DNA from: Planomonospora sp. ID67723
GTDB lineage: Bacteria > Actinomycetota > Actinomycetes > Streptosporangiales > Streptosporangiaceae
Assembly (NCBI RefSeq): GCF_015711605.1
Contig: NZ_JABTEZ010000001.1
Coordinates: 62,001 to 126,000 of the forward strand
DNA: 64,000 nt
Reading direction: 5' to 3'
The notes under the pieces were generated by a model, which saw only the letters and a list, made by a program, of their open reading frames with translations, was not told the DNA's origin and made no database searches. Numbering within the stretch: position 1 is the first letter of the stretch; every line of letters starts with the position of its first letter. Shown piece after piece: positions 1-64,000 of this stretch. The position numbers were made by a program, and so were the translations under genes.

Positions 1-1
1 C

Positions 2-1351
2 GCCGTCACGGCCTCCGCGCTGGTCGCGGGGATCGGCTACGAACTCGTCAAGCGCCGGGTGATCGAGCGCGCCGAGCAGGTGGCCGTGACCGACGTGCGC
101 GACACCCTGACGGGGTCGAGGCTGCCCATCGGCGCGCTCTGGCCGGGAGACAGCCCGCCCACCGACCTGGAGATCACCGCGCTGCAGAAGAGCCTGCGGG
201 TGCACAACGGGGCCGTCGTGGTCCGCTACGAGGAGTACTTGTACGCCGACGGCGGGTTCGGCATGAACGACGTCCCCGCCGACCTGCGGGCGTACGCCAC
301 CGACCGCACGGTCTCCAGGCGCGAGGAGATCCGCGGAAGCATGTGGCTGGTGATCGGCACCCCGGTCTGGCGGATAGAGCCCATCCACATAGCGCGGCCG
401 ACCGGGATGAGCGTCTTCGTCTTCGTCCCGCTCGCCGAGGAGGAGCAGCTCCTGACCGGGCTGAGGCGGCCGCTGGCGACCGCCGGGGCCGTCATGCTGG
501 CCGTCGCCCTCGCCATGGCCCTGGTCTCGGCCCAGCGGGTGCTGCTGCCGGTCCGGCGGCTCGGATCCGCCGCCCGGGCGCTCGGTGCCGGGCACCTGGA
601 CACCCGGCTGCCCGTGCACGGCCAGGACGAGCTGGCCGAGCTCACCGCGACCTTCAACGACACCGCCGCCGCCCTGGAGCGGAGCGTGTCGGAGCTGCGT
701 TCCCTGGAGGCGATGTCCCGCCGGTTCGTGGCCGACGTCTCCCACGAGCTCCGCACCCCGCTGACCGCGATGACGGCCGTGACCGACATGCTCTCCGAGG
801 AGGCCGACCGGCTGCCCGGGGAGCCTGCGGCGGCCGTACGGCTGGTGCTGCGCGAGATCGAACGGCTGCGCACCCTGGTGGAGCAGCTCATCGAGGCGAG
901 CCGGTTCGACGCGGGGACGGCCAGACTGAACCTGGACACCGTGAACATCGCCGACGCGATCTTCGACTGCCTGGACACGCGCGGCTGGTCGGACCAGGTC
1001 CGGGTGAACGTCTCCCAGGGGCTGAGCTTCTCCGTCGACCCCGGGCGCTTCGACGTCATCGTCGCCAACCTGGTGGGCAACGCGCTGCGGCACGGCGAGC
1101 CGCCCGTCGTGGTGGCCGCCCGCAGCACCCCGCACGGTCTGGAGGTGAAGGTGCGCGACCACGGCCGGGGGATCCCCCCGACGGACCTGCCCCACGTGTT
1201 CAACCGCTTCTACAAGGCCGGCACGCGAGGGGACGGCAGCGGGCTCGGGCTCTCCATCGCGCGGTCGAACGCCCAGTTGCACGGCGGCACGATCTCGGTG
1301 CGCGCGCAGGAGCCCGGCACGCTCTTCACCGTCTGGCTGCCCCCGGCATGA
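2..1351 (+). CDS. Two-component sensor histidine kinase, 5' end cut by the window
   Basis: Membrane sensor kinase that should autophosphorylate on histidine and pass the phosphate to a response regulator lying outside the window. The reading frame is open from base 2, upstream of the first GTG at 59, and encodes hydrophobic residues of a first membrane segment, so the true start is left of the window. An extracytoplasmic stretch is followed by a second membrane helix (about bases 480-550), a HAMP linker, the H-box with SHELRTPL (His codon near 742), the N-box NLVGNALRHG, and G-boxes DHGRGIP and GSGLGLSIA. All catalytic motifs are intact. The stop overlaps the next ATG (ATGA), so the lipoprotein that follows is translationally coupled. 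Confidence 0.93.
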   Translation, partial: AVTASALVAGIGYELVKRRVIERAEQVAVTDVRDTLTGSRLPIGALWPGDSPPTDLEITALQKSLRVHNGAVVVRYEEYLYADGGFGMNDVPADLRAYATDRTVSRREEIRGSMWLVIGTPVWRIEPIHIARPTGMSVFVFVPLAEEEQLLTGLRRPLATAGAVMLAVALAMALVSAQRVLLPVRRLGSAARALGAGHLDTRLPVHGQDELAELTATFNDTAAALERSVSELRSLEAMSRRFVADVSHELRTPLTAMTAVTDMLSEEADRLPGEPAAAVRLVLREIERLRTLVEQLIEASRFDAGTARLNLDTVNIADAIFDCLDTRGWSDQVRVNVSQGLSFSVDPGRFDVIVANLVGNALRHGEPPVVVAARSTPHGLEVKVRDHGRGIPPTDLPHVFNRFYKAGTRGDGSGLGLSIARSNAQLHGGTISVRAQEPGTLFTVWLPPA

Positions 1352-1914
1352 ACAGGACCGCCCGCCCGGTCGCGGCCCCCCTCGCCCTCGCCCTCGCCCT
1401 CGCCCTCGGCGGGTGCGGAATCGCGCCCAGCGGGGTGCGGGACTGGGGCCGCCCTCCTGTGATCAGCTACAGCCCCACCTGGGTGACGGTCTACCTGGTC
1501 CGCCAGGGACGGCTGGAACCCGCGCAGGTCCCGGTGGCCTCCGACTCCGCCAAGAACATCGTCGACACGCTGTTCCGGGCCGGCAGGCAGCCGCCGCGGC
1601 CGGGACTGACGAGCGAGCTGAACGGTTTCAGCCACTACGACAGCAAGACCACCCGGTACACCGACGGCGTCTCCCAGCGCGGCGAGCCCGCGGGCGAGCT
1701 GGGATACCGGCTGAACGTGGTGCTCTCCGGCCAGGGCAGGCTCTCCCGGCTGGGCCTGGCCCAGATCACCTGCACGGTCCGGCAGAACAAGCAGGAGAGC
1801 ATCTGGAGCGTCGAGGTCACCCGGCTGTTCCCGGGCACCCCGGCCTCGCTGGGAGACCACAGTTGCTTCGAGTTCCGGGACCTGGCCGCCGAAGGGGTAC
1901 GGCTCCCGCCGTGA
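1348..1914 (+). CDS. Putative lipoprotein coupled to the sensor kinase
   Basis: 188-aa exported protein. The ATG at 1348 overlaps the kinase stop in an ATGA junction, which fixes the start. The N-terminus has a long Ala/Leu signal segment and a lipobox (LALGGCG), so the mature protein should be lipid-anchored at about Cys-25 on the outer face of the membrane. The rest, with segments such as VTVYLVRQGRLEP, resembles the GerMN/sporulation-type lipoproteins often found beside actinobacterial sensor kinases (as LpqB sits beside MtrB), but I see no diagnostic motif and the length is short for LpqB. It may modulate the kinase. Function otherwise unknown. Confidence 0.85.
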   Translation: MNRTARPVAAPLALALALALGGCGIAPSGVRDWGRPPVISYSPTWVTVYLVRQGRLEPAQVPVASDSAKNIVDTLFRAGRQPPRPGLTSELNGFSHYDSKTTRYTDGVSQRGEPAGELGYRLNVVLSGQGRLSRLGLAQITCTVRQNKQESIWSVEVTRLFPGTPASLGDHSCFEFRDLAAEGVRLPP

Positions 1915-1936
1915 CAGGCGGTCCCGGTCCCGCCGG

Positions 1937-1975
1937 GACGGCGCCCGGGGCGTGATCCGCGCCCCGGGCGCCGTC
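1937..1975. terminator. Bidirectional stem-loop between convergent genes
   Basis: Perfect 16-bp GC stem (1937-1952 with 1960-1975) and a 7-nt loop, placed between the 3' ends of the lipoprotein gene (+) and the PhoH-like gene (-). There is no T-tract, as is common for actinomycete terminators. Confidence 0.65.
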
Positions 1976-1980
1976 GAGGC

Positions 1981-3303
1981 TCACATCGTGACGTCCTCCA
2001 GCATCTCGGTGACCAGCGCGGCGATCGGGGAGCGCTCCGAGCGGGTCAGCGTGACGTGCGCGAACAGCGGGTGGCCCTTGAGCTTCTCCACCACCGCGAC
2101 CACGCCGTCGTGCCGGCCCACCCGCAGGTTGTCGCGCTGGGCGACGTCGTGGGTGAGCACCACCCGGGAGTTGGCCCCGATCCGGCTCAGCACCGTGAGC
2201 AGCACACCGCGCTCCAGCGACTGGGCCTCGTCCACGATCACGAAGGCGTCGTGCAGCGAGCGCCCGCGGATGTGGGTGAGCGGCAGCACCTCCAGCATGC
2301 CCCGGTCCATGACCTCCTCGATCACCTCGGGCGTGGTGATCGCCCCGAGGGTGTCGTAGACGGCCTGCGCCCACGGGCCCATCTTCTCGTTCTCGGAGCC
2401 GGGCAGGTAGCCGAGCTCCTGGCCGCCCACGGCGTACAGCGGGCGGAAGACGATGACCTTGCGGTGCTGGCGGCGTTCCAGGACGGCCTCCAGGCCCGCG
2501 CAGAGCGCGAGCGCGGACTTGCCGGTGCCCGCCCGGCCTCCCATCGAGACGATCCCCACCTCGGGGTCCATGAGGAGGTCCAGGGCGATGCGCTGCTCGG
2601 CGGAGCGGCCGTGCAGGCCGAACACCTCGCGGTCGCCGCGGACCAGCCGCACGGACTTGTCCGGCAGCACGCGGCCCAGCGCCGAGCCCCGGCCGGACAG
2701 CAGCCGCAGACCGGTGTGGGTCGGCAGGTCACGGGCCTCGGCCAGCTCCGCGGTGCCGTGCTCGAAGAGCGCCTCGATGTCCTCGGCGGTCACCTGGATC
2801 TCGTCCATGCCGGTCCAGCCGGACTCCACGACGAGCTCGGCCCGGTACTCCTCCGCGGCGAGGCCGACGGCGGCGGCCTTGATCCGCATCGGGAGGTCCT
2901 TGGAGACCAGCACCACGTCGAGACCTTCGGCGGCCAGGGAGCGCGCGACGGTCAGGATGCGGGTGTCGTTGTCGCCGAGCCGGAAGCCGACCGGCAGGAT
3001 GGACGGATCGCTGTGGTTGAGCTCGACCCGGATGGTGCCCTCGCCGATCGGCATGGGCTCGTCCAGACGTCCGTGTGTCACCCTCAGGTCGTCGAGGTGC
3101 CGCAGCGCCTTGCGCGCGAAGTAGCCGAGCTCCGGATGGTGGCGCTTGCCCTCCAACTCGGTGATGACGACGATCGGGAGGACGACCTCGTGCTCGGCGA
3201 AGCGGCTTATGGCAGCCGGATCCGCCAGGAGGACCGAGGTGTCCAGGACGTACGTCCGCCGGCCGACGGCCGGAGACGTGGGTGAGGACGAAGGGTTTGC
3301 CAC
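1981..3303 (-). CDS. PIN-PhoH family ATPase (PhoH2-like)
   Basis: 440-aa two-domain protein. An N-terminal PIN ribonuclease fold (about residues 15-150; YVLDTSVLL, a central DNDTRIL acidic motif) is fused to a PhoH ATPase with Walker [10 protein letters not shown] and Walker B FVIVDEAQ. PhoH2 proteins are reported as sequence-specific RNA helicase/RNases; that role here is by family. An upstream in-frame start would give 463 aa, but the GTG at 3303 has a GGGGGAG ribosome binding site six bases upstream and matches the family's usual start just before the PIN domain. The gene is convergent with the lipoprotein gene and separated from the isoprenyl transferase gene by 243 bp. Confidence 0.93.
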
Positions 3304-3449
3304 GCGTTCTCCCCCGGGCGCCCAGGGTGGCGCCCTGCCATGAGCTGGGATGCGGACCGGCCCCGGGCCCACGCTCGCGGCTCGCCGAACGGGGACCGGA
3401 GACCGGCCCTCCTCGGCGGGTCGTGAGGCAAAGGCGGGCCCTCTCCGGC

Positions 3450-3472
3450 GTAGACGGGCCGTGCCCGTCTAC
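3450..3472. terminator. Stem-loop in the 3304-3546 intergenic region
   Basis: Perfect 10-bp stem (GTAGACGGGC at 3450-3459 with its complement at 3463-3472) and a 3-nt loop, followed on the + strand by TTCTT. It lies between the isoprenyl transferase stop and the phoH-like start, both minus-strand genes, and may terminate the former or lie in the leader of the latter. I see nothing else convincing in this 243-bp gap. Confidence 0.5.
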
Positions 3473-3546
3473 TTCTTACGGTACGTCGTGAATTCCCCCG
3501 ATCCAATGGTTCATACCTGACCGAAAGGGGGTGTTCACGTTGCGTT

Positions 3547-4314
3547 TCAGGTTCCGTACCGACGGTGCCGCGCGGCGTACGAGCGGAGTGCCCGCAAGAA
3601 GTCGACCCTGCGGAAGTCAGGCCAGTAGGCCTCGCAGAAGTAGAACTCGGAGTGGGCGCTCTGCCAGAGCAGGAAGCCGGACAGGCGCTGCTCTCCCGAG
3701 GTCCGGATGACCAGATCGGGATCGGGCTGGCCGCGCGTGTAGAGATGCTCGGCGATGTGCTCCACATCGAGGACCTCGACCAGGTCCTCGATGCTCGCTC
3801 CCCTGCTGGCGTGCTCCAGGAGGAGAGAGCGCACCGCATCAGCGATCTCACGCCTTCCTCCATACCCAACCGCAACGTTCACAATCAAACCTGGACGGTG
3901 CGATGTTGCTTCTTTTGCATTTTTCAGGACATGTGCCGTGCGATCGGGCAGCAGGTCGAGCGCACCCATCGGCTTGATGTGCCACCCGTCGGCCACGAGC
4001 TCCTGGACCACGTCTTCGATGATCTTCATGAGGGGCTCGAGCTCGTCCTTGGACCGGTTGATGTTGTCGCTGGAGAGCAACCACACCGTGACGACCTCGA
4101 CACCCGCCTCCCGGCACCAGCCCAGCAGCTCGGAGATCTTGTCGGCCCCCTTGCGGTGCCCGCGACTGACGTCCTCGATGCCCATCGCGCGAGCCCAGCG
4201 ACGGTTGCCGTCGACGATCACGCCGACATGGCGGGGCACCATGTCCTGCTGACGGGACAGCTTGGTTTCCAGTCGCCGCTCGTACAACCGGTAGACGAGA
4301 TCGCGCACGCCCAT
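3547..4314 (-). CDS. Isoprenyl transferase (short-chain cis-prenyltransferase)
   Basis: 255-aa cis-prenyl diphosphate synthase that condenses isopentenyl diphosphate onto an allylic primer in the cytosol, feeding polyprenyl-phosphate lipid carriers. The catalytic Asp-35 lies in DGNRRWAR, and the C-terminal signature DPDLVIRTSGEQRLSGFLLWQ plus the SEFYF segment are intact. The sequence resembles the mycobacterial Z,E-farnesyl diphosphate synthase (Rv1086) more than long-chain UppS; this assignment is by family likeness. ATG at 4314. Bases about 3860-3930 of the gene are visibly poorer in GC than their surroundings without breaking the frame. Confidence 0.9.
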   Translation of the reverse strand: MGVRDLVYRLYERRLETKLSRQQDMVPRHVGVIVDGNRRWARAMGIEDVSRGHRKGADKISELLGWCREAGVEVVTVWLLSSDNINRSKDELEPLMKIIEDVVQELVADGWHIKPMGALDLLPDRTAHVLKNAKEATSHRPGLIVNVAVGYGGRREIADAVRSLLLEHASRGASIEDLVEVLDVEHIAEHLYTRGQPDPDLVIRTSGEQRLSGFLLWQSAHSEFYFCEAYWPDFRRVDFLRALRSYAARHRRYGT

Positions 4315-4396
4315 GTGGAGCCCCTCCCCTCAAGCGCCCGGCGCCTGCGGGCGTTGACAGGCAATTATCACCGCCCGTGGAGGCTGCCCGCCCCTT

Positions 4397-4930
4397 CTAA
4401 CTCGTTCTGACGGAGTTGCCGGGCTTCTGCGGGCTCAGGCACTCCTCGGCCTCGGCCACGAGCGCGTCCACGAATCCGCCCAGCTCGGCCGAGGTCAGTA
4501 CGGCGCGCAGCCCCACCCCACCACTCCCCCATGCCTCCAGGAACGCCCTTCTGGTCAGCCGCCACTCTCCGGACGGCCCTCGCCCGCCGGGGATCCAGAC
4601 GGGGATCGTCCGCAGCCGGCAACGGAGCTCACCCCCGCCGACCAGGCCGTTCCTCGTCCGATAACGAAAAGCGAACAGTTCTTCCTCGTCCGGCAGATCG
4701 GGAAAGCGGTCGTCCGGATCGGGCCACGGCCCGCCTCCCTCCGCGCGGGCCTTCGCGACGCCCCTGGCCAGCCGGGTGAGGAACCATCCGCATCGCTCCC
4801 CCACCGTGCCGTAGGGCGCGCCGTCACGATGGAGTTCGAGGGTGACCTCGTAGGGCGAGCCCACACTGTCCCGGCACGCGACGGGAGTAACCGTTAGATA
4901 CGATCCGTCTACGCAGCGTAGTCCACCCAC
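4397..4930 (-). CDS. Hypothetical protein, last gene of the MNIO operon
   Basis: 177-aa protein I do not recognise. The GTG start at 4930 lies one base after the stop of the partner gene at 4932, so it belongs to the same transcript as the TIGR04222-MNIO-partner genes. It is soluble-looking, with no signal peptide or membrane helix, and contains Cys at several positions (RCVDGSY, ACRDS, ERCGWF, LRCRL, EECLS). The acidic segment PDPDDRFPDLPDEEELF lies near its middle. Good coding statistics and tight coupling support a real gene. It could be an accessory protein of the modification system or a downstream hitchhiker. Confidence 0.7.
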   Translation of the reverse strand: MGGLRCVDGSYLTVTPVACRDSVGSPYEVTLELHRDGAPYGTVGERCGWFLTRLARGVAKARAEGGGPWPDPDDRFPDLPDEEELFAFRYRTRNGLVGGGELRCRLRTIPVWIPGGRGPSGEWRLTRRAFLEAWGSGGVGLRAVLTSAELGGFVDALVAEAEECLSPQKPGNSVRTS

Positions 4931-4931
4931 G

Positions 4932-5417
4932 TCAGTGAAGGTATCCCCATACCGCTCGCCAAAACGTTCTCACCCGCGACCGGCGTCCCGGAGCCGGGGG
5001 CGGAGCGGTCTGTCCGGAGACGCGGCCCGCCGCCCTGAGCGCCTCGGCGAAGTCGTGGGCGTCGGCGCGGGAGCCCCCCGGAGGCTTGGGACGACCCCGG
5101 GCGTAGGCGGTGAACTCGGCCGCGAACTCGCCGCCCAGCGTCCGGACGAGGTCCGGACGGAGCCGGGCCACCGCCCCCCGCCGTTTGGCGATCAGGCTGG
5201 ACTCCTGGATCCGCAGCCGCTCCTCGTCGAACCCCGGCGGCGCCTGCCCGCCCGCCACCAGGGCGGCCAGCAGCTCGGCCTGGGCCCTGGCCAGCTCGGC
5301 TCGGACGTCAGGGCCGGCCTCGGACACGGAGGGGGACACGGAAAGAGGCACAGAAGGGGACGCGGAAGGGGGCACAGAAGGGAGCGCGGAAGGAGACGCG
5401 GGACGGAGCTCAGACAC
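4932..5417 (-). CDS. MNIO partner protein (SCO6045-like C-terminal domain)
   Basis: 161-aa small protein directly downstream of the DUF692/MNIO oxidase. MNIO enzymes usually need a small partner protein to recognise their substrate; position and size suggest that role here. The GTG at 5417 overlaps the oxidase stop, giving translational coupling; longer upstream extensions run inside the oxidase gene and look like shadow translation. An N-terminal Pro/Ser/Val low-complexity linker (about residues 5-30, encoded by 12-bp tandem repeats) precedes a helical domain with [16 protein letters not shown] and [21 protein letters not shown], then [26 protein letters not shown] recall such proteins next to DUF692/TIGR04222 pairs in Streptomyces, but cannot verify it here. 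Confidence 0.8.
5322..5405. repeat. Degenerate 12-bp tandem repeat in the partner gene
   Basis: About seven imperfect copies of a 12-bp unit (consensus GGACACGGAAGG on the + strand) stand head to tail from 5322 to 5405. They encode the Ser-Pro-Ser-Val/Ala linker of the partner protein and stay in frame because the unit is a multiple of three. Confidence 0.8.
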
Positions 5418-6243
5418 GGGCCATCGCCCCGCGGATCCGGCCGAGCTCGGCCTCCAGGGCCTCGTCGCTGGGGTAGTCGGCGTCCCACTCCAGCAGCACG
5501 CCGGGCGGGTCCACCCGGGCGCAGAGCTCCGCCAGGACGTCGAGCACGTCGTCCGGGACACGCGCGGTGTGGGTGTCGTGCCAGACGCCGCCGTGCGAAT
5601 GGCCCCCGGCGACGTGCACGTAGGCGAGCTCGGACAGCGGGAGGACGTCCAGCGCGTCCACGGCCCGAAGACCCAGGTTGACCTGGTTGGTGTAGAGGTT
5701 GGCCACGTCGACGAGGAGTTTGACCCCGGTCGCGGCGACCAGCTCGCCGAGGAACTCCGCCTCGGTCATCTCGTCCTCCGGCCAGCCGAACAGCGCCGCC
5801 ACGTTCTCCAGGGCCAGGGGCACGCCGTCGAGCGCGTCCTGCGCCCGCCGTACGTTCTCCGTCACGACCGCGAGCGCCCGCCGGGTCCGCGGGACCGGGA
5901 GCAGGTGACCGGCTTCCAGGCCGCCCGCGCGCACGAAGGCCAGGTGCTCGCTGACCAGCGGCGACCCCAGCGCCTCCGCGCACGCCGCCAGGTGCGCCAG
6001 CCTGTCCGGGTCCGGCGGCTCGGCGCCGCCGACCCCCAGCCCGACCCCGTGCGGGATCACCGGCACCCCCCGGGCGCGGAGCACCCGCAGCGACTCGGGC
6101 AGCCGGTCGGGGCGGATGTTCTCCGCGACGACCTCGACGAAGTCCACACCGGGCAGCCGCTCCACGGTGAGATCGATCTCCGGCCGCCAGCCGATGCCGA
6201 CCCCCAGCGACGCGGCCGCCGGCCCGGTCAGCGGATCAGTCAC
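5410..6243 (-). CDS. DUF692 / MNIO family multinuclear iron oxidase
   Basis: 277-aa TIM-barrel protein of the DUF692 family (MbnB, TglH and ChrH relatives), which use two or three iron atoms and O2 to remodel cysteine residues of ribosomal peptides. Conserved metal and substrate segments are visible in order: [66 protein letters not shown] followed by DTHTARV, and LLEWDAD near the C-terminus. The GTG at 6243 is preferred over upstream codons because GGAGG lies five bases before it and it begins 29 bp after the TIGR04222 stop; this gives the usual family length. Neighbours suggest the substrate is the Cys-rich tail of the preceding gene product. Confidence 0.9.
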
Positions 6244-6272
6244 CACCGCCTCCGCCGCAGCAGGTTCTTCCG

Positions 6273-7241
6273 TCAGCCGCCACCGCAACCACCTCCGCAG
6301 CCACCGCCACCGCAACTGGAACCACCGCCGCAGCTGGAGCCTCCGCCGGAGTCACCCGAGCCGCCGGAGTCACCCGACCCCCAGCCGCCGCCGAAGTCGC
6401 CGCCGCCGGAGGAGGAGTCGCCGGAACCGCCGCCGCAGGCTCCGCCCACGGAGCCGCCCGACGAGTCGTTGCGCTGGAGCTCGTCGCTCAGGTAGGGGTC
6501 GCCGAGCTCGCCGAGGCCGTACAGGGCCACCGGCGCGCCGACGGCGAAGGCCAGGTCACCGGTCACGGGATGGGCGCCGCGGACGTGGACCCGGCGGGCG
6601 GAGTCGAGCACGTCGTGCCCTGCCTTGCTGACCACGCCGCGCATGGCCCGCTTGCGCCGCCGGTAGGACAGCAGCCCCGCCCCCGCCGTGACGAGGCCGA
6701 TCAGGAACGCGATCGGGACGAGATCGACCGACAGGCCGACGACGAGCGTGCCGATCGTGAAGACCGCCGCGAGCACCGAGACGGTCAGCAGGCGGTTCAG
6801 CAGCTTCCACGCCTGGCCGAGCGCGCCGTCGGGCAGCAGCAGGCCCTGACCGAGCAGGTGGTAGCGCAGGCCGCTCATGGCCTGCCCGTCGGCCACCGTA
6901 CGGCGCAGCTCGCCGACGGCGCAGGTGCCGCCGCGGGCGGCGAGCGCCTCCAGGACGGCCTGCTCGATCGGGTCGGGGGAGGGCGGCGCCCCGGCGACGA
7001 GGCTGATCTGGCCGCCCCGCGAGACCCGGATGCCACCGCCCTTGGCCAGCATGCCGAGTGCGGTGTTGACCGTGCGGAGCGGCCCGCCGGACAGGTAGGC
7101 CAGCTCATAGGGGGTGAGCCGGCCGCCGCGATGACCCGTGCCCGCCTCGCGGACCCTGCGGTGCTCGGCGCTCAGCGCCGTCGCCGTGGTGAGGGCCACC
7201 ACGGCGAACGCCGCCGCTATGACGACCAGTGCGACTCCCAT
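6273..7241 (-). CDS. TIGR04222-type membrane protein with Gly/Ser/Cys tail
   Basis: 322-aa protein. The ATG at 7241 follows GGGAGG by seven bases. It has an N-terminal membrane helix (residues 2-22), a cytoplasmic winged-helix-like segment (about 40-140; [11 protein letters not shown] is the TIGR04222 signature), two more membrane helices (about 150-195), a second globular part, and from about residue 258 a low-complexity tail of Gly, Ser and Asp with Cys at 269, 304, 310, 315 and 319. The last four Cys occur in [21 protein letters not shown]. Such tails resemble RiPP cores, and the next gene is an MNIO oxidase acting on Cys in known cases. I infer that this is a membrane-anchored substrate; no cleavage site is evident. 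Confidence 0.88.
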
Positions 7242-7324
7242 GTCGGCCTCCCGGAAAGACGGGGGCACGCGCCCCGCTGTCAGATAGACGTACGGAGCGG
7301 CACGGAAGTTGCACCCTCAATGTC

Positions 7325-9124
7325 TCAATTCAGACGCTCGACCAGGGCGTTGTACTCGTCCCAGAGCTCCTTGGGGAGGTGGTCGCCGAAGGTCTCGAAG
7401 AAGGCCGGGATCAGCGCGGCCTCCTCCTTCCAGACCTCGGTGTCCACGCTGAGCAGGGTCCGCAGATCCTCGGCGGGCATGTCGAGGCCCTCGGTGTCCA
7501 GCTCGGCGGGGAGCAGGCCGATCGGGGTCCGTACGGCCTCCGCCTCGCCGTTGAGGCGGTCCACGACCCACTTGAGCACGCGGCTGTTCTCGCCGAAGCC
7601 GGGCCAGATAAACGCGCCCTCGGCGTTCTTGCGGAACCAGTTCACGTAGTAGACGCGCGGCAGCTTCGCGCCCTCACGCCGGCCGATCTTCACCCAGTGG
7701 GCGAAGTAGTCGCCCATGTTGTAGCCGCAGAACGGGAGCATCGCGAAGGGGTCGCGGCGCAGCTCGCCGACCGTGCCCTCGGCGGCGGCGGTCTTCTCCG
7801 AGGCGATGTTGGCCCCGATGAAGACACCGTGGTTCCAGCTCAGCGCCTCGGTGACGAGCGGGACCGCGGTCGCGCGGCGGCCGCCGAAGAGGATCGCCGA
7901 GATCGGCACGCCCTTGGGGTCCTGCCACTCGGGGGCGATCGTCGGGCACTGCCCGGCGGGCACCGCGAACCGGGCGTTGGGGTGGGCGGCGGGCTCGTCG
8001 CTGTCCGGGGTCCAGTCGCGGCCCTTCCAGTCGGTCAGGTGCGCCGGGGGCTCGTCGGTCAGGCCCTCCCACCACACGTCGCCGTCGTCGGTGAGGGCCA
8101 CGTTGGTGAAGATGCTGTTGCCCCAGAGCGTCTTGATCGCGTTGGCGTTGGTGGACTCGCCGGTGCCGGGCGCGACGCCGAAGAAGCCGGCCTCGGGGTT
8201 GATGGCGTACAGGCGGCCGTCCTCGCCGAAGCGCATCCAGGCGATGTCGTCGCCGATCGTCTCGACCTTCCAGCCGGGGATGGTCGGCTGGAGCATCGCC
8301 AGGTTGGTCTTGCCGCACGCCGACGGGAAGGCGGCGGCGACGTAGCGGGTCTCCCCGGTGGGCGGGGTGAGCTTGAGGATGAGCATGTGCTCGGCCAGCC
8401 AGCCCTCGTCGCGGGCCATGGTGCTGGCGATGCGCAGCGCGTAGCACTTCTTGCCGAGCAGGGCGTTGCCGCCGTAGCCGGAACCGTAGGACCAGATCTC
8501 ACGGGTCTCGGGGAAGTGGCTGATGTACTTGGTGGAGCTGCACGGCCACGGCACGTCGGCCTGGCCGGGCTCCAGCGGGGCGCCGACCGAGTGCACGGCC
8601 TTGACGAAGTCGCCGCGCTCCTCGATGAGCCGCAGGGCGGCGTCGCCCATGCGGGTCATGATCCGCATGGAGACGGCCACGTACGGCGAGTCGGTGATCT
8701 CCACGCCGAGCTGGGAGATCTCACCGCCGAGCGGGCCCATGCAGAACGGGACCACGTACATCGTGCGGCCGCGCATGCAGCCGGCGAAGATCTCGCCGAA
8801 GGTCTTGCGCATCTCGGCGGGGGCGATCCAGTTGTTGGTCGGGCCCGCGTCCTCCTCCTTCTCGGAGCAGATGTAGGTGCGGTCCTCGACGCGGGCGACG
8901 TCGCTGGGATCCGAGGCGGCGTAGAAGCTGTTCTGCCGCTTGGCCAGGCGCTTGAGGGTGCCCTGCTCGACCAGCAGGTTCGTCAGTCGCGTCCACTCGG
9001 CCTCGGAGCCGTCGCACCACTCGATCCTGTCGGGCCGGGTCAGCTCGGCGATCTCCTTGACCCAGGCGACGAGTCCCTCGTGGGTGGTCGGGCTGGGGGC
9101 GGATACGTCAACGGTTGCGGTCAC
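7325..9124 (-). CDS. pckG: Phosphoenolpyruvate carboxykinase (GTP)
   Basis: 599-aa cytosolic enzyme converting oxaloacetate and GTP to phosphoenolpyruvate, GDP and CO2, the entry step of gluconeogenesis. The length is typical of the GTP-dependent class. Recognisable parts include the P-loop [14 protein letters not shown] with the reactive Cys, the substrate loop around [21 protein letters not shown], and the GIVF-like C-terminal segment [28 protein letters not shown] at 9124. The 292-bp upstream gap contains GntR/DasR-like dyads, suggesting carbon-source or aminosugar control. Confidence 0.98.
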
Positions 9125-9189
9125 TGCGGCAGCTCCTCACGCTTCTCAGGGCCAAATCATCATTGACGACGGAACCGGAGTTAATCCAA

Positions 9190-9205
9190 TTGGCGTAGAC
9201 CAGTG
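9190..9205. promoter_or_regulatory. DasR/GntR-like half-conserved dyad, proximal
   Basis: TTGGCGTAGACCAGTG resembles the dre operator consensus (ACTGGTCTAGACCAGT) in its right half. It lies about 66-81 bp upstream of the pckG start, where it could overlap the promoter. Confidence 0.4.
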
Positions 9206-9333
9206 AACGCGTCCGGAAGAACACCGTCGCGACCCCGGCCCGAGCCATGCCGACAGGCATATCGGCTGGCAGGGACCATGGCGTCCGGAAGGACCTACCC
9301 CGAGAAAGCGAAATTAAAGGGACCGTTTACGGC

Positions 9334-9390
9334 AGTGGTATAGGCCAGTCGAAGAGGTCTAAACCAATAGCGGCAAAGGTTCAGACCAAT
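9334..9390. promoter_or_regulatory. Three phased DasR/GntR-like dyads upstream of pckG
   Basis: Three imperfect dyads of the pattern GGT-CTA-ACC lie at 9334-9349 (AGTGGTATAGGCCAGT), 9355-9368 (AGGTCTAAACCAAT) and 9377-9390 (AGGTTCAGACCAAT). Their centres are about 20 and 22 bp apart, two helical turns, so bound dimers would sit on the same DNA face. The pattern matches HutC/DasR-type GntR operators. No GntR gene is nearby, so a global regulator is implied. Confidence 0.55.
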
Positions 9391-9416
9391 CATGCGATGA
9401 TTTTCCCTGCCCAGCC

Positions 9417-9944
9417 TCAGGAACTCACGTCCGGACCGGCCGCGCGCACCCGGTCGACGTGCTGGAGCGCGTCCCGCAGGTCGGCCAGCCACGTGTCGGT
9501 GTGGTTGCCCACCAGGCGCACGCACCAGGCGAGCGCGTCGCTGCGGCTGCGGGCCACCCCGGCGGCCACGAGGGTGTCCAGAACACGGCGCTCCGTCTGC
9601 CGCAACCGCGTCATGACGGGTACCGACAGTGTGGTGAACATCACCGTCCGATCGCCCACGGTGACGCCCCAGGAGACCTTCCGCCGGAAGCGGTGCTCCG
9701 CCTCCAGGGCGATCTCGATGCGCCGCTCCCTGGTCTCCTCGCGGAAGCGCTGCATCCCGCCCTCCACGGCGGCGGCCCGCTCCGCCTCGGAGGCGTCCTC
9801 GGCGAGCGCGGGCCCCCGCAGGACCCCGATCACCGAGATCTCCTCGCGGTCGAGCACGATCTCCGGCGGTCCCTCGAACCAGCCCTCGGGCAGGCGGCCG
9901 GCGAACCAGCCCCGCAGCTGCTCCCGTGCTTCATCATTTTCCAT
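9417..9944 (-). CDS. Hypothetical protein with ribbon-helix-helix-like C-terminus
   Basis: 175-aa soluble protein of unknown function. The ATG at 9944 has no ribosome binding site; the upstream minus-strand sequence TAATCT ends seven bases before the ATG and could be a -10 element, so the transcript may be leaderless. The C-terminal region RRVLDTLVAAGVARSRSDALAWCVRLV resembles the helix pair of ribbon-helix-helix DNA-binding proteins. A perfect 9-bp inverted repeat lies directly upstream, and a tetR gene is divergent. It may be a small regulator or DNA-associated protein. The central part is rich in Arg/Glu and looks helical. Confidence 0.75.
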   Translation of the reverse strand: MENDEAREQLRGWFAGRLPEGWFEGPPEIVLDREEISVIGVLRGPALAEDASEAERAAAVEGGMQRFREETRERRIEIALEAEHRFRRKVSWGVTVGDRTVMFTTLSVPVMTRLRQTERRVLDTLVAAGVARSRSDALAWCVRLVGNHTDTWLADLRDALQHVDRVRAAGPDVSS

Positions 9945-9946
9945 GT

Positions 9947-9967
9947 AATTGAGATTACATCTCAATT
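9947..9967. promoter_or_regulatory. Perfect inverted repeat at the start of the 9.4 kb gene
   Basis: AATTGAGAT (9947-9955) and ATCTCAATT (9959-9967) form a perfect 9-bp inverted repeat with a TAC spacer, two bases upstream of the minus-strand ATG and covering the proposed -10. AT-rich in a GC-rich context, it looks like an operator, possibly for the divergent TetR at 10097 or for the gene product itself. Confidence 0.65.
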
Positions 9968-10096
9968 CTCGGGGGAGCCAGAGCCGGTTCCCGACGCGGC
10001 CCCGCCCGCGGGCCGTGCGGTTCGGCGACCGGCGACCGGCGAGCCGCGGTGGATCACGGACGCCTACCTGGTCCCCCGAGGGACGAGAATCGACGG

Positions 10097-10696
10097 ATGA
10101 GCTCACCTCCGCGCGCTGAAGGACTGCGTGAACGAAAGAAGGCCAGGACCCGGCGGACGATCCAGGAGCAGGCCCTGCGGTTGTTCGCCGAGCAGGGCTA
10201 CGAGGCGACGACGGTCGAGCAGATCGCGGAGGCGGCGGAGGTCTCCCCCAGCACGTTCTTCCGCTACTTCCCCACCAAGGAGGACGTGGTCCTCCAGGAG
10301 GAGTACGACCCGCTCCTGACGGCCCTGCCGGCCGTCCAGCCACCGGAGCTGGAGCCGGTGGCGGCACTGCGCGCCGCGATGCGCGAGGCGTTCGCGCAGA
10401 TCCCCCCGGAGGACGAGCGGCAGATTCTCGCCCGCACCAAGCTCCGGCTCGGCCATCCCCTCCTGCGCGCCCGGACCGTCGACAACCTCATCGGCACGAT
10501 CGACAGGATCGCCGAGGGCGTCGCCGCCCGCCTGGGCCGGGACGCGGCGGACCCGCTCAGCCGCACGACCGCCGGTGCGGTCGTCGGCGCCATGATCCCC
10601 GTGCTGTTCTCGTGGGCCGAGAGCGACGGCGCACGCAGCATGGCCGACATGGTCGACGAGGCCCTGGCCCTCCTGGAGACGGGCCTGCGCCCCTGA
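10097..10696 (+). CDS. TetR family transcriptional regulator
   Basis: 199-aa one-component repressor. The N-terminal helix-turn-helix is canonical: RRTIQEQALRLFAEQGYEATTVEQIAEAAEVSPSTFFRYFPTKEDVV (about residues 17-63). The C-terminal half is a ligand-binding, dimerising helical domain of unknown specificity. The ATG at 10097 is chosen because the HTH begins the usual 15-20 residues later; an upstream ATG at 10049 would add an untypical Arg/Pro extension. Divergent from the 9.4 kb gene, whose palindromic leader is a plausible target. Confidence 0.92.
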   Translation: MSSPPRAEGLRERKKARTRRTIQEQALRLFAEQGYEATTVEQIAEAAEVSPSTFFRYFPTKEDVVLQEEYDPLLTALPAVQPPELEPVAALRAAMREAFAQIPPEDERQILARTKLRLGHPLLRARTVDNLIGTIDRIAEGVAARLGRDAADPLSRTTAGAVVGAMIPVLFSWAESDGARSMADMVDEALALLETGLRP

Positions 10697-10721
10697 TCCA
10701 CCCGGCCCCCCGGGACGCCGC

Positions 10722-12044
10722 TCAGCGCACCTGGGCGGCGATCTGGGGGCTGATCCGGACGGCCCCGGCGAAGTTCCTCGTCGTGACGGGGACGAGCTTG
10801 ACCACGTCACCGGTCCTCGGGGCGTGCAGCATCTTGCCGTCGCCCCAATAGATCGCCACGTGCGAGACGTAGCCGGGATTGGTCGGGTCGTGGCGCCAGA
10901 ACAGCAGGTCGCCCGGCTGGACCTGGGAGAGCGGGACCTGCGGGCCGGCGACGAACTGCTGGTGCGTCACGCGGGGCACCCGTACTCCCGCCTGGGCGTA
11001 GGCCCACTGGACGAGCCCGGAGCAGTCGAAGCTGTCCGGACCCTCAGCGCCCCATACGTACGGCCGGCCGAGCTTGCCGACCGCCGCGGCGAGCGCGATC
11101 TGCACCTGCGGGGCCGTCATGAAGGCCTCCGCCGGCCAGACGGCCCGCGGGGCGGCCTTGAGGACCGGGTTGACCGTGGCGACCTGGCTGCCCCTGGGCA
11201 GGACCCTGAGCAGCGCCCGGCGCAACCCGGCCGTGTCGGCGCCCGGAGCGCTCACCACCAGCGCGTTGTTCTCCGGGATGCCCAGGGCCCGCGCCGTCGG
11301 GCGGGAGACCACCGCGTCGATCGCGCCCATGCCCATCGTGGCGTAGGCGCCCACCTTCAGGGCGTGGCCGGGGGCGGTGACGATCTTTCCCAGCGGCATG
11401 CCCCCGTCGTTGCCGAGGACGAAGGAGACGGCGACCTCCCCGGCGGCGAGGTTGCGCCAGAGCCGGTCGGACCTGGCGGTGGGACGGGGGGTGTAGGACC
11501 GGAACGTCGAAGGGTTCACCCCCAGCGTCTGCACCCGCTTGCCGTCCAGGATCACCTCGGCCGCGTCGGCGCGCTCGATCGCGCGGACTCCGTCGATCCG
11601 GGCGACCTTCGCCACCACGGCCGGGCTCAGCGTCCGGTCCGCGACCACGAACAGGTGGGGCCTGCGCATCGCGGTCAGCGGGGCGACCGGCTCCGTTGAC
11701 GCCTCCACCCGCCCTCCCGGCGATTCCCCGGCAGGCTCTCCCGTCGGTTCTCCGGCCGGGCGGACGCCCGCCGCCGGCGTCCGGTCCGCGGGCCGGCGCA
11801 CGGCGACGGTCTCCGGTCCCCGCTCCGGCATCTGGGACAGGACCACCATGTCGGCCGTGAGGACCGCGACGAGGAGGGCCGCGACGGCCGGGATCACCTG
11901 CCGCGTCGTGCGGGCGGCGGCGTCGTCGTAGTGGACCGGGCGGCGGCGGGGGGGCCAGGGCCGGTGGGCGAGCCGCGGACGGTAGGCCAGATCGCGGCGG
12001 GCCTCCCGGAGCAGGCCGGAGAGGCGCGTCCGCCGTTCGAACAC
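10722..12044 (-). CDS. NlpC/P60 family peptidoglycan hydrolase, membrane anchored
   Basis: 440-aa cell-wall enzyme. The GTG at 12044 follows AAGGGGAG by five bases, so the longer 469-aa reading is rejected. There is a short basic cytoplasmic tail, one membrane helix (about residues 52-72, VIPAVAALLVAVLTADMVVL), a Pro/Gly/Glu linker, a central extracellular domain with LFVVADRTLSPAVVAKVARIDGV, and a C-terminal NlpC/P60 papain-like domain with catalytic Cys in DSFDCSGLVQWAY and His in VSHVAIYWG, then a polar residue around MLHAPRTG. Such enzymes cut gamma-D-Glu-diaminopimelate bonds. The helix could instead be an uncleaved signal. The gene is convergent with tetR. Confidence 0.92.
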   Translation of the reverse strand: MFERRTRLSGLLREARRDLAYRPRLAHRPWPPRRRPVHYDDAAARTTRQVIPAVAALLVAVLTADMVVLSQMPERGPETVAVRRPADRTPAAGVRPAGEPTGEPAGESPGGRVEASTEPVAPLTAMRRPHLFVVADRTLSPAVVAKVARIDGVRAIERADAAEVILDGKRVQTLGVNPSTFRSYTPRPTARSDRLWRNLAAGEVAVSFVLGNDGGMPLGKIVTAPGHALKVGAYATMGMGAIDAVVSRPTARALGIPENNALVVSAPGADTAGLRRALLRVLPRGSQVATVNPVLKAAPRAVWPAEAFMTAPQVQIALAAAVGKLGRPYVWGAEGPDSFDCSGLVQWAYAQAGVRVPRVTHQQFVAGPQVPLSQVQPGDLLFWRHDPTNPGYVSHVAIYWGDGKMLHAPRTGDVVKLVPVTTRNFAGAVRISPQIAAQVR

Positions 12045-12241
12045 CTCAGCTCCCCTTCCGTCCGTCCGGCCACGGGGCGTCCCGGTGAAATCCGGCTCCA
12101 CGAGCCTGCCGTACATCGCACGCGGATGCACGTGAACCCGCCCGAACGGTCTTCATCCTTGGCACGATTCGTCCCTTACACGGCGTCCGCGACCGTGGAG
12201 TGCGTGATCACAGAGTCCGTACGGAGCCCGTACAACGCAGC

Positions 12242-12272
12242 GATCCGCCGGGACTCGCGGTCCCGGCGGATC
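12242..12272. terminator. Stem-loop downstream of greA
   Basis: Perfect 13-bp stem (12242-12254 with 12260-12272) and a 5-nt loop, located 30 bp beyond the greA stop on the minus strand. No T-tract. The remaining part of the 12045-12302 gap upstream of the NlpC gene shows no gene. Confidence 0.65.
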
Positions 12273-12302
12273 TGTCGTCGTGCGGCCGTACCGCCGGTTG
12301 GA

Positions 12303-12806
12303 TCAGTTGCCGCCGGTGTACGGCACGGCCTCAAGGATCTCCACGGTGTTGGAGCGGCCGTTCGGCATCGTGTAGGTGGCCTTCTCGCCGATCTTCTTGC
12401 CGTTGATCGCCGCGCCGAGCGGGGACTTGGGCGAGTAGACGTCGATCGGGGCGCCGCTCTCCTCGCGGGAGGCCAGCAGGAACGCGACCTCCTCGTCGTC
12501 ACCCTCGAAGCGGACGGTGACGGTCATGCCGGGACCGACGACGCCCTCGGTGCGCGGCGCCTCCCCCACCCTGGCGCTGTCCAGGATCTGGCGGAGATGG
12601 AAGATGCGGGCCTCCATCTTGCCCTGCTCGTCCTTGGCCGCGTGGTAGCCGCCGTTCTCCTTGAGGTCGCCCTCTTCGCGGGCGGCCTCGATCTTCTTGG
12701 CGATGTCGACACGCCCGGGCCCCGAGAGGTATTCGAACTCCGCCTTCAGGCGGTCGTACGCCTCCTGAGTGAGCCAGGTGACGCTCTCGTTGTGGGAGTC
12801 GGCCAC
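12303..12806 (-). CDS. greA: Transcription elongation factor GreA
   Basis: 167-aa factor that enters the RNA polymerase secondary channel and stimulates transcript cleavage in stalled complexes. The N-terminal coiled coil carries the acidic tip in EEGDLKENGGYHAAKDEQG, and the C-terminal FKBP-like domain ends with SPLGAAINGKKIGEKATY, the family signature. The GTG at 12806 follows AAGGAG closely, so the longer 196-aa reading is rejected. The order greA-DUF4307-mca is conserved in actinobacteria. Confidence 0.97.
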   Translation of the reverse strand: MADSHNESVTWLTQEAYDRLKAEFEYLSGPGRVDIAKKIEAAREEGDLKENGGYHAAKDEQGKMEARIFHLRQILDSARVGEAPRTEGVVGPGMTVTVRFEGDDEEVAFLLASREESGAPIDVYSPKSPLGAAINGKKIGEKATYTMPNGRSNTVEILEAVPYTGGN

Positions 12807-12926
12807 GGGTTCTCCTTGCTTCCTCTGTGGGGCATGGTGCTGTGGGGCTTCGTGCCGGGGACGGCGGTCGGTTGAATTTCGAAAGGCTAACAAGTTAACC
12901 GCCCGAGCGCTTCCCCAAATGTCTCA

Positions 12927-13355
12927 CTATACGAGATGGCAGTACTCGACGTCACCAGAAGTGGCCTGGGCACTGGTCTCTAGCCGTTCAGTAAGCCGGA
13001 CATATCCCTCACCAGCCGGAATATCGACCTCCCGGCTCCCGACTTCCACATGCCCGACGTCCATGGCGCGCAGCCGGCAGCGGGCCACCCGGTCGGACGG
13101 CTTGATCACCTCGAAGACGATCTCGACGGAATCGGCACGCCTCGTGTCGAAGGCGACCACCTGGTCGATGACCTCGGGATTCCCCTTGGACGCCCACATG
13201 ACATAGCCCCATCCGCCCGCCAGCACGGCGCACAGGATGGCGATGACGCCGTGCACCACGAAACGTCCCCTGCTCTGCGGGCGGTCGGGGAAGTCGCCGG
13301 GGGTGCCGAGGACCGGGCCTTCGAACCGGCCCTGCTCTGCCTCGCTGGTGGCCAT
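12927..13355 (-). CDS. DUF4307 family membrane protein
   Basis: 142-aa protein with one membrane helix (about residues 32-53, VVHGVIAILCAVLAGGWGYVMW) and an extracytoplasmic C-terminal domain containing the DUF4307 pattern of a Cys pair (ARCRLRAMD and the terminal VEYCHLV). ATG at 13355 with GGGAG upstream. It lies divergent from mca and next to greA, the arrangement typical of mycolic and non-mycolic actinobacteria. Function unknown. Confidence 0.88.
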   Translation of the reverse strand: MATSEAEQGRFEGPVLGTPGDFPDRPQSRGRFVVHGVIAILCAVLAGGWGYVMWASKGNPEVIDQVVAFDTRRADSVEIVFEVIKPSDRVARCRLRAMDVGHVEVGSREVDIPAGEGYVRLTERLETSAQATSGDVEYCHLV

Positions 13356-13496
13356 GACGGAATCTCCCTGCACTACCTCGGCGTTATCCGAGACAATTGT
13401 CCCCCGCGGGGGCCTCGCCCCCGCCACCGCCTTAGAAACTAACCTCTCCCCGGAGTGACCGGCACCATCAGGGGAGCGAAGAGGAGACGACGAGCC

Positions 13497-14381
13497 GTGA
13501 GTGCACCACTGAGGCTGATGGCCGTTCACGCCCATCCCGACGACGAATCCAGCAAGGGCGCCGCCACGATGGCGCGCTACGTCGCCGAAGGTGTGGACGT
13601 GCTCGTCTGCACCCTTACCGGAGGAGAGCGCGGCTCGATCCTGAACCCCAAGATGGACCGCCCCGAGATCCTGGAGAACATCGGCGAGGTGCGCCGCCTG
13701 GAGATGGAGCGCGCGCGAGAGATCCTCGGCGTGCGGCAGCGTTTCCTCGGCTTCGTCGACTCCGGCCTGCCGGACGACGAGAGCGAGCCGCTGCCGGAGG
13801 GCTGCTTCGCGCTCCAGCCCATCGAGGTCGCCTCCGCCCCCCTGGTCGCGGCGGTGCGGGAGTTCCGGCCGCACGTCATCCTCACCTACGACGACGACGG
13901 CGGTTACCCCCACCCCGACCACATCATGACCAACCGCGTCTCGGTGGAGGCGTTCGAGGCCGCGGGCGACCCCGACCGCTACCCCGGGGCCGGCGAGCCG
14001 TGGCAGCCGCTGAAGCTCTACTACCACATGGGGTTCACCAAGGAGCGCTTCGAGGCGCTGCACGAGGCCATGACCGCCCGCGGGATCGGCTCGCCGTACG
14101 CCGACTGGATCTCCCGCTGGGAGGACCGCCCGCAGAAGTGGCCGGTGACCACCCGCGTCGCCTGCGGCGACTACTTCGAGACCCGGGACGCCGCCCTGCT
14201 GGCGCACGCCACCCAGGTCGACCCCGACGGGTTCTGGTTCGTCTGCCCCCGGGAGCTGCAGCGCGAGGTCTGGCCGACCGAGGACTACCACCTGGCGCGC
14301 TCCCTGGTCGACACCGAGCTGCCGGAGAACGACCTGTTCGCCGGCATCCACGCCGACGAGGTCTCACACGCCTGCCCCTGA
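13497..14381 (+). CDS. mca: Mycothiol S-conjugate amidase
   Basis: 294-aa zinc amidase that hydrolyses mycothiol S-conjugates of electrophiles to a mercapturic acid (exported) and GlcN-inositol (recycled), the actinobacterial thiol detoxification route. Zinc ligands are in HAHPDDESSKG near the N-terminus and HPDHIMTN near residue 150. The C-terminal tract (FWFVCPRELQREVWPTEDYHLARS) matches Mca rather than the paralogue MshB. The GTG at 13497 is preferred because GAGGAGA lies nine bases upstream; a start at 13455 would add a basic extension. Confidence 0.96.
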   Translation: MSAPLRLMAVHAHPDDESSKGAATMARYVAEGVDVLVCTLTGGERGSILNPKMDRPEILENIGEVRRLEMERAREILGVRQRFLGFVDSGLPDDESEPLPEGCFALQPIEVASAPLVAAVREFRPHVILTYDDDGGYPHPDHIMTNRVSVEAFEAAGDPDRYPGAGEPWQPLKLYYHMGFTKERFEALHEAMTARGIGSPYADWISRWEDRPQKWPVTTRVACGDYFETRDAALLAHATQVDPDGFWFVCPRELQREVWPTEDYHLARSLVDTELPENDLFAGIHADEVSHACP

Positions 14382-14415
14382 CGGGACCATGAGGTGACGG
14401 TGGCAAACTTGGCAC

Positions 14416-14661
14416 GTGATTGCATTTGACACCGTCACCGAAGGTGACGTCAGTCCGGGCCTGCTGGGGTTCCTCGTCGTGGCGGCGCTGGGGTTCGCCC
14501 TCTTCCTTCTCATCAGGTCCATGAGGAAGCAGATCTCGAAGATCGAGGTCCCCTCCGAGGCCGAGGCCCGCAAGGCGGAGGCGCTCAAGACCGAAGCGCG
14601 CACGGCAGAAGCCCACAAGGCCGAGACGCGCGAGACGGACGGCGACGGCGGGGCGGACTAA
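14416..14661 (+). CDS. Small membrane protein following mca
   Basis: 81-aa protein starting at GTG 14416, 34 bp after mca. It has one membrane helix (residues 14-34, PGLLGFLVVAALGFALFLLI), a basic turn (RSMRKQ), and a charged Ala/Glu/Lys tail that repeats KAE-A-KTEAR-TAEA-HKAET and probably forms a helix or coiled coil on the cytoplasmic side. A gene of this kind follows mca in other actinobacteria (position of Rv1083). Function unknown. Confidence 0.82.
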   Translation: MIAFDTVTEGDVSPGLLGFLVVAALGFALFLLIRSMRKQISKIEVPSEAEARKAEALKTEARTAEAHKAETRETDGDGGAD

Positions 14662-14685
14662 AGTCCGCCCCGCGGGCGCGTCCCC

Positions 14686-15828
14686 TCAGGAGGGGGACCA
14701 GGCCCGCTCCAGCGCCCTGGGCAGCCCCCAGTGCCCCAGTGACGTGAGGATCTCGTTCCTGTCGACGATTCCGAGCGAGGCCCACAGGGGGGTGACCGAC
14801 CCGAACAGCATCTCCGCGGCCTCCAGGTCCTCCGGATCGTCCAGGTCGACGTCGATGTCGTCGGATTCGGCGATCAGGCGGGCGATCCGCTCGGGCGAGG
14901 CCAGCACCCCGGGCCCGCGCCTGGCCAGGGCCGCGACCACGGCCAGCCAGTCCGCGTGGTGGATGGCGCACAGCGCCGCGAGCACTCCGTCCTCGTGCCC
15001 GAGTTCGCCGTCGACGTCGGCGAACTCCTCCGGGGTGTCGTCCCCGGACAGGTCGGCGACCGGCCCCGCGATGCCCGCCGTGACGGTCAGCCAGAGCTCC
15101 TCGTCGTCGTCGGGCAGCGGCCCGCCCTCGTATCCGGCGCAGGCACGCAGCACGTTGCCCGGATAACCGGGGACGGCCAGCACCTGGCGCAGCCGCGCGC
15201 TCGCCGCCCGCAGCTCCGCCACGGGCCGCACGGGTTCCGGCAGCTCCGCCAGGATGCGCCGGAGCTCGCCGAGCGCGAACGCCTCCTCCTCGTCCCAGGT
15301 CGCGAAGAGCTCCTCGTCCTGCTCGTCGCCCACCGCGACCAGGGGAACCCGCCCGTCGGGAAGCGGGCTGTTGAGCCAGTGCTCCTGCAGATCCTCGTAG
15401 GCCTCCCGGGCGGCCTCCTCCCCGCGGGCGAGCGCGTCCGGGTCGATCTCCCCGGCGGCGAGCCGTTCCTCCAGGTGGGCGACCAGCCGGCGGTACATCT
15501 CCCCGGCGGCCGGCCCTCGTTCGTCCTCCTCGGGCCAGACGAAGAAGCTCCTGGTCAGCAGGAGCGGCTCGGTCCCGGTGGCCTCCAGCCACCGCTGTAC
15601 GTCGCCCACCGTGGCGTTGCCCGACTCGATCGCGCCGAGCGTCGCCTTGGCGGACTCCCAGAAGGGCGCGGAGAGCGGGTTGCCCACCGCCAGCAGGGCC
15701 CGCCGCAGGTCGGGAAGGGCCACCAGTGCCACCCCCGAAGGAACGGCGAGGAGGGCACGGGCCACATCGCGCCGGGTCAACTCGGCGGCCGGGCGGCCGG
15801 CGTGCGCACAGACGAAGTCGAGATCCAC
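14686..15828 (-). CDS. Hypothetical acidic cytosolic protein
   Basis: 380-aa strongly acidic protein I cannot assign. No signal peptide or membrane helix. Sequence blocks rich in Asp/Glu include PDDDEELW and ESDDIDVDLDDPEDLEAAEMLFG; the N-terminal part (DLRRALLAVGNPLSAPFWESAKATLGAI) looks helical. ATG at 15828. It stands alone between convergent mca-side genes and the hydrolase gene transcribed away from it. The even codon bias across its full length supports a real gene. Confidence 0.75.
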   Translation of the reverse strand: MDLDFVCAHAGRPAAELTRRDVARALLAVPSGVALVALPDLRRALLAVGNPLSAPFWESAKATLGAIESGNATVGDVQRWLEATGTEPLLLTRSFFVWPEEDERGPAAGEMYRRLVAHLEERLAAGEIDPDALARGEEAAREAYEDLQEHWLNSPLPDGRVPLVAVGDEQDEELFATWDEEEAFALGELRRILAELPEPVRPVAELRAASARLRQVLAVPGYPGNVLRACAGYEGGPLPDDDEELWLTVTAGIAGPVADLSGDDTPEEFADVDGELGHEDGVLAALCAIHHADWLAVVAALARRGPGVLASPERIARLIAESDDIDVDLDDPEDLEAAEMLFGSVTPLWASLGIVDRNEILTSLGHWGLPRALERAWSPS

Positions 15829-16000
15829 GCCCCGGGAGCCTACGCCTCTTCGGGGACGCGCGGGAGGAGGGGCGTACCCGGAGAACCGGAGAAGCGCGTC
15901 TGGAAAAGCCGGAAAAAGACGTACGGATCAGTAAACCGCAGGGGACAGCGGCCCTGAAACAGGGAACCATTCTGGTGGGCGGGTGAGGGGGAGGTCGGCC

Positions 16001-16867
16001 TTGACGGCACTGGTGAAGACGGCGGACGGAAGAACTCTCGCGGTCGACCAGAGCGGGGTGCCGGACGGAATCCCGATCATCCTGCTGCATGGCACGCCCG
16101 GCAGCAGGGTCGGCCCCGCCCCCCGGCCCACGATCCTCTACCGCATGGGCATCCGCCTGATCACCTACGACCGCCCGGGCTACGGCCTCTCCGACCGGTT
16201 CCCCGGCAGGAGCGTCGCCGACGTGGCGGGCGACGTGGCGGCGATAGCCGACTCCCTCGGCATCGAGCGGTTCGCGGTGATCGGCCGCTCGGGCGGCGCC
16301 CCTCATGCGCTGGCCTGCGCCGCCCTGCTGCCGGACCGCACGACCCGGCTGGCCGCGCTGGTCCCCCTGGCCCCGCGCTACGCCGAGGGGCTGGACTGGT
16401 TCGAGGGCATGTCGCGCTCCAACGTGATCGAGTACACCGCGGCGGCCCACGGGCACAACGCGCTCAGCGCGCTGCTGGACGCCGTCGCCGACGAGGTCAG
16501 GGCCGACCCGACCCGGCTCGTCCCGGCGCTCGACACCGACCTCCCCGAGCCCGACCGCCACATCGTCGCCGATTTCGGGATCCGGCGGATGCTGGCCACG
16601 ACCTTCGCCGAGGCCCTCAGGGACTCGGCGGCCGGATGGGTGGACGACGCCCTGGCCTTCAACGCGCCGTGGGGCTTCGACCCGGCCCGCATCACCGTGC
16701 CGACCATGCTCTGGCACGGTGACGAGGACGTCTTCTCCCCCGTCGGCCACGCGCGCTGGCTGGGCCGGCAGATCCCCGACGCCACGGTGGTCATCCAGGA
16801 GGGTGCGGCCCACTTCGGCTCGCTGCGCGTCCTGCCCGACGTCCTGACCTGGCTCGCCGACCGGTGA
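16001..16867 (+). CDS. Alpha/beta hydrolase
   Basis: 288-aa alpha/beta-hydrolase-fold enzyme of unknown substrate. The oxyanion region HGTPGSR, the nucleophile elbow GRSGGAPHAL (Ser about residue 94), an acidic residue in WHGDEDVFSP and the late His in GAAHFGSL give a complete catalytic triad. The TTG at 16001 has GGGGGAGG six bases before it; the GTG at 15983 lies upstream of that site and is less likely. The sequence resembles proline-iminopeptidase-like and esterase-type hydrolases. It ends 30 bp from the convergent fxsT. Confidence 0.88.
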   Translation: MTALVKTADGRTLAVDQSGVPDGIPIILLHGTPGSRVGPAPRPTILYRMGIRLITYDRPGYGLSDRFPGRSVADVAGDVAAIADSLGIERFAVIGRSGGAPHALACAALLPDRTTRLAALVPLAPRYAEGLDWFEGMSRSNVIEYTAAAHGHNALSALLDAVADEVRADPTRLVPALDTDLPEPDRHIVADFGIRRMLATTFAEALRDSAAGWVDDALAFNAPWGFDPARITVPTMLWHGDEDVFSPVGHARWLGRQIPDATVVIQEGAAHFGSLRVLPDVLTWLADR

Positions 16868-16897
16868 CCCCGGCGGCCGCGCCCCGCAGTACGGCGG

Positions 16898-19800
16898 TCA
16901 GAACGGCTGTGGTTCGAGGTCGCGGTTGATCCGCCGCCACTGCCGCAGATGGGCCAGGGTGGGATGGTCCTCGCCCAGGACGCGGGCCTTGACCACGAGC
17001 ACCCGTTCCCGCACCCGCTCGGCCTGGGCCGTGCGCCCCATCGTCTGGAGGGTCACCGCCAGGTTGGCCTCGCACGCGAGCGTGTCCGGATGCTCCGGGC
17101 CGAGCGCGGTCCGCAGCGTTTCGAGGGTCCGGCGCTCCAGCGCCTCCGCCTCCGCGGTCCGGCCCACGTCGCCCAGGCAGTTGGCCAGGTTGACGGAGGC
17201 GGAGAGGGCGAAGGGATGACTCTCGCCGAGCCGACGGCGCAGACCCTCCAGCACCTCCTCCGCCTGGTCCGCCGCCCTGCCCACCTCACCGGTCCCGCGC
17301 AGGTAGATGGCCAGGTTGTTACGTGCGATCAGCGTGCCGGGGTGGGTCTCCCCGAGGTTCTCCCAGTAGACGCGCACGATGCTCGCCGCGCGGTCGCGCG
17401 CCGCCGCCTTGTCCTCCAGCGCCGACTCGCAGCAGGCCAGCTCCAGGGTGGCGGCCAGCGCGTCGGGGGTTCCCGGATAGCGCTGCCGGTAGCGTTCCTC
17501 GGTCTCCTTCGCCAGCTGCCACGCCTCCTGCTGCTCGCCCGCCCGGCGCAGGGAGACCGCCAGGCTCTTGGCGGCCCGGAGGGTGTCCACGAAGTTCTCG
17601 CCCAGGGTCTCCTTGTAGTGCTGCAGCGTGGTCCGCAGCATCTCGACCGACTCCCGGTAGATTCCGATCTCCCGCAGGTCGCGGGCGAGCTGGGTGGCGG
17701 AGTAGAGCGTGTACGGGTGGGTGGGACCGAGCACGCGGCTGCGCCGCAGCAGGGTGTCCTCGTCGATCTCGCGGGCGTTGTGGCTGTCGCCGACGAGCCG
17801 GTACGACAGGGCCAGGTTGTTGGCGGCGGCGAGGGTCCGCGGGTGGTCCTCGCCGTACAGCGTCTTCCACCGCTCGAAGGTCGACTTGTCCAGCTCCAGC
17901 GCCTCGCCGTACTCACCGAGCCCGCGCAGGTCGGCGCCGAGCCCGCCGGCGGTCAGCAGCGTGTGGGGGTGCCGGTCGCCGACGACCCTGCGCTGCATGT
18001 CCCTGACCCACTCGTCCAGTTCCCGGGCCTCCTGGTACTTGCCCTGGTACCGCTTGACGTTGGCCACGTTGAACAGCAGGTGGAGCCGCTGGCGGTCGTC
18101 GGTGCCGAAGATCTCCTCCCAGTAGCCGGCGAGGAGGTCGCCGAGGGTGAGCGCGCTGTCGAAGTCACCGCGCTTCCACAGGTAGCGCACCCGGTCGGTG
18201 AGCAGCTGCCGGGTCTCCTCCTCCGTGCACTCGGTCGCGCGGGAGGGCTGCAGGTGCTGCCAGATGAGGTCGTACCTCGTCCAGTTCTCCGGGTCGTCCA
18301 CCTCGCCCTGGCGCGGCCGGGCGCCGACCAGGATGCGGTGCACCTCGTGGCAGGCCTCGGCCTGCTCCTCCGGCGTCATCTGGCTGCGGATGACGGACTG
18401 GACGAGGCGGTGCACCTGGATGGTGTTGTTGCCCTGGTCCACCTTGGCCAGGGCGAACCTGCCGATCTCCTGGATGACCCGGCCGAGCACCAGCTTCTCG
18501 CGCAGCGTCTCGTCGTACGGCAGCAGCGAGCGGATCATCTCGTCGCTGTAGAGCAGGGACATCGAGACCGGCTCGGGGGCGAAGAACGCGCAGAGCTGCA
18601 GGAGCCGTACCGAGGCGGGGGAACTCTCACGGAGCTGGCCCAGCGAGAGGTTCCAGGTGACCGCCACGGGGTGGGGGTAGTCGGCGGGCTGGCCCATGGA
18701 CAGCACCCGGGCGGTCTCCGACTCCAGCTGCTCCACGAACGTGGCGGCGGGCATGCCCGTCTCGGCGAGCCAGGCGGCCGCCTGCTCCACCGCGATCGGC
18801 AGGTGGCCCAGGGCCGCCGCGACCTCCAGCGCGTCCTCCGCCGCCAGGCCGGGCACCCTGCGGCTCAGGTGCTCCAGGCTCTCCTGCTGGCTGAAGACGT
18901 CGACCTCCAGAGGGGCCGCCACGCTCGACCAGGCCTGGTTGCGCGAGGTGATCACGACGTGGCCGGTCCCGCCGGGGAAGAAGTCCCTCAGCTCGTCCGG
19001 GTCGCCCGCGTTGTCGAAGACCAGCAGCCAGCGGGAGTGCGGGTTGCCCACCCGGAGCGCCTCCCGTACGGCCCCCACGACCTCGGCGATGTTCTCCCCG
19101 ACGCGGATGCCGAGCTCGCGGGCCAGATCCTCGAACGCGGCGTTGATGCGCTCGCGGTCCTCCGACGAGACCCACCAGACCAGGTCGTAGTCGGCCTTGA
19201 AGCGGTGGGCGTACTCCAGGGCGACCTGGGTCTTGCCCACCCCGCCCAGGCCGTAGAGGGCCTGCGGCAGCACCACGGCCGCGCTGCCGCCCACCAGCTG
19301 GCGCCGGAGCGTCTCCAGCACGGTGCCCCGCCCGGTGAAGGCGGCGTTCCTGGTGGAGACGTTCCACACCCGGGGGACGCTGCCCGGGAAGCGCGCGCCC
19401 ACGGCCGACACGTCCACGGTCGGCACCTCGTCGGTCCTGCCGAAGGCCTTCAGCAACGTCTCGGCGGCCGGCCGCTCGCCGAGCCTGGTGAGGTCGGCCA
19501 GCGCCCTGTCCCCGAACGGCGACGGGAAACGCGCCTCGGAGATCCGCACCGGGACCAGCTCGCCCCGCCCCGCCATCTCGGCGGCCGTCAGGCGCGACCA
19601 CACCTCCAGGGCCCGGGGCGTGCGCAGGTAGGCGCCGGAGAGCACGGCCACGGTCCTGGGCGCCTCCCCCTCGGGCTCCCCGGCCCCCTCCTCCATCATG
19701 TCGACGCCGCGCATCGCGACCCGGTACCCCTGCCGGTCGAGTACCGCGGCGATCCAGTCCGCCCACATCCGGTCCTCGTGCGCGTAGCTGATGTGCACGT

Positions 19801-20791
19801 CGGTCTGGAGCGTGGGGTGCCGCCGCACGAACTTGTCCAGGTGCCGCAGGCGTACGGACTCCTCCAGCCGGGGGAACGAACTCACCTCGCCGTCGCTGAT
19901 CACCGAGGTGAGCCGCTCGAAGGCGGCCAGCAACGAGCCCGGCCGCGCCGGGTCGTCCCCGAACGTGGAGAGGATCTCCTCGAAGGCGTAGAAGGGCGTG
20001 TACGGGATCTCGACCGCGCCCCAGTACTCATCGGCCTCTCCCTGGGTCAGCCCCTTGGGGAAGCCGTCGAACTTCCGCCTGGCCAGGGCGCGCCCGACGT
20101 CGCACCGCTCCTTCTCTCCCATGTCGATGCGCATGGGGACGGGGAAGATGCGGATGTTCCTGTCGCGGTAGCGCTCGCTGATGTCCCTGGCCGTCTGCGA
20201 GGCGCCGTCGATGCCCTGGTTGGCCAGGGTGAAGCAGTCGACGAGGATGTCGGGCATCTGGACGGTGCAGATGCCCGCGATGTCGCTGGCGCCGGTGCGG
20301 CTGTCGATGAGCGTGTAGTCGTAGCACGCCTTCATGTCGGCGCGCAGCGCGTCGAAGAACTGGCCGCCGCCCTGGCGGTCGTAGAAGTTGTCCCAGTTGA
20401 ACCCGGAGGCCGGGGAGGAGTAGTCACGGTTGGCACGGCCGGGCGAGAGGTAGTCGAGAGTCCCGCCGTCGGGGAACTCCCAGTCCAGCGAGATCGCATG
20501 CTTCTCCGCCCTGGCGTACTCCTTGTGCCAGTCTCCGGGGCGAGGCTCGTTGCGCATCGCCGCCCACTGGTAGTCGGAGATCAGGTCGATGACGCCCGCC
20601 GTGGTGGTCGCCACCCCCGGCGCGAGAAACGGGTTGAAGAACTTGTGCAGCCCGGGGGAGTCCAGGTCCCAGTCCACCACGAGCACCCGCTTGCCCGCGC
20701 TGGCGAGGATCCACGCCGTGTTGGCCAGCGCCATGGTGCGGCCGGTGCCGCCCTTGTACGAGTAGAAGGTGACGACCTGTCCTTCGCTCAT
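16898..20791 (-). CDS. fxsT: FxSxx-COOH system tetratricopeptide STAND protein (FxsT)
   Basis: 1297-aa multidomain protein. Domains in order: ParA/MinD-like ATPase (residues 1-300) with deviant Walker A YSYKGGTGRTMALAN and the DWDLDSPGLHKFF strand; TIR-like domain (about 330-460, TDVHISYAHEDRMWADWI); NB-ARC ATPase (about 500-800) with P-loop GLGGVGKTQVALEYA, Walker B WLLVFDNAGD and sensor HVVITSRNQ; TPR array (about 890-1297, repeating LGEDHPxTLxAxxNLA). The ATG at 20791 follows GGAGG and lies two bases after fxsC, so translation is coupled; longer readings run into fxsC. STAND proteins switch between states on ligand binding and often oligomerise. Its partner is probably the modified FxsA peptide or FxsC; that is inference. 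Confidence 0.93.
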   Translation of the reverse strand: MSEGQVVTFYSYKGGTGRTMALANTAWILASAGKRVLVVDWDLDSPGLHKFFNPFLAPGVATTTAGVIDLISDYQWAAMRNEPRPGDWHKEYARAEKHAISLDWEFPDGGTLDYLSPGRANRDYSSPASGFNWDNFYDRQGGGQFFDALRADMKACYDYTLIDSRTGASDIAGICTVQMPDILVDCFTLANQGIDGASQTARDISERYRDRNIRIFPVPMRIDMGEKERCDVGRALARRKFDGFPKGLTQGEADEYWGAVEIPYTPFYAFEEILSTFGDDPARPGSLLAAFERLTSVISDGEVSSFPRLEESVRLRHLDKFVRRHPTLQTDVHISYAHEDRMWADWIAAVLDRQGYRVAMRGVDMMEEGAGEPEGEAPRTVAVLSGAYLRTPRALEVWSRLTAAEMAGRGELVPVRISEARFPSPFGDRALADLTRLGERPAAETLLKAFGRTDEVPTVDVSAVGARFPGSVPRVWNVSTRNAAFTGRGTVLETLRRQLVGGSAAVVLPQALYGLGGVGKTQVALEYAHRFKADYDLVWWVSSEDRERINAAFEDLARELGIRVGENIAEVVGAVREALRVGNPHSRWLLVFDNAGDPDELRDFFPGGTGHVVITSRNQAWSSVAAPLEVDVFSQQESLEHLSRRVPGLAAEDALEVAAALGHLPIAVEQAAAWLAETGMPAATFVEQLESETARVLSMGQPADYPHPVAVTWNLSLGQLRESSPASVRLLQLCAFFAPEPVSMSLLYSDEMIRSLLPYDETLREKLVLGRVIQEIGRFALAKVDQGNNTIQVHRLVQSVIRSQMTPEEQAEACHEVHRILVGARPRQGEVDDPENWTRYDLIWQHLQPSRATECTEEETRQLLTDRVRYLWKRGDFDSALTLGDLLAGYWEEIFGTDDRQRLHLLFNVANVKRYQGKYQEARELDEWVRDMQRRVVGDRHPHTLLTAGGLGADLRGLGEYGEALELDKSTFERWKTLYGEDHPRTLAAANNLALSYRLVGDSHNAREIDEDTLLRRSRVLGPTHPYTLYSATQLARDLREIGIYRESVEMLRTTLQHYKETLGENFVDTLRAAKSLAVSLRRAGEQQEAWQLAKETEERYRQRYPGTPDALAATLELACCESALEDKAAARDRAASIVRVYWENLGETHPGTLIARNNLAIYLRGTGEVGRAADQAEEVLEGLRRRLGESHPFALSASVNLANCLGDVGRTAEAEALERRTLETLRTALGPEHPDTLACEANLAVTLQTMGRTAQAERVRERVLVVKARVLGEDHPTLAHLRQWRRINRDLEPQPF

Positions 20792-20793
20792 GG

Positions 20794-22023
20794 TCAATCC
20801 TCCGGCCTGGTCAGCTTGGGACGGTCGATCTTGTCGCCGTCGGGGGGGTAGGCGGGGGCGCGGTTCAGGAACCGCTGCTCCGCCCTGCGCAGGACGTCGG
20901 GCAGCACGGTCTGGAAGTCGTCGAGTGTCGGGATGTACGGCCTGGCCTCCGGCTCGGCGAGCTTGCTGGCCAGGGCCGCGCGCAGGTGGCCCCGGAGCCG
21001 CTCCTGGTTCTCCATCGTCTCGGGGTCGTCCCGGTTCCACGGGACCATGACCGTCACCCACGGCCGTCCCGACCTGTCCACCGGGTGCAGCGCCCGTTTG
21101 CACTCCTCGATGGAGGTCGCCCACGGGTCCACCAGCATCACCCCCGGGGCGTGGGAGTCGTCGGCCGCGAGCATCTCGGCGTGTTCGTCCAGGGAGCCGA
21201 TCTCCGGCAGGAACCCCCGGGAGCGCGCCACCTCGGCGACGCAGGCCGCCAGCGTCTTGCCGTCGTCGTCCGTGCGGTAGGGGTTCCACCGGGGAGGCGT
21301 GTCGCCGTAGTAGGCGGGGTTCCTCCCCGGCGGGAGGGTCTCCGTGTCGGGCGCCACGACCGTCACCGTGATCGGCCGCTCGGGCGTGCTGTCGGCGAAC
21401 ACGCTCCTGGCCTCGGTGAAGTTCGGGATGTCCCCGCGCGGCATCGGGGTGCTCTCCGCCACCTCGATGATCCGCTGCCCGAGCTCGTGGATGGCGTTCT
21501 GGTAGTGGTCCCGGTACTTCTTGAGCTTCATGATCCCGTAGAAGCCCTTGTCGGCGTAGTGCCGGCCGAGGTCGGTGTGGTTGAACTGGATGTCCCGCGC
21601 CACCTGGGGCATCGACTCGGGCCTGACCGGCGTCCAGAGCGCGGGGACGATCGCGTTGGGCATCAGCCCTCCGGCCGCGATGTGATCACTGGCCCGCTCC
21701 AGGAATGAGGCCCATTCCTTGCCGCAGGCCTCGCTCTCGAAATAGCGCGGCGAGTAGAGCGGGACGAACACCCGGCAGGTGGAGAGTTGCTCGGAGAGCG
21801 TGCGCGGCCAGTTCTCCCCGGTCCTCAGACCCCGGTCCATATATCCGGCCGCACCGGCCGGCAGGCCCGTGTGGTGCAGGATGTAGTCGCACAACGCACG
21901 GAAGAGCTTTTCCACCCACTGGTTGGGATCACTGGAGTCCGTACCGTCATGCGACGGGACATGCGCGTAGCTGAGGAAGAAATAAGGCCCTTGGTAACCC
22001 CCCGAAGGGTACGGCGCTGCCAT
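20794..22023 (-). CDS. fxsC: TIR-like protein FxsC of the FxSxx-COOH system
   Basis: 409-aa protein with an N-terminal TIR-like fold (residues 12-150: YFFLSYAHVPSHDG, LPLYSPRYFESEACGKEW with Glu-103 in the position of the catalytic glutamate of NAD-cleaving TIR domains) and a second domain from about 215 (ITVTVVAPDT through PWVTVMVPWNRDDPETMENQERL). ATG at 22023 with GGGAGG three to four bases upstream. A likely -10 (TATAGT, 22050-22055 on the minus strand) sits 27 bp before the ATG, so fxsC-fxsT can be transcribed separately from fxsA-fxsB. Whether the TIR domain is enzymatic is not known. Confidence 0.92.
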   Translation of the reverse strand: MAAPYPSGGYQGPYFFLSYAHVPSHDGTDSSDPNQWVEKLFRALCDYILHHTGLPAGAAGYMDRGLRTGENWPRTLSEQLSTCRVFVPLYSPRYFESEACGKEWASFLERASDHIAAGGLMPNAIVPALWTPVRPESMPQVARDIQFNHTDLGRHYADKGFYGIMKLKKYRDHYQNAIHELGQRIIEVAESTPMPRGDIPNFTEARSVFADSTPERPITVTVVAPDTETLPPGRNPAYYGDTPPRWNPYRTDDDGKTLAACVAEVARSRGFLPEIGSLDEHAEMLAADDSHAPGVMLVDPWATSIEECKRALHPVDRSGRPWVTVMVPWNRDDPETMENQERLRGHLRAALASKLAEPEARPYIPTLDDFQTVLPDVLRRAEQRFLNRAPAYPPDGDKIDRPKLTRPED

Positions 22024-22049
22024 CCGCCTCCCTTCCCCTGTGAATACAC

Positions 22050-22055
22050 ACTATA
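22050..22055 (-). promoter_or_regulatory. Candidate -10 element for fxsC-fxsT
   Basis: Minus-strand TATAGT lies 27 bp upstream of the fxsC ATG inside the 124-bp gap after fxsB, an AT-rich patch in a GC-rich locus. The -35 is not obvious (TTTCCC-like at about 17 bp). Confidence 0.45.
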
Positions 22056-22147
22056 GAAACGCAGGGTTTATTGGGAAAGAGCAGATTTATGCCGCGGGCA
22101 GCCCGGGATCGGAAACGACGGAAGGCGTCCGGCCGCTTTAGGGGATA

Positions 22148-24598
22148 TCACGGACGCGGCGAGGCCGTTTCGGCCGCCCATTTCTCCCGGTGGTCACGGG
22201 CCGAGCGGTCGGCGTGTGCCGAGGCCGCCTCCGGAACGGGTTCGTCCCACCACGCCGCGGCCGACCTCCGCATCTGCGCCACGAACCTCTCGCCGAGCGG
22301 GGTCAGCGCGCCCGAGGAGGCGAGTGTCTCGACCGCATCCGCGGTCTGCCGCCGCCAGCGGGCGAACTGCTCGTTCCCCCGTCCCGGTACGGCACGGCGG
22401 CGGACCCGCCAGAAGTCGGTGACCGCGAGGTGGGCGTAGGTCCCCTGGAGCAGGCCCTCCAGCGGCCGGGGGTCGTCCCGCCAGGGGGCGTAGAACAGCC
22501 GCGTGTCCTGCTCGTCGTAGAGATCGAGGATGTCCAGGATCGCGCCCAGCTTGACGTGCTGGAACTCGTGGATCAGCAGCAGCGCGAGAGTGGCGGGGTC
22601 GTCGGGCAGCGCCGCCGCGACGGCGCCGAACGCGTGCCGCGCGGTCGAGCTCACCTCCCGGCCCTCGGGCCCGGGGGTGAGCGGCATCAAGGTGGTGAGC
22701 CCGGCGCGCAGACCCGGCGCGTAGTCGGGGTGGTCGGACTCGACCAGCGCCCAGGCCTGTTCGAAGGCCCGCTGCCAGGCGGCCGCCTGGTCGTCGGTGA
22801 GCCGGCTCGCAGCCGGCCACTGGTGGCAGTCCCGGAACGGATCGGTGTCCTCGATCGCGACGGAGAAGTCTCCGGCGGAGACCCGTCTCACGGGGTGCCA
22901 GCCGGGACGGCCGGCGCCGCCCCGGCCGTCGCCGTTCTCCCCGTCGACCGGCGTGACCGTGCCCGGCGTGCCGTCCCCGGCGAGCGCGAACGTTCCGCCC
23001 GCCGTCTCCAGCCGTGCCGTGCCGCCCGCCTCCGGTGCCGCACCGCCGGGATCCGTCTCCAGGACCCCCAGCGTGGGCAGGTGGACCGCGCCCGCGATGA
23101 CCTGGACGTCGAGCGCGGCGGTGACGCCGGCGCGGATCGCCATGGCGGCGGCGATGTTGGCCAGGTGGCCCGCGTGGCGGCCGTCGCGAAGGCACTCGGT
23201 GGCCCAGACCCGGACGTACGGGTGCGCCAGGACGGCGGCGACCACCTCGGGATGCGTGCCGTCCAGCGTGGAGATCAGCTCCCAGGCCGCCGCCGCGCCC
23301 CCGCCGGCGGTCACGGGGGCGTTCCCGGGAGCGTTCCCGGCGACGGGTGCGTTGACGGCCGCGTTGACGGCCGCCAGCAGGCCCCTCCGCAGGCTCCGCT
23401 GCGACTGGGCCAGGTGGCTCACCTCGTCCGAGCCGCCGAGCCCGGAGGCGAGGGTGTCGATGGTCGCGGACGGCACGGTGTGGGTCGGGGCGTGCATCTT
23501 CATCCTGCGGCGAACGTGGGTGATGAGCTTGAACAGGTCGGCGGAGAACACGCTGGGGTTGGCGAACCCCGAGCCGGTCCGGTAGCGGTGGGCGTAGAGT
23601 CCGCCGCCGCAGCTGTCCACGACCGGGCAGGCGCGGCACTCCCCGCACAGGCCGTCGAGGCCCTGCTGGCGGGCGAGGATGCCGGTGTGCCGGGCCACCT
23701 CGTCGAGGGTGTGCCGCAGCACGTGCAGACCCGTCTCGGGAGCCCCGTCGAAGGCGGTCTTCAGCGAGTCGGCCTGCTCGTAGCCGCCGTCGGTCTCGAC
23801 GACGACCAGGTCGGACGGCTGCAGCCCGAGCGACTCGGTGAGGCTCGGCTCGCCCGCCGTGGTCCTGATGATCGACTCGAACATCCTGACCGGCGTGGTG
23901 CCGCCCTCCGCCGCCCAGGTCTCGAAGACCGTGATGAGCCAGTCGGCGTACGCCGTGGGCGTCGGGCGCGGCGGAGGGTCGTCCCAGGTCGCGTGCGGGA
24001 GCAGGAAGTCGATGCGGGGCGGCTCCAGCGCGACGAGCCCGCGGTAGACCGCGATCGGGTCGTTGGCGACGTCGACGGTGCACAGCAGCCCGGCGTACAG
24101 CTCGGGACGGGTGCGCAGCAGCTCGACGGCCCGGATCACCCGGTCGTAGCTGCTGCGCCCGTCGGCGAAGCGCCGGTGCCGGTCGTTGGCGGCCCGGTCG
24201 CCGTCCAGCGAGACCCCGACCTTGACGCCGTGCTCGGCGAACACCTCGCAGAAGCGCTCGTCGAGCAGGACGCCGTTGGTGTGGATCCGCAGGTCGAGCT
24301 CGCAGAGCCCGTCGAGGTGGCCGCGCAGCTCCGCCGCGATGCGGCCGAGCCTGGCGGGTCCGGCGAGCAGGGGCTCACCGCCGTGCATGACCACGTGCAC
24401 CCGGTCGAGACCGTGCTGCTTGACGTGCTCGGCGATGCGCACGGCCGTCCAGGAGACGACCTCGTCGGAGATCGCCTTGGGACGGCCGCGCCAGCTCTGG
24501 TCGGCGTGCTCGTAGACGTAGCAGTGGTCGCACGCGAGGTCGCACCTGCTGTGGACCTTGAGAACGAACTGCCGGAACGGCACGAAGGGCCTGCTCAC
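22148..24598 (-). CDS. fxsB: FxsB radical SAM/SPASM cyclophane maturase fused to HExxH domain
   Basis: 816-aa enzyme that should install a Phe-to-Ser carbon crosslink (three-residue cyclophane) in the FxSxx precursor. The radical SAM CX3CX2C motif is at Cys-19, 23 and 26 (CDLACDHCYVY). The SPASM domain with auxiliary cluster ligands is near residues 315-335 (CGECRACPVVDSCGGGLYAHRY). A Gly/Ala-rich middle part leads to a C-terminal domain with HEFQH (about residues 670-675) in LLLIHEFQHVKLGAILDILDLYD, the HExxH motif domain found fused or adjacent to such maturases and related to alpha-ketoglutarate/iron peptide hydroxylases. The GTG at 24598 follows GGGAGG by six bases. It lies 17 bp after fxsA. 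Confidence 0.94.
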   Translation of the reverse strand: MSRPFVPFRQFVLKVHSRCDLACDHCYVYEHADQSWRGRPKAISDEVVSWTAVRIAEHVKQHGLDRVHVVMHGGEPLLAGPARLGRIAAELRGHLDGLCELDLRIHTNGVLLDERFCEVFAEHGVKVGVSLDGDRAANDRHRRFADGRSSYDRVIRAVELLRTRPELYAGLLCTVDVANDPIAVYRGLVALEPPRIDFLLPHATWDDPPPRPTPTAYADWLITVFETWAAEGGTTPVRMFESIIRTTAGEPSLTESLGLQPSDLVVVETDGGYEQADSLKTAFDGAPETGLHVLRHTLDEVARHTGILARQQGLDGLCGECRACPVVDSCGGGLYAHRYRTGSGFANPSVFSADLFKLITHVRRRMKMHAPTHTVPSATIDTLASGLGGSDEVSHLAQSQRSLRRGLLAAVNAAVNAPVAGNAPGNAPVTAGGGAAAAWELISTLDGTHPEVVAAVLAHPYVRVWATECLRDGRHAGHLANIAAAMAIRAGVTAALDVQVIAGAVHLPTLGVLETDPGGAAPEAGGTARLETAGGTFALAGDGTPGTVTPVDGENGDGRGGAGRPGWHPVRRVSAGDFSVAIEDTDPFRDCHQWPAASRLTDDQAAAWQRAFEQAWALVESDHPDYAPGLRAGLTTLMPLTPGPEGREVSSTARHAFGAVAAALPDDPATLALLLIHEFQHVKLGAILDILDLYDEQDTRLFYAPWRDDPRPLEGLLQGTYAHLAVTDFWRVRRRAVPGRGNEQFARWRRQTADAVETLASSGALTPLGERFVAQMRRSAAAWWDEPVPEAASAHADRSARDHREKWAAETASPRP

Positions 24599-24615
24599 GG
24601 CGGCCCTCCCGGAAA

Positions 24616-24789
24616 TCAGATGGACGAGTTGAACGCGGCCACGTGCACCCGCCGGACATCCGGCGAGTCAGGAAGGATCCTGCGCACGATCTCGTCGAAC
24701 TCGGCCTGGCGGACGAGGGAGAGCGGGACATCACGGAGATCCCTGATGTCCGACGTGACTTCGGCCTGCTTCTCACCCGTTGCGTTCAT
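24616..24789 (-). CDS. fxsA: FxSxx-COOH precursor peptide FxsA
   Basis: 57-aa peptide ending in AAFNSSI. The last five residues, F53-N-S55-S-I, fit the F-x-S-x-x-COOH motif that names the family, with Phe-53 and Ser-55 the expected crosslink partners. The leader is acidic and helical (VPLSLVRQAEFDEIVRRILPDSPDVRRVHVA). The ATG at 24789 has GAGG four bases upstream; a TTG at 24798 is a less likely start. Position 17 bp before fxsB matches known loci. No protease cleavage motif or transporter gene is nearby, so the product may stay as a modified small protein. Confidence 0.92.
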   Translation of the reverse strand: MNATGEKQAEVTSDIRDLRDVPLSLVRQAEFDEIVRRILPDSPDVRRVHVAAFNSSI

Positions 24790-25254
24790 GGGCCTCAAAC
24801 CGCTCTATGTGCTGGCAGGCTCGCTGGAGCCTGTTGATTGGACGGAGAACGGAGAGTTACACCGACCCTGAGGCGATTCTAGCTCCCCGCGATGCGCGCA
24901 CTGAGGCCTGAACGAGCCGCAGGCAGAGAAGTATTGCACAGCCGTTAGATCAAAGTCACCCGGAAGCAAGGTTCAAAATGCTATGTACCGTTTTATGCCT
25001 CAATCAGGTCCACCGTGTCTTCTTACACTTCAGTTACCCTCATGGATAACCGAGGGACACTTTGCCGAATCTGCGAATTTCCACCGTGAGGTGATCGCAC
25101 CCTCCGGAGCGTGGCCGGTCGGAGCCCCCGCCACCCGCGCGCCCTCCGTCCGCCCTCCCCCGGTTTACTGGGGCGGGGCCACGCGGGGTAGGACCCACCG
25201 TGCCGGGCCCTTCGCGTCCCGCGCTCTGAGAACGCACCGACCCAGGAGTTCCCG
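24790..25254. other. 465-bp divergent intergenic region, fxsA and DUF255 genes
   Basis: No gene seen. Bases 24900-25060 are unusually AT-rich for the window (for example GATCAAAG, TTCAAAATGC and TACCGTTTTATG). They probably carry the promoter of the fxs operon on the minus strand and part of the control of the DUF255 gene on the plus strand. On the minus strand TTGAAC is followed after 18 bp by TGATCT, a weak promoter candidate. No terminator or tRNA found. Confidence 0.5.
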
Positions 25255-27285
25255 TTGAACAAGCTGAAGGACGCCACCAGTCCTTACCTGCTCCAGCACG
25301 CCGACAACCCGGTCCACTGGTTCGAGTGGGGCGAGGAGGCGTTCGCCGAGGCCAGGCGGCGGGACGTGCCGCTGCTGATCAGCGTGGGCTACTCGGCCTG
25401 CCACTGGTGCCATGTCATGGCGCACGAGTCCTTCGAGGACGAGGGCACGGCCGCGCTGATGAACGAGCACTTCGTCAACGTGAAGGTGGACCGTGAGGAA
25501 CGCCCCGACGTGGACGCCGTCTACATGACGGCCACGCAGGCGATGACGGGCCACGGCGGGTGGCCGATGACGGTCTTCGCCACCCCGGAGGGCCATCCCT
25601 TCTACACCGGCACCTACTTCCCCCGGCCGCAGTTCCAGCGCCTGCTGGCCGGGGTCTCGAACGCCTGGAACGGCGACCGCGAGGCCGTGCTGACCCAGAG
25701 CTCGAAGATCGTCGAGGCGCTGGGCGGGCGCTCCTCCCTCCCGCCGGGCCCGCTGCCCACACCGGAGACCCTCACCCAGGCCGTGCGGAGCCTCGCCTCC
25801 TCCTTCGACCCGGCGCGCGGCGGCTTCGGCGGGGCCCCCAAGTTCCCGCCCTCGATGGCGCTGGAGTTCCTGCTCCGGTACGGCGCCGCAGGGGGTCCCG
25901 AGGCGGAGACGGCGGTCTCGATGGCCGGGCGCACGCTGGAGGCCATGGCCAGGGGCGGGATCTACGACCAGCTCGGCGGCGGGTTCGCCCGCTACAGCGT
26001 GGACGCCGAGTGGGTCGTGCCGCACTTCGAGAAGATGCTCTACGACAACGCCCTGCTGCTGCGGGTCTACGCGCACTGGTGGCGGTCCACCGGCTCGGAG
26101 CTGGGCAGGCGGGTGGCGTTGGAGACCGCCTCCTTCCTGCTGGCCGAGATGCGCACCCCCGAGGGCGGCTTCGCCTCGGCGCTCGACGCCGACAGCGAGG
26201 GGGTGGAGGGCAAGTTCTACGCCTGGACCGTGGACGAGCTCCAGGAGATCCTCGGCGAGGACGACGGCGACTGGGCGGCCGGGGTGTTCGAGGTCACCGG
26301 CTTCGGGACGTTCGAGCACGGCACCTCGGTGCTCCAGCTCCTGTCCGGCCCGGACGATCCCGAGCGGTTCGAGCGGGTCCGCTCCGCCCTGCTCGCGGCC
26401 CGCTCCCGCCGGGTACGGCCGGGCCGGGACGACAAGGTGGTCGCCGCCTGGAACGGCCTGGCCATCGCGGCCCTGGCCGAGACGGGCGCCCTGTTCGACC
26501 GGCCCGACCTGGTCGAGGCCGCCCGGGCCGCCGCCGTACTGCTGGACGAGGTCCACACGCGGGGCGCCGACGAGGCCGGGGCCGAAGCAGGCGGCACGGG
26601 CGTCCGGCTGCTGCGCACCTCGCGCGACGGGCGGGCGGGCGGCAACGCCGGGGTGCTGGAGGACTACGCGGACCTCGCCGAGGGTCTGCTCGCCCTGTAC
26701 GGGGTGACCGGGGAGGCTCGCTGGTTCCACCGCGCCGGGGCGCTGCTGGAGACCGTGCTCGCCCACTTCTCCGACGGCTCCGGAGGGTTCTTCGACACCG
26801 CCGACGACGCCGAGCGGCTTTTCCAGCGCCCGCAGGACCCCACCGACAACGCCACCCCCTCCGGCCAGTTCGCCGCCGCCGGCGCCCTGCTCTCCTACGC
26901 CGCTCTGACGGGCTCGGCCCGCCACCGGGAGGCGGCGGAGGCGGCCCTCGGCACGGTCAGCGTCCTCGCGGCCCAGCACGCCCGCTTCGCCGGCTGGGGC
27001 CTGGCCGTGGCGCAGGCAGCCGTCTCCGGGCCTGTCGAGGTGGCCGTCGTCGGTCCGGTGGATGACCCCGCCACCGCCGCGCTGCACCGAACCGCCCTGC
27101 GCTCCCCGGTCCCTGGCCTGGTCGTCGCCCTCGGAGAGCCCGGCTCGCCCGGTGTGTCCGGTGTGCCGCTCCTCGACGGCCGGGGGCTGGTGGACGGCTC
27201 CCCCGCCGCCTACGTGTGCCGGGGCTTCACCTGCAGGATGCCGGTGACCACCCCGGCCGCCCTGGAGATCGAGCTGGTCTCCTGA
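25255..27285 (+). CDS. DUF255 thioredoxin-fold protein (YyaL/SSP411 family)
   Basis: 676-aa protein: an N-terminal thioredoxin-like domain (residues 1-160) with [15 protein letters not shown] (CxxC) and [22 protein letters not shown], followed by an (alpha/alpha)6-barrel resembling glycoside hydrolases/epimerases ([25 protein letters not shown]). Family members are widespread, often called spermatogenesis-associated protein 20 or YyaL, with no settled enzymatic function; a redox or sugar-related role is possible. The TTG at 25255 has AGGAG upstream. Its likeness to Rv1084 supports its place in the conserved mca neighbourhood. Confidence 0.93.
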
Positions 27286-27374
27286 CGGCCGTCGCCGGTC
27301 CGGTCGCCGGGACCCCGGCCGCTCCCATCCGTGAGCACTCGGACAAGCCCCGCCCCTGGGCAGACGTGTTCCGC

Positions 27375-27416
27375 GGGGATTGCTGAGAGCAATATCTATT
27401 GCTCTCAGCAATCCCC
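27375..27416. terminator. Long perfect stem-loop terminator between convergent genes
   Basis: 20-bp perfect arms (27375-27394 and 27397-27416) with a 2-nt centre, beginning GGGGATTGCTGAGAGC. It lies between the DUF255 gene (+) and the PBP gene (-). Its AT-richer sequence stands out from the GC-rich surroundings. No gene is seen in the 27286-27533 gap. Confidence 0.8.
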
Positions 27417-27533
27417 ACGAAAAGGGTCGGCGGTTCCGTCACGGATCCGTCCGCCTGTTCTGGCCGTACGCGTTCTGCCACAGCCCCCTGGGCCGCACGA
27501 TCATCCCGGAGGCGGCTTCCGCCACCGGTTCGG

Positions 27534-29795
27534 CTAGCCGACAGGCCGGGTACTGTTCCCGGGCTCCGCGCGGCGATCGGTGGTGCTGGGATCGCCCCCC
27601 TCGCCGCCTCCGCCGGTCCCGCCGGTCCCGGAGCCGTCGCCGCCTCCGCCGGTCCCGCCGGTCCCGCCGGTCCCGCCGGTCCCGCCGGTCCCGCCGTCAC
27701 CGGTCTCGCCGCCGTCCCCCGTCCCGTCCCCGCCGGTTCCGTCCCCGGTCCCGTCGCCCTCTCCGTCGCCGGAGCCGTCGGGGTCGGGGACGCCGGTCTG
27801 GCCGGGGTCGGGGACGGGGACGGCCGTCTCCTCCGGGGCCGGTGTGGGGACGGCCGTCTCCCCGGGGACCGGCCGGGGATCGACGATCTCGCTGCCCCCG
27901 CCGTAGCCGCCGTCGTGGGGGCCGTCACCGTACGGATCCGAGCGATCGTCGCCCGACGGCTCCGGGAACTGCTCGACCGGCTTGCCCGCCATCGCCTCGG
28001 ACATGAAGGCGCGCCAGATCTGGGCCGGGTACTGTCCGCCGGACTGGGCGCTCCCGCCCACCACCACCGGCTTGTTGTCGTCGCGGAACATGTTCACGGC
28101 GACGGAGAGCTGCGGGGTGAACCCGGTGAACCAGGCCGATGCCGACTTGTCGGTGGTGCCGGTCTTGCCGGCCGCCGGGCGGTCGTAGAGACGGGCCGCG
28201 GTACCGGTGCCGCCCGTGACGACCTCCGTCAGCGCGTAGGTGACGTCGGCGGCGGTCTGAGTGGAGAAGACCTGTTCGCCCTTCTCCACGACCTTGGTCT
28301 TCTCCTTGCCGTCGGCGATCGAGCGGATCACGTGGGCCGGGCGGCGCACGCCGTTCGCGGCGAAGGTGGCGAAGCCGGAGGCGTTCTGCACGGCGCTCAC
28401 CGAGGCCACGCCCAGCGGCAGGGTGGCCGCGTTCTGGTGGGGGGTGAGCTGGTCGACGGGGATGCCCGCGGCTTCGGCGGTCTCGACGACCTCGTGCAGG
28501 CCGACGCGCTGGCCGAGGTCGACGAACGCGGTGTTCACCGAGTGCCGCATGGCCCTGACCAGATCGACCTGGCCGTAAGACCTGCCGCCCGAGTTGGGGA
28601 TTCCCCTGGGGGCGGAGGCGACCCGCATGGGCGAGTTGCCCTCCACCCGGGTTCCGAGGTCGAAGCCGTTCTCCAGGCCCGCGGCCAGCACGTAAGCCTT
28701 GAAGGTGGAGCCGGCCTGCACCTCGGCGGAGAAGGAGTTGTCGAACTTGTTGGCGCTGTAGCTGGGCCCTCCGTAGAAGGCGAGGACCTCGCCGGTCGCG
28801 GGGTCGACGGCGGCCAGGCCGGTGCGAACCTGCTTCGGGGTGTCCTCGGGCAGGACCGAGGTGACCGCCCGCTCGGCGGCCTCCATCAGCTTCTTGTCGA
28901 AGGTCGAGACGATCTTCAGCCCGCCCTGGTTGACCATCTCGTCGGTGTAGCCGCGCCTCTTGAGCTCGGCCATGACCTGGTCGAGCATGTAGCCCTTCTG
29001 GCCCTCGGGCGTGAAGACCGCCTTGGGCTCCCGCAGCGCGGGGAACTTCGTCTTGGCCGCCTCCGCCGGGGTGAGCGCTCCGGTCTTCACCATGCCGTCG
29101 AGCACCCATCGCCAGCGCGCCTCGGCCGCTTCCAGGTCGGGGCCCTTGGGGTCGGCGAAGCGGGAGGGCTGCTGGATCACCGCGGCGAGATAGGCGCTCT
29201 CGGCCACGGTCAGCTCGTCGGCGCCCTTGCGGAAGTAGGCGTCGGCCGCGGCCTGGATGCCGTCGGCGCCCCGGCCGAAGTAGATCGTGTTGAGGTACTG
29301 CTCCAGGACCCAGTTCTTGGACTGGGAGCGGTCCACCTTCAAGGAGATCATGATCTCCTTGAGCTTGCGGACGGCGGAGCGCTCCTGGCTGAGGCCGCTG
29401 TAGTAGTTGCGCACCATCTGCTGAGTGATCGTCGAGCCGCCCTGGAGCTGCCGCCCGGTGACCGTGGACCACACCGCCCGCGCGGTCCCCCGGAGGGAGA
29501 CGCCGCTGTCGGAGTAGAACGAGCGGTTCTCGGCCGCGATGACCGCGTCCTTCAGACTGTCGGCGACCTTGTCCAGCTTCACGACGCGGCGGTTGACGCC
29601 CTGCTTGGCGAGAACGGTCTTGCCGTCGCGGTAGTAGATCACCGACCCCTGCGCGGTCGCGCCGGCCTGGGTGCTGTCCGGGATGGGGGTCATCGCCCAC
29701 GCCACCGCGAACAGCGCGAGCGACGCGACGAAGCCGACGCCGAAGACGACGAGCGCGGCCCGCAGGACCCTTCTCCCGCGACTGCCCTTCCCCAC
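27534..29795 (-). CDS. Bifunctional class A penicillin-binding protein
   Basis: 753-aa peptidoglycan synthase with a short cytoplasmic tail, one membrane helix (residues 12-35), a GT51 transglycosylase domain (about 60-240; AAENRSFYSDSGVSLRG with the catalytic Glu, GGSTITQQMVRNYY) and a transpeptidase domain (about 320-610) with Ser in AGSTFKAYVL (SxxK), HSVNTAF (SxN) and AGKTGTTDKSASAWF (KTG). The C-terminal about 130 residues are low-complexity Gly/Thr/Asp/Pro, partly encoded by 9-bp repeats, and lack a PASTA domain. GTG start at 29795. It polymerises and crosslinks glycan strands at the outer membrane face. Confidence 0.95.
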   Translation of the reverse strand: MGKGSRGRRVLRAALVVFGVGFVASLALFAVAWAMTPIPDSTQAGATAQGSVIYYRDGKTVLAKQGVNRRVVKLDKVADSLKDAVIAAENRSFYSDSGVSLRGTARAVWSTVTGRQLQGGSTITQQMVRNYYSGLSQERSAVRKLKEIMISLKVDRSQSKNWVLEQYLNTIYFGRGADGIQAAADAYFRKGADELTVAESAYLAAVIQQPSRFADPKGPDLEAAEARWRWVLDGMVKTGALTPAEAAKTKFPALREPKAVFTPEGQKGYMLDQVMAELKRRGYTDEMVNQGGLKIVSTFDKKLMEAAERAVTSVLPEDTPKQVRTGLAAVDPATGEVLAFYGGPSYSANKFDNSFSAEVQAGSTFKAYVLAAGLENGFDLGTRVEGNSPMRVASAPRGIPNSGGRSYGQVDLVRAMRHSVNTAFVDLGQRVGLHEVVETAEAAGIPVDQLTPHQNAATLPLGVASVSAVQNASGFATFAANGVRRPAHVIRSIADGKEKTKVVEKGEQVFSTQTAADVTYALTEVVTGGTGTAARLYDRPAAGKTGTTDKSASAWFTGFTPQLSVAVNMFRDDNKPVVVGGSAQSGGQYPAQIWRAFMSEAMAGKPVEQFPEPSGDDRSDPYGDGPHDGGYGGGSEIVDPRPVPGETAVPTPAPEETAVPVPDPGQTGVPDPDGSGDGEGDGTGDGTGGDGTGDGGETGDGGTGGTGGTGGTGGTGGGGDGSGTGGTGGGGEGGDPSTTDRRAEPGNSTRPVG
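27651..27695. repeat. Five perfect 9-bp tandem repeats in the PBP tail
   Basis: GGTCCCGCC is repeated five times head to tail (27651-27695), with degenerate copies on both sides; on the minus strand it encodes repeating Gly-Gly-Thr. The 9-bp unit keeps the frame, so copy number can change without breaking the protein. Confidence 0.9.
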
Positions 29796-29901
29796 CTGAC
29801 GACACCCCCGTTTCAGGCCGCAGCGACCCCCGTCAGCTGGGCGAACCGTTAAGGGTAAACGATGGATAACGAAACCTGATTCCCATCTTTGGATGGTACG
29901 G

Positions 29902-30381
29902 CTAGCGTCCGCCCTGGTGGGGGAGGTCCGCCACCAGGGGAAGGATCCGGTATGGCACGGGGGTGTCCAGCGCGATCACCGACGAGGTCCTGACGACTCC
30001 CCGGACCTCGACGATCAGGTCGATGACCCGCTGCAGGTCGGCGTTGCTGCGCGCCACCACCCGGCAGTGCATGTCGTCGCCGCCGGTGATCGTGTGCACC
30101 TCCAGCACCTGCGGGATCTTCGCGAGCTGGTCGGCGACCGGGTCGTGCCCGCTGATCTGGCGGATCTGCAGGGTGACGAAGGCGGTCACGTCGTAGCCGA
30201 GCGCGGCGGGCGCGATGTCGGGACCGAATCCGGTGATCACCCCTCGGGCGGCCAGCCGGTCGAGGCGGGCCTGGACCGTCCCCCGGGCCACGCCGAGCCG
30301 CCGGGAGCACTCCAGTACGCCCAGCTTGGGCTCCTCCGCGAGCAGGGCGATGAGCCGGGCGTCGAGCTGATCAATCGTCAT
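29902..30381 (-). CDS. Lrp/AsnC family transcriptional regulator
   Basis: 159-aa regulator with an N-terminal winged HTH (MTIDQLDARLIALLAEEPKLGVLECSRRLGVARGTVQARLDRL) and a C-terminal RAM ligand-binding domain (VTAFVTLQIRQ, VLEVHTITGGDDMHCRVVARS). Divergent from the hpd gene, which is the most likely target; such pairs are known for tyrosine catabolism in actinomycetes. ATG at 30381; the ribosome binding site is poor. Confidence 0.92.
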   Translation of the reverse strand: MTIDQLDARLIALLAEEPKLGVLECSRRLGVARGTVQARLDRLAARGVITGFGPDIAPAALGYDVTAFVTLQIRQISGHDPVADQLAKIPQVLEVHTITGGDDMHCRVVARSNADLQRVIDLIVEVRGVVRTSSVIALDTPVPYRILPLVADLPHQGGR

Positions 30382-30390
30382 GGTGTACAG

Positions 30391-30435
30391 GGTAACCGTC
30401 ATTACCAGCCAGTAGCTATACAGGTTGTCTACCTG
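30391..30435. promoter_or_regulatory. Inverted repeats in the lrp-hpd divergent promoter
   Basis: Two short dyads lie between the genes: GGTAA-n6-TTACC at 30391-30406 and CAGGT-n5-ACCTG at 30421-30435. Lrp-type regulators bind degenerate 15-bp dyads, so these are candidate operators shared by both promoters. Confidence 0.45.
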
Positions 30436-30444
30436 AATAAGTAA

Positions 30445-31593
<1,149 letters not shown>

Positions 31594-31609
31594 GCCGCCA
31601 GGCCTCCCT

Positions 31610-31651
31610 CCGGACGGGGCCGGTCCGCCGCGGCGGACCGGCCCCGTCCGG
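31610..31651. terminator. Perfect 42-bp palindrome after hppD
   Basis: 21-bp arms (31610-31630 and 31631-31651) without spacer, all G and C apart from two A-T pairs in each arm, 16 bp after the hppD stop. Most likely a strong intrinsic terminator without a T-tract. Nothing else is seen before the next start at 31772. Confidence 0.75.
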
Positions 31652-31771
31652 TCGACGACCCGACGACCCCGGAATCCGTCACTGTCAGTGCCGGCCCCTT
31701 CCGGCTCGCGTAGTCTTGCGAACCTGCGCCCCGGCACGGCACGGCCCGGGCCGGAAAGGGGACAGCTCACC

Positions 31772-33238
31772 ATGGCGTCGGGTCGGCCCGCCATCGCGGC
31801 AACCACCGTCCTTCTGCTCGCGCTGGGCTGCTCCGGGTCCGGCGAGACCGGCACCCCCGTCACGGGGAGCGCGCCGCCCGGCATCGCCTCGCCCGCGAGC
31901 ACCCCGCCCGCCGCGGGCCCGGGTGCGCCCGGGATCGGAGACCCCGACTTCCCCACCGACGGCAACGGCGGCTACGACGTCGAACACTACGGCCTGAAGA
32001 TCGACTACAACCCGGGGGCCAAGCACCTGTCCGGCGTGGCCACGATCAGGGCGAAGGCCCTCCAGGAGCTGTCCAGCTTCAACCTCGACCTGTCCGGGTT
32101 CACGGTCGAGCGGGTCGCCGTGGCCGGCGGCCCCACCACGTGGCAGCAGGGCCTCGTGTTCGAGCGGACCGGGGACGAGCTGACAGTGACCCCCTCCGAC
32201 CCGATCCCCGCCGGGACGGCGTTCACCGTCGAGGTCGCCTACGCCGGGGAGCCCCGGCCCGTCAAGAACTCCTCCAACCTCGGCACCTACGGGTTCATCC
32301 CCACCCGGGACGGGGCCTTCGTCACCTGCGAGCCGAACGGCGCCAAGACCTGGTTCCCCGGCAACGACCACCCGTCCGACAAGGCGCGCTACGACTTCGA
32401 GATCACCGTTCCCGCCGGGCTGACCGCGCTGGCCAACGGGGAGATGACCGACAGGCCGCGGACCACCGGCGGGAAGACCACCTACCGCTGGCGGGAGGAC
32501 CACCCGATGGTGACCTACCTGGCCACCATGACCCTGGGCAGGTTCGAGCTGCGCGAGGGGACGACGGCCTCCGGCATCAAGAACCTGGCCGCCGTGGATC
32601 CGCGTTTCCGCGACTCTCTGGACGACCTCTACACGCTCTCGGGGAAGATCACCGACTACTGGGCCACCGTGTTCGGCCCCTACCCGTTCTCCTCCACCGG
32701 TGGCGTGGTGGACGACTTCTCCGCCGGTTACGCGCTGGAGAACCAGACCAAGCCCATGTACGGCGGGTTCGACCCGGATGAGGGCATCATCGCCCATGAG
32801 CTCGCCCACCAGTGGTTCGGCAACAGCCTCAGCATCCGGCGGTGGAAGGATCTCTGGCTCAACGAGGGCTTCGCCACCTACGCCGAATGGCTCTGGTCGG
32901 AGCACGAGGGCGACTCCACCGCCGAGCAGCTCTTCCGCCGCCACTACGCGGCCGGGCAGGACGACGCGATCTGGAAGTACGCCCCCGGCCGGGCCCGGCC
33001 GGACGACCTGTTCAACAGCTCGGTCTACACCCGGGGCGGGATGACCCTGCACGCGCTCCGGCAGCGCATCGGCGACCGGGTCTTCTTCGAGCTGCTGAAG
33101 ACGTGGAGCGGGGAACACAAGTACGGCTACGTCACGACCGAGGAGTTCACGGCGCTGGCCGAGAAGCTCTCCGGCAAGCGGCTCGACGCGCTCTTCGACG
33201 CCTGGCTGTTCCAGGAGCGCAAGCCCACCACCTGGTAG
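31772..33238 (+). CDS. Secreted M1 family metallopeptidase (lipoprotein)
   Basis: 488-aa zinc aminopeptidase. The signal peptide ends in a lipobox (LLLALGCSG), then comes a Pro/Gly-rich linker, the M1 N-terminal beta-saddle (DVEHYGLKIDYNP...), and the catalytic domain with HELAHQWFGNS and WLNEGFATYAEW (zinc ligands His, His, Glu). The exopeptidase GAMEN motif is replaced by GYALENQT, as in many actinobacterial secreted M1 members. It lacks the large C-terminal helical domain of PepN. ATG at 31772 has AAAGGGG upstream; longer readings overlap the palindrome. Confidence 0.93.
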   Translation: MASGRPAIAATTVLLLALGCSGSGETGTPVTGSAPPGIASPASTPPAAGPGAPGIGDPDFPTDGNGGYDVEHYGLKIDYNPGAKHLSGVATIRAKALQELSSFNLDLSGFTVERVAVAGGPTTWQQGLVFERTGDELTVTPSDPIPAGTAFTVEVAYAGEPRPVKNSSNLGTYGFIPTRDGAFVTCEPNGAKTWFPGNDHPSDKARYDFEITVPAGLTALANGEMTDRPRTTGGKTTYRWREDHPMVTYLATMTLGRFELREGTTASGIKNLAAVDPRFRDSLDDLYTLSGKITDYWATVFGPYPFSSTGGVVDDFSAGYALENQTKPMYGGFDPDEGIIAHELAHQWFGNSLSIRRWKDLWLNEGFATYAEWLWSEHEGDSTAEQLFRRHYAAGQDDAIWKYAPGRARPDDLFNSSVYTRGGMTLHALRQRIGDRVFFELLKTWSGEHKYGYVTTEEFTALAEKLSGKRLDALFDAWLFQERKPTTW

Positions 33239-33306
33239 AACCACCGGAGCACGGTGCCGTCCGGGGAGCGCGGGACCGTCCGGCCCGGCGGGCGGCGCCG
33301 TACGGC

Positions 33307-34515
33307 TCAGCCGGAGACGGGCCGGTAGCCGTGTCCGCGCAGGGAGCCCAGCACCTCCTCGGCGTGCTCGGGCCCCCGGGTCTCCAACTGGAGCTGGACC
33401 TCGACCTCGCCCAGGTTCACCCCGACCCGCTCGTGCGCGATGTCCAGCACGTTGGCCCGCAGCCGCGCCACCTCGGCCGTCAGCGCCGCCAGCGTGCCGG
33501 GCCGGTCGGGCAGCGAGACGCGCAGGGTCAGGTAGCGCCCCGCCGCGGCCAGGCCGTGCCGCAGGACCTTGGCCAGGAGCAGCGGGTCGATGTTCCCCCC
33601 GGAGAGCACGGCCACCACGGGCGGTTCGAAGACCTGCGGGTGGGCCAGGACGGCCGCCACCCCCGCCACCCCGGCGGGCTCGACGACCTGCTTGGCTCGC
33701 TCCAGGCACAGCACCAGCGCCCGGGAGATCTCCTGCTCGGTGACCGTGACCACGCTGTCGACCAGGTAGTGGATCAGCTCGAAGGGCAGCTCGCCCGGCC
33801 GGCCCACCGCGATGCCGTCGGCCATCGTGACGGCGGGCTGGACCATGACCGGGTGCCCGGCCGAGAGCGAGACCGGGTAGGCGGCGGCCCGCTCCGCCTG
33901 CACCCCGACGATCCGCACACCGGGCCGGAGGGACTTGACCGCGAGCGCGACCCCCGCGGCCAGGCCGCCGCCGCCCACGGAGAGCACGATCGTGCCGGTC
34001 TCCGGGAGCTGCTCCAGGATCTCCAGCCCGATCGTGCCCTGCCCCGCGATGACGTCGGGATGGTCGAAGGGGTGGATGAACACCGCTCCGGTCCGCTCGG
34101 CGTGCTCCCGGGCCTCCGCCAGCGCGACGTCCACGGTGTGCCCGGCGAAGATCACTTCGGCGCCGTAGGAGCGGGTCGCGGCCACCTTGGGCAGGGGCGC
34201 GCCCTCGGGCATGTAGACCGTCGCCTTGGCCCCGAGCAGGCCGGAACCGAGCGCCACGCCCTGCGCGTGGTTGCCCGCGCTGGCCGCGACCACGCCCCGT
34301 CCCAGCTCCTCCCGCGTCAGCCGGGCGATCCTGACGTAGGCGCCGCGCACCTTGAACGAGCCGGAACGCTGGAGGTTCTCGCACTTGAGATGGACGGGCC
34401 CGCCGATGGCGTCGGAGAGCACGTGGGAGTGGAGGACCGGGGTCCGCACGGCGACGCCGGCCAGGAGCTCACGGGCGGCGACCACGTCCTCGAAGGTCAC
34501 CTGCTGCGCTGACAT
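33307..34515 (-). CDS. ilvA: Threonine ammonia-lyase with ACT domain
   Basis: 402-aa PLP enzyme deaminating threonine to 2-oxobutyrate, precursor of isoleucine. PLP Lys lies in GSFKVRGAYVR, the phosphate loop in LSVGGGGLAAGVAL, and the C-terminal ACT domain from about residue 325 (RYLTLRVSLPDRPGTLAALTAEV) should bind an allosteric effector. The single ACT and length fit the biodegradative/actinobacterial type. ATG at 34515 with GGGAGG nine bases upstream. The IS630 element sits 89 bp upstream of this start and may affect its promoter. Confidence 0.94.
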   Translation of the reverse strand: MSAQQVTFEDVVAARELLAGVAVRTPVLHSHVLSDAIGGPVHLKCENLQRSGSFKVRGAYVRIARLTREELGRGVVAASAGNHAQGVALGSGLLGAKATVYMPEGAPLPKVAATRSYGAEVIFAGHTVDVALAEAREHAERTGAVFIHPFDHPDVIAGQGTIGLEILEQLPETGTIVLSVGGGGLAAGVALAVKSLRPGVRIVGVQAERAAAYPVSLSAGHPVMVQPAVTMADGIAVGRPGELPFELIHYLVDSVVTVTEQEISRALVLCLERAKQVVEPAGVAGVAAVLAHPQVFEPPVVAVLSGGNIDPLLLAKVLRHGLAAAGRYLTLRVSLPDRPGTLAALTAEVARLRANVLDIAHERVGVNLGEVEVQLQLETRGPEHAEEVLGSLRGHGYRPVSG

Positions 34516-34604
34516 GCGGGTTATCCTCCCACCCGGCGGGCGCGGACCAGGCCAGGCCGAGGGCCCGGCCCGTACGGCGCGGCGGGTGTGCGAAGCCGTA
34601 CCTA

Positions 34605-34620
34605 GTGAGCCGGTCTTGAG
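34605..34620 (+). repeat. Left terminal inverted repeat of the IS630 element
   Basis: GTGAGCCGGTCTTGAG, perfect match to the right end; flanked outside by the TA duplication. Confidence 0.93.
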
Positions 34621-34704
34621 CTGTGGTGTCACCACATGAGGTGAATTGTGTTTCAGGCCGCAGCGCGAGGTGACGAGACCTCCGCGCCGCGTTCTGCTGG
34701 AGGG

Positions 34705-35790
34705 ATGAGTGATCCACGACTGGAGCCGCTGGTGCTGACCGAGCTCGAACGCTCGACGTTGCAGGGGTGGGTGAAACGCCGTACGACCGCGCAGGGCTTG
34801 GCACTGCGGGCACGGATCGTGCTGGCCTGCGCCGAGGGCGGCAGCAACATGGCGGTGGCCGGACGCTTACGGATCCACCGTAAAACCGTGGCCCGCTGGC
34901 GCAGCCGGTTCCTGTCCGCCCGGCTGAACGGACTGCATGACGAGCCCCGGCCCGGCGTGCCGCGCACCATCACCGACGCCCAGGTCGAGGAGGTGGTAGT
35001 GCGCACGCTGGAAGAAGTCCCTGCCGGAGCCACCCACTGGTCCAAACGCGAGCTGGCCCGGAAGGTGGGCATCTCCCCGACCAGTGTGCTGCGGATCTGG
35101 CGGGCGTTCGGCCTGCAACCGTGGCGGACCGAGGACTTCAAGATCTCCCCGGACCCGCTGCTGATCGACAAGATCCGGGACGTGGTCGGACTGTATCTGG
35201 CCCCGCCGGCCGGCGCGGTGGTGTTCTCGATGGATGAAAAACCCCAGATCCAGGCCCTGGAACGGACTGCGCCCGTCCTACCGATGCTGCCCGGGACCCC
35301 GGAGCGGCGCAGCTTCGACTACATCCGGCACGGCACTGTGGACCTGTTCGCCGCGCTGAACACCGCAACCGGCCAGGTGATCAGCAAACTGTCGGCCCGG
35401 CACCGCGCGATCGACTTCCGCGACTTCCTGGCCGAGATGGACCTGCAGGTCGAACCCGACCTGCAGGTCCATGTGATCTGCGACAACCTCGCGGCGCACA
35501 AGGCGCCGCTGGTGCACCGCTGGCTGCTGGCCCATCCACGCTTCACGCTGCATTTCACCCCAACCTATGCCTCGTGGATCAACCAGGTCGAACGTTGGTT
35601 CGCCGAGTTGCAGCGACGCTGCCTGGAGCGTGGGGTGTTCTGCTCCCTGGGGGCGCTGACGACCGCTCTGGAGGAATGGATCGCGTTCTGGAACGACAAT
35701 GCCAAGCCGTTCCGGTGGACCAAGACTGCCGACCAGATCATCGACCGTATCTGCCGCTACTGCGACAGGATCTCAAGACCGGCTCACTAG
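34705..35790 (+). CDS. IS630-family DDE transposase
   Basis: 361-aa transposase. N-terminal HTH pair (ALRARIVLACAEGGSNMAVAGRLRIHRKTVARWRSRF; WSKRELARKVGISPTSVLRIWRAFGL) recognises the ends; the catalytic domain has the DDE residues in VVFSMDEKPQIQ, VICDNLAAHKAP and INQVERWFAELQRR. The ATG at 34705 follows GGAGGG closely; a GTG at 34648 is an alternative. Its stop codon TAG (35788-35790) is not part of the element: it is supplied by the target TA plus the following G. No frameshift is seen. Confidence 0.94.
   Translation: MSDPRLEPLVLTELERSTLQGWVKRRTTAQGLALRARIVLACAEGGSNMAVAGRLRIHRKTVARWRSRFLSARLNGLHDEPRPGVPRTITDAQVEEVVVRTLEEVPAGATHWSKRELARKVGISPTSVLRIWRAFGLQPWRTEDFKISPDPLLIDKIRDVVGLYLAPPAGAVVFSMDEKPQIQALERTAPVLPMLPGTPERRSFDYIRHGTVDLFAALNTATGQVISKLSARHRAIDFRDFLAEMDLQVEPDLQVHVICDNLAAHKAPLVHRWLLAHPRFTLHFTPTYASWINQVERWFAELQRRCLERGVFCSLGALTTALEEWIAFWNDNAKPFRWTKTADQIIDRICRYCDRISRPAH
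35772..35787 (-). repeat. Right terminal inverted repeat of the IS630 element
   Basis: CTCAAGACCGGCTCAC, reverse complement of the left end, followed by the TA duplication at 35788-35789. Confidence 0.93.
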
Positions 35791-36863
35791 TCCCCGGGCG
35801 ACCAGTAGCGGTCGGCGGCGAGGACGAGGGCGGCGGCGCCGACGAGACCGGCGTCCTGGCCGAGGGAGGCGGGGACGACGCGGACCCGCCGGGCGAAGTC
35901 CAGCCTGGCGTGGGCCCGGAGGGTCTCCTCCATCGGGTCGAACAGCAGGGGTCCCGCCTGCGAGAGGCCGCCGCCGATGGTGACCACGTCGAGGTCGCAC
36001 AGATGGGTGGCGGAGGCGATGGCCAGGCCGAGCGCCCGCCCGGCCCTGCCCATGGCGGCCAGGGCGATCCCGTCCCCGGCGGCGGCGTCCAGCGCGAGCT
36101 GCCGCCCGCTGGCGGCCGCTGCCTCGACGTATGCCGGGGCGTCCGGTCCCGGTGCGTCACCGGCGGTCCCGGCCCCCTGTCCCGTGGCCCCGCTCATGGC
36201 CCCGCTCGTGGCCCCGCCCGTGGCTTCGTCTGTGCCCGTGCCCGTGACCCGCCCCTGGACCCGGCCCGGGGTCCAGCCCTGCTCGACCGCCCAGGCCGCC
36301 AGGCCGGGCCCGCGGGCGATGGCCTCCAGGCAGCCGCGGCCGCCGCAACCGCAGACGGGGCCGCCGGGATCGACCACGATGTGCCCGATGTGCCCAGCGT
36401 TCCCGCTGCCGCCGTCGATCAGCCGGTCACCGAGGACCAACCCGCCGCCCACCCCGGTGGACACGACCATGCCCAGCATGTTGGCGCTGCCCCGCCCCGC
36501 CCCGCGCCAGTGCTCGGCGACGGCCACGCAGACGGCGTCGTTGTGGATGCGGACCGGCACCCCGGGGAACCGTCCGGCCAGCCGGTCCCGCAGCGGGAAG
36601 GCACGCCAGCCGGGCATGTTCAGCGGCGAGACGGCCCCGTCCGGCCACGACATCGGGCCCCCGCAGCCGATTCCCACCCCGGCGACCGGGGAGCCGCCGG
36701 TGACGCCGGCGACCAGCTCGTCGAGCGCCTTCCACAGGGTCGCGGCGTCGCCGCCGGGCGGGGTGGCGACCCGCTCGGCCCTCCGGACGTCTCCGTCGGG
36801 GCCTACCAGCGCGGCGGCGAACTTCGTCCCGCCGATGTCGACGGCGAGCACAGACTCGGACAT
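35787..36863 (-). CDS. ROK family sugar kinase (glucokinase-like)
   Basis: 358-aa ATP-dependent sugar kinase. N-terminal phosphate-binding loop VLAVDIGGTKFAAAL, catalytic region IHNDAVCVAVAEHWRG, and the ROK zinc signature GHIGHIVVDPGGPVCGCGGRGCLEAIA are intact; no HTH, so it is an enzyme rather than a repressor. Between residues about 205-235 an Ala/Gly/Thr insert is encoded by 12-bp tandem repeats. The ATG at 36863 directly abuts the FIST gene stop at 36864, so the two are one translational unit. The stop TAG overlaps the IS630 target duplication. Confidence 0.93.
   Translation of the reverse strand: MSESVLAVDIGGTKFAAALVGPDGDVRRAERVATPPGGDAATLWKALDELVAGVTGGSPVAGVGIGCGGPMSWPDGAVSPLNMPGWRAFPLRDRLAGRFPGVPVRIHNDAVCVAVAEHWRGAGRGSANMLGMVVSTGVGGGLVLGDRLIDGGSGNAGHIGHIVVDPGGPVCGCGGRGCLEAIARGPGLAAWAVEQGWTPGRVQGRVTGTGTDEATGGATSGAMSGATGQGAGTAGDAPGPDAPAYVEAAAASGRQLALDAAAGDGIALAAMGRAGRALGLAIASATHLCDLDVVTIGGGLSQAGPLLFDPMEETLRAHARLDFARRVRVVPASLGQDAGLVGAAALVLAADRYWSPGD
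36184..36255. repeat. 12-bp tandem repeat inside the ROK kinase gene
   Basis: Six degenerate head-to-tail copies of a 12-bp unit (GTGGCCCCGCTC-like) encode a Gly/Ala/Thr-rich insert on the minus strand; the reading frame is kept. Confidence 0.8.
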
Positions 36864-38066
36864 TCAACGATCATAGGACTGCCCCGCCGGTGGGCGGGAG
36901 GAGGAGAAGGCCAGCAGGCACGCGGTGAACCCGTGCACGTGGTTGCGGCTCCCCACCGGGCCGATCTCCCCTGCCGCGAAGAACCCGGCCACGCCGATGG
37001 GCCCCATGGTGTCGCTGACCGCCATCGTGTCGTGGTCGGCGGTGCCGAACATGGCCGAACCCCGGCCGTTGCACGAGAACAGCAGTGCGCCGTCCACCCG
37101 GCCGAACTCCTCCCGGTGGGCGTCGAGCAGTTCGTAGAGGTCCTCGTCGGCGGTGGCGGCGTCGCGGACCTGGAAGCGGACGGTGCGGCCGATCTCGACG
37201 ACGTCGCCGATGGCCACGGCCTCCCGGTCGGGGTCGATCCCGAGCACCCCGCGGATCAGGAAGTCGCCGTGCTCGTGCCGCTCGGCGTACTCGTCGATGG
37301 CGATGCCGATCTGCAGCCCCGAGGCGACCAGCTCGCGGTCCTCCTCGTCCAGCGCGCTGACGATCTCCTCCAGCCGGGCCAGGGCGGGCTGACCCGCGAG
37401 TTCGAGCAGCAGGTTCTCCTCGACCCCGGTGACGGTCATGGACGGGCCGATCGGACGGCAGCCCTGGCTGACCACGGTGCTGACGTTGACCTCGCCTCCG
37501 ATGACCACCCCGACGGCGCCCTCGGTGTGCACCTCCCCGTTGACGAACAGCCGCACCGCGTCCCGGCCGAGGAAGGCGTTGGCCAGGCCGCCGACCAGGG
37601 GGAGGTCGCCGAGGACCTCCGCCGACCGCTCGACGAAGCCGTCGGTCGGGAAGGTGTAGGGGTCGGCCAGCAGGATGGCCACCCGGTCGTCGGGACCGCG
37701 CTCCGGCAGGCCGACGACGACGAAGCGGTCGTCGGCGCGCAGGCTGTCCAGCGCGAAGGTGGTCAGCCGGGCTCCGTCCAGGGTCGCGGCCCAGGCGCTC
37801 ACCGACGGCGTGACCTCGATCCCCTGCCCGTCGCCGATCACGCCGGTGGAACTGCAGCCGATCACCGTGGCTCCCGCGGCCAGGCTCATCGCCCGCTGCC
37901 CCGCCCGGGTGACCTCGTCGGGGTCGTCACCGCAGACGAAGAAACAGACCAGGTCCGGCGGGCCGCTCAACCCGTGCAGGGCCTGCCCGACCGCGGACTC
38001 CGCCGCCGCGACCAGGTCCGTGCCCACGGCGAGACCATCGGCGAAGCGGCTTGTCAACAGCGCCAC
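36864..38066 (-). CDS. FIST domain signal-sensing protein
   Basis: 400-aa cytoplasmic protein with FIST_N (residues about 35-230; ATVIGCSSTGVIGD, LVGGLANAF) and FIST_C (about 240-380; FLIRGVLGIDPDREAVAIGDVVEIGRTVRFQVRDA, ALLFSCNGRG) domains, thought to bind small ligands such as amino acids and usually tied to signalling proteins. Here no kinase or cyclase domain is attached; instead the stop is contiguous with the ROK kinase start. GTG at 38066 with GGGAGG upstream. Confidence 0.92.
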   Translation of the reverse strand: MALLTSRFADGLAVGTDLVAAAESAVGQALHGLSGPPDLVCFFVCGDDPDEVTRAGQRAMSLAAGATVIGCSSTGVIGDGQGIEVTPSVSAWAATLDGARLTTFALDSLRADDRFVVVGLPERGPDDRVAILLADPYTFPTDGFVERSAEVLGDLPLVGGLANAFLGRDAVRLFVNGEVHTEGAVGVVIGGEVNVSTVVSQGCRPIGPSMTVTGVEENLLLELAGQPALARLEEIVSALDEEDRELVASGLQIGIAIDEYAERHEHGDFLIRGVLGIDPDREAVAIGDVVEIGRTVRFQVRDAATADEDLYELLDAHREEFGRVDGALLFSCNGRGSAMFGTADHDTMAVSDTMGPIGVAGFFAAGEIGPVGSRNHVHGFTACLLAFSSSRPPAGQSYDR

Positions 38067-38262
38067 GTGTCTCGCCTCCCCTCTTGTCCGAAGTCTTCGT
38101 ATCCGGAGTGTCTTCCCTGAATTCCGAAGCCTTTTCCTGAGCGATTCTCCCCACTGAGAGGGCGGGCACGCATACCGAGTGCCAGACGATGGTCAAGATC
38201 CGAAACCGGGATGAGTGTGATGAGGCTGCCGGTTTCGGCTCCGGCGACGTAGTCTCGATCCC

Positions 38263-39660
38263 GTGCGCCACATTCCAGAGCCACGGACTCTGCGCGAACT
38301 TCGCGCGAGCGGCCATATCCACCGCACGGTAAAGGCCGAGATCCGCGAGAACCTCCTGGCCCTCCTCCGATCGGGGGAGCCGAGGTTCCCCGGCATCGTG
38401 GGTTTCGACGACACCGTCCTCCCCCAGCTGGAGCGGGCCCTGCTCGCCGGTCACGACCTGGTCCTGCTCGGCGAGCGCGGCCAGGGCAAGACCCGGCTCA
38501 TCCGCACCGTCACCGGACTGCTCGACGAGTGGACCCCGGTCGTGGAGGGCTGCGAGATCAACGACCACCCCTACACCCCCTCCTGCGTCCGCTGCCGCCG
38601 CCTGGCGGAGTCCGCGGGCGAGGAGCTGCCGGTCTCCTGGCGCCACCGTGACGAGCGGTACGGCGAGAAGCTCGCCACCCCCGACACCTCCGTGGGCGAC
38701 CTGATCGGCGACATCGACCCCATCAAGATCGCCGAAGGGCGCACGCTCGGTGACCCCGAGACCGTGCACTACGGCCTGGTCCCGCGGAGCAACCGCGGCG
38801 TCTTCTCGGTCAACGAGCTGCCCGACCTCGCCGAGCGGATCCAGGTCTCGCTGCTCAACGTGCTGGAGGAGCGCGACATCCAGGTCCGCGGTTACAACCT
38901 CCGGCTGCCGCTGGACGTCCTGCTGATCGCCAGCGCCAACCCCGAGGACTACACCAACCGCGGCCGGATCATCACCCCGCTCAAGGACCGCTTCGGCGCC
39001 GAGATCCGCACCCACTACCCGCTCTCGGCCGAGACGGAGCTCGCGCTCATCCGCCAGGAGGCGGCCCTCGGCCACATCGGCGCCGACCTGCCCGACCACC
39101 TGATCGAGGTGATCGCCCGCTTCACGCGGCTGGTCCGCGAGTCCACCGCGGTGGACTCGCGCTCCGGGGTGTCGGCCCGCTTCTCCATCGCCGCCGCCGA
39201 GACGGCGGCCGCCTCCGCCCTGCGGCGGGCCGCGCTGACCGGCGAGGAGCGCGCGGTGGCGCGGGTGGCCGACCTGCCCGGCATCGTGCACACGCTGCGC
39301 GGCAAGGTGGAGTTCGAGGTCAGCGAGGAGGGCCGGGAGACCGAGGTCCTGGCACACCTGCTCCGCCGGGCCGTGGCCGAGACGTTCCGCGGCACGCTCG
39401 GCGGCATGGACCTGTCGGCGCTGCTGGAGAAGTTCTCCGAAGGCGTCCAGGTCGAGTCCGGGCCCCTGGTCCCCGCCGCCGAGCTGTTGCACAGGATCGG
39501 CCCGGTGACCGGCCTGGCCAAGATCATGTCCCGGCTCGGCATCGGCGACGAGTCCCCCGGGCACGCGGCGGCCGCGCTGGAGTTCACCCTGGAGGGGCTC
39601 TACCTGCTGCGCCGCCTGTCCAAGGACGAGGCGGACGGCACGGCGGTCTACCGCACCTGA
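38263..39660 (+). CDS. MoxR-type AAA ATPase
   Basis: 465-aa AAA+ ATPase (magnesium chelatase subunit I-like). Walker A GERGQGKTRL, Walker B VFSVNELPDL and sensor IASANPEDYTNRGRI are present. Two Cys (PSCVRCRRL) form a possible metal-binding insert. Paired with the VWA protein gene 52 bp downstream: MoxR-VWA pairs act as chaperones that insert metals or remodel protein complexes; the client here is unknown. GTG at 38263. Confidence 0.93.
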   Translation: MRHIPEPRTLRELRASGHIHRTVKAEIRENLLALLRSGEPRFPGIVGFDDTVLPQLERALLAGHDLVLLGERGQGKTRLIRTVTGLLDEWTPVVEGCEINDHPYTPSCVRCRRLAESAGEELPVSWRHRDERYGEKLATPDTSVGDLIGDIDPIKIAEGRTLGDPETVHYGLVPRSNRGVFSVNELPDLAERIQVSLLNVLEERDIQVRGYNLRLPLDVLLIASANPEDYTNRGRIITPLKDRFGAEIRTHYPLSAETELALIRQEAALGHIGADLPDHLIEVIARFTRLVRESTAVDSRSGVSARFSIAAAETAAASALRRAALTGEERAVARVADLPGIVHTLRGKVEFEVSEEGRETEVLAHLLRRAVAETFRGTLGGMDLSALLEKFSEGVQVESGPLVPAAELLHRIGPVTGLAKIMSRLGIGDESPGHAAAALEFTLEGLYLLRRLSKDEADGTAVYRT

Positions 39661-39712
39661 GCGGCCCGGCAAGCGGCGCGACCGCCCAGGTGAACTGCGA
39701 GAGGTGGGGTGG

Positions 39713-41662
39713 ATGAGTTACCGCTATGGCGAGTACCGGGACGGGCCCGACCCGCTCGCTCCGCCGTACGACGTGCGGTCGGCGCTCGACAGGATGGGCG
39801 ACTCCATCCTGTCCGGCTCCAACCCCGGCCACGCCCTGCGCGACCTGCTCAAGCAGGGCCTGCCCGGGGCGCAGAACCGGCGCGGCCTGGACGACCTGCT
39901 CCGCGAGGTACGGCGCCGCCGCCGTGAGCTGCGTGAGCGGGGCCGCCTCGACGGGACACTGGAGCGGGCCAGGGCACTGCTCGACAAGGCGATCGGCCAG
40001 GAGCGGGCCGAGCTGTTCCCCGACCCCTCGGACGACGCCCGGTTCCGCGAGACGCAGCTGGACGACGTGCCGGATGACCCGGCCAGCGCCATCCAGTCGC
40101 TGAGCTCCTACCAGTGGCGTTCCGAGGCCGCCCGGCGGACCTTCGAGGAGCTGCGCGACCTGCTCCGCAGGGAGGTGCTCGACAGCCAGTTCCGCGGCAT
40201 GAAGCAGGCGCTGGCCGACCCCGATCCGGCCGCGCTGGAGCGGGTCCGCCAGATGATGTCCGAGCTGAACGACATGCTCGACCGGGACGCCCGGGGAGAG
40301 CACACCCAGGATGACTTCGACCGCTTCATGTCGGAATACGGTGACATGTTCCCGGAGTCGCCCCGGAACCTGGAGGAGCTGGTCGACGCCCTCGCCCGCC
40401 GGGCCGCCGCGACCCAGCGCCTGCTGGCCTCGCTCACCCCGCGCCAGCGCGAGGAGCTCGCCGCCCTGATCAACCAGACCCTGGAGCAGGCCGGACTGGC
40501 CGAGCAGATGCGCAGGCTGGGCGAGTCCCTGCACGCCCGCCGCCCCGACCTCGCCTGGAACACCCCCGAACGGCTCACCGGCGAGCAGCCCATAGGGATG
40601 GGCGACGCGGTGACCGCGCTGGACGAGCTCGCCGACCTGACCCAGCTGGAGGCCGCGCTCCGCCAGGACTACCCCGGCGCCAGGCTGGACGACGTCGACG
40701 AGGCCGCGATCCGGCGCGCGCTCGGCCGCTCGGCCGTCGACGACCTGGAGGCGCTCAAGCAGATCGAGCGCGAACTGGAGCAGCAGGGCTACCTCCGCCG
40801 CCAGCGCGGCAGGCTGGAGCTCACCCCCAAGGCCGTCCGCAGGCTCGGCGAGACCGCGCTGCGCCGGGTCTTCGCCTCCCTCGACTCCGGCCGCCGCGGC
40901 GAGCACGAGCAGGTCGACGCGGGCGCGGCCGGCGAGCTCACCGGCTCCACCCGCCCCTGGCGGTTCGGCGACGAGCAGCCGATCGACGTGGTCCGCACGG
41001 TCGTCAACGGCGTACGGCGCGGCGCGAGCCGTACCGGCGCCGTGACCCTGTCGGTGGACGACTTCGAGGTGGCCGAGACCGAGCGGCGCACCGCCGCGGC
41101 GGTCTGCCTGCTGGTCGACCTGTCCTACTCGATGGCGCTGCGTGGCACCTGGGCGGCTGCCAAGCAGACCGCGATGGCGCTGCAGGCGCTGGTCAGCTCG
41201 AAGTTCCCGCAGGACTCGGTGCAGATCATCGGCTTCTCCAACTACGCCCGGGTCCTGCAGCCCGACGAGCTCGCCGGGCTGGAGTGGGACATGGTCCAGG
41301 GCACGAACCTGCACCACGCCCTGCTGATCGCCGGCCGCCATCTGGACCGCCACCCCGACTTCGAGCCGGTCGTGCTCGTGGTCACCGACGGCGAGCCCAC
41401 CTCGCACCTGCGCCGCAACGGCTCCTACGCCTTCGAGTGGCCGCCCACGCCCGAGACCCTGGAGCTGACGCTCGCCGAGGTGGACAAGATGACCCGGCGC
41501 CGGGCGACGCTCAACGTGTTCATGCTCGCCGATGACGAGCGGCTGAAGGAGTTCGTGGACGAGGTCGCCCGGCGCAACGGCGGCCGGGTCTTCTCCCCCA
41601 GCCCCGACCGGCTCGGGGAGTATGTCGTCAGCGACTTCCTGCGCGCCCGCCGCGCCCGCTGA
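39713..41662 (+). CDS. VWA domain protein paired with MoxR ATPase
   Basis: 649-aa protein with a long helical, charged N-terminal region (about 1-430, RRRRELRERGRLDGTLERA and LTPRQREELAALINQTLEQ) and a C-terminal von Willebrand A domain with MIDAS DLSYSMAL (DxSxS), a conserved Thr/Asp near VVLVVTDGEPTSH, and a final domain VNVFMLADDERLKEFVDEV. ATG at 39713 with GAGAGGTGG upstream. It should bind metal through MIDAS and partner the ATPase encoded upstream. Cytoplasmic. Confidence 0.93.
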   Translation: MSYRYGEYRDGPDPLAPPYDVRSALDRMGDSILSGSNPGHALRDLLKQGLPGAQNRRGLDDLLREVRRRRRELRERGRLDGTLERARALLDKAIGQERAELFPDPSDDARFRETQLDDVPDDPASAIQSLSSYQWRSEAARRTFEELRDLLRREVLDSQFRGMKQALADPDPAALERVRQMMSELNDMLDRDARGEHTQDDFDRFMSEYGDMFPESPRNLEELVDALARRAAATQRLLASLTPRQREELAALINQTLEQAGLAEQMRRLGESLHARRPDLAWNTPERLTGEQPIGMGDAVTALDELADLTQLEAALRQDYPGARLDDVDEAAIRRALGRSAVDDLEALKQIERELEQQGYLRRQRGRLELTPKAVRRLGETALRRVFASLDSGRRGEHEQVDAGAAGELTGSTRPWRFGDEQPIDVVRTVVNGVRRGASRTGAVTLSVDDFEVAETERRTAAAVCLLVDLSYSMALRGTWAAAKQTAMALQALVSSKFPQDSVQIIGFSNYARVLQPDELAGLEWDMVQGTNLHHALLIAGRHLDRHPDFEPVVLVVTDGEPTSHLRRNGSYAFEWPPTPETLELTLAEVDKMTRRRATLNVFMLADDERLKEFVDEVARRNGGRVFSPSPDRLGEYVVSDFLRARRAR

Positions 41663-41686
41663 GCGCCCGGAGCCGGGAAGGAGCCC

Positions 41687-42109
41687 TCAGGCGTCGGCGT
41701 GGGCGACGTAACCGTTGAGGGCGAGGTCGAAACCGTCGCGGTAGTGCCGGTAGGAGCGGTAGCAGGGCCGCCAGGCCGTGCTGTTGCCCACTCCGGCCCT
41801 GGCCTCCGCGACGGCGGCCGGGACCCGGTCGGGGCGGAGCAGCAGGCCGCCTCCGAGATAGCGGGCCTCGGCCAGGACGGTGCAGGCCCCCGGATCGCCG
41901 GAGACGAACCGGCCCCAGCGCCAGCCGCTCTCCTCGTCCCACACCAGCGCGTCCCCGCCGGTCAGGCGGATGGTGCCGGCGCGCGGGTCGCAGGGACCCT
42001 CCCACCAGGTCTCGACCTGCCCGCCCAGCGCCTCCGCGACGAGGCGCAGGTAGAAAGCGGGCTGGCGGTGCCATTCGACGGTGTACGGCTCGACATGCTT
42101 CACAGCCAC
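41687..42109 (-). CDS. DUF6292-like protein
   Basis: 140-aa soluble protein with a Trp-rich core (VETWWEGPCDP, LVWDEESGWRWGRFVSG) resembling DUF6292 proteins, common in actinomycetes, often several per genome, function unknown. The GTG at 42109 is favoured by GGGAG eight bases upstream; GTG codons at 42118 and 42103 are alternatives. Single-gene unit convergent with the VWA gene. Confidence 0.78.
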   Translation of the reverse strand: MAVKHVEPYTVEWHRQPAFYLRLVAEALGGQVETWWEGPCDPRAGTIRLTGGDALVWDEESGWRWGRFVSGDPGACTVLAEARYLGGGLLLRPDRVPAAVAEARAGVGNSTAWRPCYRSYRHYRDGFDLALNGYVAHADA

Positions 42110-42390
42110 AGCGGGCACTCCCTTGTGCCTTCGTGCACGATCATGGATCCGGTGCCCGCCCGGCACGGCCGCGGTCCTGATCGCGCGGCCTCATCGCACG
42201 GGGACGGGCTTCCCAGTGATCCTACTCACACCACCCGAGTGCTCAGGGCGCAAATGTGAAGATCCATCACCATCTCCCCGGAACCGGTCCGCCTCCGAAA
42301 TGTAATCTCCCGGTGACAACTCTTCCGCCGGCCCCTCCGTCTCTCTTGTAGAGGACCTTCTCCGTCAAGAGACCGGAGGGAGTGAGCCGG

Positions 42391-42498
42391 ATGATCGCAG
42401 TCGTCCTCATCGTGCTGATGGCCGCCGCCGTCGTGGGTTTCGAGCTGTTCCTCGGCTCCCACCCCCGCGACCGGCGGGACGCCTCCGGACAGGAGTGA
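42391..42498 (+). CDS. 35-aa single-helix membrane peptide
   Basis: ATG at 42391 preceded by GGAGGG at a good distance. Residues 2-21 (IAVVLIVLMAAAVVGFELFL) form one membrane helix, followed by a charged tail GSHPRDRRDASGQE. Small size and clear ribosome binding site make it credible; no homologue recognised. Confidence 0.6.
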   Translation: MIAVVLIVLMAAAVVGFELFLGSHPRDRRDASGQE

Positions 42499-42563
42499 GC
42501 CGCCCGTCTTGAAACGCGACGGCATCCGGGGAAGGCTGGTTTTCCCCTTCCCCGGAGGAGCGC

Positions 42564-42884
42564 ATGTGGATCGCGGCCCTGATAACAGCCGGAATCCTGC
42601 TCGTCGCCTTTCTGGTCGTCCTCGCGCTCGTCGTGATCAGCATTCACGTCGAGGACAACCGCACCTCGATCACGGGCCGCGCGCCGGGGGCCACCGCGGC
42701 GGGCGCCCGGCGCCTGCTCGGCGTCCGGGTCGACCACAGCACCTGCCGGGCCCGGCCGCAGGACGCCTGCCCGCTCTGCCGGCACCTCCTCCAGAAGGAG
42801 GGCAGGCTGAAAGAGGGCGGGGCGGACACGCCCAACCCGCCGGGGTTCCCGAAGCCGTATCCAGACGAGATCACCGAAGGCTAG
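42564..42884 (+). CDS. Small membrane protein with cytoplasmic Cys cluster
   Basis: 106-aa protein; GGAGGAG precedes the ATG by four to five bases. An N-terminal membrane helix (residues 2-25, WIAALITAGILLVAFLVVLALVVI) is followed by a tail containing HSTCRARPQDACPLCRH, three Cys with His that could bind a metal. Ten bases before the next gene, so probably co-transcribed with it. Unknown function. Confidence 0.72.
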   Translation: MWIAALITAGILLVAFLVVLALVVISIHVEDNRTSITGRAPGATAAGARRLLGVRVDHSTCRARPQDACPLCRHLLQKEGRLKEGGADTPNPPGFPKPYPDEITEG

Positions 42885-42894
42885 GGTCTGGCGC

Positions 42895-43395
42895 ATGAAC
42901 GACCTGCTGCTCTGGCTGCACATCGGTTTCGCCATCTTCGCCCTCGGCCCGGTCACCGCCGCGACCGTTTCCACGCCCCGGTTCATCCGCGCCCGCAACG
43001 TCGACGTCCTGCGCTACCTGCACAGGACGACGCGCGCCTACGCCATCTCCGCGGTGGGCGTCTTCGTGTTCGGCGTGTTGCTCGGCCGGGAGTACCTCGG
43101 CAAGCCCTACCTCTCGGTCTCCATGACGCTCTTCATCGTCGCCGCGGTGCTGCTGGCCATCGTGGAGCGGGACCAGCGGTCCGCCATCCGGATTCTCGGC
43201 GGCGCAGGACCGGCCGGTGACGCCGACACCGGGACGGATGCGGGCTCCGAACCCGCCCAGACTTCCGGGGAGCAGGCCGGCCGGAGTCCCGCGACCACCG
43301 AGGCGCAGACCGGCCGGATCGCCGCGCTCTCCGGTGTCGTCTCCCTGATCTGGCTGGTCATCCTGGTGCTCATGGTCTGGGGCAACCCCGCCTGA
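42895..43395 (+). CDS. DUF2269-like integral membrane protein
   Basis: 166-aa protein with four predicted helices (residues 5-25, 50-66, 76-92, 146-163) and a polar Gly/Ala/Thr loop (about 103-142). The opening LLLWLHIGFAIFALGPVTAATVSTPRFIR resembles the DUF2269 family, which includes membrane-bound haem-binding-like proteins with His in helix 1. ATG at 42895. Function unknown. Confidence 0.8.
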   Translation: MNDLLLWLHIGFAIFALGPVTAATVSTPRFIRARNVDVLRYLHRTTRAYAISAVGVFVFGVLLGREYLGKPYLSVSMTLFIVAAVLLAIVERDQRSAIRILGGAGPAGDADTGTDAGSEPAQTSGEQAGRSPATTEAQTGRIAALSGVVSLIWLVILVLMVWGNPA

Positions 43396-43425
43396 CCGGT
43401 CCCGGGCCGGACGGCCCGGGACCGG
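43396..43425. terminator. Bidirectional stem-loop between convergent genes
   Basis: 13-bp perfect stem (43396-43408 with 43413-43425) and 4-nt loop immediately after the DUF2269-like stop and before the metB stop on the other strand. Confidence 0.7.
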
Positions 43426-43434
43426 CCGGTCCGG

Positions 43435-44574
43435 TTACCCCAGGGCCTGGGAGAGGTCCGCGAGCAGATCGTCGATCGACTCGATGCCGACCGAGAGCCG
43501 GACGAGGTCACCGGGGACCTCCAGCGGCGAACCGGCGGCGGAGGCGTGCGTCATCCGGCCGGGGTGCTCGATCAGCGACTCCACGCCGCCGAGCGACTCG
43601 CCCAGGGTGAACAGCCTGGCCCGGTTGCAGATCTCGACCGCATCGGCCTCGCCTCCGGCGACCCGGAAGGAGACCATCCCGCCGAAGCGCTTCATCTGCT
43701 TGGCCGCCACCTCGTGACCGGGGTGCTCGGGCATGCCCGGATAGAGCACCGAGATCACCTTCGGGTGGGCGAGCAGGAGGTCGACCACCCGCTCGGCGTT
43801 GTCGCAGTGGCGGTCCATCCGCACCGCGAGCGTCTTGAGGCCGCGCAGCGTCAGCCAGGCGTCGAACGGGCCGGCCACCGCGCCCATCGCGTTCTGGTGG
43901 TAGGCGAGCCGCTCGCCCAGCTCCGCGTCCCGGGCGACGAGCGCGCCGCCCACCACGTCGGAGTGGCCGCCGACGTACTTCGTGGTGGAGTGGACCACGA
44001 TGTCCGCGCCGAGCGCCAGCGGCTGCTGAAGGTACGGCGAGGCGAAGGTGTTGTCCACCACCAGCAGCGCGCCGCAGTCGTGGGCGAGCTCTGCCAGCGC
44101 GGCGATGTCGGAGATGCCGAGCAGCGGGTTGGTGGGCGTCTCCACCCAGATGGCCTTCGTCTTCGGGGTGATGGCGGCCCCGACCGCGTTCATGTTGTCC
44201 AGCGCCACCGGGTCGTAGTGCAGCCCCCAGCGTTCGTGCACCTTGGCGAAGAGCCGGTAGGTGCCGCCGTAGGCGTCGTTCGGGATGATCACGTGGTCGC
44301 CCGGCCTGCAGATCGTGCGCAGCACGGTGTCCTCGGCCGCCAGCCCCGAGGCGAAGGCCAGGCCCCGGACGCCGCCCTCGACGGCGGCCATGGCCTCCTC
44401 CAGCGCGGTCCTGGTCGGGTTGGCCGACCGGCTGTACTCGTATCCGGAGCGCAGCCCGCCCACGCCGTCCTGCTTGTAGGTGGACACCGCGTAGATCGGC
44501 GGCACGACGGCCCCGGTCAGGGGGTCGGCCTCCTGACCGGCATGAATGGCCAGGGTCTCGAATCCTTCAGTCAT
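43435..44574 (-). CDS. metB: Cystathionine gamma-synthase/lyase
   Basis: 379-aa PLP enzyme of the Cys/Met metabolism family. PLP Lys lies in HSTTKYVGGHSDVVGG; also YEYSRSANPTRTALEEAMAA and VVDNTFASPYLQQPL. It catalyses gamma-replacement of an O-acyl-homoserine with cysteine, or the lyase reaction of reverse transsulfuration; sequence alone does not decide. The cbs gene 1.6 kb away supports a transsulfuration role. ATG at 44574; a GTG at 44583 with GGAG before it is a close alternative. Confidence 0.94.
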   Translation of the reverse strand: MTEGFETLAIHAGQEADPLTGAVVPPIYAVSTYKQDGVGGLRSGYEYSRSANPTRTALEEAMAAVEGGVRGLAFASGLAAEDTVLRTICRPGDHVIIPNDAYGGTYRLFAKVHERWGLHYDPVALDNMNAVGAAITPKTKAIWVETPTNPLLGISDIAALAELAHDCGALLVVDNTFASPYLQQPLALGADIVVHSTTKYVGGHSDVVGGALVARDAELGERLAYHQNAMGAVAGPFDAWLTLRGLKTLAVRMDRHCDNAERVVDLLLAHPKVISVLYPGMPEHPGHEVAAKQMKRFGGMVSFRVAGGEADAVEICNRARLFTLGESLGGVESLIEHPGRMTHASAAGSPLEVPGDLVRLSVGIESIDDLLADLSQALG

Positions 44575-44642
44575 ACGGCCCACGCTACTCCGCTTCGCGC
44601 CCCGCACCGGGGCGGCGGGACCCCCGCGGGCGCGGATCCGCC

Positions 44643-44858
44643 CTACGCGGCCCGCGACCCGCGGCCGTCCGCGGAGCGCGGCCGGAGCGCGACCACCTCG
44701 GCACCCTCGGCGGTGACGCGCGGCGCCCGGATGTGGCGGCCGCTGCGGCCCTCGGCGGACTCCCCGTTGATGCGCGAGAGCAGCACCGGATCGGCGAGCG
44801 TCAGGAACACCACGACGACGAGCCCGATGGCCAGCAGCACGATCCCGATGATGGTCAT
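44643..44858 (-). CDS. Small single-helix membrane protein
   Basis: 71-aa protein with an N-terminal membrane helix (residues 2-22, TIIGIVLLAIGLVVVVFLTLA) followed by a basic, Arg-rich cytoplasmic tail. ATG at 44858 after a GGGAAGAGGAAA leader (good ribosome binding site). Lies 68 bp beyond metB on the same strand and divergent from the sensor kinase gene. Unknown function. Confidence 0.7.
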   Translation of the reverse strand: MTIIGIVLLAIGLVVVVFLTLADPVLLSRINGESAEGRSGRHIRAPRVTAEGAEVVALRPRSADGRGSRAA

Positions 44859-44990
44859 TTTCCTCTTCCCTTCGACACTCCAAGCATCGGTTCCAGGGCC
44901 TGTGCCGCGCTTCCGCTGAAGGACCGGTTCGAAGGGGGACCGCTCGGCCGAACGGTTGATATCCCCCCTCGGCCATCAGGATTAGGCTCG

Positions 44991-46208
44991 ATGCCCGTGG
45001 GGGATGCAAACCGGTTTGTCTACTGGATCCAGCGGCTCAGCGAGATCGCGTTGCTGTGCTGGCTCGGGTTGCTGTTGCTCTTCGACATCGTGATCGCGGC
45101 CACGACCTCGGTGGACGGCCAATTCCTGGTCCCCGTCTGCGGGGTCTACGGGATCTACGCCGTGTGGCGGCGCGGCCGGAGCAGGATCCGGCCCTTCGCG
45201 GTGATGATGGCGCTGTCCTTCACGGTGACCATCACCATGGCGGTGATCGGGGGCGACGGCATCCCCGGGTTCGCCGAGACGGGGGCGCTGCTCGTCCTCA
45301 CCATCGGCGGACTGCGCTGGATCGAGCCGCTCAGGAACGCCGCGCTGTTCTCCGTCGCCTCGATGCTCGTACTGGAGATCTCAGCCGCCCGGCCGGGCCA
45401 GGACGAACCGTCCCTGGCGGCCGGTTTCCTCCTCTTCGTCGCCTGGTCCGTCGCCGCCGGCGTCGGCGCCTACCTGCGCTTCCAGCTGGAGCGCCGCAGA
45501 GAGGCGGTGCACTCGGTACGGCGGACCGAACGCCTGGAGCTCGCCAGGGAGCTGCACGACCTGGTCGCCCACCACATCACCGGGATCGTCGTGCAGGCCC
45601 AGGCCGCCCGGGTCGTCGCCGAGCAGAAGCCCGAGGCCGTGCTCCCCGCGCTCGACGCGATCGCCGGCGCCGGCGTCGACGCGCTGACCTCGATGCGGCG
45701 CCTGGTCAGCGTCCTGCGCGCCGAGGACGAGGCCGCGCGCTCCCCCGGCACGCGCCTGGCGGACATGCGCACGCTGGTGGAGCGCTTCTCGTCGAGCGGC
45801 CCGCAGGTGGCATTCGACATCGGCCAGGGCATCGCCGACGACACCCTGGCTCCGGAGGTGATGACCACCCTCCACCGGGTCCTGCAGGAGTCCTTGACGA
45901 ACGTACGCCGCCACGCCCCGGGCACCGGGTGGGTCGAGGCCGACCTTCGCCTGGTGGAGCGGGTGGTGTACCTGCGCGTGCGCAACTACGGCTCGCTCTC
46001 GGACCCCAGGGTCTCCGGTCTCGGGGGCGGCTTCGGCCTGGTCGGCATGGCCGAGCGCGTCGAGGCGCTCGGCGGCCGTCTCATAGCCGGTCCCACACCC
46101 GACGGAGCCTGGCAGGTGCTCGCCGAGCTGCCTGTCCACGGCGACGACAAGTCGTCGCGGCCTGGAGCTAGTGGTTCGCCAGGAAGGCCAGCAGGTCCTG
46201 GCGGGTGA
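44991..46208 (+). CDS. NarL-class sensor histidine kinase, orphan
   Basis: 405-aa membrane histidine kinase with five or six N-terminal helices (residues about 15-175), HisKA_3 phosphoacceptor (LARELHDLVAHHITGIVVQAQ), N-box LHRVLQESLTNVRRHAPG and G-box GGGFGLVGMAERVEALGG. No response regulator gene is adjacent, so the partner is elsewhere. The start is uncertain: ATG 44991 or GTG 44997, with TAGGCT just upstream suggesting a leaderless transcript. The 3' end overlaps the convergent cbs gene by 41 bp. Confidence 0.88.
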   Translation: MPVGDANRFVYWIQRLSEIALLCWLGLLLLFDIVIAATTSVDGQFLVPVCGVYGIYAVWRRGRSRIRPFAVMMALSFTVTITMAVIGGDGIPGFAETGALLVLTIGGLRWIEPLRNAALFSVASMLVLEISAARPGQDEPSLAAGFLLFVAWSVAAGVGAYLRFQLERRREAVHSVRRTERLELARELHDLVAHHITGIVVQAQAARVVAEQKPEAVLPALDAIAGAGVDALTSMRRLVSVLRAEDEAARSPGTRLADMRTLVERFSSSGPQVAFDIGQGIADDTLAPEVMTTLHRVLQESLTNVRRHAPGTGWVEADLRLVERVVYLRVRNYGSLSDPRVSGLGGGFGLVGMAERVEALGGRLIAGPTPDGAWQVLAELPVHGDDKSSRPGASGSPGRPAGPGG

Positions 46209-47538
46209 GCAGGCCGACGGGCTTGCCGTCGTCGAGGACCACCGCGGCGTCGGCCTTCTCCAGGGCGTCGACGGCGTGGGAGATGGGCTCTCCGGCGCCG
46301 ATCATGGGCAGCGGCTGGGACATGTGGTCGGCCAGCGGGTCCTGCGGGCGCACCCGGCCGCGGTAGAGGGCGTCGAGCAGGTCGCGCTCCACGATCGAGC
46401 CGACCACCTCGGCCGCCATGACCGGGGGCTCCTCCTTCATGACCGGGAGCTGCGAGACGCCGTACTCGCGCATGATGGCGATGGCGGTGTCCACCGACTC
46501 GTGGGGATGGGTGTGCACGAACTCCGGCAGGCCGGAACCCTTGCGGTGCAGCACGTCCCTGACCAGTCCTTCCTCCGAGGAAGTGGTCAGGAAGCCGTAG
46601 TCGGCCATCCAGTCGTCGTTGAAGATCTTCGACAGGTAGCCGCGGCCGCCGTCGGGCAGCAGCACCACGACCACGTCGTCCGGCCCGGCCTGCTTGGCCA
46701 CGCGCAGGGCCGCGACCGTGGCCATCCCGCAGGAGCCGCCCACCAGGAGGGCCTCCTCCCGGGCCAGGCGGCGGGTCATGCCGAAGGAGTCCTTGTCGGA
46801 GACGGCGATGATCTCGTCGCAGATCGTGGTGTCGTAGGTGGCCGGCCAGATGTCCTCGCCGACGCCCTCCACCAGGTACGGCCGGCCGGTGCCCCCGGAG
46901 TAGACCGAACCCTCGGGATCGGCTCCGATGATCTTGACTCGGCCGCCGGAGACCTCCTTGAGGTAGCGGCCGGTGCCGCTGATCGTGCCGCCGGTGCCGA
47001 CACCCGCGACGAAGTGGGTGATCCGGCCCTCGGTCTGCTCCCAGATCTCGGGCCCGGTGGAGTAATAGTGACTCTCCGGGTTATTGGGATTGGAGTACTG
47101 GTCCGGCTTCCAGGCGTTCGGTGTCTCCCTGGCCAGCCGGTCGGAGACCGAGTAGTAGGAGTTCGGATGGTCGGGGGAGACCGCGGTGGGGCAGACGACG
47201 ACCTCGGCGCCGTAGGCCCGGAGCACCGCGATCTTGTCCTGGGCCACCTTGTCCGGCACCACGAACAGGCACCGGTAGCCGCGCTGCTGGGCCACGATGG
47301 CCAGCCCCACGCCGGTGTTGCCCGAGGTCGGCTCCACGATCGTGCCGCCGGGACGGAGCTCTCCCGATTTCTCCGCGGCGTCGATCATCCGGACCGCGAT
47401 CCGGTCCTTGACCGAGCCGCCGGGATTGAAGTACTCGACCTTGGCGAGCACCTGGGCGGGCACTCCCGCCGTCACCTTGTGCAGCTGGACGAGCGGGGTG
47501 TTGCCCATCAGCTCCACGAGCGAGTTGTATACGCGCAT
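46168..47538 (-). CDS. cbs: Cystathionine beta-synthase
   Basis: 456-aa PLP enzyme condensing serine (or acetylserine) with homocysteine to cystathionine. The catalytic part has the PLP Lys in NPGGSVKDRIAV, SGNTGVGLAIVAQQRGYRC, and GVGTGGTISGTGRYLKE; two CBS domains follow from about residue 335 (SVDTAIAIMREYGVSQLPV and PISHAVDALEKADAAVVLDDGKPVGLLTRQDLL) and may bind adenosyl ligands. ATG at 47538 has GAGGTGATC, a full anti-Shine-Dalgarno match, six bases upstream. A -10-like TATAGA lies about 85-90 bp upstream. Confidence 0.95.
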   Translation of the reverse strand: MRVYNSLVELMGNTPLVQLHKVTAGVPAQVLAKVEYFNPGGSVKDRIAVRMIDAAEKSGELRPGGTIVEPTSGNTGVGLAIVAQQRGYRCLFVVPDKVAQDKIAVLRAYGAEVVVCPTAVSPDHPNSYYSVSDRLARETPNAWKPDQYSNPNNPESHYYSTGPEIWEQTEGRITHFVAGVGTGGTISGTGRYLKEVSGGRVKIIGADPEGSVYSGGTGRPYLVEGVGEDIWPATYDTTICDEIIAVSDKDSFGMTRRLAREEALLVGGSCGMATVAALRVAKQAGPDDVVVVLLPDGGRGYLSKIFNDDWMADYGFLTTSSEEGLVRDVLHRKGSGLPEFVHTHPHESVDTAIAIMREYGVSQLPVMKEEPPVMAAEVVGSIVERDLLDALYRGRVRPQDPLADHMSQPLPMIGAGEPISHAVDALEKADAAVVLDDGKPVGLLTRQDLLAFLANH

Positions 47539-47708
47539 CGCGACGATCACCTCGAATTGCCAAAGCTGGGTCAGCTTGTCGTTTGGAATGCCTGGGTCCC
47601 CAGAGGGTCGCCGGGACTCGGCTGGTTTTCTATAACAAACGCTACCGCCGAGCCGAAGTATCGAAGATATACCGGTGAACCTGGGACGAGTCGAGAAAGG
47701 TGACGCCC

Positions 47709-48683
47709 GTGATCTGGACACCCGGGGCGGCGCGGACGGCACGGCGCATCGCGGCCGCAGCGGCAGTGGGAGGGGGCGGCCTGACCGCGCTCGGCATGGC
47801 GACCTACGGGTTGCTGTACGCCGAGGGCGTGCTGGCGCGCCGGGTCATCGGCCGCCCGCACGGACTGGAGGGACCGCCCTCGGACGGGGTCTACGGCGAC
47901 TTCGAGGGTGAGCCGATCCGGCTGGCCCTGCTCGGCGACTCCACCGTGATCGGCCTGGGCATGACCGACCCCGCCGACACTCCCGGGGTGCTGATCGCCT
48001 GCGGCCTGGCGGCCGTGGCCGAGCGCCCGGTGCGGCTCTCCGTGTTCGGCGTGTCGGGGACGTCCTCCGCCGAGCTCGGCGAGCAGGTCGACAAGGCGGT
48101 CGAGGCGCGGCCGGAGATCGCGGTCATCTTCATCGGAAGCAACGACATCACCACCCAGACGCTCCCGGCGCAGGCCGTACGGCATCTGCAGAAGGCCGTG
48201 CGGCGCCTGCGGGCGGCCGGCGCGGAGGTGGTCGTGGGCACCTGCCCGGACCTCGGCACGGTCCGGCCCATCGCGCAGCCGCTGCGCTGGGTGGCCCGGC
48301 GCTGGAGCCGGCAGCTCGCCGCCGCGCAGACCGTCGCGGTCATCGAGGCGGGCGGGCGGACCGTGGCGTTCGCCGACCTGCTGGGACCGGAATTCGAGAC
48401 AAATCCGGTCGAGATGTTCGGACCCGACCGTTACCACCCATCTCGCCAAGGCTATCTACAGGCCGCTTACGCGGTGCTACCGTCTGTTTGCACCGCGTTG
48501 GAGCTGTGGCCCGAACCCCAGCCCGTACGCGGTGAGTCGATCTACCTCGCGGCGGCCAGAGCCGCGGAGGAGCCCGGCGCCGAGGTGTCCGCGACCCGCG
48601 TCGCCGGCCGAGCAACAGGTCCCCACGGACGGTGGGTGACACTGCTCCGTCGGCGGCCTGGAGCGCTGCCTCACGACGCCTGA
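47709..48683 (+). CDS. SGNH/GDSL family hydrolase
   Basis: 324-aa esterase-type protein with an N-terminal hydrophobic segment (AAAAVGGGGLTALGMATYGLLYA) that anchors or exports it. Catalytic blocks: LALLGDSTVIG (Ser), FIGSNDITT (Asn) and DRYHPSRQGY (Asp/His). GTG at 47709 with AAAGGTGA five bases upstream is preferred over GTG 47700. Divergent from cbs; the same pairing occurs in mycobacteria (Rv1075c near Rv1077). Confidence 0.92.
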   Translation: MIWTPGAARTARRIAAAAAVGGGGLTALGMATYGLLYAEGVLARRVIGRPHGLEGPPSDGVYGDFEGEPIRLALLGDSTVIGLGMTDPADTPGVLIACGLAAVAERPVRLSVFGVSGTSSAELGEQVDKAVEARPEIAVIFIGSNDITTQTLPAQAVRHLQKAVRRLRAAGAEVVVGTCPDLGTVRPIAQPLRWVARRWSRQLAAAQTVAVIEAGGRTVAFADLLGPEFETNPVEMFGPDRYHPSRQGYLQAAYAVLPSVCTALELWPEPQPVRGESIYLAAARAAEEPGAEVSATRVAGRATGPHGRWVTLLRRRPGALPHDA

Positions 48684-48735
48684 GCTCGGTCACGCTCCGC
48701 GGCGAGATCGTCACATCTCGTCCTATTGGAGTGCA

Positions 48736-50085
48736 ATGCCCGTGATCCGGCCTCATGCGAAACCGGCTCTGGTGCTCGCCGGAACCCTGATCCTGGCCGG
48801 CTGCTCCGGCAGCGAAGCGGCCACCCAGGAGTACCCCACCTGGCACAACTCCCAGGTGAACGCGGTCAGCCGTACCGTCACCGGCGGCGGCGTCGCCATG
48901 ACGACGTCCATGAAGCCCGACGGGATGCTGGAGGCGGTCGCCATCGACCTGGCCTCGGGCAAGAAACTCTGGGCCGCTCCCGCGACCCTGGCGGGCCGCC
49001 TGCCCGGGATGGGGGTGCCCGCTCCGGCGGTCGTCGAGACCGGCCAGGGCCAGGCCGTCGCCGTCTCCGTCGACCCGTTCCGCAAGGGCCGGTGGAACGG
49101 CAGGCTCGTCGGCCGCGACGCGCGGACCGGGGCGCAGAAATGGACCCGTCCGGTCCACTCCACCTTCGGGCCGCAGCGGTGCGGAGAGTTCGTGTGCCTG
49201 TCGGAGCACACCGCCCTGTCCGCGGCCCGGGTCGTCGTGCTCGACCCCGCCACCGGCAAGGTGATGTGGAAGTTCCCCGGCATCGCCGAGGTGGAGTGGT
49301 CCGACGCCTCGCGCGTGGTCTTCCTGCGCCTCGCGCGCAACCCCGTCCTGGAGGCCTACGACCTGAAGACCGGCAAGCCCCTCTGGCGGCAGCCGGTCGA
49401 GCGTGCCCTCGGCGCCGGTGTGGACGTGTCGGGCGGCTGGTCCTTCGGCGCGACCGCGGACGACCTCGTCGGCTACGTCGCCCCCTACACCAACCCCAGG
49501 ACCAAGATGGTCTCCGCCTTCGGAATGTTCTCCGTGAAGCTCTCCGACGGCTCGATCAACTGGATGCGCCCCTCGGTGGTGCGCGTCTACCCCAGCGGCA
49601 GCCCCGGTCACGCGCCGGTGGTCCGCCCGGTCGACCAGCAGGGCCAGTACGGCGGGTTCGCCCGCCTGGACGCCGAGAGCGGCCGGGTCCTCGGACAGAT
49701 CCCCGCGGCCCAGGTCCCGGGCTCGGGCTGGTGGCTGGCCTTCCCCGCGCGGATGGAGACGATCGGCTTCCTCAGGCACGGCAAGGCCGGGGCCGCCTTC
49801 GACCTCGCCACCGGCCACGACCTCGAGCTCGAGCACGAGCGCGGCTGGTCCTTCTGCGTCACCGACCCCAAGCCGCTCCCGCTCAAGGGAGAGAGCGCCG
49901 GGTTCTACTCGGTGGCCGCGCTGTGCGAGTTCAACCTGGCCACCGGGAAGCGCACGACCACTTCCAGCATCCCGCCCGGGTGGTTCACCGGCAGCCAGGG
50001 CGGCTGGCGGATATGGCGCGACGAGAAGGGCGGCCTGCACGGCGTCAACGACGCCACCATCACCTCTCCCGGCATGTACGGCTGA
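48736..50085 (+). CDS. PQQ-like beta-propeller lipoprotein
   Basis: 449-aa exported lipoprotein (signal then lipobox LILAGCSG) with repeating beta-propeller blades typical of PQQ-binding-like proteins: VVLDPATGKVMWKFPG, EAYDLKTGKPLWRQPV, FDLATGHDLELEHERGW. No quinoprotein active-site residues are apparent, so a scaffold or sensor role fits better than a dehydrogenase. ATG at 48736 with GGAG upstream; a hairpin terminator follows. Confidence 0.88.
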   Translation: MPVIRPHAKPALVLAGTLILAGCSGSEAATQEYPTWHNSQVNAVSRTVTGGGVAMTTSMKPDGMLEAVAIDLASGKKLWAAPATLAGRLPGMGVPAPAVVETGQGQAVAVSVDPFRKGRWNGRLVGRDARTGAQKWTRPVHSTFGPQRCGEFVCLSEHTALSAARVVVLDPATGKVMWKFPGIAEVEWSDASRVVFLRLARNPVLEAYDLKTGKPLWRQPVERALGAGVDVSGGWSFGATADDLVGYVAPYTNPRTKMVSAFGMFSVKLSDGSINWMRPSVVRVYPSGSPGHAPVVRPVDQQGQYGGFARLDAESGRVLGQIPAAQVPGSGWWLAFPARMETIGFLRHGKAGAAFDLATGHDLELEHERGWSFCVTDPKPLPLKGESAGFYSVAALCEFNLATGKRTTTSSIPPGWFTGSQGGWRIWRDEKGGLHGVNDATITSPGMYG

Positions 50086-50111
50086 CGCCCGGGTATGTAC
50101 GGCTGTGCCAC

Positions 50112-50137
50112 GATCCCGCCGTATGGCGGGGTCTTTT
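50112..50137 (+). terminator. Intrinsic terminator of the beta-propeller gene
   Basis: 9-bp GC stem (50112-50120 with 50125-50133, one G-T wobble), GTAT loop, followed by TTTT; 26 bp after the stop codon at 50085. Confidence 0.8.
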
Positions 50138-50190
50138 GGCATTCCGTAACAAAGTTCTGTTTCTTACCCCCCGGGTCATGGCTTCCCGGC

Positions 50191-50202
50191 TACCGCGCGG
50201 TA
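50191..50202. promoter_or_regulatory. Palindromic operator candidate upstream of thiolase gene
   Basis: Perfect 12-bp palindrome TACCGCGCGGTA, 144 bp before the thiolase ATG. It is followed at once by AATCT, forming a possible -10 TAATCT (50201-50206) that overlaps the palindrome. TetR-type fatty-acid regulators bind such sites, but no regulator gene is near. Confidence 0.5.
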
Positions 50203-50345
50203 ATCTCCGCAAGAGGAGCGATTAACGAAGACCCGCGAAGGGGCACCGGTGGGCCGCCCGAGGAACGCCCGCGACCTGTGAGGAGCCGGTCACCGAAGCC
50301 CCCGAGCCGCGACGCGCAGCGTCGCCATGAGCACAGGAGAGCCAT

Positions 50346-51566
50346 ATGCCCGAGGCAGTCATCGTCGCGACCGCACGCTCGCCCATCGGACGCGCCTTCA
50401 AGGGGTCGCTCAAGGACATCCGCCCGGACGACCTGACCGCGCAAATGATCAAGGCCGCGCTGGCCAAGGTGCCCCAGCTCGACCCGAACACCGTCGACGA
50501 CCTGATGCTGGGCTGCGGCCTGCCGGGCGGCGAGCAGGGCTTCAACATGGGCCGCGTGGTGGCCACACTGCTCGGCCTGGACGGCGTTCCCGGCACCACC
50601 GTCACCCGCTACTGCTCGTCCTCGCTGCAGACCACCCGGATGGCCCTGCACGCGATCAAGGCGGGCGAGGGCGACGTGTTCATCTCGGCCGGCGTGGAGT
50701 GCGTCTCCCGCTTCGTCAAGGGCAACTCCGACTCGCTGCCCGAGACGCAGAACCCGCTGTTCAGCGAGGCCCACGCCCGCTCGAAGCAGGCCGAGGCGGG
50801 CAACGCCCCGGCCTGGCGCGACCCCCGCGAGGACGGCGCCCTGCCCGACGTCTACATCGCGATGGGCCAGACCGCCGAGAACCTCGCCGGGATCAAGGGC
50901 ATCTCCCGCCAGGAGCAGGACGAGTTCGGTGTGCGCTCCCAGAACCTGGCCGAGAAGGCCATCGCCAACGGGTTCTGGGAGAAGGACATCACCCCGGTGA
51001 CCCTGCCGGACGGGACCGTGGTCAGCAAGGACGACGGTCCTCGCGCCGGCACCACCTACGAGGCGGTCTCCCAGCTCAAGCCGGTCTTCCGCCCCGACGG
51101 CACGGTCACCGCGGGCAACTGCTGCGCGCTGAACGACGGCGCCGCCGCAGTGATCGTGATGAGCGACACCAAGGCCGCGGAACTGGGCATCACCCCGCTG
51201 GCCCGGATCGTCTCCACGGGCGTGACCGGCCTCTCTCCCGAGATCATGGGCCTGGGCCCGGTCGAGGCGAGCAAGCAGGCCCTGGCCCGGGCGGGCATGT
51301 CCATCGGCGACGTGGACCTCGTCGAGATCAACGAGGCCTTCGCCGCCCAGGTCATCCCGTCCTACCAGGACCTGGGCATCGACCTCGACCGGCTCAACGT
51401 CAACGGCGGCGCCATCGCGGTGGGCCACCCGTTCGGCATGACCGGTGCCCGCATCACCTCCACGCTGATCAACAGCCTCCAGTTCCACGACAAGTCGATC
51501 GGCCTGGAGACCATGTGCGTCGGCGGCGGCCAGGGCATGGCCATGGTCCTGGAGCGCCTGGGCTAA
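50346..51566 (+). CDS. Acetyl-CoA C-acyltransferase (thiolase)
   Basis: 406-aa thiolase cleaving or condensing acyl-CoA and acetyl-CoA. Catalytic Cys-90 in TRYCSSSLQ, His in NVNGGAIAVGHPFGMTGAR and second Cys in CVGGGQGMA are in place. The GHPFGMTGAR variant and length resemble the fadA3/FadI-type beta-oxidation thiolases. ATG at 50346 with AGGAG upstream. Placed beside the SGNH and cbs genes as in mycobacteria (Rv1074c). Confidence 0.95.
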   Translation: MPEAVIVATARSPIGRAFKGSLKDIRPDDLTAQMIKAALAKVPQLDPNTVDDLMLGCGLPGGEQGFNMGRVVATLLGLDGVPGTTVTRYCSSSLQTTRMALHAIKAGEGDVFISAGVECVSRFVKGNSDSLPETQNPLFSEAHARSKQAEAGNAPAWRDPREDGALPDVYIAMGQTAENLAGIKGISRQEQDEFGVRSQNLAEKAIANGFWEKDITPVTLPDGTVVSKDDGPRAGTTYEAVSQLKPVFRPDGTVTAGNCCALNDGAAAVIVMSDTKAAELGITPLARIVSTGVTGLSPEIMGLGPVEASKQALARAGMSIGDVDLVEINEAFAAQVIPSYQDLGIDLDRLNVNGGAIAVGHPFGMTGARITSTLINSLQFHDKSIGLETMCVGGGQGMAMVLERLG

Positions 51567-51570
51567 CCCG

Positions 51571-51981
51571 TCAGCCGTGGACGTCGGGGCCGGCCCGGGT
51601 GATATCGATCCGCATCATCACCCGCCGGTCCCGCTCCATGGCGGCCCGGTAGTCGTCCCAGTCGGGGTGTTCGCCGGAGATGTCCCGGTAGTAGTTCACC
51701 AGGAGCTCCATCGCCTCCGGCAGCGGGACGATCTCGGCCGTGCCCTCGATCTGGATCCAGTCGCCGAAGAACGCGTCCGTGGTCACGCAGAGCGCCACCC
51801 GGGGGTCCCGCCGCACGTTGCGGAACTTGGCCGCGGTCTCCCGGGTGCTGATGAGCGCGTACCCCTCGGCGTCGAGCCCCACCGTCACCGGGGACATCTG
51901 GGGCCGCCCGTCGGCGTGCCAGGTCAGCAGGACTGCGCGGTGGTTGTCGCGGATGAAGGCGCGCGCCTTTTCAAGATCCAT
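51571..51981 (-). CDS. PPOX-class F420-dependent oxidoreductase-like protein
   Basis: 136-aa split-barrel flavoprotein fold: AVLLTWHADGRPQMSPVTVGLD, ISTRETAAKFRNVRRDPRVALCV and FFGDWIQIEGTAEI match PPOX/F420-binding proteins of actinobacteria. Cofactor (F420 or FMN) is not decided by sequence alone. ATG at 51981; no good Shine-Dalgarno is seen. Ends 4 bp from the convergent thiolase stop. Confidence 0.9.
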   Translation of the reverse strand: MDLEKARAFIRDNHRAVLLTWHADGRPQMSPVTVGLDAEGYALISTRETAAKFRNVRRDPRVALCVTTDAFFGDWIQIEGTAEIVPLPEAMELLVNYYRDISGEHPDWDDYRAAMERDRRVMMRIDITRAGPDVHG

Positions 51982-52191
51982 GGCCCCATGCTCCCACGCG
52001 TCCGGCGCGGAGAACACCGGGTTCGCCCGGTGGGGAACCCCTATCATTCCGGCGTTCTCAGGGCCACGGCGGACCATGGGCCGGGGCGTGCGGGGACCGC
52101 CCCGCCGAGGGGTCGTTCCGGGTCCGGCACGCCGAAGACCCGCACCGCCGACCGGCGGCACGGGCCTTCGGATGAGGACAGCGGGCGGCGG

Positions 52192-52416
52192 CTAGAAGTA
52201 GTGGCGGCGCTGCCGCTCGTGCTCGTGCACGATGGCGGCGGCGTAGCCGTGGGTCAGCCCGTGCTCGTCGGCGAGCCAGTTGGCGCGCTCGTCACAGCGA
52301 AGGAACGACGGGCCGTTGTCGATGGTCTGAAACCACTCGGGGAGTGCGCGTCCCGTTATGGACGGGACCCTTGCGATCAGCTTGCTCTGCGTCTCCGGTG
52401 AGTGGTTCAACGACAT
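52192..52416 (-). CDS. DUF4287 domain protein
   Basis: 74-aa protein. The DUF4287 signature is visible: RVPSITGRALPEWFQTIDN and ANWLADEHGLTHGYAAAIVHEH. The ATG at 52416 follows GGAGGTG by four bases, so the longer 139-aa reading is rejected. Usually found alone or fused to DUF5655; function unknown. Confidence 0.88.
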   Translation of the reverse strand: MSLNHSPETQSKLIARVPSITGRALPEWFQTIDNGPSFLRCDERANWLADEHGLTHGYAAAIVHEHERQRRHYF

Positions 52417-52554
52417 GGGCACCTCCACGGATAGGGCTCCTTTGCTCGACAGTGCATCACGGAACCGCAGATAGCAAGACCCGACGACAGGCGCCTGTAA
52501 CAGGTTGTCGATCTTCGGTCGCTTTTCGTGCATCAATGCCCCGCCTTGCCCAAG

Positions 52555-52585
52555 AAAAAACCCCGCCGGAGCGGCTCCGGCGGGG
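52555..52585 (-). terminator. Intrinsic terminator of the Bax-inhibitor-1 gene
   Basis: 12-bp GC stem (52561-52572 with 52574-52585), followed on the minus strand by six T. It lies 16 bp downstream of the stop at 52601. Confidence 0.88.
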
Positions 52586-52600
52586 TCTTTCCACGGACGA

Positions 52601-53380
52601 TCAGTCGTCACCCGAGAAGTAGCTCAGCAGACGCAGGATCTCCAGGTAGATCCAGACCAGGGTCATCGTCAGACCGAAGGCCATCAGCCAGGAGTAACGC
52701 GCCGGCGCGCCGTTCTGGATGCCCCGCTCGACCTCGTCGAAGTCGAGGAGCAGGAAGAAGCAGCCGAGCAGGATCGCCGCGATGCTGACCGCGTATCCGA
52801 GCCAGCCGGCCTCACGCAGACCGAACCCGCCGGGGATGAAGAAGCTCGCGACCATGTTGACCAGCAGCGCGGCGAGCAGGCCCAGAGAGGCCGCCACGAC
52901 GAACTTGGTGAACTTCGGCGTCACCCGGATGATCCGCAGTGAGTAGACGGTGAGCATGCCGCCGAAGGCGAGGGCCGTACCGAGTACCGCCTGGATGACG
53001 ATGCCGGGGAATCGGCTCTCCATCATGTGGCTGATCACGCCGACGGCGACGCCGTAGGCGACCGAGTAGCCGAGGATGAGCGCCGGGTTGGTGCTCTGCT
53101 TGAACGTGATGACCAGGGCCAGGACCAGACCGACGAGCACGCCGACGATCGCCGCGCCCCAGCCCAGGTTGAGCACCCAGGCCGCGGCGGCCGAGACCAC
53201 CAGCGTGCCCAGGGTCATGAAGCCGCGCACGACCACGTCGTCGATGGTCATGGTCCGCTGCGCGGGCGGTGCGTACGACGGGGTGTCGTACATTCCCTGA
53301 AGCTGCTCAGGGGTCGGGGTCGGATAACCCGAGGGCTGCCCCTTCGACATCCGGCCGAATACGGGGTTCTTACTATCCAT
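52601..53380 (-). CDS. Bax inhibitor-1/YccA family membrane protein
   Basis: 259-aa protein with a cytoplasmic N-terminal tail (Pro/Tyr-rich, SGYPTPTPEQLQGMYDTPSYAPPAQRTMTIDDVV) and seven predicted membrane helices from residue about 52 onward. The family signature includes the C-terminal acidic pair region LLLDFDEVERGIQNGAP. Members are proposed pH-dependent calcium channels. ATG at 53380 has GGAGG at good spacing. A GATC-TAATAGTCT-GATC dyad lies 25-45 bp upstream. Confidence 0.93.
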   Translation of the reverse strand: MDSKNPVFGRMSKGQPSGYPTPTPEQLQGMYDTPSYAPPAQRTMTIDDVVVRGFMTLGTLVVSAAAAWVLNLGWGAAIVGVLVGLVLALVITFKQSTNPALILGYSVAYGVAVGVISHMMESRFPGIVIQAVLGTALAFGGMLTVYSLRIIRVTPKFTKFVVAASLGLLAALLVNMVASFFIPGGFGLREAGWLGYAVSIAAILLGCFFLLLDFDEVERGIQNGAPARYSWLMAFGLTMTLVWIYLEILRLLSYFSGDD

Positions 53381-53619
53381 CGCTGCCTCCACGCTGCGAC
53401 CTACGCGATCAGACTATTAGATCGGTTATCACACGGCCGTATCGTGCTCGTATCTATCTTCCCGTGCGAGTGGCCGTACGGCCACCGCCGACATCATCAA
53501 CGCACGGCGAGTGCCAGGAGTTCCCGGCTCCCCTCCAGTCTCACCCATCTTCCGCGCAACTTTGTCGCCGCTCCGCGCATCCAACGATGCGGTACGGATC
53601 CACGTGACGGGGGACGGCA

Positions 53620-54579
53620 TTGGCGGGGGGACTGATCGACGGCGATCCGCGGCGGCTGGGCGCGTACCGGCTGGCGGGCCGGCTGGGCGCGGACGGCCGG
53701 GGCGTCCTCTACGAGGCCTACGCCGAGGACGGCCGCCGGGTCGCGGTCAAGGTGCTGCGCGCCGGCCCGCAGCACGGTCCGGAGCTGCGGCGGCGCTTCG
53801 ACCTGGAGGCGGCTGCGGCGCAGCGGGTGGCCCCGTTCTGCACGGCGAGCGTGATCGCGGCCGGCTTCGACGGGGCCAGGCCGTACATCGTCAGCGAGTA
53901 CGTCGAGGGGATGAGCCTGCGCCGGGCCGTCGCCGACGGCCGCCGGTTCTCCGGTGACGACCTGCGCCGGCTGGGCACGGCCGTCGCCACCGCGCTGACC
54001 GCGATCCACGACGCCGGGATGGTCCATCGGGACGTGCGGCCGGACAACGTGATGCTCGGCCCGGAGGGTCCGCGGGTGGTCGGTTTCGGGGCGGCCCGCC
54101 CGTTCGAGGCACCCCTGACCGCGACCGGGCTGGAGACCGGGACGTCGGCCTACCTGGCGCCGGAGGTGTTCACCGGGCGGCGGGCCGGGGCCCCGGCGGA
54201 CGTGTTCGCCTGGGGCGGCGTCCTGCTGTTCGCCGCGACCGGAGAGGATCCGTTCGGGGCCGGAAGCCTGGGCGGGCTGATGCACCGGGTGCTGTCGGTC
54301 GATCCCGATCTGAGCCCGCTGCCCGCCTCGCTGCGCGGCCTGGCCGCCACCGCTCTGGCCAAGGATCCGCACGCGAGGCCCACCTCCAGGGAGCTGCTGC
54401 TCGCCCTGGTCGGCGGCGACGAGCGGCTGGACACGGCGCGGCTGCTGGCTCGGGGCAGCCGGGAGGCCGGCCGGGTCCGGCGGGGCGGCCTGCCGCTCAC
54501 CGCTCCGGCGGTCCTGCTGACCGTGCTGCTGACCGTGCTGCTGGTCGCGGGGGCGGTCGCCGTACAGCAGATTCGCTGA
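53620..54579 (+). CDS. Ser/Thr protein kinase-like protein with altered DFG motif
   Basis: 319-aa PknB-type kinase fold with one C-terminal membrane helix (about residues 293-315, no extracellular domain). The glycine loop LGADGRGVLYEAYA, Lys in VAVKVL and a catalytic loop HRDVRPDNV (Arg instead of the usual Lys) are seen, but the DFG aspartate that binds Mg is replaced: VVGFGAAR. This predicts little or no catalytic activity, so I call it a likely pseudokinase. TTG at 53620 has GGGGGA six bases upstream; no better start is in frame. Confidence 0.85.
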   Translation: MAGGLIDGDPRRLGAYRLAGRLGADGRGVLYEAYAEDGRRVAVKVLRAGPQHGPELRRRFDLEAAAAQRVAPFCTASVIAAGFDGARPYIVSEYVEGMSLRRAVADGRRFSGDDLRRLGTAVATALTAIHDAGMVHRDVRPDNVMLGPEGPRVVGFGAARPFEAPLTATGLETGTSAYLAPEVFTGRRAGAPADVFAWGGVLLFAATGEDPFGAGSLGGLMHRVLSVDPDLSPLPASLRGLAATALAKDPHARPTSRELLLALVGGDERLDTARLLARGSREAGRVRRGGLPLTAPAVLLTVLLTVLLVAGAVAVQQIR

Positions 54580-54822
54580 GGAGGCGCGAGCGACGACCGG
54601 ACCGGTCCGCCCGCTCTCCTGGCAGATCCGCCCTTCCGGCAGGAATCACCGACGGCTGACTTTCCGAGTCCGGGACCCGCGCCTGACCGGCGGGCCGCGG
54701 ACGGCTTCGGTCCACCGTCCGGCCACGGGCGGGAGCTCAGGCCCCGACCTGGTCCGGGTGCCTGCCCGCTGCGGATGCCGGTGCGTCGACTGCGGGGTCC
54801 CGGCGGTGACAGGGTCCGACGG

Positions 54823-55635
54823 ATGCGCGGCGCATGGTTCGCTTGCCACGTGGACGAATCACAGATCATCCGATACCTGGAGAGGATCGGCGCGGCCCGA
54901 CCCGCCGAGCCGGGTGTCGAGGGCCTTCGAGCCCTGCAGCTCGCCCATCTGCAGGCGGTGCCGTTCGAGAACCTGGACATCCACCTCGGCGAGCCGATCG
55001 TTCTCGAACCCGACGCCCTGTTCGACAAGATCGTCAGCCGTCGGCGCGGCGGCCTCTGCTACGAGTTGAACGGGCTGTTCGCCGAGTTGCTGACCGCTCT
55101 CGGCTACCGGGTGACGATGCTGGCCGCCCGGGTCTTCCACGGCACCCGGCCGGGGCCTCTCTTCGATCACCTGGCGCTGCGCGTCGATCTCGGCGAACCG
55201 TGGCTGGTCGACATCGGTTTCGGCGAATTCGCCGACGAGCCGATCCGGCTCGACGAACGCGCGGAACAGCAGGACGGCGGAGGCGTGTTCCAGATCGTGC
55301 CCGCTCCCGGCGACCACGGAGACCTCGACGTCCTGCACAGAGGCGACCAGGGCTACCGGCTGATCACGCGGCCCTACGAACTGGCGGACTTCGTTCCGAC
55401 GTGCTGGTGGCAGGCGACCTCTCCCCGGTCGCACTTCACCAGGTCCACGATCTGTTCGATGCGAACGGCCCGGGGGAGGATCACGATCAGCGGCGACAAG
55501 CTGATCCGCACCGAACACGGCGAACGCACCGAACACGTTCTGCACGAGGCCGGACTCCGCTCCGCCTACCTCGAGCACTTCGGGATCACGCTCGACCGGC
55601 TCCCGGCGGCTCCGAGCGACCCGGACCGACCCTGA
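54823..55635 (+). CDS. Arylamine N-acetyltransferase
   Basis: 270-aa NAT enzyme transferring acyl groups from acyl-CoA to arylamines or hydrazines. The Cys-His-Asp triad is visible: RRGGLCYELNGLF, PLFDHLALRVDLGEPWLVDIGFG. Starts are uncertain: ATG 54823 (AGGG eight bases upstream) or GTG 54850, which matches the usual family N-terminus VDESQIIRYLERIG better. No antibiotic synthesis genes are nearby, so detoxification or a housekeeping role is more likely. Confidence 0.88.
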   Translation: MRGAWFACHVDESQIIRYLERIGAARPAEPGVEGLRALQLAHLQAVPFENLDIHLGEPIVLEPDALFDKIVSRRRGGLCYELNGLFAELLTALGYRVTMLAARVFHGTRPGPLFDHLALRVDLGEPWLVDIGFGEFADEPIRLDERAEQQDGGGVFQIVPAPGDHGDLDVLHRGDQGYRLITRPYELADFVPTCWWQATSPRSHFTRSTICSMRTARGRITISGDKLIRTEHGERTEHVLHEAGLRSAYLEHFGITLDRLPAAPSDPDRP

Positions 55636-55743
55636 CACCCTCCCGGGCCGGGACGAGCGGCTCCCGTCCTGCCGCCCCCGCCGTTCTCCCCGACGTCTCG
55701 CCCTCCGCATCCCGGGTTCCGCGGAGACCGGCGGCCGGTCCGG

Positions 55744-56406
55744 TCAGCCGCCGTCCGTGGTGAGCAGGCCGCGCCGGAAGGCGGCGGCGACGGCGGCCGC
55801 GCGGTCGTTGACGCCGAGTTTGGTGTAGATGTGCAGCACGTGGCTCTTGACCGTGGCCTCGCTGATGAACAGGCGTGCGGCGACCTCCCGGTTGGTGCCG
55901 CCCTCGGCGATGAGGTGGAGGATCTCCAGCTCCCGCGCGCTGAGCGGGTCGGCGGGAGTGCGGACCTGGCCGAGGAGGCGGGTGGCGACCGACGGGGAGA
56001 GCACGGCTTCTCCCCGCGCCGCCGTGCGCACGGCGCGGACGAGTTCGTCGCGGCCGGTGTCCTTGAGGAGGTAGCCGGTGGCCCCGGCCTCGACGGCGGG
56101 CAGGACGTCCCGGTCGGTGTCGTAGGTGGTCAGGACCAGGACGCGGGCCGCGTTTCCCGCCCGGGCGAGTTCCTTGATGGCCGCGACGCCGTCCATCCCG
56201 GGCATGCGCAGGTCCATGAGGATCACGTCCGGGTTCAGCGTCCCCGCGAGCGCGACGGCCCGGGCGCCGTCCTCGGCCTCGCCGAGGACCTCGAAGCCCG
56301 GATCGCCGGTGAACATGCCGCGGATGCCGTCGCGGACGATGGGATGGTCGTCGACGATCAGCAACCGGATCGGGGTCGGGGGAGGCGTCGCGGGAGTCTC
56401 AGGCAC
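55744..56406 (-). CDS. NarL/LuxR family response regulator
   Basis: 220-aa regulator: receiver domain with phosphoacceptor Asp in DVILMDLRMPGMDG, DDHP acidic pair, switch Thr in LVLTTYD, Lys in YLLKDTG; C-terminal LuxR HTH (LSARELEILHLIAEGGTNREVAARLFISEATVKSHVLHIYTKLG). GTG at 56406 overlaps the kinase stop at 56399, so they are coupled. Last gene of the ABC-TCS operon; likely controls the operon itself. Confidence 0.95.
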   Translation of the reverse strand: MPETPATPPPTPIRLLIVDDHPIVRDGIRGMFTGDPGFEVLGEAEDGARAVALAGTLNPDVILMDLRMPGMDGVAAIKELARAGNAARVLVLTTYDTDRDVLPAVEAGATGYLLKDTGRDELVRAVRTAARGEAVLSPSVATRLLGQVRTPADPLSARELEILHLIAEGGTNREVAARLFISEATVKSHVLHIYTKLGVNDRAAAVAAAFRRGLLTTDGG

Positions 56407-57562
56407 GGGTCACCGCCGGGACGCTCACGGAGATCGCGGTGCCCGCGCCGGGCTCGGACTCGATCTCCAGCGTGCCCGCCAGCCGGCTCACCCGCCTGTG
56501 CATCGCGGTCAGGCCGAACCCCCCGGCGTCGGGGACGCGCTCCGGGTCGAATCCGGCGCCGTCGTCGCGCACGTCCAGGGTGACCACGTCCTCCATGTAC
56601 GACAGGGTCAGCCCGACCCGGGACGCGCCGGCGTGCTTGGCCGTGTTGGCCAGAGCCTCCTGCGCCGTGCGCAGCAGCGTCTCCTCGACCTCCGGATGCA
56701 TGGGACGGACCGTACCAGTGACGGTGAAATCCGCGCGCGCCCCGTTGAGCTCGCCCCACCGGACCACGACGTCCTCCAGTGCCTCGGGCAGCGGCGCCGC
56801 CTCCAGCTGGCCGGGGCCCACCGCGTGCACCGAGCGCCGGGCCTCGGCGAGGCTCTCGCGGGCCAGCCGTACCGCGTTGTCCACGTGACTCCGCCAGTCC
56901 TCGGCCTGCTTCGCCGCCTGGAGCTGGGTGATGATGCCCGTCAGGCCCTGGGCGAGGGTGTCGTGGATCTCGGCCGCCATCCGCTGCCGCTCGTCGAGTA
57001 CCCCCGCCTCTCGGGCCTGGACCAGCAGCTGGGCCTGGAGCCCGGCGTTCTCCCGCATGGCCTCTTCGAGCCGCGCCACCATGCGCCTGCGCTCGTCGCT
57101 GCGTTCGGCGGTGACCTCCCCGACGAAGCTGAACAGGCTCACCGCCACGACGATGGCGGCGGTGAAGAACAGGTAGGTGAAGATCGCGGACGGAGTGGGC
57201 TCGGGCAGGCCCCCGCTGTACCGTGCGACGCTGATCGCCGCCGTGGCACTCACCCCGGCCAGCCGCCACTTCCCGTTCAGGTACTGCCAGGAGTGGAGAA
57301 AGCCGATGAAGCCGAAGAAGCTCGCGAACCACACCTCCTGCGTGCAGAGGGCGCCGATCAGGACCACCAGCCCGGCCACGTAGACCGCGCCCCGCGGTAC
57401 CAGCCACATCCAGACGGTCGCGAGAGCGGCGAGGCCGAGCGTGATCCAGGGGGTCGCGCCGGTCAGCAGGGAGAGCACCACGGAGGCCGCCAGCAGGACG
57501 TACGGCAGGGCCGCCATCTGGCGCTCCAGCAGGCGTTCCCATCGGTCGAGCCGGCCGGTCAT
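56399..57562 (-). CDS. NarL-class sensor histidine kinase of the ABC operon
   Basis: 387-aa kinase with five to six membrane helices (about 18-160), HisKA_3 His in RMAAEIHDTLAQGLTGIITQLQ, N-box RTAQEALANTAKHAGASRV and G-boxes DDGAGFDPE and GFGLTAMHRRV. Starts at 57562, three bases after the permease stop. Kinase-regulator pairs of this kind next to a two-gene exporter resemble LnrJK of the linearmycin resistance system, which senses membrane-active compounds; that function here is inference. Confidence 0.94.
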   Translation of the reverse strand: MTGRLDRWERLLERQMAALPYVLLAASVVLSLLTGATPWITLGLAALATVWMWLVPRGAVYVAGLVVLIGALCTQEVWFASFFGFIGFLHSWQYLNGKWRLAGVSATAAISVARYSGGLPEPTPSAIFTYLFFTAAIVVAVSLFSFVGEVTAERSDERRRMVARLEEAMRENAGLQAQLLVQAREAGVLDERQRMAAEIHDTLAQGLTGIITQLQAAKQAEDWRSHVDNAVRLARESLAEARRSVHAVGPGQLEAAPLPEALEDVVVRWGELNGARADFTVTGTVRPMHPEVEETLLRTAQEALANTAKHAGASRVGLTLSYMEDVVTLDVRDDGAGFDPERVPDAGGFGLTAMHRRVSRLAGTLEIESEPGAGTAISVSVPAVTRA

Positions 57563-57565
57563 CCG

Positions 57566-58261
57566 TCACTCCCAGCGGAAGAACTTGGCCGCCGCGATGC
57601 TGACGACCAGGGCGTAGGCCGCCAGCACTCCCAGCAGCAGGGGGCTGGGAGCACCGCCCGCCCAGACCTCCCGCATGCTCTGCCCGAAAGCGCCCAGGGG
57701 GGTGTACTCCCCGATGCGGGCCACCATAGCGGGCATCTGATCTTTGGGCTGCATGAGCCCGGCGAGGTAGGCCATCGGGAAGTACAGCAGGACCCCGATC
57801 CCGTTGGCGGTCCGGCCGTTGGGCGCCAGTGCCGCGATGAGCAGGCCGATCGCGAACATGCTCGCCGTACCGAGGAGGAAGACCAGCACGGCGGACAGCA
57901 CCCCGGCGGGCAGGTGGGCGCCGAGGACGGTGCCCGCGACGGCCAGCAGCAGCCCGCAGGCGGTCATCGCGAGGACGAGCTGCAGGATCAGCTGCACCAC
58001 CAGCAGGTTCCCTGGGCGCACCGGCGTGGCGGACAACCTGCGCAGGATGCCCCGCTCGCGGTAGGTGGCCAGGGTGGTGGGCAGCAGGTACAGGCCCACC
58101 ATCCCCACCGCGATGGCCAGCGCCATCGGCAGCAGCACGGTGTCCCCCGGCTCGATCGAGCTTCCGAACACCACCAGGATGAACAGCGGGATGAGCAGCG
58201 AGAACAGCGCCCCGGGCTCCCGGGTCAGCAGCTTGGTCTCGACGACGGCGAGCTTCATCAT
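57566..58261 (-). CDS. ABC-2 type transporter permease
   Basis: 231-aa integral membrane subunit with six helices (LFSLLIPLFILVVFG; VGLYLLPTTLATYRERGILRRLSATPV is the family signature). An AAAGGA sits eight bases before ATG 58261, making it better than ATG 58267. Works with the ATPase encoded upstream as an exporter of hydrophobic compounds or lipids. Confidence 0.93.
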   Translation of the reverse strand: MMKLAVVETKLLTREPGALFSLLIPLFILVVFGSSIEPGDTVLLPMALAIAVGMVGLYLLPTTLATYRERGILRRLSATPVRPGNLLVVQLILQLVLAMTACGLLLAVAGTVLGAHLPAGVLSAVLVFLLGTASMFAIGLLIAALAPNGRTANGIGVLLYFPMAYLAGLMQPKDQMPAMVARIGEYTPLGAFGQSMREVWAGGAPSPLLLGVLAAYALVVSIAAAKFFRWE

Positions 58262-58273
58262 GATCATATTCCT

Positions 58274-59185
58274 TTACTCGAAGGACCGGCCGGTCAGGGC
58301 GGTGAACGCGTCGTCCAGGGTGCGCTTGTCGATGCGGAGATCGCTGACCAGGACGTGGTGGCGGGCCAGGTGCGCGGTGACCGCCGTGGCGAAGTCGCCC
58401 CGGCCGGTGACGACGACCCGGTTCCCCTCCCGGGACACGTCGGTCACCTCGGGCAGGTTCTCCAGGTCGGCTGCGTCCCCCCGGCCGCTTGCGTCCCCGG
58501 CCATCAGCGTGAACCGCATCCGGTGCTCGCCGCCGACCAGTCCGGCCGGGGTGTCGATCGCCACGACCTTGCCGCGGTTGAAGACGGCGACGCGGTCGCA
58601 CAGCTCCTCCACCTCGTCCATGAAGTGGCTGACCAGCACCACCGTCACACCGCTCGCCCGGACCCGCTTGACCAGCTCCCAGGTGGTACGGCGGGCCTGC
58701 GGGTCCAGGCCCGTGGTCAGCTCGTCCAGGAACGCCACCCGCGGGTTGCCGACCAGGGCCAGCGCGATGAACAGCCGCTGCTGCTGGCCGCCGGACAGCT
58801 TGCCGAAGCGGGCGTCGCGCTTGTCGGCCAGCCCCCACTCCTCCAGCAGCTCCCGCCAGTCGCGCGGGTTGGCGTAGAAGGAGGCGTACAGGTCGAGGGC
58901 CTCCCAGACCCTGATGCTCTCCGGCAGCTGGGTCTGCTGGAGCTGCACTCCGATCTGCTCGCGTACCTTGCGCGCGTCCCTGACCGGGTCGAGCCCGAGG
59001 ACCCTGATCGATCCGCCGTCGGGCCGTCGCAGGCCCTCCACGCACTCCACGGTGGTGGTCTTGCCGGTGCCGTTCGGCCCGAGGATGCCGAAGATCTCGC
59101 CCTCCTCCACGGAGAACGACACGCCGTCCAGAACGGTCAGGTCCGCGTACTTCTTGCGGAGGTCTGTGACTTCGATGACTGCCAT
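58274..59185 (-). CDS. ABC transporter ATP-binding protein
   Basis: 303-aa DrrA-like ATPase: Walker A GPNGTGKTTTVEC, Q-loop LQQTQL, signature LSGGQQQRLFIALALVGNP, Walker B VAFLDELTTGLDP (the usual catalytic DEP is DEL), H-loop VSHFMDE. First gene of the exporter/two-component operon. ATG at 59185. The Walker B variant is common in the LnrL/DrrA families. Confidence 0.94.
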   Translation of the reverse strand: MAVIEVTDLRKKYADLTVLDGVSFSVEEGEIFGILGPNGTGKTTTVECVEGLRRPDGGSIRVLGLDPVRDARKVREQIGVQLQQTQLPESIRVWEALDLYASFYANPRDWRELLEEWGLADKRDARFGKLSGGQQQRLFIALALVGNPRVAFLDELTTGLDPQARRTTWELVKRVRASGVTVVLVSHFMDEVEELCDRVAVFNRGKVVAIDTPAGLVGGEHRMRFTLMAGDASGRGDAADLENLPEVTDVSREGNRVVVTGRGDFATAVTAHLARHHVLVSDLRIDKRTLDDAFTALTGRSFE

Positions 59186-59485
59186 GGATCAAGGATCTTC
59201 CGCCCGCGTCCGGGGCGAATCGACCTGCCGGTCATACTCATCCGCCGACGATGCTGATCCGAGAATCCACCGAACGGTGGATACCGCGAGAGGAGATCGT
59301 CCGGCAGTGTGTCACGGAGGCTCTCGCAGGGCGATCACAGTTGGGTAACCCTCGGAGTCTTGCGCCTGCATCCGGCCGAAGGGGCCGCAGCCGGTCGGGG
59401 CCGACCGTGGGCAGCCGGACAGCGAAAAATGATCTCTTGTTAAGTCTTCCCTGGTCAAGGGCCCTTTTAGAGGGAGAGGCAGGAG
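59186..59485. other. 300-bp promoter region of the ABC operon
   Basis: No gene seen. It holds an inverted repeat ATCCACCG-AA-CGGTGGAT at 59265-59282, about 80 bp upstream of the ATPase start, a plausible site for the operon's own NarL-type regulator. Bases 59425-59475 are AT-richer and lie beyond the tRNA 3' end. Confidence 0.5.
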
Positions 59486-59558
59486 TGCCCCCGGCGGGAC
59501 TCGAACCCGCACTCCGACCCTTTTAAGGGGTCTGCCTCTGCCATTGGGCTACGGGGGC
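59486..59558 (-). tRNA. Class I tRNA with anticodon UAA
   Basis: 73-nt cloverleaf on the minus strand: 7-bp acceptor (GCCCCCG with CGGGGGC), TA, 3-bp D-stem with 10-nt loop, 5-bp anticodon stem GACCC-GGGTC with loop CTTAAAA (anticodon UAA), short 5-nt variable loop GGAGT, T-arm GCGGG-TTCGAGT-CCCGC, discriminator A. CCA is not encoded. By anticodon it would read UUA (Leu), but normal tRNA-Leu has a long variable arm. The D-arm (CAATGGCAGA) does look leucine-like. Amino-acid identity left open. Confidence 0.75.
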
Positions 59559-59611
59559 GCCGCAATCATACGTAACGGAACACTCGTGTGTAACTAGTCA
59601 TGTCACTCACC

Positions 59612-60160
59612 TCATCGCCCACGGCCGGTGTGGTGGACGGCGCGGGTTCCGGCGACCCGGTCCAGGAACAGCACGCCGTCGAGATGGTCCAGCTGGTGCT
59701 GGAGGCAGCGGGCCTCGAAGGCGTCGGCGTGGACGGTGAGGGGGGCGCCGCTGCCGGGGTGTTCGCCGTGAACGGTGATGCGGGTGGCGCGGGAGACCTC
59801 CGCGACGAGGCCCGGGACCGACAGGCAGCCCTCCCGGCCCGGCTCCCAGCGGGAGGCGGCCACCAGGCGGGGGTTGGCCACGACGAGCTCGCCGGCGCAG
59901 GACCGGGTCCTGGGGTGCCGGGAGACGTCGACGGAGAGCAGCCGCCAGCCCAGGCCGATCTGGGGGGCGGTCAGGCCCATGCAGCGGTGGGAGCGGCGCA
60001 TGGTGGCGAGCAGATCGGCCGCCCCGGCGACGACCTGGGGGTCGGCGGGGTCGACGGGGACCGTCCGCGTGGTCAGCACGGGGTGTGGAGCCCCGATCAG
60101 ATGCCGGGAGACGCCGCTCGCCAGGACGCCGTCCAGCCGGGCGCGCGCCGTGCCGCACAT
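59612..60160 (-). CDS. Peptide deformylase-like protein with altered catalytic motif
   Basis: 182-aa protein of the deformylase fold. Motif 1 is CMGLTAPQIGLG, motif 2 EGCLSVPG (metal Cys) and motif 3 CLQHQLDHLDG. The usual HExxH is HQLDH: the glutamate acting as general base is a glutamine. All three metal ligands (Cys, His, His) remain, so it could bind metal but should deformylate poorly. ATG at 60160 overlaps the upstream stop (ATGA). The genome surely has another functional def. Confidence 0.88.
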   Translation of the reverse strand: MCGTARARLDGVLASGVSRHLIGAPHPVLTTRTVPVDPADPQVVAGAADLLATMRRSHRCMGLTAPQIGLGWRLLSVDVSRHPRTRSCAGELVVANPRLVAASRWEPGREGCLSVPGLVAEVSRATRITVHGEHPGSGAPLTVHADAFEARCLQHQLDHLDGVLFLDRVAGTRAVHHTGRGR

Positions 60161-60654
60161 CAGAGCACCTCCGCCTCGGCGGGGCGGAAGGTGATCGCGC
60201 AGCCGAGACCGGCCCCCACTGCGGCCAGGCGGCGCATCAGGGCGGCCACGTCCACCTTCGCCGGCAACCACACGTCGGCGATCAGGACGTACAGCCGCCC
60301 GCAGAGGCGGGTGGTCATGCCGGTGATGATCCCCGCGACCTCGGCGAGCACCCCGCTGAACGCGGAGACGATGCCGGGCCGGTCGGGGCCGTGGACGGTG
60401 AGGACGTAGTCGAGGCCCGCCTCGCAGCCGTGGTCCCGGCGGGAGCCCACCTCGGCGGCGGTGACGGTGAGGCCGGGGAAGGCGGAGACGGGCGGCACCT
60501 GTCCGGAGACCAGCAGCATCATCGCGACGTGACCGCCGAGCAGCGTCATCGCCGAGTCCTCGATGTTCGCGCCGTACCGGGTGAACACCGAGGTCACCTC
60601 GGAGACCACCCCCGGCCTGGCGACTCCCAGCACCGCGATCGCGGACAAGCCCAT
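60160..60654 (-). CDS. Double ACT-domain protein (GcvR-like)
   Basis: 164-aa protein made of two ACT domains (VLGVARPGVVSEVTSVFTRYGANIEDS; TVHGPDRPGIVSAFSGVLAEVAGIITG) as in GcvR and formyltransferase/glycine regulators that bind amino acids. It is translationally coupled to the deformylase-like gene. A link to one-carbon or formyl metabolism is plausible; no DNA-binding domain is present. ATG at 60654. Confidence 0.9.
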   Translation of the reverse strand: MGLSAIAVLGVARPGVVSEVTSVFTRYGANIEDSAMTLLGGHVAMMLLVSGQVPPVSAFPGLTVTAAEVGSRRDHGCEAGLDYVLTVHGPDRPGIVSAFSGVLAEVAGIITGMTTRLCGRLYVLIADVWLPAKVDVAALMRRLAAVGAGLGCAITFRPAEAEVL

Positions 60655-60755
60655 CCCTGGCCCCTCCCGGTCGGGCCGGGGCCGGGGGCGGACACGAGAA
60701 TCAGTGACGAACCCCGAGGAGACCCCAGCGACTCCCTATCCTCGGGTGCCGGGAC

Positions 60756-62072
60756 TCAGGTCGTCGCCGCCGCGCGGAACTCCGCACGGGGCTCCTCGAT
60801 CTCCCCGAGCGAGACGGTCTCCCGCTTGAAGAACAGCGCCAGAGTCCAGTCCGCCATGACGCGGACCTTGCGATTCAAGGTAGGCACCCGCGACAGATGG
60901 TAGGTGCGGTGCATGAACCACGCAGGCAATCCGCGAAGCTTGACGCCGTAGACGTTGGCGACGCCCTTGTGCAGGCCCAGTCCGGCGACCGATCCGACGT
61001 ACTTGTGTCGGTAATCGACCAGTTCCTGCCCGCGGAGGTGGCGGGTGATGTTGTCGGCCAGCACCTTGGCCTGGCGGACCGCGTGCTGGGCGTTGGGGGC
61101 GCAGTACTGGCCCGGGTTGGTCACGTCGGGCACCCCGGCCACGTCTCCGGCGGCGAAGGCGTCCTTGGCCCCGACCACGGTCAGCCGGGTGGTCGTCTTG
61201 ATCCGGCCCCGCTCGTCCAGTGGCAGGTCACCCGCGTTGACGACCGGGCTGGGCTTCACCCCGGCGGTCCACACGATGGTCGCCGACTCGAACTCCTCGC
61301 CGTCGGAGAGCTTGACCAGACCGCCCTCGCAGGACTCCAGGCGGGTGTTCATCTTGACCTCGATGCCGCGCTCACGCAGCTGCTCGGCGGTCCAGCGGCC
61401 CATCTCCGGGCCGACCTCGGGCAGGATCCGGTCGGTGGCCTCGACCAGGACCCAGCGCAGGTCGGCGGCGGAGACGTTGTGGTAGTAGCGGATCGCGTCG
61501 AGCGCCATGTCCTCCAGCTCGGCCAGGGCCTCGATGCCCGCGAAGCCGCCGCCGACCACGACGAAGGTCAGCGCCCGGCGGCGCAGGACCTCGTCGTCGT
61601 CGCTCTCCGCCCGGTCCAGCAGGCCGAGGACCCTGTTGCGCAGGGCGATCGCCTCACCGACGGTCTTGAAGCCGATCGCGGCGTCGGCGAGGCCGGGGAT
61701 CGGCAGGGTGCGGGAGACCGAGCCGGCGGCCATCACCACGAGGTCGTACTCGATCTCGTGCGGAGTGCCGACGTTCGGCTCGAACAGCACGGTCTTGGCG
61801 CCGTGGTTGACCTTGGTGACCTTGCCGTTGAGGATCGTCGCCTTCGACAGGACCCGCCGCAGCGGCACGACCACGTGCCGGGGGGAGAGGTTGCCGGCCG
61901 CAGCCTCGGGAAGGAACGGCTGGTAGGTCATGTGGGATTCGGGAGTGAGGACGGTGATTCGCACGCTGCCGTCGCGCAGCTCCTTGCGGAGCGTGCGCTG
62001 GAGCCGTAGCACCGTGTAGAGGCCGACGTAGCCCCCACCGATGACCACGATGTGCTTGGAGTTGCGGTCCAC
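60756..62072 (-). CDS. ndh: Type II NADH dehydrogenase
   Basis: 438-aa peripheral membrane flavoprotein passing electrons from NADH to menaquinone without pumping protons. FAD dinucleotide fold HIVVIGGGYVGLYTVLRL, NADH fold LTFVVVGGGFAGIEALAEL, and quinone-site segment VTNPGQYCAPNAQHAVRQAKVLADN, plus an amphipathic C-terminal helix. The GTG at 62072 follows AAGGGG; the longer 454-aa reading would start inside the Rex operator and is rejected. A consensus Rex operator lies 27-44 bp upstream. Confidence 0.95.
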   Translation of the reverse strand: MDRNSKHIVVIGGGYVGLYTVLRLQRTLRKELRDGSVRITVLTPESHMTYQPFLPEAAAGNLSPRHVVVPLRRVLSKATILNGKVTKVNHGAKTVLFEPNVGTPHEIEYDLVVMAAGSVSRTLPIPGLADAAIGFKTVGEAIALRNRVLGLLDRAESDDDEVLRRRALTFVVVGGGFAGIEALAELEDMALDAIRYYHNVSAADLRWVLVEATDRILPEVGPEMGRWTAEQLRERGIEVKMNTRLESCEGGLVKLSDGEEFESATIVWTAGVKPSPVVNAGDLPLDERGRIKTTTRLTVVGAKDAFAAGDVAGVPDVTNPGQYCAPNAQHAVRQAKVLADNITRHLRGQELVDYRHKYVGSVAGLGLHKGVANVYGVKLRGLPAWFMHRTYHLSRVPTLNRKVRVMADWTLALFFKRETVSLGEIEEPRAEFRAAATT

Positions 62073-62098
62073 TTCGGCGCCCCTTACGGTCCGAGACT

Positions 62099-62116
62099 TT
62101 GTGAAAGCTTTCACAA
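62099..62116. promoter_or_regulatory. Rex operator upstream of ndh
   Basis: TTGTGAAAGCTTTCACAA, a perfect 18-bp palindrome identical to the Rex consensus TTGTGAA-n4-TTCACAA. Rex represses respiratory genes when NAD+ is high relative to NADH, so ndh should be derepressed when NADH builds up or oxygen falls. Confidence 0.92.
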
Positions 62117-62232
62117 GCATACGTCCCGCCTTCCGGCTCGCGCCAGGCCACCCCTCGTTAACTTGGTGTGAATTTGCTCATTTAGCGAGAAGTTGTCTCT
62201 ATTTCAGAGGAAAGTTCGGAAAATATTCCCCT

Positions 62233-62250
62233 TTGTGATTGAATTCACAC
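62233..62250. promoter_or_regulatory. Second, degenerate Rex-like site
   Basis: TTGTGATTGAATTCACAC matches the Rex consensus at 12 of the 14 defined positions. It lies 134 bp from the first site and overlaps the 3' end of the uracil-DNA glycosylase gene. Confidence 0.5.
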
Positions 62251-63042
62251 GTCCCGCAGTACGTTTGCCCTGATGAAGACCTGGTCGAGCATCTCCGCCG
62301 TCACCCTGCCCGTGAAGGTGTTCTGCTGGCTCGGGTGGTAGCAGCCCAGAAGACGGGCGGAAGTTCCGTCCCGGGCGATCTCCACCTCCACCCCGTGCCC
62401 GAAGGCGGGCCGCGGACGCGGCAGGAGGTATCCGGCCTCCCTCAGCGCGGGCCACACCGCCTGCCAGGCGAAGCCGCCCAGCGCCACCACCACCCGCAGG
62501 CCGGCGGCGACCAGCTCGATCTCCCTGGCCAGCCACGGGGAGCACGCCGACCGCTCCTCCGGCAGCGGTTTGTTGTCGGGCGGTGCGCACCTGACCGCGG
62601 CCACCATCCGCGCGCCGACGAGCCGCTGCCCGTCCCCTGCGCGGACGCTGGTCTCCTGTACGGCCAGGCCCGTCCGGTACAGCGAGGCGAACAGCCAGTC
62701 CCCGCTCCGGTCGCCGGTGAAGATCCGCCCGGTGCGGTTGCCGCCGTGCGCGGCCGGGGCCAGTCCCACGATCAGGACCTCCGGCCTGTCTTCGCCCCAC
62801 CCGGCTATGGGTCTGCCCCAGTAGGTCTCCTCGGCGAACGCCCTCCGCCTGACCGCGGCCACCTCCTCGCGCCACTCCACCAGACGCGGGCAGGCCCGGC
62901 AGACCGACTGCCGGGCCGTGAGCTCGGCGAGGGTACGGCTCGCAGCCGCGAGCTCCCTCACCTCCGCGGGGTCGTGCGCGACGGGCGTGTCCGGCTGGGC
63001 GGGGTCACCCGGCCACCCGGAGCCCGGAGGAACGAAGGTCAT
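62245..63042 (-). CDS. Uracil-DNA glycosylase, family 5 (UdgB-like)
   Basis: 265-aa DNA-repair enzyme removing uracil and other deaminated bases. Motif [19 protein letters not shown], motif [11 protein letters not shown], and Cys residues in SVCRACPRL with further Cys (CAPPDN; ACSPWL) fit a 4Fe-4S cluster. The motif A lacks the usual polar activating residue, typical of family 5. ATG at 63042; a longer reading adds an atypical extension. Confidence 0.92.
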
Positions 63043-63133
63043 GCTCCAGATCGTGCCACCACTCCGCACATGCGCGGCGCGGGCCACCGGGGAGGAACCG
63101 GGGCCACCGAGGCCGTGGAGGAACGCGGGCACG

Positions 63134-63166
63134 AAAAAAGCGGCGCCCGCACGGAGCGGGCGCCGC
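63134..63166 (-). terminator. Intrinsic terminator of the Ig-like protein gene
   Basis: 11-bp GC stem (63140-63150 with 63156-63166), 5-nt loop, six T on the minus strand. It lies downstream of the stop at 63218 and inside the leader of the uracil-DNA glycosylase gene. Confidence 0.85.
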
Positions 63167-63217
63167 CCACTGCTTCAGAGCGGCCTGGTGATCAGGCGCT
63201 CTCGGACTTCTGCTCGA

Positions 63218-64000
63218 CTAGGCGGCCGGGCAGGAGTAGTCCCACTGGACGGTCTTGGAAACCGACTGCGGGCTGGAGACGGTCACCGTGAACGAGCCCT
63301 TGGCCGCCACGACCGACTCGCTCAGGGAGAAGGTGCCGCCACCCGCGCCGACGGTCTTCGTGACCTTGGTGGGAACGCCGCCGGAGGTGTAGCTGTAGAC
63401 GAGCTCGGACGCGCCGGAGACCGTGATGGTGCCGGTCACCTTGGCCGAGGGCTTGCCCACGACACCGCCGCAGGTGCTGTTGTCCTGGACGACGTTCAGG
63501 TCCAGAACCGCGGTCACCGGAGCCTTGCAGGTGACCTTGCTGGTGACGGTGCCGGTGGTCGGGCCGTGGTACAGCTCGATCGCGCGGCTGGCCGTACCGG
63601 ACTCCGTGGCGCGCCACGGGTCCGTCACGGTCCTGGAACCGTGGACGTAGACGCTCTCCCAGCCACCGGGGACGCCGTTGCGGATCCAGCGGTACTTCAC
63701 GTGGCCGCGACCGTGCGAGACGCTGATCGTGCCGGTGAAGGTGCGGTCGACCGGGCAGCCGCCCTCGTAGTCACCGAGGTGGTTCACGGACGCGGTCACC
63801 TTCGGCGACCAGTCCTTGCACCAGATCTTGAAGCCGACGCGGTTGGACTCGTTGCGGATCGGGTCCACGATCTCCAGGACCGCCCAGCCGCGCAGGTTCT
63901 CACCCGGGCGGATCACGTGGACGACCTTGCGGGAACCGTCGACCTTGACGGCGTCACGCTCGACGACGTGGCCGTTGACGACCCAGCGGTAGTGCACCAG
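63218..64000 (-). CDS. Secreted Ig-like repeat protein, 5' end beyond the window
   Basis: At least 260 aa; the frame is open to the window edge, so the N-terminus with any signal peptide is missing. Beta-rich modules of about 90-100 residues are visible with recurring motifs: KYRWIRNG / HYRWVVNG, a Cys in FKIWCKDW or SKVTCKAP before the next module, and VTASVN / VTAVLDLNV. Paired Cys (one at the start, one later) suggest disulphides outside the cell. Likely an extracellular or surface protein; function unknown. Confidence 0.85.
   Translation of the reverse strand: MVHYRWVVNGHVVERDAVKVDGSRKVVHVIRPGENLRGWAVLEIVDPIRNESNRVGFKIWCKDWSPKVTASVNHLGDYEGGCPVDRTFTGTISVSHGRGHVKYRWIRNGVPGGWESVYVHGSRTVTDPWRATESGTASRAIELYHGPTTGTVTSKVTCKAPVTAVLDLNVVQDNSTCGGVVGKPSAKVTGTITVSGASELVYSYTSGGVPTKVTKTVGAGGGTFSLSESVVAAKGSFTVTVSSPQSVSKTVQWDYSCPAA

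Follow-up and report, generated by a model that had tools for sequence, protein, structure and literature searches.

A TIGR04222 membrane protein with a cysteine-bearing tail, an MNIO (DUF692) oxidase and a small partner protein form what is, as far as comparative sequence analysis can tell, a real and recurrent gene unit. We consider it fairly probable that the oxidase and its partner modify cysteines in the tail of the membrane protein, which would lie in the cytoplasm, and that the result would be a membrane-bound, metal-binding tail. The gene order, the fusion of partner to oxidase, the portability of the tail and its co-distribution with the oxidase can each be read from the sequences compared here.

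The window (the whole stretch of 64,000 nucleotides that was analyzed) carries this unit on the minus strand, within a four-gene stretch flanked by a PEP carboxykinase gene and by uppS-phoH. The TIGR04222 protein, our proposed substrate (6273..7241, 322 aa), scores 125.3 bits against an NCBIfam cut-off of 43. Residues 262-322 (6276..6458) form a disordered Gly/Ser/Cys tail with pLDDT below 50, and the five tail cysteines, the proposed modification sites, fall exactly where the initial annotation put them, at residues 269, 304, 310, 315 and 319. A sixth cysteine, residue 107, is in the folded part. The MNIO gene (5410..6243, 277 aa, starting at 6243 or 6246) does follow closely on the TIGR04222 stop codon, with a gap of 26-29 bp depending on the start, and its product matches PF05114 with 262.6 bits, where the Pfam gathering score is 25 bits. 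The partner gene (4932..5423, starting at 5423 or 5339) overlaps the MNIO stop, as had been described, if its GTG at 5423 is used, but the gene caller favours 5339 and the overlap is uncertain. The GTG of the fourth gene (4397..4930, 177 aa) is indeed one base past the partner stop; the gene caller, however, favours a start at 4864. Elsewhere in this genome, we found no second MNIO and no second TIGR04222 protein over the cut-off, only one weak match to the latter. The window MNIO is 94% identical to the MNIO of a Planomonospora venezuelensis record. The host is a soil actinomycete.

All three components are present at 74 of 80 named loci, which were kept out of 123 relatives found; this is more than chance would give. 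Of the other six loci, five run into the end of a contig, and L158 is without a TIGR04222 gene. Contig ends cut L152, L189 and L211 among the named loci. The gene caller had missed the partner at L087, L070, L079 and L117, where a six-frame search recovered it, and the TIGR04222 gene at L196, which was recovered by an open-frame search. At 74 of the 75 named loci with a called TIGR04222 gene, at least one Cys tail was found within about 5 kb, and L164 has a single Gly/Ser-flanked tail cysteine. The tails are 52% Gly and 21% Ser, and Gly directly follows the cysteine in 298 of 318 cases.

The pairing of these protein types is already in print. According to the text of Antoine et al. 2025 (PMC12452194), the genes that precede MNIO genes include more than 1,000 whose products have Cys but no signal sequence, and 40% of these products belong to TIGR04222; subsets of the family are proposed there as MNIO substrates whose Cys tail would be periplasmic. 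The idea that the modification was possibly undescribed must therefore be given up, since both the pairing and the inference had been published. The TIGR04222-MNIO-PME-type 2 clusters in that text comprise the same protein types and the same proposed substrate as the unit in the window. PME-type 2 partners are reported there in at least 10% of TIGR04222 clusters, many of which are apparently partnerless. One of our named partners (L200, Saccharothrix sp. NRRL B-16314, 115 aa) corresponds to PME-type 2 example A in that text by organism and length only. The same text gives MNIO as absent from 490 of 1372 TIGR04222 genomes (about a third), with no split by tail. Compared with the clusters as that text presents them, ours have a partner at every one of 43 class loci, in many cases fused to the MNIO, a tail placed in the cytoplasm, and associated mini-proteins that are described below; moreover, once Cys tails are split from Cys-free ones, they closely track MNIO-bearing genomes. 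In the literature that we searched, TIGR04222 also came up in a 2016 genome paper, and an experimental test of the pairing was not found in the titles and abstracts.

We measured this co-distribution in two samples. In the class sample of 246 genomes, TIGR04222 passed its cut-off in 71, and 62 had an MNIO. We examined 88 places in 68 of those 71 genomes (G077, G092 and G166 were left out) and scored a Cys tail when at least two Gly/Ser-flanked cysteines lay within the last 60 residues; in MNIO-bearing genomes, the places were taken mainly near the MNIO. Cys tails were present in 38 of 52 MNIO-bearing genomes and in 0 of 16 MNIO-free genomes. Counted by place, they occurred at 34 of 50 where a same-strand MNIO lay no more than 3 kb away, at 7 of 21 where the MNIO was elsewhere, and at 0 of 17 where there was none. 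Genome G060, in which the contig ends inside the start of the MNIO gene, was counted as MNIO-bearing; it has tail and MNIO, and G049 of the same genus has neither.

The family sample comprised 161 genomes, at least 107 of them over the cut-off, and 105 were examined (89 new and 16 from the class sample; G092 and G582 were left out). In the genomes outside the class sample, a Cys tail was seen at 73 of 79 places, and in all 60 genomes, where an MNIO was present; where it was absent, the count was 1 of 34 places (29 genomes). With the 16 class-sample genomes included, the counts were 67 of 68 MNIO-bearing and 1 of 37 MNIO-free genomes. The one miss is G190, in which the sole MNIO belongs to another kind and has a DUF2063 partner, and the one MNIO-free match is G657, where a two-Cys Gly tail is carried by a frame that shows no evident membrane helices. 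Cys tails in genomes lacking a DUF692 gene, which the initial annotation had named as a refuting observation, came to 0 of 16 and 1 of 37 genomes in the two samples. The Fisher p-values for the link between tail cysteines and MNIO, 9.7e-5 (class sample, before reassignment of G060) and 2.9e-21 (family sample), ignore relatedness and overstate the case, because related genomes are not independent. Outside the class, the comparison was uninformative: of the 15 among 296 phylum genomes in which TIGR04222 passed its cut-off, 14 belong to the class, and in the remaining one (G306) the gene is at a contig start with a tail that is not readable. A weak TIGR04222 place in the class sample (G017) scored 149.7 bits for DUF2207_C.

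The exceptions matter for another reading, which we regard as rather doubtful, namely that the tail is an unmodified metal-binding or redox tail, co-inherited with an MNIO through metal homeostasis while the target of the MNIO is elsewhere. The 14 of 52 MNIO-bearing class genomes without a Cys tail are 12 genomes of one genus (g29, probably Streptomyces), G129 and G190. Each of these g29 genomes has an intact-looking MNIO and a TIGR04222 copy without tail cysteines, and these tailless copies stay adjacent to the MNIO; G129 has a Cys-free Gly/Ser tail next to its MNIO. A rule that an MNIO of the TIGR04222-adjacent kind always comes with a Cys tail thus fails in the 12 g29 genomes and in G129. 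Decay of the MNIO as the cause of the tailless g29 copies is unsupported, since the g29 MNIOs keep their conserved residues. The linkage between tail and MNIO is also not absolute, as the 7 tails at 21 places with an unlinked MNIO indicate. In one genome (G031), the Cys tail is kept and the sole MNIO match, elsewhere in the genome, is without its N-terminal part; the Cys-tail frame there continues into a partner-like remnant (E 2e-4), and the pattern looks like a recent loss. An unmodified tail would accommodate both the g29 genomes and the Cys tails unlinked to MNIO. It does not fit the near absence of Cys tails from genomes without MNIO, the G060 and G049 pair within one genus, or the mini-proteins, which are little beyond anchor and tail and are encoded between MNIO and partner.

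The conserved His, Asp, Glu and Asn columns of a 143-sequence alignment, defined on the window protein, are present in the MNIO, and we take them to be the iron ligands. Its best NCBIfam models were BufB (188.2 bits, cut-off 310) and HvfB (144 bits), both below cut-off, and the MbnB model gave 37.7 bits against a cut-off of 325. The partner gene sits after the MNIO gene, the position seen in PME-type 2, and its product is helical in the predicted model (pLDDT 80.3). A profile of 14 separate partners matched the C-terminal extension in 26 of 26 long MNIOs, with E values from 3e-18 to 6e-42. The TIGR04222-adjacent MNIO cluster has 43 loci in the class, where the partner domain is fused in 26 cases, separate in 14 and recovered by six-frame search in 3 (E 3e-33, 2e-28 and 1e-9). 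It was also found at 15 of 20 further MNIO loci (L127 in one search only), the other five being other MNIO kinds, and at 78 of 80 named loci, the other two of which end just past the MNIO. General presence of the partner, often in fused form, would explain many of the clusters that are partnerless in print; an MNIO-partner fusion is not mentioned in 12 of the 16 passages of PMC12452194 that deal with fusion, which are those we looked at.

The partner may bear a distant likeness to DUF2063. The window partner has no match to the DUF2063 Pfam signature, by which PME-type 1 is defined, and 7 of 52 relatives match it weakly (best E 0.0024). In a profile comparison with three DUF2063 proteins, the partner family gave p 0.0027 and a probability of 11%; none of three unrelated profiles exceeded 0.2%. 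Of the 246 class genomes, 3 contain DUF2063 itself, in each of them adjoining an MNIO of the other kind. Searches with the partner against solved structures, by sequence and with Foldseek, gave no significant match; rank 2 for the Foldseek search with the partner model was 7dz9_C (the MbnB/MbnC comparison), at a non-significant E of 3.9.

The absence of a separate short precursor had been noted initially, and this is true of the window locus, but not of all of its relatives. In 3 of the 35 genomes from family f14 (genus g60; possibly Frankiaceae), mini-proteins of 60-90 residues are encoded between MNIO and partner, two of them in tandem in G191. Each has a single membrane helix, a stretch rich in Arg, and a Gly/His/Cys tail. 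The same genomes have a Cys-tailed TIGR04222 protein elsewhere. None of the first three mini-proteins matched an NCBIfam family, or a Pfam family above its cut-off, and a weak fourth match was found in G111 (E 8e-4). As they carry the same Cys tail, the tail appears to be a portable module. In a scan of 101 loci for other frames with a Gly/Ser-Cys tail, which covered that composition and not other Cys-rich genes, nothing turned up besides the TIGR04222 genes except the mini-proteins and a single TIGR04222-like frame. These mini-proteins, the partner domain that the loci encode and the co-distribution strengthen the proposal that the tail is the MNIO substrate; the tailless g29 genomes and G129 speak against it.

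We modeled the TIGR04222 protein to ask where the tail might lie. In the AlphaFold2 model, whose mean pLDDT is 83.1, long helices span residues 2-32, 138-168 and 175-200, and short helices follow the third. The secondary structure of the model includes two winged-helix-like units between helices 1 and 2 (residues 44-131; 6849..7112, minus strand), a region that matches HTH_20 at E 0.008, under the cut-off for that family, and the disordered tail is on the winged-helix side. Foldseek returned no significant match for the model among solved structures. Among 60 relatives, net positive charge was found after TM1 in 51, before TM2 in 43 and after TM3 in 55, and the TM2-TM3 loop was net positive in 16 and net negative in 22. 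According to the positive-inside rule, positively charged flanks mark the cytoplasmic side, and this pattern would place both the winged-helix-like units and the tail in the cytoplasm. The protein is thus predicted to have a three-helix topology with the Cys tail facing the cytoplasm, against the published periplasmic reading.

That published topology (in the text of Antoine et al. 2025, PMC12452194) would fit a tail that is modified but exported, a fourth segment spanning the membrane so that the tail is outside, like a surface bufferin. Segment 225-244 has a mean hydropathy of 1.33, a similar segment reaches 1.3-2.2 in many relatives, and scanning for hydropathy gives roughly half of the relatives a fourth segment. 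However, the model makes the segment a helix of 12 residues, and in some aligned relatives it is only 11-15 residues long. In the mini-proteins, Arg-rich residues come after the single TM and the fourth segment is absent, and MNIO action would need to precede export. We consider an exported tail unlikely.

By profile alignment, TIGR04222 is distantly related to the DUF2207 membrane proteins (223 columns, probability 88.9%, against at most 1.2% for three controls). DUF2207_C was weakly matched in 13 of 60 TIGR04222 relatives (best E 2.5e-4), and PF20990 (DUF2207 C-terminal, gathering score 33 bits) had no match to the window protein up to E 1. DUF2207 proteins are longer than TIGR04222 proteins, with an added N-terminal region. 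Gly/Ser tails were seen in 6 of 30 DUF2207 proteins examined, and cysteine in 0 of these 6 tails.

In g29, we saw no Cys-rich substrate between the MNIO and the tailless TIGR04222 gene; the gene that lies there, where present, has 0-1 Cys and belongs to DUF4142 (Pfam, one member). Further upstream, a gene of 59-82 aa with 5-6 Cys recurs near the MNIO at 10 loci. It has no match in a Pfam search and is a candidate alternative substrate. The winged-helix fold class is used for peptide recognition in RiPP systems. That the TIGR04222 protein is a receptor or scaffold that brings the MNIO to the membrane to act on some other short substrate, as this resemblance of fold class, the tailless copies kept beside the MNIO in g29 and the recurrent 5-6-Cys gene might suggest, is very improbable given that the scan of the 101 loci, within the composition it covered, yielded nothing but mini-proteins and the TIGR04222-like frame besides the TIGR04222 genes.

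The fourth gene had been suggested as a possible part of the system, and is probably not. Its homologue in G199 is beside uppS and phoH (Pfam assignments) on contig C39, and the MNIO unit of that genome is on C27; on this synteny, we regard membership in the unit as unlikely. The gene is well conserved (mean column identity 64% over 25 sequences). The window protein matched no Pfam or NCBIfam family, its relatives gave only two chance-level matches, and a sequence search of solved structures gave no significant match. A link to the MNIO is favoured by the distribution of the gene: of 246 class genomes, the 6 that have it belong to family f1, and every one of them bears an MNIO. We conclude that it probably belongs to the uppS neighbourhood, with some doubt left by this MNIO-only presence.

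Among characterized systems, methanobactin biosynthesis by MbnB/MbnC likewise combines an MNIO with a partner and a Cys target. Methanobactin is a short peptide product, unlike the membrane-protein tail here. The Buf MNIO models are the nearest characterized ones to the window MNIO by score, yet the score is below the BufB cut-off. Bufferins and captophorins (Buf; EGKCG peptides, PMC12668002) are likewise described, in the text of that source, as products of an MNIO and a partner acting on cysteines, often in Cys-Gly. For one peptide with two repeats, PMC12668002 reports a mass loss of 8 Da, and hence about 4 Da for each Cys turned into thiooxazole. Bufferin precursors have Sec signal peptides and DUF2063-RRE partners according to Antoine et al. 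2025, whereas here the protein is multi-span and the partner is short, with no DUF2063 signature.

In the reading that we prefer, modification of a cytoplasmic tail, the MNIO would be held with its DUF2063-like partner, the two being a single polypeptide in many relatives. It would oxidatively rebuild cysteines at [Gly/Ser]-Cys-Gly sites in the flexible tail that ends a membrane protein of three helices, on the cytoplasmic side, where the enzyme is. TM1, the two winged-helix units and TM2-TM3 would anchor the tail and may present it, replacing a leader peptide. The likely chemistry would be the Cys heterocycle of the nearest characterized MNIOs (5-thiooxazole), and the product would be a membrane-bound tail binding metal, most likely copper. 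The neighbouring genes, which we clustered and of which we named a few, gave no link to metal. That the cysteines are modified, by which chemistry, and that metal is bound are matters that we infer only.

A substrate pairing of TIGR04222 with MNIO had been published as a guess; our comparisons strengthen it and make it testable. We suggest, more tentatively, that an MNIO may permanently modify the cytoplasmic tail of an integral membrane protein, giving a stable, tethered, heterocycle-bearing and metal-binding tail and not a secreted peptide, with the tail as a portable module that extends to single-span mini-proteins, in a resident unit of several actinomycete families. The natural fusions of enzyme and partner and the mini-substrates of 60-90 residues make this a cheap question to ask in vitro. 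If MNIOs do modify multi-span membrane proteins in place, the class would reach beyond peptide natural products to the modification of resident proteins, and a common actinomycete gene pair would gain a function.

Loci at which the MNIO is fused to its partner protein were found in one genus that is probably Streptomyces (L043, L044, L045, L049, L052, L053, L054, L057, L058, L062 and L064). The TIGR04222 protein is present at these loci only as a tailless copy, and a DUF4142 gene often lies in between. A short gene with 5-6 Cys codons was also seen near the MNIO at L043 (11572-11817) and at 9 other loci of this genus. It had no Pfam match, and its product looks like a zinc ribbon.

At L158, in Nonomuraea sp. 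NEAU-A123, the MNIO and partner are both typical, with no TIGR04222 gene or frame with a Gly/Ser-Cys tail within about 5 kb. At L097 (genome G031), a partner-like remnant continues in frame from the TIGR04222 Cys tail, and the locus has no MNIO. A Gly tail with two Cys is carried on a TIGR04222-like frame at L329 (genome G657); no membrane helices are evident in that frame, and the genome yielded no MNIO match.

At L380 (5049-5455), an MNIO of another kind is adjoined by a pair of short peptides whose ends are rich in Cys (CSGCGSCSGCAH...), and L126 has a comparable peptide end. The MNIOs of L386, L387 and L391 are long or divergent; close upstream of them is a protein of 71-86 aa with a CxxCCSG- or CxxCTSG-like motif.

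In the window, the gene 3' of the partner gene (4397-4930, minus strand) adjoins uppS and phoH, and its 177 aa product is strongly conserved among relatives.
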